Both the position numbers and the translations under genes were made by a program. The notes beneath the pieces are model-generated. The model saw only the letters and a list, made by a program, of their open reading frames with translations. It was not told the origin of the DNA and did not search any database. Of a DNA stretch of 12,479 bases, positions 1 through 12,479 are shown piece by piece. Source of the DNA: an uncultured Pseudoxanthomonas sp. (GTDB lineage Bacteria; Pseudomonadota; Gammaproteobacteria; Xanthomonadales; Xanthomonadaceae); assembly GCA_946886405.1 (NCBI GenBank), contig CAMPIO010000101.1:1-12479 (forward strand), written 5' to 3'. Every line of letters begins with the position of its first letter. Within the stretch, counting starts at the first letter, position 1.

Positions 1-194
1 CCGCTCCTACAAAGCTGTGGGAGATGCTCTGTAGGAGCGCCCTGGGGCGCGATGCTTTCCGGTCCGTGTTCGAAGAGCATCGCGGGCATGGCCCGCTCCT
101 ACAAAGCTGTGGGAGATGCTCTGTAGGAGCGCCCTGGGGCGCGATGCCTTCCGGTCCGTGTTCGAAGGGCATCGCGGGCATGGCCCGCTCCTAC
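1..194. repeat. Tandem array of paired REP palindromes (BIME-like), 92-bp period
   Basis: A 92-bp unit is present twice (11-102 and 103-194), with the last 10 bases of a further copy at 1-10. Each unit is a 20-bp spacer followed by two REP sequences in inverted orientation (31-102 and 123-194). These begin GTAGGAGCG and end CGCTCCTAC, and each REP half carries its own small internal hairpin. The two units differ at only two positions (56/148 T to C and 76/168 A to G), and these two positions pair with each other in the stem. GTAGGAGCG-type REPs are known in Pseudomonas and Xanthomonadaceae and are usually mobilised by RAYT transposases; no RAYT gene is in this window. The rightmost palindrome overlaps the coaE stop codon. 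Confidence 0.9.
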
Positions 195-811
195 AAGGCC
201 ACGGTGTTGGCCAGGGCGAGGTAGCGGTGGTGCAGGGCGTCGGCGGCGTGTCGCAGGTGCGCGATGTCGCGGTCGTTGACGACGATGTCGTCGGCCAAGG
301 CCAACCGGTCGGCGCGTGAGGCCTGGGCGGCCATCATGTTTTCGGCGAGGGCGGCGTCGATGCCGTCGCGTTGCATCAGGCGGGCTTTCTGCACGGCGGT
401 GGGGGTATCGACCACCAGGATGCGGTGCAGCCACGGATAACTGGCGCGGCCACCGCCTTCGGCGAGGAGGGGAATCACCGCGATGGCGTAGGGGCTGGTG
501 GCCTGCCGGCAGATCTCATGCAGGCGGACGCGGATGGCCGGGTGCAGGATGGCTTCCAGTGCACGGCGCTCCTCGTCGTTGCCGAAGACGCGCGCACGCA
601 GCGCGGCGCGGTCCAGCTCGCCATTCGCTTTCAACACGCCACGTCCGAACCGTTCCACCACCGTGGCCAGCGCCGGCGCGCCCGGCTGCACGATCTCGCG
701 CGCCAGCAGGTCGGCGTCGGCCACGACGATGCCGTGCGCGGCGAATGCCTTTTCCAGCGCGCTCTTGCCCGAGGCGATGCCGCCGGTCAGTCCGATGAAG
801 TAATCGCTCAT
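191..811 (-). CDS. coaE: Dephospho-CoA kinase
   Basis: This cytoplasmic enzyme phosphorylates the 3'-hydroxyl of the ribose in dephospho-CoA with ATP, the last step of coenzyme A synthesis. The 206-residue protein has the usual length of the family. The P-loop GGIASGKS is at residues 10-17, the substrate-side DAD motif at 32-34, a conserved LHPAIR at 89-94, the PLLAE lid/CoA-domain motif at 114-118, and the C-terminal nucleotide-binding stretch Q163-A-S-R...R169...ADD...N179. It is the last gene of the pilB-pilC-pilD run, 40 bp after pilD. Presence of coaE next to pilD is a common arrangement in gammaproteobacteria and probably reflects shared transcription, not a pilus role. The ATG has no clear Shine-Dalgarno, and a perfect 8-bp hairpin lies just upstream. 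The TAG stop is formed by the GTAG end of a REP palindrome. Confidence 0.96.
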   Translation of the reverse strand: MSDYFIGLTGGIASGKSALEKAFAAHGIVVADADLLAREIVQPGAPALATVVERFGRGVLKANGELDRAALRARVFGNDEERRALEAILHPAIRVRLHEICRQATSPYAIAVIPLLAEGGGRASYPWLHRILVVDTPTAVQKARLMQRDGIDAALAENMMAAQASRADRLALADDIVVNDRDIAHLRHAADALHHRYLALANTVAL

Positions 812-822
812 GCGCGGAGTAT

Positions 823-842
823 GGGGCGTGGCTGCACGCCCC
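823..842 (-). promoter_or_regulatory. Perfect 8-bp intercistronic hairpin before coaE
   Basis: Arms GGGGCGTG and CACGCCCC pair perfectly around a 4-base loop, between the pilD stop and the coaE start. There is no U-run after it, so it is a poor intrinsic terminator. It ends 11 bases before the coaE ATG, close enough to mask or space the ribosome binding region. A role in coupling, attenuation or mRNA processing is inference. Confidence 0.6.
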
Positions 843-851
843 GCAGCCGGG

Positions 852-1715
852 TCATTTCAGCCCGGAATAGCGCAGGTAGGCGTCGAGGATCTGCTGGCCC
901 CAGAAGAAGACAATCCAGCCCGCGATGGCCAGGTAGGGGCCGAACGGGATCGGCGTGGCGCGGTCGCGGCCCTTCATGGCCAGCCAGACCGAGCCGATCA
1001 CGGCACCCACCACCGACGACAGCAGGATGATCGGCAGCACGCCGCTCAGGCCCACCCACGCGCCCAGCGCCGCAAGCAGCTTGAAGTCGCCGCGCCCCAT
1101 GCCTTCCTTGCCGGTGATCTGCTTGAACAGCCACCACACCAGCCACAGCGAGACATAACCCGCAATCGCGCCCAGCAGGGCGGGCTTGGCGGGCATGTAG
1201 AGGTTGTCCAGGCTGCCGATCAAGCCCAGCCACATCAGCGGCAGCGTCAACTGGTCGGGCAGCAGCCGGGTGCGCAGGTCGATCCCGCTCAACGCCACCA
1301 GGTAGCAACTCAGCAGCGCGGCACCGAAGCCCTGCCAGCCGAAGCCGAAGCGCCACACCGAGGCCACCGCCAGCACGGCGGTCAGCAGTTCGACGATCGG
1401 GTATTGCGGCGAGATCGGCGCCTTGCAATGCCGGCACTTGCCGCGCAGGGCCAGCCAGCTGAATAGCGGGATGTTCTCGAACCAGGACAGCGGCGTCTTG
1501 CAGTGCGGGCAGTGCGAGCGCTCCACCACGATGCCGGGCGGAGGCGGGTCGTACAGCTCCGGCTCCTCCAGCACCTCGCGCGCGTCGCGCTTCCACTCCC
1601 ATTCCAGCCGCCGGGGCAGCCGCAGGATGACCACGTTGAGGAAGCTGCCCACCAGCAGGCCGAGGCCTGCCACCACCGGATACCCCAGTTCGGGGTGCTG
1701 ATCTAGGAATGCCAT
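852..1715 (-). CDS. pilD: Prepilin peptidase / N-methyltransferase PilD
   Basis: PilD is an inner-membrane aspartyl protease. It cleaves the leader of type IV prepilins (and type II secretion pseudopilins) after the conserved Gly and N-methylates the new N-terminal residue. The 287-residue protein shows the full bacterial layout: a first membrane helix with GSFLNVVILRLP at about 23-34, a cytoplasmic zinc domain with two CxxC pairs (Cys69/72 and Cys94/97) attributed to the methylase part, then a peptidase domain with the two catalytic aspartates (Asp146 in SGIDLRTRLLPD and Asp210 in the GRGDFK motif, the GxGD protease signature). Several further membrane segments follow to the C-terminus. The ATG starts 9 bases after the pilC stop, so translation is probably coupled. 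Its substrate PilA is in the same window. Confidence 0.97.
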   Translation of the reverse strand: MAFLDQHPELGYPVVAGLGLLVGSFLNVVILRLPRRLEWEWKRDAREVLEEPELYDPPPPGIVVERSHCPHCKTPLSWFENIPLFSWLALRGKCRHCKAPISPQYPIVELLTAVLAVASVWRFGFGWQGFGAALLSCYLVALSGIDLRTRLLPDQLTLPLMWLGLIGSLDNLYMPAKPALLGAIAGYVSLWLVWWLFKQITGKEGMGRGDFKLLAALGAWVGLSGVLPIILLSSVVGAVIGSVWLAMKGRDRATPIPFGPYLAIAGWIVFFWGQQILDAYLRYSGLK

Positions 1716-1724
1716 CGCGACAGT

Positions 1725-2981
1725 CTAGATGGTCGCGGCCAATTTGAAGATGGGCAGGTACATGCCGATGACCATGGCGCCGACCACGACACCGATGAAC
1801 ACCATGATGATGGGTTCCAGCAGGCTGGACAGCGCGTCGACCGCGTTGTTGACCTCCTGCTCGTAGTACTCGGCCACCTTGAACAGCATGGCGTCCAGTG
1901 CACCGGCTTCCTCACCGATGGCCGCCATCTGGATGACCATGTGCGGGAACAGGTTGACCTGCTTCATCGCCATGTTCACCGGGTAGCCCACCGCCACGTC
2001 GTCGCGGATGCGGAACACGGCCTTTTCGTACACGCTGTTGCCGGTTGCGCCCGCTACGTTGTCGAGCGCCTCCACCAGCGGCACACCGGCCTTGAACGTC
2101 ACCGCCAGCGTGCGCGCGAAGCGCGCGATCGCCGAGTTGTGCATGATCTCGCCCACCACGGGAACTTTCAGGATCGCGCGATCAAGCAAGTGCTTGAATG
2201 CGGGCGACCTCTTGAAAGCAATCATAAATGCGATGCCGCCGCCGATCGCGATAGCCAGGAACAGCCACCACCACGCCACCATGAAGCGCGACATGTTAAC
2301 GATGGCTTGGGTGAATGCGGGCAGGTCCGCACCAAAGCCCTGGAAGAAGCCTTCGAACTGCGGCACCACGTAGATCAGCAGGATCGAACTGACCAGCAGC
2401 GCCACGGCCATGACCATGGCTGGGTAGAAGAGCGCTTTTTTGATCTTCCCCTTCAGCGTTTCGATGTTTTCCTTGTAGCTGGCAATGGTGTCCAGCACGG
2501 TTTCCAGTACGCCAGCCCCTTCGCCTGCGCGCACCAGGTTGCGGTACAGCTCGTCGAACTGGCCGGGATGGCGGCTGATCGCCTCCGACAGCGACAGGCC
2601 GCTTTCAATGTCGAAGCGGATCTGCTGCACCATCTTGCTCATGCGCGGATTCTTCTGCCCGCCCTCGATGATCTCCAGCGAGGACACGATCGGCACACCC
2701 GACTTCATCATCGTCGCCATCTGGCGGCTGAAGAACGCGATCTCCTTGGCGGTGATGCGCTTGCCCGCTGCACCGAATAGCGGCTTCGGCTTTACTTTCA
2801 CCACGGACGGCGTGATGCCCTGCTTGCGCAGCTCGGCACGCAGGAAGTTCGCGTTCTTGGACGATTGCTCGCCCTTCATCTTCACGCCGCGCTTGTCGGT
2901 GCCTTCCCAGACGAACAGGTTCAGCGGATTCTCGCGGACGGGCGCGGGTGCTTTCTTGACGGCAGAACGGGTCACGGCCAT
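1725..2981 (-). CDS. pilC: Type IV pilus inner-membrane platform protein PilC
   Basis: PilC is the polytopic inner-membrane platform on which the PilB and PilT motors act to add or remove pilin subunits. I chose the ATG at 2981 (418 residues, protein begins MAVTRSAV). It has a clear AGGGG ribosome binding site at good spacing and gives the usual family start; an in-frame ATG at 3017 would add 12 residues that look unlike PilC. Two T2SSF domains are visible: the first around residues 80-200 (FFSRQMATMMKSGVPIVSSL), the second around 285-405 (FARTLAVTFKAGVPLVEAL). Membrane helices lie at about 186-206, 235-256 and 389-412, the usual three. It follows pilB after a 148-bp gap containing a hairpin and is 9 bp before pilD. 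No frameshift or missing region is seen. Confidence 0.96.
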   Translation of the reverse strand: MAVTRSAVKKAPAPVRENPLNLFVWEGTDKRGVKMKGEQSSKNANFLRAELRKQGITPSVVKVKPKPLFGAAGKRITAKEIAFFSRQMATMMKSGVPIVSSLEIIEGGQKNPRMSKMVQQIRFDIESGLSLSEAISRHPGQFDELYRNLVRAGEGAGVLETVLDTIASYKENIETLKGKIKKALFYPAMVMAVALLVSSILLIYVVPQFEGFFQGFGADLPAFTQAIVNMSRFMVAWWWLFLAIAIGGGIAFMIAFKRSPAFKHLLDRAILKVPVVGEIMHNSAIARFARTLAVTFKAGVPLVEALDNVAGATGNSVYEKAVFRIRDDVAVGYPVNMAMKQVNLFPHMVIQMAAIGEEAGALDAMLFKVAEYYEQEVNNAVDALSSLLEPIIMVFIGVVVGAMVIGMYLPIFKLAATI

Positions 2982-3059
2982 AGGTTTTCCCCTGTCCGGC
3001 TTTCCCCACCCGGACATTCAGACCCCATGGTAGCCGGTTATCGGCCGGAGGGAAGCACT

Positions 3060-3079
3060 CCGCCTGTGACGGCAGGCGG
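3060..3079 (-). promoter_or_regulatory. pilB-pilC intercistronic hairpin and short palindrome
   Basis: The 148-bp gap between pilB and pilC contains a 7-bp perfect stem (CCGCCTG / CAGGCGG, 6-base loop), and closer to pilB the perfect 10-bp palindrome GTGATATCAC at 3086-3095. In the direction of pilB-pilC transcription no T-run follows the stem, so I do not call it a terminator. I see no sigma-54 or convincing sigma-70 promoter for pilC here. The hairpin may set the pilB:pilC transcript ratio (inference). Confidence 0.45.
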
Positions 3080-3129
3080 GTTTCGGTGATATCACGCTGC
3101 TACTGCGGCAAGCGGGCGTCCCGCGTGCC

Positions 3130-4872
<1,743 letters not shown>

Positions 4873-5037
4873 GGGGCAGGATCCATGGGTTCAGTACAGG
4901 CGAGGGTACGCAGCAAATAGTGCGCCAATCGCACTTTACTACGTCGGCAAACGACGCTGCGCTATTTCACGTGTGCGCCGTCCATACGCTTCCACGGCAA
5001 CTGACGCGACACGTCACATGCTGCCGTGGTGTTCCTG
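4873..5037 (-). promoter_or_regulatory. Long structured leader of pilB
   Basis: The gap between pilB and the GT-C gene holds no gene that I can support. On the minus strand the predicted transcript from the sigma-54 promoter would start near 5028 and run about 155 nt to the pilB ATG. It opens with a nested stem-loop: an 8-bp perfect outer stem (CCACGGCA at 4992-4999 with TGCCGTGG at 5022-5029) and a 5-bp inner dyad (TGACG at 5002-5006, CGTCA at 5012-5016). I looked for a c-di-GMP riboswitch core here and did not find one. Confidence 0.5.
4992..5029 (-). promoter_or_regulatory. Nested stem-loop at predicted 5' end of the pilB transcript
   Basis: The outer 8-bp stem is perfect (CCACGGCA / TGCCGTGG). 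Within its loop is a second perfect inverted repeat, TGACG-N5-CGTCA (5002-5016). If the sigma-54 promoter assignment is right, the mRNA begins within a base or so of the stem. That is the typical place for a 5'-stabilising hairpin; alternatively the inner dyad is a protein binding site on DNA. Confidence 0.55.
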
Positions 5038-5038
5038 T

Positions 5039-5054
5039 TGCAATCGGCGTGCCA
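5039..5054 (-). promoter_or_regulatory. Sigma-54 (-24/-12) promoter for pilB
   Basis: On the minus strand the sequence reads TGGCACG-CCGA-TTGCA, a full match to the TGGCACG-N4-TTGCA consensus, with the required 10 bases between the GG and GC pairs. It begins only 3 bases after the TGA of the GT-C gene and points at pilB. The transcript start would be close to 5028. PilR, encoded in the same window, is a plausible activator; its upstream binding sites would lie inside the 3' end of the GT-C gene. Confidence 0.8.
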
Positions 5055-5057
5055 CGG

Positions 5058-7031
5058 TCACCAGGTGCGGCAGCGCCACGCAGGCGGCGCAATGCCCGCT
5101 GTGCTGCGGGTGCCGTCACGCAAGGCCTGGAACGTGGTCCACGCTTTGCCGACTTCGGCCAGTGCGCGCGTATCGCTGCATTTGGTGCGCGCTGCCACGT
5201 CGGCCAATGTGGCCTGAGCCTGTTCGAACCGGCGGGCGCGTGCCTGCAGCTGCGCAAGATAGAACCCCGCCCCGGCGTCGGCGGTCGGCTGCCATGCCAA
5301 CGTCGCCTGCGCTTCGGCCCGATCCCACTGCGCAGCATGCCCGTACAGCTTCGCCGCTTCGAAGCGCGACATCCACGTGGCCTGCTGGGCTTTGTGCTTC
5401 GTATCGCTTGCGTCCACCAAGCGAACGATGCTGTCAGCCACCAGGGCCGGCGTAAGGCCCGTGCACTGCGCAGGGGGATCGACGCGCGATGCCAGCGCAC
5501 GGAACGCATGCAATTCAATCAGGCTGATGCGCGGCAGGACTTCACCGGCAGCCGCCCGCAGCATGGCCGCGTCACCCGGCTCGCCGCGTGCGCACGCGGC
5601 GGACACGCGATACGCGCGCCCCAGAACGCGCCATTGCGGGACCTCGCTCTGCATCAATCGATCGGTGATGCCGTCGTGGACGTCTTTCATGCCCAGTTGT
5701 TGCGCCAGTGCGGCGCCATCCAACTGCGCGCGCAGTGATCCGGGGTGGTGTTGCAGACCCTGCGAAATGATCTGCGCGCGGTCCTGCCAGACCAGTGCGC
5801 GCCCCAGCGTGGCGATTGAATAGGCCAGCAGTAGCGCGCCGCAGGCCATCACGCCCAACTGTTTGGGAGAGAGGATGTTCGTGTGAACGCGTGCCAGCAG
5901 TGCGGCCATCCCGCTGACCAGCGCCCAGACGAAGCCCACGGCAGGCAAGTAGTTGCGGTGCTCGAATGACAGGTCCAGCGGCAGGAAGCTGGATTCGATG
6001 ATGTGCGCCACCAGAAAGAAGAACCATCCTGCAAACAGTCCAGGTGCCTTCTTGCGCGCAGCGATGGCGCCCGCGCTGATGGCGATCAGGCCGAGCAGGG
6101 CGTAAAGCGTGCTGGGGGGCGACAGCCACCCGCTCGACGCCATCACGTCGTCGGTGTACAGGCCCATCAAGGCGCCGCGAGGTAACAGAAGTTGCGCCAG
6201 ATAGCCCATCAGGACACGTGGCTGGGTCAGCAAACGCTCGCCCACGGTGAAGTCATAGTTGGCATAGCCCGCAAGCAGGCGGTCCGGTTGCAGCACCAGC
6301 ACGGCGAGAGCCACTACAGCGGGCACCACCAGGAACAGCCCGAAGAACGTTGCCAGCATGCGGCGCCCGGTGGTCGCGGTGCGGCCGGCGAAGTAGGCCA
6401 GTTCCAGCACCAGGCACAGTGCGGGGGCGATCACCGCGTGTTGCTTGCTGAAGAAGCCGGCGATCACCAGCAGCGGGAACAGCGCGAACAGCTGCCAGCC
6501 AGCCTTGCGGGTGTTGCCGGCGATCAAGGCTGCCCGGGCAGACAGGTAGACCCACACCGCAGCCAGTGCGAACAGCGTGCCGAGCTGCGCCATGCGCTGT
6601 ACGGCATACAGCACGGTGCTGGCGTTGAATGGATGCAGCAGCCACAGCGCCGCCACAGCCAGCGCGATGCCGTCGGACCGCTCTGCCAGCACGGCGTCCT
6701 GGCGCGTGGCCAGCCGCACCACCTGCCATATCAGCGCGCCGCACAGCAGGTGGACCAGCAGGTTGCCCAACTTGAAGGTAAAGGGGTCCATGCCTCCCAG
6801 GCCGGCGCTTGCCACGAAGGTGGCCATGGCCAGTGGGCGCGCCGTCAGCAGGGATTGCTGGCCAAAGACGACCGACTGCCAGGTGTCCTGACCAGCCAGC
6901 CAGCGCTGCAGCCCGGCAAAGTTTTCGAAGTCGTCCAGCACGAAAGGGCCTTTCAGCCCGGCCCAGTAGAGCGCCACGGTCAGCAGCATGGCGGCGATCA
7001 GCAGCAGGCGGGGTGAGAAGGTCGGGGTCAT
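5058..7031 (-). CDS. GT-C family membrane glycosyltransferase with C-terminal TPR-like domain, candidate pilin glycosyltransferase
   Basis: This 657-residue protein has about a dozen predicted membrane segments up to residue 415 and then a soluble, alanine-rich helical tail (about 420-640) that looks like degenerate TPRs. It carries signatures of GT-C enzymes of the TMTC/O-mannosyltransferase-like kind: the periplasmic-loop acidic pair in FVLDDFENF (Asp33-Asp34), ARPLAMATFV at 64-73, HPFNASTVLYAVQR at 133-146, FFSKQHAV at 193-200 and EHRNYLPAVGF at 357-367. Such enzymes use polyprenyl-phosphate sugars as donors on the periplasmic face. It lies directly after pilA on the same strand, separated by a terminator-like hairpin, with an AGGA ribosome site 8 bases before the ATG. 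By position it resembles TfpW of P. aeruginosa, which glycosylates pilin; that function here is inference. The alternative is an unrelated membrane glycosyltransferase. Confidence 0.75.
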   Translation of the reverse strand: MTPTFSPRLLLIAAMLLTVALYWAGLKGPFVLDDFENFAGLQRWLAGQDTWQSVVFGQQSLLTARPLAMATFVASAGLGGMDPFTFKLGNLLVHLLCGALIWQVVRLATRQDAVLAERSDGIALAVAALWLLHPFNASTVLYAVQRMAQLGTLFALAAVWVYLSARAALIAGNTRKAGWQLFALFPLLVIAGFFSKQHAVIAPALCLVLELAYFAGRTATTGRRMLATFFGLFLVVPAVVALAVLVLQPDRLLAGYANYDFTVGERLLTQPRVLMGYLAQLLLPRGALMGLYTDDVMASSGWLSPPSTLYALLGLIAISAGAIAARKKAPGLFAGWFFFLVAHIIESSFLPLDLSFEHRNYLPAVGFVWALVSGMAALLARVHTNILSPKQLGVMACGALLLAYSIATLGRALVWQDRAQIISQGLQHHPGSLRAQLDGAALAQQLGMKDVHDGITDRLMQSEVPQWRVLGRAYRVSAACARGEPGDAAMLRAAAGEVLPRISLIELHAFRALASRVDPPAQCTGLTPALVADSIVRLVDASDTKHKAQQATWMSRFEAAKLYGHAAQWDRAEAQATLAWQPTADAGAGFYLAQLQARARRFEQAQATLADVAARTKCSDTRALAEVGKAWTTFQALRDGTRSTAGIAPPAWRCRTW

Positions 7032-7064
7032 CCGGCGGTTCCTGGGCGAAGGACGGGGCGCTTC

Positions 7065-7093
7065 AACAAAAAACCCCGGCCGGAGCCGGGGTT
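7065..7093 (-). terminator. Intrinsic terminator after pilA
   Basis: On the minus strand a stem of CCCCGGC and GCCGGGG with a 4-base loop is followed by six T and then GTT, the classic rho-independent form. It sits 45 bases after the pilA stop and 34 bases before the GT-C gene. It would end most pilA transcripts, leaving the GT-C gene to read-through or its own weak promoter; I see no sigma-54 motif between the two genes. Confidence 0.85.
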
Positions 7094-7137
7094 CTGAAAC
7101 ATAGCCGCCAGACCGCGCGGCTACAAGTCGTTCGCTA

Positions 7138-7566
7138 TCAGTTACGGCAAGCCGCCGGGACCTGCGAGGACTTGGTGATCGTGGTGCTGCAGGTCCAGAT
7201 GATCTGGGCGTCGCCCGTCTGCCACTGCGGGGTGAAGACCAGCGTGCCGCTGGCAGCGTCGGACAGGCCGTCGTCAGCGCTCAGCGTGACAGTGATTTCG
7301 CCGTCAGCAATTGCGATGTTATCCACGTAGGTGGAAGCCGGGGAAACGTAGCCAGCGGCATCGTTATCAGCCGGCAGGGTGCCGGTGTCGAGCGTGGTTT
7401 CGGACACAGCCAGCTTGGCGGCAGCGGCCAGGTTGACGCCTTCCGAGACGCGGGCGCGGACGGTGTAGTCCTGGTAGGCCGGGATGGCGATGACCAGCAG
7501 GATGGCGATGATCGCGATCACGATCATCAGTTCGATCAGGGTGAAGCCCTGCATGTTCTTCTTCAT
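7138..7566 (-). CDS. pilA: Major type IV pilin PilA (prepilin)
   Basis: This is the structural subunit of the type IV pilus. The prepilin has 142 residues with a short basic leader MKKNMQG; PilD would cut after Gly7, leaving mature Phe1 with the invariant Glu5 (Glu12 of the precursor). The hydrophobic helix FTLIELMIVIAIIAILLVIA then runs into AIPAYQDYTVRARVSEG, the standard type IVa alpha-1 spine. The C-terminal half is beta-rich, with Cys126 and Cys140 positioned to form the disulfide-bonded D-region. Ser/Thr-rich patches at 56-63 and 127-134 are possible O-glycan acceptors. A strong AGGGGA ribosome site precedes the ATG. A sigma-54 promoter lies 105-121 bases upstream, and the leader contains a 9-bp hairpin. 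Only one pilin gene is present. Confidence 0.97.
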   Translation of the reverse strand: MKKNMQGFTLIELMIVIAIIAILLVIAIPAYQDYTVRARVSEGVNLAAAAKLAVSETTLDTGTLPADNDAAGYVSPASTYVDNIAIADGEITVTLSADDGLSDAASGTLVFTPQWQTGDAQIIWTCSTTITKSSQVPAACRN

Positions 7567-7598
7567 GGTATTTCCCCTTTCAGGATTGGCTTGATGGT

Positions 7599-7623
7599 TA
7601 GGGACACAAGCCCCGTGTCCCTA
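7599..7623 (-). promoter_or_regulatory. 9-bp stem-loop in the pilA leader
   Basis: TAGGGACAC and GTGTCCCTA pair perfectly around a 7-base loop (GGGGCTT on the pilA sense strand). It lies in the middle of the predicted 94-nt pilA leader, 32 bases before the ATG and outside the ribosome site. Stabilisation of the abundant pilin mRNA is the simplest explanation; an operator for a dimeric protein is the alternative. Confidence 0.65.
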
Positions 7624-7670
7624 CATGGACCGTGGGCGCCGCGAGTGAAACGACGCGTGCCAGGATGTAG

Positions 7671-7687
7671 AGCAGGATGCGTGCCAA
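7671..7687 (-). promoter_or_regulatory. Sigma-54 (-24/-12) promoter of pilA
   Basis: On the minus strand the site reads TTGGCACG-CATC-CTGCT. The GG and GC pairs are separated by exactly 10 bases and only one core base differs from YTGGCACG-N4-TTGCW. Predicted transcription starts near 7660, giving a leader of about 94 nt. PilR/RpoN control of pilA is well established in Pseudomonas, and pilR is present here. A second -24-like half (CTGGCACG at 7649-7656) lacks the -12 GC. Confidence 0.82.
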
Positions 7688-7877
7688 CTTCCGGTGCCCC
7701 GGCGATCCCCTCCCAAATCTTCCCCGGAGGAAACCCAGACGCCGAAGTCGGGCGGACTATCGCATCATTTTCCGGGGTTGTGTATCGGGAGTGCGCGGCA
7801 AACCGGGGTCAGATCACAGATTGGAGTCATGGTGCGAAACGGCTGCCAGAAGCGGAATCTGCCGCAATCTTGGTGAG

Positions 7878-7904
7878 GTGACGTGATGCGTCACATTGTG
7901 ACGC
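7878..7904. promoter_or_regulatory. Overlapping dyads upstream of the glycosylation cassette
   Basis: Two perfect inverted repeats share a half-site: GTGACG-TGATG-CGTCAC at 7878-7894 and GCGTCACA-T-TGTGACGC at 7888-7904. They lie about 104 bp before the first cassette gene and about 190 bp upstream of the pilA promoter. The symmetry and overlap suggest binding of one or two protein dimers. The spacing is not that of a CRP/Clp site (TGTGA-N6-TCACA), so the regulator is unknown. The TGACG-N5-CGTCA core recurs in the pilB leader. Confidence 0.55.
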
Positions 7905-7935
7905 TGGTGGTCGTGCGCCAAGCTGCTTCAAAGGA

Positions 7936-7964
7936 GCAACACGCTGGTTCACGCCTATTAGAAT
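7936..7964 (+). promoter_or_regulatory. Weak sigma-70-like promoter candidate for the cassette
   Basis: TAGAAT at 7959-7964 is a reasonable -10 box, with GCAACA (three of six matches to TTGACA) 17 bases upstream. Transcription would start near 7971, about 37 bases before the first ATG. No sigma-54 motif pointing to the plus strand was found in the gap. Confidence 0.25.
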
Positions 7965-8007
7965 GGTGTCGGATCCACCCACGTGTGGACCGTAGCCCGG
8001 GGAAAGC

Positions 8008-8388
8008 ATGCTGCGCGACATCCTTATGATCCTGTTCGTCACCTGTTCGACACTGGGCAGCCAGTTGCTGATCAAGCACGCGGTCACCCGGATCGGCATG
8101 CGCAGCCCGGTGCCGCACGGCCTGGACTGGATGGTCGCCGCATTGACGTCGCCCACCGTCATGCTGGCGGTCGCCGTGCAGGCCGTGGGGTTCGTGGTCT
8201 GGGTGGTCGTGGTCAGCCGGGTCAAGCTGGGGGTGGCGTTTGCGATTTCGGGTGCGTTCTTCTACCTGCTGATGGCGGCCGTCACCTGGATGTTGTACGG
8301 CGAGCGGCTGACGCTGGGTCAGTGGACCGGCATCGCGCTGATCTCCATCGGTGTGCTGATGGTGTCGATGCTGGGTCAGCCCGCATGA
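8008..8388 (+). CDS. Small four-helix EamA/SMR-type membrane protein, candidate polyprenyl-phosphate-sugar flippase
   Basis: This 126-residue inner-membrane protein has four hydrophobic helices at about 3-25, 46-69, 74-96 and 102-122, the size of one half of an EamA transporter or an SMR/ArnE-type subunit. The last helix is preceded by GERLTLGQWTGIALI, the pattern typical of the EamA/EmrE fold, and the first contains SQLLIKHAV, similar to the ArnE family. ArnE/ArnF and GtrA move undecaprenyl-phosphate sugars across the membrane, and the polyprenyl-sugar synthase-like gene two positions downstream makes that role more likely here than drug export. The ATG at 8008 has a GGGGA ribosome site. The stop overlaps the next start (ATGA). 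It is the first gene of a four-gene plus-strand operon. Substrate is not known. Confidence 0.7.
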   Translation: MLRDILMILFVTCSTLGSQLLIKHAVTRIGMRSPVPHGLDWMVAALTSPTVMLAVAVQAVGFVVWVVVVSRVKLGVAFAISGAFFYLLMAAVTWMLYGERLTLGQWTGIALISIGVLMVSMLGQPA

Positions 8389-9179
8389 AGACCGAGGTGG
8401 AGCACGCGTTCGTCGTGCCCGCCTACGGCCGGTCGACTCACCTGCGAGCCTGTCTGGGTTCCCTGCGATCACAATCGCGTGCCACGCCTGTTTTCATCTG
8501 CACGTCCACGCCGTCAGCGTGGTTGGCTGGCATTGCGGATGAGTTTGGTGCCCCGCTGATCGAGCACGGTCCCAGTGCGGGCATCGGTCATGACTGGAAC
8601 CACGCTATCGCAGCAACGCCTGCCCGTTGGATCACCTTGGCCCACCAGGATGATGTGTACCTGCCGCAGTTCGCAGAGGAGACGATGCGCTGCGTCCACC
8701 GCCACTCCCTTGCAGACTTGGTATTCACTGATTACGGCGAGCTCACTGACGATGGCGTGCGCGCATGGACGCCGATGCTGGCGATGAAGCGTTTGCTCGT
8801 GGAGGGGGCTTTCCTTGGGCGCGCTGCGGTGCAGACTCGGGGCGCCAAACGCCGTCTGCTGGCATGGGGATGTGCGATTCCCTGCCCAGCGGTGACCCTT
8901 CGCAGGCAGGTCGCACTGGGTCTGTTCAATGAGGGCCTGAAAGTCGATCTGGACTGGGACGCCTGGTTGCGCCTGGCCGACAGGCCCGGCGCTTTCGCGC
9001 GGGTGCGACACATGTGCATGCTTCACCGCATCCACGCGGCCAGCGAGACAAGCGGTGGGGTGCGGGCCGGCGTGCGTGCACGCGAGGACGTGGCCATGTT
9101 TGAGCGTCTCTGGCCGGCGCCGGTTGCCCGCATACTGGCGCGCCTCTACGCTCTGAGCTACGACACGGGGGAGCGATGA
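8385..9179 (+). CDS. GT2-like glycosyltransferase
   Basis: This 264-residue soluble protein has a GT-A type fold signature. It starts with a beta strand and VVPAYGR (10-16), followed by CLGSLRSQS. An acidic nucleotide-sugar/metal motif, HQDDVYLP, has Asp89-Asp90, and a later acidic cluster, VDLDWDAWLRLA (187-198), is in the place of the catalytic base region of GT2 enzymes. No membrane helix or signal peptide is seen, so it should act in the cytoplasm or at the membrane face. The ATG overlaps the preceding stop by four bases; the frame is open further upstream, but this start gives the normal GT2 N-terminus. Its stop overlaps the next ATG. It probably adds a sugar to a lipid-linked or otherwise activated glycan made by the cassette. 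Donor and acceptor cannot be read from the sequence. Confidence 0.75.
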   Translation: MKTEVEHAFVVPAYGRSTHLRACLGSLRSQSRATPVFICTSTPSAWLAGIADEFGAPLIEHGPSAGIGHDWNHAIAATPARWITLAHQDDVYLPQFAEETMRCVHRHSLADLVFTDYGELTDDGVRAWTPMLAMKRLLVEGAFLGRAAVQTRGAKRRLLAWGCAIPCPAVTLRRQVALGLFNEGLKVDLDWDAWLRLADRPGAFARVRHMCMLHRIHAASETSGGVRAGVRAREDVAMFERLWPAPVARILARLYALSYDTGER

Positions 9180-10255
9180 ACAAGCACGGCGATGCTGGCG
9201 CGACGGAGGTCGGGGTAAGGGACCGGGCGCCTGTTGCGCCAGTGTTTGCGGGTGCAACTGATCGTGAAGCGTCGGCGCCGCGCGTCGCGGTGGTGATCCC
9301 CTCCTATCGCGTGCGCGACCACGTGATGTCGGTCGTTGAGGCATTACCCGCTGCGGTCTGGCGTATTTATGTGGTCGACGACGCTTGTCCTGACGGTACG
9401 GCGGACTGGCTGCAGACGCGATGCGTTGACCCCCGCGTCAAGGTTCTCCGCAATGCCGTCAACCTGGGCGTCGGAGGGGCTGTCATGGCGGGTTATCGGC
9501 AAGCCATCGCCGATGGGGCCGACATCCTGGTGAAGATGGATGGCGATGGGCAGATGGATGCCGAAGCGCTGCCACGCCTTATCGGCCCTTTGTTGCGTGG
9601 GGAAGCGGACTACGCCAAGGGGAATCGCTTTTACGATCTTGCGCAGATAAGCCGCATGCCGCGCGCACGCATCGCCGGCAATGCGGTTCTGAGTTTCATG
9701 ACCAAGATTTCTTCGGGTTATTGGGACATCTTCGACCCCACCAATGGTTACACCGCGATCCATGCGCGGGTGGTGAGCATGCTTCCCCTGGGAAAGATCA
9801 GTCGCCGGTACTTCTTCGAAACGGACATGCTATTCCGACTCAACATCGCAAGAGCGGTCGTTGTCGACGTGCCGATGGACGCGCGCTACGGTGCCGAAAC
9901 CAGCAATCTCCGCATTGGCAAAGTGATTTTCGATTTCTCGCTGAAGCATGTTCGCAACACCTTCAAGCGACTGTTCTACAGCTATTTCCTCCGCGATCTG
10001 TCCCTCGCTTCACTCGAACTGCTGGCAGGCACGGTCTTCGTCGTGACAGGTTTCGTGTTGGGCGTGATGTTCTGGGTGCGCTCGCACTACACCGGTGTTC
10101 CCACGACAGCGGGTGGCGTAATGCTGGTGGCCCTGCAAATCATCGTAGGGATCCAGATGTTGCTCGGATTTCTGGCCTACGACATCGCCGCTGTTCCGCG
10201 GCGCCCGCTTCACAGGCTGCTTACGGATTGGCGAGCGGGAAGCCGAGAAGCGTGA
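9176..10255 (+). CDS. GtrB/DPM-synthase-like GT2 with two C-terminal membrane helices
   Basis: Enzymes of this family transfer a sugar from a nucleotide donor to undecaprenyl (or dolichyl) phosphate at the cytoplasmic side of the membrane. The protein has 359 residues. A 35-residue polar N-terminal extension is followed by VAVVIPSYRV (37-46), VDDACPDGT (67-75), the metal-binding KMDGDGQM with Asp122 and Asp124, GNRF at 149-152 and FDPTNGYTAIH (186-196), a pattern conserved in polyprenyl-phosphate mannose/glucose synthases. Two membrane helices at about 281-301 and 313-336 match the GtrB anchor. Start and stop overlap both neighbours by four bases, so it is translated as part of the operon. 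The likely product is an undecaprenyl-phosphate monosaccharide, the donor type that GT-C enzymes use. The sugar itself is not identifiable. Confidence 0.82.
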   Translation: MNKHGDAGATEVGVRDRAPVAPVFAGATDREASAPRVAVVIPSYRVRDHVMSVVEALPAAVWRIYVVDDACPDGTADWLQTRCVDPRVKVLRNAVNLGVGGAVMAGYRQAIADGADILVKMDGDGQMDAEALPRLIGPLLRGEADYAKGNRFYDLAQISRMPRARIAGNAVLSFMTKISSGYWDIFDPTNGYTAIHARVVSMLPLGKISRRYFFETDMLFRLNIARAVVVDVPMDARYGAETSNLRIGKVIFDFSLKHVRNTFKRLFYSYFLRDLSLASLELLAGTVFVVTGFVLGVMFWVRSHYTGVPTTAGGVMLVALQIIVGIQMLLGFLAYDIAAVPRRPLHRLLTDWRAGSREA

Positions 10256-10854
10256 GCGATCGGTTCGACGCCGGATACACCGCATACCAGTCGCAACGGG
10301 GCTGGTTCCGTCGTCAGGTCCGACGCGCGTACCTGGCTTCGGCGGCTAGCAAGCTGCGCGGCCCGACGCTTGACTTCGGCTGTGGTGTCGGAGACTTGCT
10401 GGCGCGACTACCCAATGGATCCATGGGTGTGGAATACAACGAAGCTAGCGTCGCGTTGTGCAAGACGCGCGGCTTGGACGTTATCCACTACGATGGGCTC
10501 GTGGATGACTGGGCGCTGTCCTTTTTGCCAGAGAAGCGCGCCTTCGAGTCGATGGTGATCAGCCATGTTCTGGAGCACCTGGACGAGCCGGTGCGAGTGC
10601 TGGGACGCCTGCTGGCAACTGCATGCAGGTTGGGCGTTGAACGCGTGCTGGTCATCGTGCCGGGACGTGCGGGATACCGGATCGATGCCACACACGTGAC
10701 GTTCGTGGATCAGCGGATGCTGGCCATGCCCGAATTGACCATCGGCACCGGGTTTCAACTGGCACATACGGCTTACTACCCGGGCGACTGGCGAAGCTTG
10801 GGGACGGTGTTTGCCCACCACGAACTGCAGGTGACGTACTCCCGTAGCACGTGA
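10252..10854 (+). CDS. SAM-dependent methyltransferase (class I)
   Basis: This is a 200-residue protein from a GTG start that overlaps the preceding stop (GTGA), chosen because the other cassette junctions have the same form. SAM-binding motif I is LDFGCGVGDLLARLP at about 40-54, an acidic ribose-binding position follows at GVEYNE (59-64), and the post-II motif SHVLEHLDEP is at 104-113, a signature of the Methyltransf_11/23 group often seen in glycan clusters. No membrane segment is present. In this context it may O-methylate a sugar or cap a glycan, but the substrate is unknown. The gene ends 18 bases from the convergent pilR stop, with no terminator visible between them. Confidence 0.8.
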   Translation: MSDRFDAGYTAYQSQRGWFRRQVRRAYLASAASKLRGPTLDFGCGVGDLLARLPNGSMGVEYNEASVALCKTRGLDVIHYDGLVDDWALSFLPEKRAFESMVISHVLEHLDEPVRVLGRLLATACRLGVERVLVIVPGRAGYRIDATHVTFVDQRMLAMPELTIGTGFQLAHTAYYPGDWRSLGTVFAHHELQVTYSRST

Positions 10855-10872
10855 AGCGCTGGGGCCTGCCGC

Positions 10873-12276
10873 CTACTCCATCCCCAGCTTCTTCAGCTTG
10901 TAGCGCAGTGCCCGGAAGGTGATGCCCAACTGGGCTGCGGCCTTGGTCTTGTTCCAGCGGTTCTCTTCCAGCGCTTTCTGGATGGCGGCACGTTCCAGCT
11001 GCTCGATGTAGTCGGGCAGGGCGCCGCCGGCGGCCGGGTCCACGTCCACGGCGCCGGGCGCATCGCCGATCACCTCGCCGGGACTGAACTCGCCACCGAA
11101 CTTTCTGCCGGCGGGCGCCTGCGGCAGGTACAGGTCGTCGATCTCGATGCTGTGGCCCTCGGACATGGCCAGCGCACGTTCCAGGATGTTCTCCAGCTCG
11201 CGGACGTTGCCGGGGAACGGGTAGCGGCCGAGGGTTTCCATCGCCTCCGGTGACACCGACGGCGCCATGCGTCCGTGCTGGGCGGCCAGCCGGTCGAGGA
11301 TGGCGCTGGTCAGCTGCGACAGGTCGCCCGTGCGTTCGCGCAGCGGCGGCACGCGCAGCTCGATGACGTTGATGCGGTAGTACAGGTCATGACGGAAGCG
11401 GCCATCGGCGGCCAGTTCGCCCAGGTCCTTGTGGGTGGCCGACAGGATGCGTACGTCCACCAGCACCTCACCCGACGCACCGACCGGGCGCACGGCTTTC
11501 TCCTGGATGGCGCGCAGCAGCTTCACCTGCATCGGCAGCGGCAGCTCGGCCACTTCGTCGAGGAACAGCGTGCCGCCGTTGGCCGCCTGGAACAGGCCCT
11601 GCTTGTCGGCATGGGCGCCGGTGAAGCTGCCCTTCTTGTGGCCGAAGAACTCGCTTTCCATCAGCTCGGCCGGAATGGCGCCGCAGTTGACGGGAATGAA
11701 GGGGCCGGACGCGCGCGCGCCCTGTTCGTGGATGGTGCGGGCCACCAGCTCCTTGCCCGTGCCCGACTCGCCCATGATGTAGACCGGCGCCTGGCTGCGG
11801 GCGACCTTGCCGATGGTCTCGCGCAGTCCATCCATCGCAGCCGAACTGCCGAGCAGGCGGCTGGCCTGTTCCGGCGGCGGCGGCGGCGGCGGGGCGCGTT
11901 CGCTGTTGTTCAATTCCAGCGCGTGCTTGACCAGCCCGCGCAGCACGGTCAGGTCGACCGGCTTGCTGACGAAGTCGAAGGCGCCGGCCTTCAGCGCTTC
12001 CACCGCCAGTTCGATGTTGCCGAACGCGGTAATCATGGCGACCGGCGTATCGGGATAGTGACGCGAGATCTCGCCGACCAGGTCGATGCCGTTGCCGTCC
12101 GGCAGGCGCATGTCGGTGAAACACAGGTCGTAGGTGTTGCGGCCCAGCAGTTCGCGGGCCTCGCCGAGATTGGCGGCGGTATCGATGCGCAGGCCCATGC
12201 GGCCCAGCGTCAGTGTCAGCAGTTCTCGGATGTCGCGTTCGTCGTCGACGATCAGGGCGCTACGGCTTTGATTCAT
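10873..12276 (-). CDS. pilR: Sigma-54-dependent response regulator PilR (NtrC family)
   Basis: PilR is a DNA-binding activator which, when phosphorylated by PilS, opens RpoN promoters, above all pilA. The 467-residue protein has three intact domains. The receiver spans about 1-120, with Asp11-Asp12, phospho-acceptor Asp55 and Lys105. The AAA+ domain spans about 140-370, with Walker A GESGTGKE (169-176), the sigma-54 contacting loop GSFTGA (216-221), Walker B GGTLFLDE (234-241) and the GNVRELEN region (356-363). The Fis-type helix-turn-helix is at about 425-463 (NKTKAAAQLGITFRALRYKL). A seven-proline linker (129-135) joins receiver and AAA+. The ATG has a strong GAGGGGGA ribosome site. No pilS directly precedes it, although the two genes are often adjacent. 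Both sigma-54 promoters found here are natural targets. Confidence 0.95.
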   Translation of the reverse strand: MNQSRSALIVDDERDIRELLTLTLGRMGLRIDTAANLGEARELLGRNTYDLCFTDMRLPDGNGIDLVGEISRHYPDTPVAMITAFGNIELAVEALKAGAFDFVSKPVDLTVLRGLVKHALELNNSERAPPPPPPPEQASRLLGSSAAMDGLRETIGKVARSQAPVYIMGESGTGKELVARTIHEQGARASGPFIPVNCGAIPAELMESEFFGHKKGSFTGAHADKQGLFQAANGGTLFLDEVAELPLPMQVKLLRAIQEKAVRPVGASGEVLVDVRILSATHKDLGELAADGRFRHDLYYRINVIELRVPPLRERTGDLSQLTSAILDRLAAQHGRMAPSVSPEAMETLGRYPFPGNVRELENILERALAMSEGHSIEIDDLYLPQAPAGRKFGGEFSPGEVIGDAPGAVDVDPAAGGALPDYIEQLERAAIQKALEENRWNKTKAAAQLGITFRALRYKLKKLGME

Positions 12277-12377
12277 GCATTCCCCCTCATGCCCCTGTGC
12301 CGGCAGTGTACCGAGTGAATGTTAAACATGGTAGGCGAGGCCCCTACAGGATGCCCGCCACAACAGAGTTTGTCTTT
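12277..12377. other. Upstream region of pilR, no gene seen
   Basis: This roughly 100-bp stretch holds the pilR ribosome site, a short perfect palindrome ATGTT-A-AACAT (12318-12328), and no recognisable sigma-54 promoter. No reading frame resembling the end of pilS is present. I could not assign a promoter for pilR with confidence. Confidence 0.5.
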
Positions 12378-12479
12378 GTAGGAGCGGGGCCAGCCCCCCC
12401 GGGGTTTTGTTTGTTGGGGCCACCGGGGAAAACAAACGCGGGGGGGGCCCCGCCGACAAAAACGGCGTTTTGGCGGGTT
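12378..12479. repeat. REP-like palindrome followed by degenerate contig-end sequence
   Basis: GTAGGAGCG at 12378-12386 begins a REP of the same family as at the left end, with a small GGGGC/GCCCC hairpin. After about 12400 the sequence turns into long runs of one base (seven C, eight G, and several runs of four or five T or A), unlike anything else in the window. I read this as a poor-quality assembly end. Confidence 0.7.

Follow-up and report, generated by a model that had tools for sequence, protein, structure and literature searches.

The window analyzed here, a stretch of 12,479 nucleotides from an uncultured Pseudoxanthomonas sp., carries a type IV pilin gene with a gene for a membrane glycosyltransferase of the GT-C class behind it and a group of glycan-related genes on the opposite strand. 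This arrangement raises the question of whether the genes on both strands constitute a single pathway for decorating the pilin, as a preliminary description of the DNA had proposed.

Gene content of the pilA locus

The locus is embedded in a pil cluster, with coaE, pilD, pilC, and pilB on one side and pilR on the other. The pilA gene (7138–7566, minus strand) encodes a protein matching the Pfam models Pilin (PF00114) and N_methyl (PF07963), both above the cut-off. It is followed on the same strand by the gene for a 657-aa GT-C membrane enzyme with a C-terminal TPR-like tail (5058–7031), the candidate pilin glycosyltransferase, and a terminator-like hairpin with a T-run lies between the two (7072–7087, minus strand). 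Sigma-54 promoter-like sites are present 105 bp before pilA (7671–7686, minus strand, 1 mismatch) and between the GT-C gene and pilB (5039–5054, minus strand, no mismatches); each is weak alone, and the total for the pattern is at chance level (66 matches versus 69.8 expected). On the plus strand, 4 genes encode an SMR/EamA-like small membrane protein (8008–8388; 126 aa), a GT2-type soluble glycosyltransferase (8385–9179; 264 aa), a GtrB/DPM/ArnC-like polyprenyl-phosphate-sugar synthase (9176–10255; 359 aa), and a MetW-like SAM-dependent methyltransferase (MT; 10252–10854). Because consecutive genes overlap by 4 bases (ATGA, ATGA, and GTGA), we read them as one operon, hereafter the cassette. 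Both the GT-C gene behind pilA and the divergent operon had been recognized in the preliminary description and are confirmed, with gene boundaries unchanged.

The small membrane protein, a candidate flippase, matched no GtrA model and matched EamA/SMR models of Pfam and NCBIfam weakly: Pfam EamA was hit at E = 7.6e-6 (26.7 bits versus a cut-off of 28.2), and the ArnE/ArnF-type SMR flippase models of NCBIfam were not reached (ArnF, 25.1 bits versus 99; ArnE, 22.3 versus 92). Its gene adjoins the cassette GT2 gene in 14 of the 15 genomes that carry the latter. The GT2 protein was assigned a GT-A fold and scored 22.6 bits against PF00535 (cut-off 23.3). The GtrB-like synthase matched Pfam Glycos_transf_2 above the cut-off; its best NCBIfam match was AglJ, below the AglJ cut-off, and its best PDB match was 5mlz, a dolichol monophosphate mannose synthase (E = 4e-18). 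The methyltransferase, scanned with profiles from position 10225, upstream of its gene start, matched Pfam MetW above the cut-off and contains the motif LDFGCGVG.

The GT-C family and its linkage to pilin

The nearest named relatives of the GT-C enzyme are from Pseudoxanthomonas (75% to 77% identity), in keeping with a place in the Xanthomonadaceae. The structure model predicts a GT-C fold for approximately residues 1–440, followed by the TPR-like tail (approximately residues 440–657; 5058–5714, minus strand), which is predicted to be periplasmic. VIA-align superimposed the model on STT3, Pmt4, ArnT, and PglB, with Pmt4 among the best rows and AftD and AftB also among the rows. The best Foldseek rows included PglB and ArnT, none at E ≤ 0.001, and the fold assignment therefore relies on VIA-align; searching PDB profiles with the GT-C alignment gave no useful result. 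The enzyme matched no Pfam family, and the GT-C family has no Pfam or NCBIfam entry. At E ≤ 0.1, 35 family members together matched 16 Pfam families, with TPR_19 hit by 20 members. PF08409, which we take to be the TMTC/DUF1736 domain, was absent from these 16, and membership in the TMTC family by sequence was rejected; a Wzy_C-type oligosaccharyltransferase was likewise rejected, as none of the 35 members had an O-antigen-ligase (Wzy_C/WaaL-like) match. The label "TMTC-like" given to the enzyme earlier thus applies to its architecture, that is, a predicted GT-C fold with C-terminal TPRs backed by TPR models in relatives, but not to sequence kinship. A search of the open-licence literature found no account of the family.

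Two invariant elements stand out in 35 aligned sequences. Asp33-Asp34 (codons at 6930–6935, minus strand) directly follow the first predicted membrane helix (residues 7–27 in the structure model); by analogy with PMT and ArnT, in which such acidic residues have a catalytic role, they are candidate catalytic acids. The second is E357–P363, within the motif FEHRNYLP (5943–5966, minus strand).

GT-C matches (E ≤ 1e-30) were detected in 103 of 217 sampled genomes of the bacterial family, with up to 5 candidates scored per genome, and matches were found in 81 of 274 gammaproteobacterial genomes, with up to 4; in the latter sample, 30 loci with flanks of approximately 1.5 kb were read out of the 81 matching genomes. 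In 101 of the 103 loci, a pilin-type gene in the same orientation lay no more than 800 bp upstream of at least one GT-C gene, and in the other 2 the contig ended within 450 bp of the GT-C gene. A separate motif search for pilins misses some of them (locus L021, for example, has a pilin by tblastn), and 35 loci show more than one GT-C match, at least one of which (L125) resembles a single gene in two pieces. A TPR-tailed GT-C enzyme beside pilA had been thought unusual; with the pilin gene directly upstream in nearly every locus and matches across the gammaproteobacterial sample, this view was abandoned. The terminator-like hairpin between the 2 genes recurs in 56 of the 99 GT-C loci included in the count, versus 2.1 ± 1.4 in shuffled sequences.

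Divergence of the enzyme also follows that of its neighbor. Across 36 of 101 rows, namely the window and 35 loci whose stretch also included PilB, GT-C identity correlated with that of the variable part of the adjacent pilin with PilB controlled (partial rho 0.43), and the corresponding values were 0.52 for the TPR tail and 0.40 for the catalytic part; Mantel tests of GT-C against pilin gave 0/500 for both the whole enzyme and the tail. This co-variation may reflect joint inheritance of neighboring genes. Pilins beside a GT-C gene are slightly richer in Ser/Thr (22.3% versus 19.3%, p = 0.004; 101 versus 39 pilins), a difference too small to serve as proof of an acceptor.

Donor synthase and cassette

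A DPM/AglJ-like lipid-sugar synthase accompanies the GT-C enzyme in most genomes: 93 of the 217 genomes have both, 10 only the GT-C, 2 only the synthase, and 112 neither (phi 0.89; one probe, itself from a GT-C locus), and in 92 of the 93 the 2 genes lie within 25 kb of each other. Among named GT-C loci from gammaproteobacterial pil clusters, the synthase was present at ≥49% identity in 46 of 78, a count that missed the synthase of genome G003 (short locus L082), which the whole-genome search recovers. In a neighborhood comparison, glycan genes occurred near the GT-C gene in 74 of 103 loci versus 0 of 31 loci without GT-C; since all eleven probes had been taken from the window and from GT-C loci, and the 31 comparison loci were a nonrandom choice, the whole-genome search carries more weight. 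All genome counts of GT-C, synthase, and cassette ignore kinship.

The window and 7 named cassette loci have a four- or three-gene operon and no DPM/AglJ-like synthase within the stretches compared. Pilin, GT-C, and cassette genes also occur together in Pseudoxanthomonas wuyuanensis CGMCC 1.10978 (locus L016). At the genome level, the cassette GT2 was found in 8 of the 10 GT-C genomes without the synthase and in 1 of the 93 with it, the carrier of both being G067. One synthase-less genome, G169, has its GT2 (49% identical) approximately 105 kb from the GT-C gene, and in G194 the cassette and the GT-C gene are at the ends of two contigs, their linkage being presumed. The co-occurrence of GT-C and cassette, put forward earlier as a check on the one-pathway proposal, proved lopsided across whole genomes: 9 of the 15 genomes with the cassette GT2 have a GT-C versus 94 of the 202 others (one-sided Fisher p = 0.23), with no GT2 match in 94 of 103 GT-C genomes and no GT-C match in 6 of the 15 GT2 genomes. 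A correlation is nevertheless present at the locus. Close copies (GT2 at ≥55% identity) co-occur with GT-C in 8 of 9 genomes (p = 0.012); 8 of the 9 adjoin a pilin gene, with the DPM/AglJ-like synthase missing from 7 of these 8 genomes. Outside pil clusters are 5 of the 15 cassette-like copies, 3 of which are accompanied in the same stretch by a DUF2142 (G113 and G038) or DUF7657 (G169) protein that could be their own transferase. Since, among GT-C genomes, the cassette occurs mostly in those without the synthase, it probably takes the place of the usual donor synthase, an argument in favor of a single pathway for pilin glycosylation.

Kinship was considered using a PilB tree of 37 rows with GT-C and 31 without, the latter mostly from genomes nearest the window by PilB; G067 is absent from the tree, its PilB lying outside the stretch compared. 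All 7 independent pairs showed a joint change of GT-C and "synthase or cassette" (p = 0.016). The exchange of synthase for cassette depends on few events, with only 4 independent pairs, all in the expected direction (p = 0.125). The GT-C tree offered 2 usable pairs for this exchange, one as expected and one not differing.

Proposed pathway, alternatives, and known systems

We assign a probability of about 0.68 to the locus encoding a pilin O-glycosylation system. The operon probably makes a lipid-carried sugar that the GT-C enzyme would put on the pilus. The GtrB-like enzyme would load a sugar onto polyprenyl phosphate in the cytoplasm, and the GT2 would append another sugar, which the methyltransferase may methylate; the SMR protein would then flip the lipid-linked glycan across the membrane, and in the periplasm the GT-C enzyme, with its TPR-like tail, would recognize PilA and transfer the glycan to pilin Ser/Thr before assembly. 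The operon seems to stand in for the synthase paired with GT-C in most genomes, and the sugar is therefore probably changed. Of the original interpretation, the single PilA-centered pathway is supported by the pilin linkage of the GT-C, its co-variation with pilin given PilB, and the occurrence of the operon mainly where the usual synthase is missing, whereas sequence kinship with TMTC and the rarity of the arrangement fell away.

The GT-C enzyme might instead draw on a donor produced elsewhere to glycosylate PilA; the divergent operon would then serve another surface glycan and share only the intergenic region. The many GT-C genomes without a cassette GT2, the cassette relatives outside pil clusters, some with DUF2142 or DUF7657 proteins, and the presence of both cassette and synthase in G067 would fit such a division; yet nearly all close cassette copies adjoin a pilin gene, mostly in genomes without the synthase present in 93 of 103 GT-C genomes, and we consider this explanation unlikely. 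That both GT-C and operon modify a different envelope glycan, such as LPS, and sit in the pil cluster only for shared regulation appears quite improbable: the substrates of enzymes with this fold do include lipids and polysaccharides besides proteins (ArnT, AftD, and AftB were among the VIA-align rows), but the pilin gene directly upstream and a GT-C divergence tracking the pilin, not only the genome, argue against it. We give very little credence to the GT-C being a TfpY-like protein that lacks transferase activity and acts as a pilin accessory or in assembly. Although an excerpt of PMC11841053 describes P. aeruginosa accessory proteins without known glycosyltransferase activity at the same place, such a role leaves unexplained the invariant DD and EHRNYLP residues, the predicted GT-C fold, and the co-occurrence with a lipid-sugar synthase.

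Pilin O-glycosylation may also extend into a broader scheme, which we hold tentatively and at somewhat less than even odds: a platform common in Gammaproteobacteria and unnamed in the family libraries searched, in which each TPR-tailed GT-C, fitted to its own pilin through the tail, would accept any local polyprenyl-phosphate glycan, with donor cassettes swapped like serotype cassettes, probably under pilus-phage pressure. The cassettes would, equally tentatively, comprise a single DPM/AglJ-like synthase; a synthase with transporter-like and GT4-like genes; or the SMR-GT2-GtrB-MT operon. Pilin glycosylation by a pilin-adjacent enzyme has been described for a few genera, according to an excerpt of PMC12645811. 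Here, the gene next to the pilin gene belongs in 101 of 103 loci to a family absent from Pfam and NCBIfam, and the presence of this family is accompanied by that of a partner synthase. If the proposal is true, many type IV pili now thought bare would carry sugars, which would matter for phage binding, twitching, and attachment, and the swapped cassette would be a natural experiment on the donor tolerance of a pilin glycosyltransferase.

Among known systems, TfpW of P. aeruginosa group IV places D-Araf on the pilin and, going by the title of a 2008 paper by Kus, is said to be of the GT-C class. The tfpW gene adjoins pilA, and a terminator follows the pilin gene before the accessory genes, as given in an excerpt of PMC11841053. 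The window likewise has a GT-C gene right behind the pilin gene and, between them, a terminator-like hairpin recurring in related loci, and differs in the TPR-like tail and the donor cassette of SMR, GT2, GtrB-like, and MT genes. The system may thus work like TfpW, an analogy of gene place, terminator, and GT-C class. TfpO/PilO, TfpM, PglS, and PglL carry an O-antigen-ligase domain and modify pilins or pilin-like proteins in the periplasm; for TfpO, TfpM, and PglS, there is genetic linkage between enzyme and substrate (excerpt of PMC12645811). The proposed transfer resembles theirs, but none of the 35 members of the GT-C family has an O-antigen-ligase match. The gtrABC modules for O-antigen glucosylation combine a GtrB-like synthase, a small membrane protein, and a GT-C enzyme. 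All 3 are found in the window, the synthase being GtrB-like; unlike in gtrABC, however, the small membrane protein is SMR/EamA-like and not GtrA, the GT-C gene lies outside the operon, on the opposite strand behind pilA, and a GT2 and a methyltransferase are added. Eukaryotic TMTC and PMT O-mannosyltransferases have the GT-C fold predicted for the window's enzyme, and TMTC enzymes also have a TPR tail, but none of the 35 family members matched PF08409. Finally, gammaproteobacterial pil loci that pair GT-C with a DPM/AglJ-like synthase encode the same GT-C family; the window has the cassette operon and, within its length, no such synthase.

Genomic context of the GT-C gene

Gene content identifies the window as a type IV pilus cluster, in which coaE, pilD, pilC and pilB (minus strand) are followed by the GT-C gene (5058–7031) and pilA (both minus), a divergent operon (plus) and pilR (minus). 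The operon, hereafter the cassette, encodes an SMR protein (8008–8388), a GT2 (8385–9179), a GtrB-like protein (9176–10255) and a methyltransferase (10252–10854), every start overlapping the preceding stop by 4 bases. A terminator-like hairpin with a T-run (7087–7072) occupies the pilA/GT-C gap; the best sigma-54-like sites of the window precede pilA (7671–7686) and pilB (5039–5054), but across the whole window sites of this kind occur no more often than expected by chance.

The survey covered 217 genomes (G numbers) from the family to which P. wuyuanensis (G001) belongs. A GT-C match (E ≤ 1e-30) is present in 103, and we read one locus in each of these, recognizing pilin-type genes by their N-terminal motif. 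Such a gene lies within 800 bp upstream of at least one GT-C, on the same strand, in 101 loci (within 300 bp in 97), and the other 2 reach a contig end less than 450 bp from the GT-C. Of 99 loci, 56 have a terminator-like hairpin in the pilin/GT-C gap, where 20 rounds of shuffling gave 2.1 ± 1.4. Beyond the family, a match is present in 81 of 274 genomes of the class; 30 of these loci were read, of which 19 contain a pilin no more than 800 bp away, 7 break off close to the GT-C and 4 contain no pilin. The corresponding figures for 78 named loci are 56, 6 and 16 (none by motif search). The GT-C is a partner of the pilin gene. More than one match was found in 35 of the 103 loci (two or three copies, mostly in tandem), a count including at least 1 locus, L125, that resembles a single gene in two pieces; perhaps there is one copy per pilin or per sugar.

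In 8 of 29 pil loci lacking the GT-C, the pilin is followed by a protein for which several membrane helices are predicted (L104:14413–16218, L105:10863–12872, L241:478–1737, L243:3625–5340, L247:4204–6186, L250:4398–7520, L256:15194–16765 and L258:7162–9114). Two contain a sulfatase domain, others ICMT, spermine-synthase or DCC1-like domains, and three have no Pfam match. This slot behind the pilin is a possible hotspot of pilin-modifying enzymes.

Donor synthase and cassette

Several GT-C loci encode a DPM/AglJ-like GT2 (284 aa in L103), hereafter the synthase, for which the best NCBIfam model is AglJ (E 4.9e-31, score under the model's cut-off) and the PDB relatives are ArnC and dolichol monophosphate mannose synthase. 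Of the 78 named loci, 46 encode the synthase at ≥49% identity, and many of these place it tens to hundreds of bases after the GT-C; of the 217 genomes, 95 contain it. Both genes occur in 93 genomes, GT-C alone in 10, synthase alone in 2 (G019 and G028) and neither in 112 (phi 0.89; Fisher 7e-47, uncorrected for kinship). The two lie less than 25 kb apart in 92 of the 93, and on separate contigs in G053. This co-occurrence and proximity indicate that a lipid-linked-sugar synthase accompanies the GT-C. In two relatives of the window (L103:4680–11974 and L108:5716–12264), the pilB/GT-C interval holds the synthase, glycosyltransferase-like genes, a polysaccharide-transporter-like protein (PF01943 in L103) and methyltransferases.

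The cassette GT2 has matches in 15 of the 217 genomes, 9 at ≥55% identity, and the SMR accompanies it in 14. A pilin gene adjoins 8 of the 9 close copies (G001, G002, G020, G066, G067, G068, G163 and G194; in G194, cassette and pilin lie at the end of one contig and the GT-C at that of another). The ninth, in G113, has a DUF2142 protein (a predicted membrane protein according to Pfam) inserted between SMR and GT2, in a genome without a GT-C match. Of the 8 pilin-side copies, 5 include a relative of the window methyltransferase, which is therefore optional; in G067, an unrelated methyltransferase takes its place. Looser copies (<55%) are found in G169, G038, G152, G135, G039 and G181, the first four of which are described here. 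The GT2 adjoins a DUF7657 protein in G169, ~105 kb from the GT-C, and lies ~3.4 kb from a DUF2142 protein in G038; in G135, it is within a pil cluster without the GT-C. The G152 copy is inside a pil cluster whose pilin is followed by a GT87-like protein (L097:5083–10053, in the order pilin, GT87-like, GT2, cassette-type GT2, SMR and then pilB), an arrangement combining cassette parts with a different GT-C type.

Among GT-C genomes, the cassette GT2 is present in 8 of the 10 without the synthase (including G169) versus 1 of the 93 with it, G067 (Fisher 1.7e-9, uncorrected for kinship). In the remaining two, a synthase relative (30% identity) adjoins the GT-C (G125) or the GT-C is on a 3.3-kb contig end (G204). 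On a PilB tree of 37 GT-C rows and 31 without, chosen non-randomly, the GT-C and "synthase or cassette" shift jointly in all 7 independent pairs (p = 0.016); with the synthase alone, on average 5.4 of 7 pairs change together and 0 oppositely (median p 0.06). Cassette versus synthase behaves as expected in 4 of 4 pairs on this tree, a number too small for a test, and on the GT-C tree in 1 of 2 usable pairs, the other showing no difference. Judging from these gene distributions, the cassette probably stands in for the usual donor synthase. The preliminary description had joined the GT-C and the operon in one PilA-decorating pathway; gene association supports this reading, which is now better grounded because the operon occurs mostly where the standard synthase is absent.

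Divergence and co-variation

Compared with the window, pilin-side cassette proteins are 56–58% (GT2), 66–76% (GtrB-like) and 59–77% (SMR) identical, versus 33–48% for the GT-C and 37–58% for PilA of the same loci, some over partial length. Eight of the 9 cassette-side GT-Cs, including that of the window, fall into one supported group of 24 rows of a FastTree tree, on which the cassette label needs 4 changes versus 8.8 in shuffles. By these identities and this grouping, the donor cassette changes slowly and the GT-C/pilin pair fast. Clusters P0009 and P0121 both give 4843 bases as their longest contig; if it is the same contig, its GT2 is 92% identical to that of the window but its GT-C only 66%, as if the GT-C part had been exchanged.

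In the window and in 35 other loci that carry PilB on the same stretch, GT-C identity correlates, given PilB, with that of the variable part of the adjacent pilin (partial rho 0.43; TPR tail 0.52, catalytic part 0.40; Mantel 0/500 for both the whole GT-C and the tail). Joint inheritance of neighbors is the plain alternative explanation for this co-variation; the correlation of pilin with PilB is near nil (0.06). The co-variation fits recognition of the pilin by the TPR tail.

Comparison with known systems

The GT-C is not of the PglL/TfpO enzyme type, nor, strictly speaking, is the locus a gtrABC module. In its presumed way of working it resembles TfpW (PMC11841053), with a pilin-side enzyme, a terminator and a lipid-linked donor, and it would be a putative member of that type.
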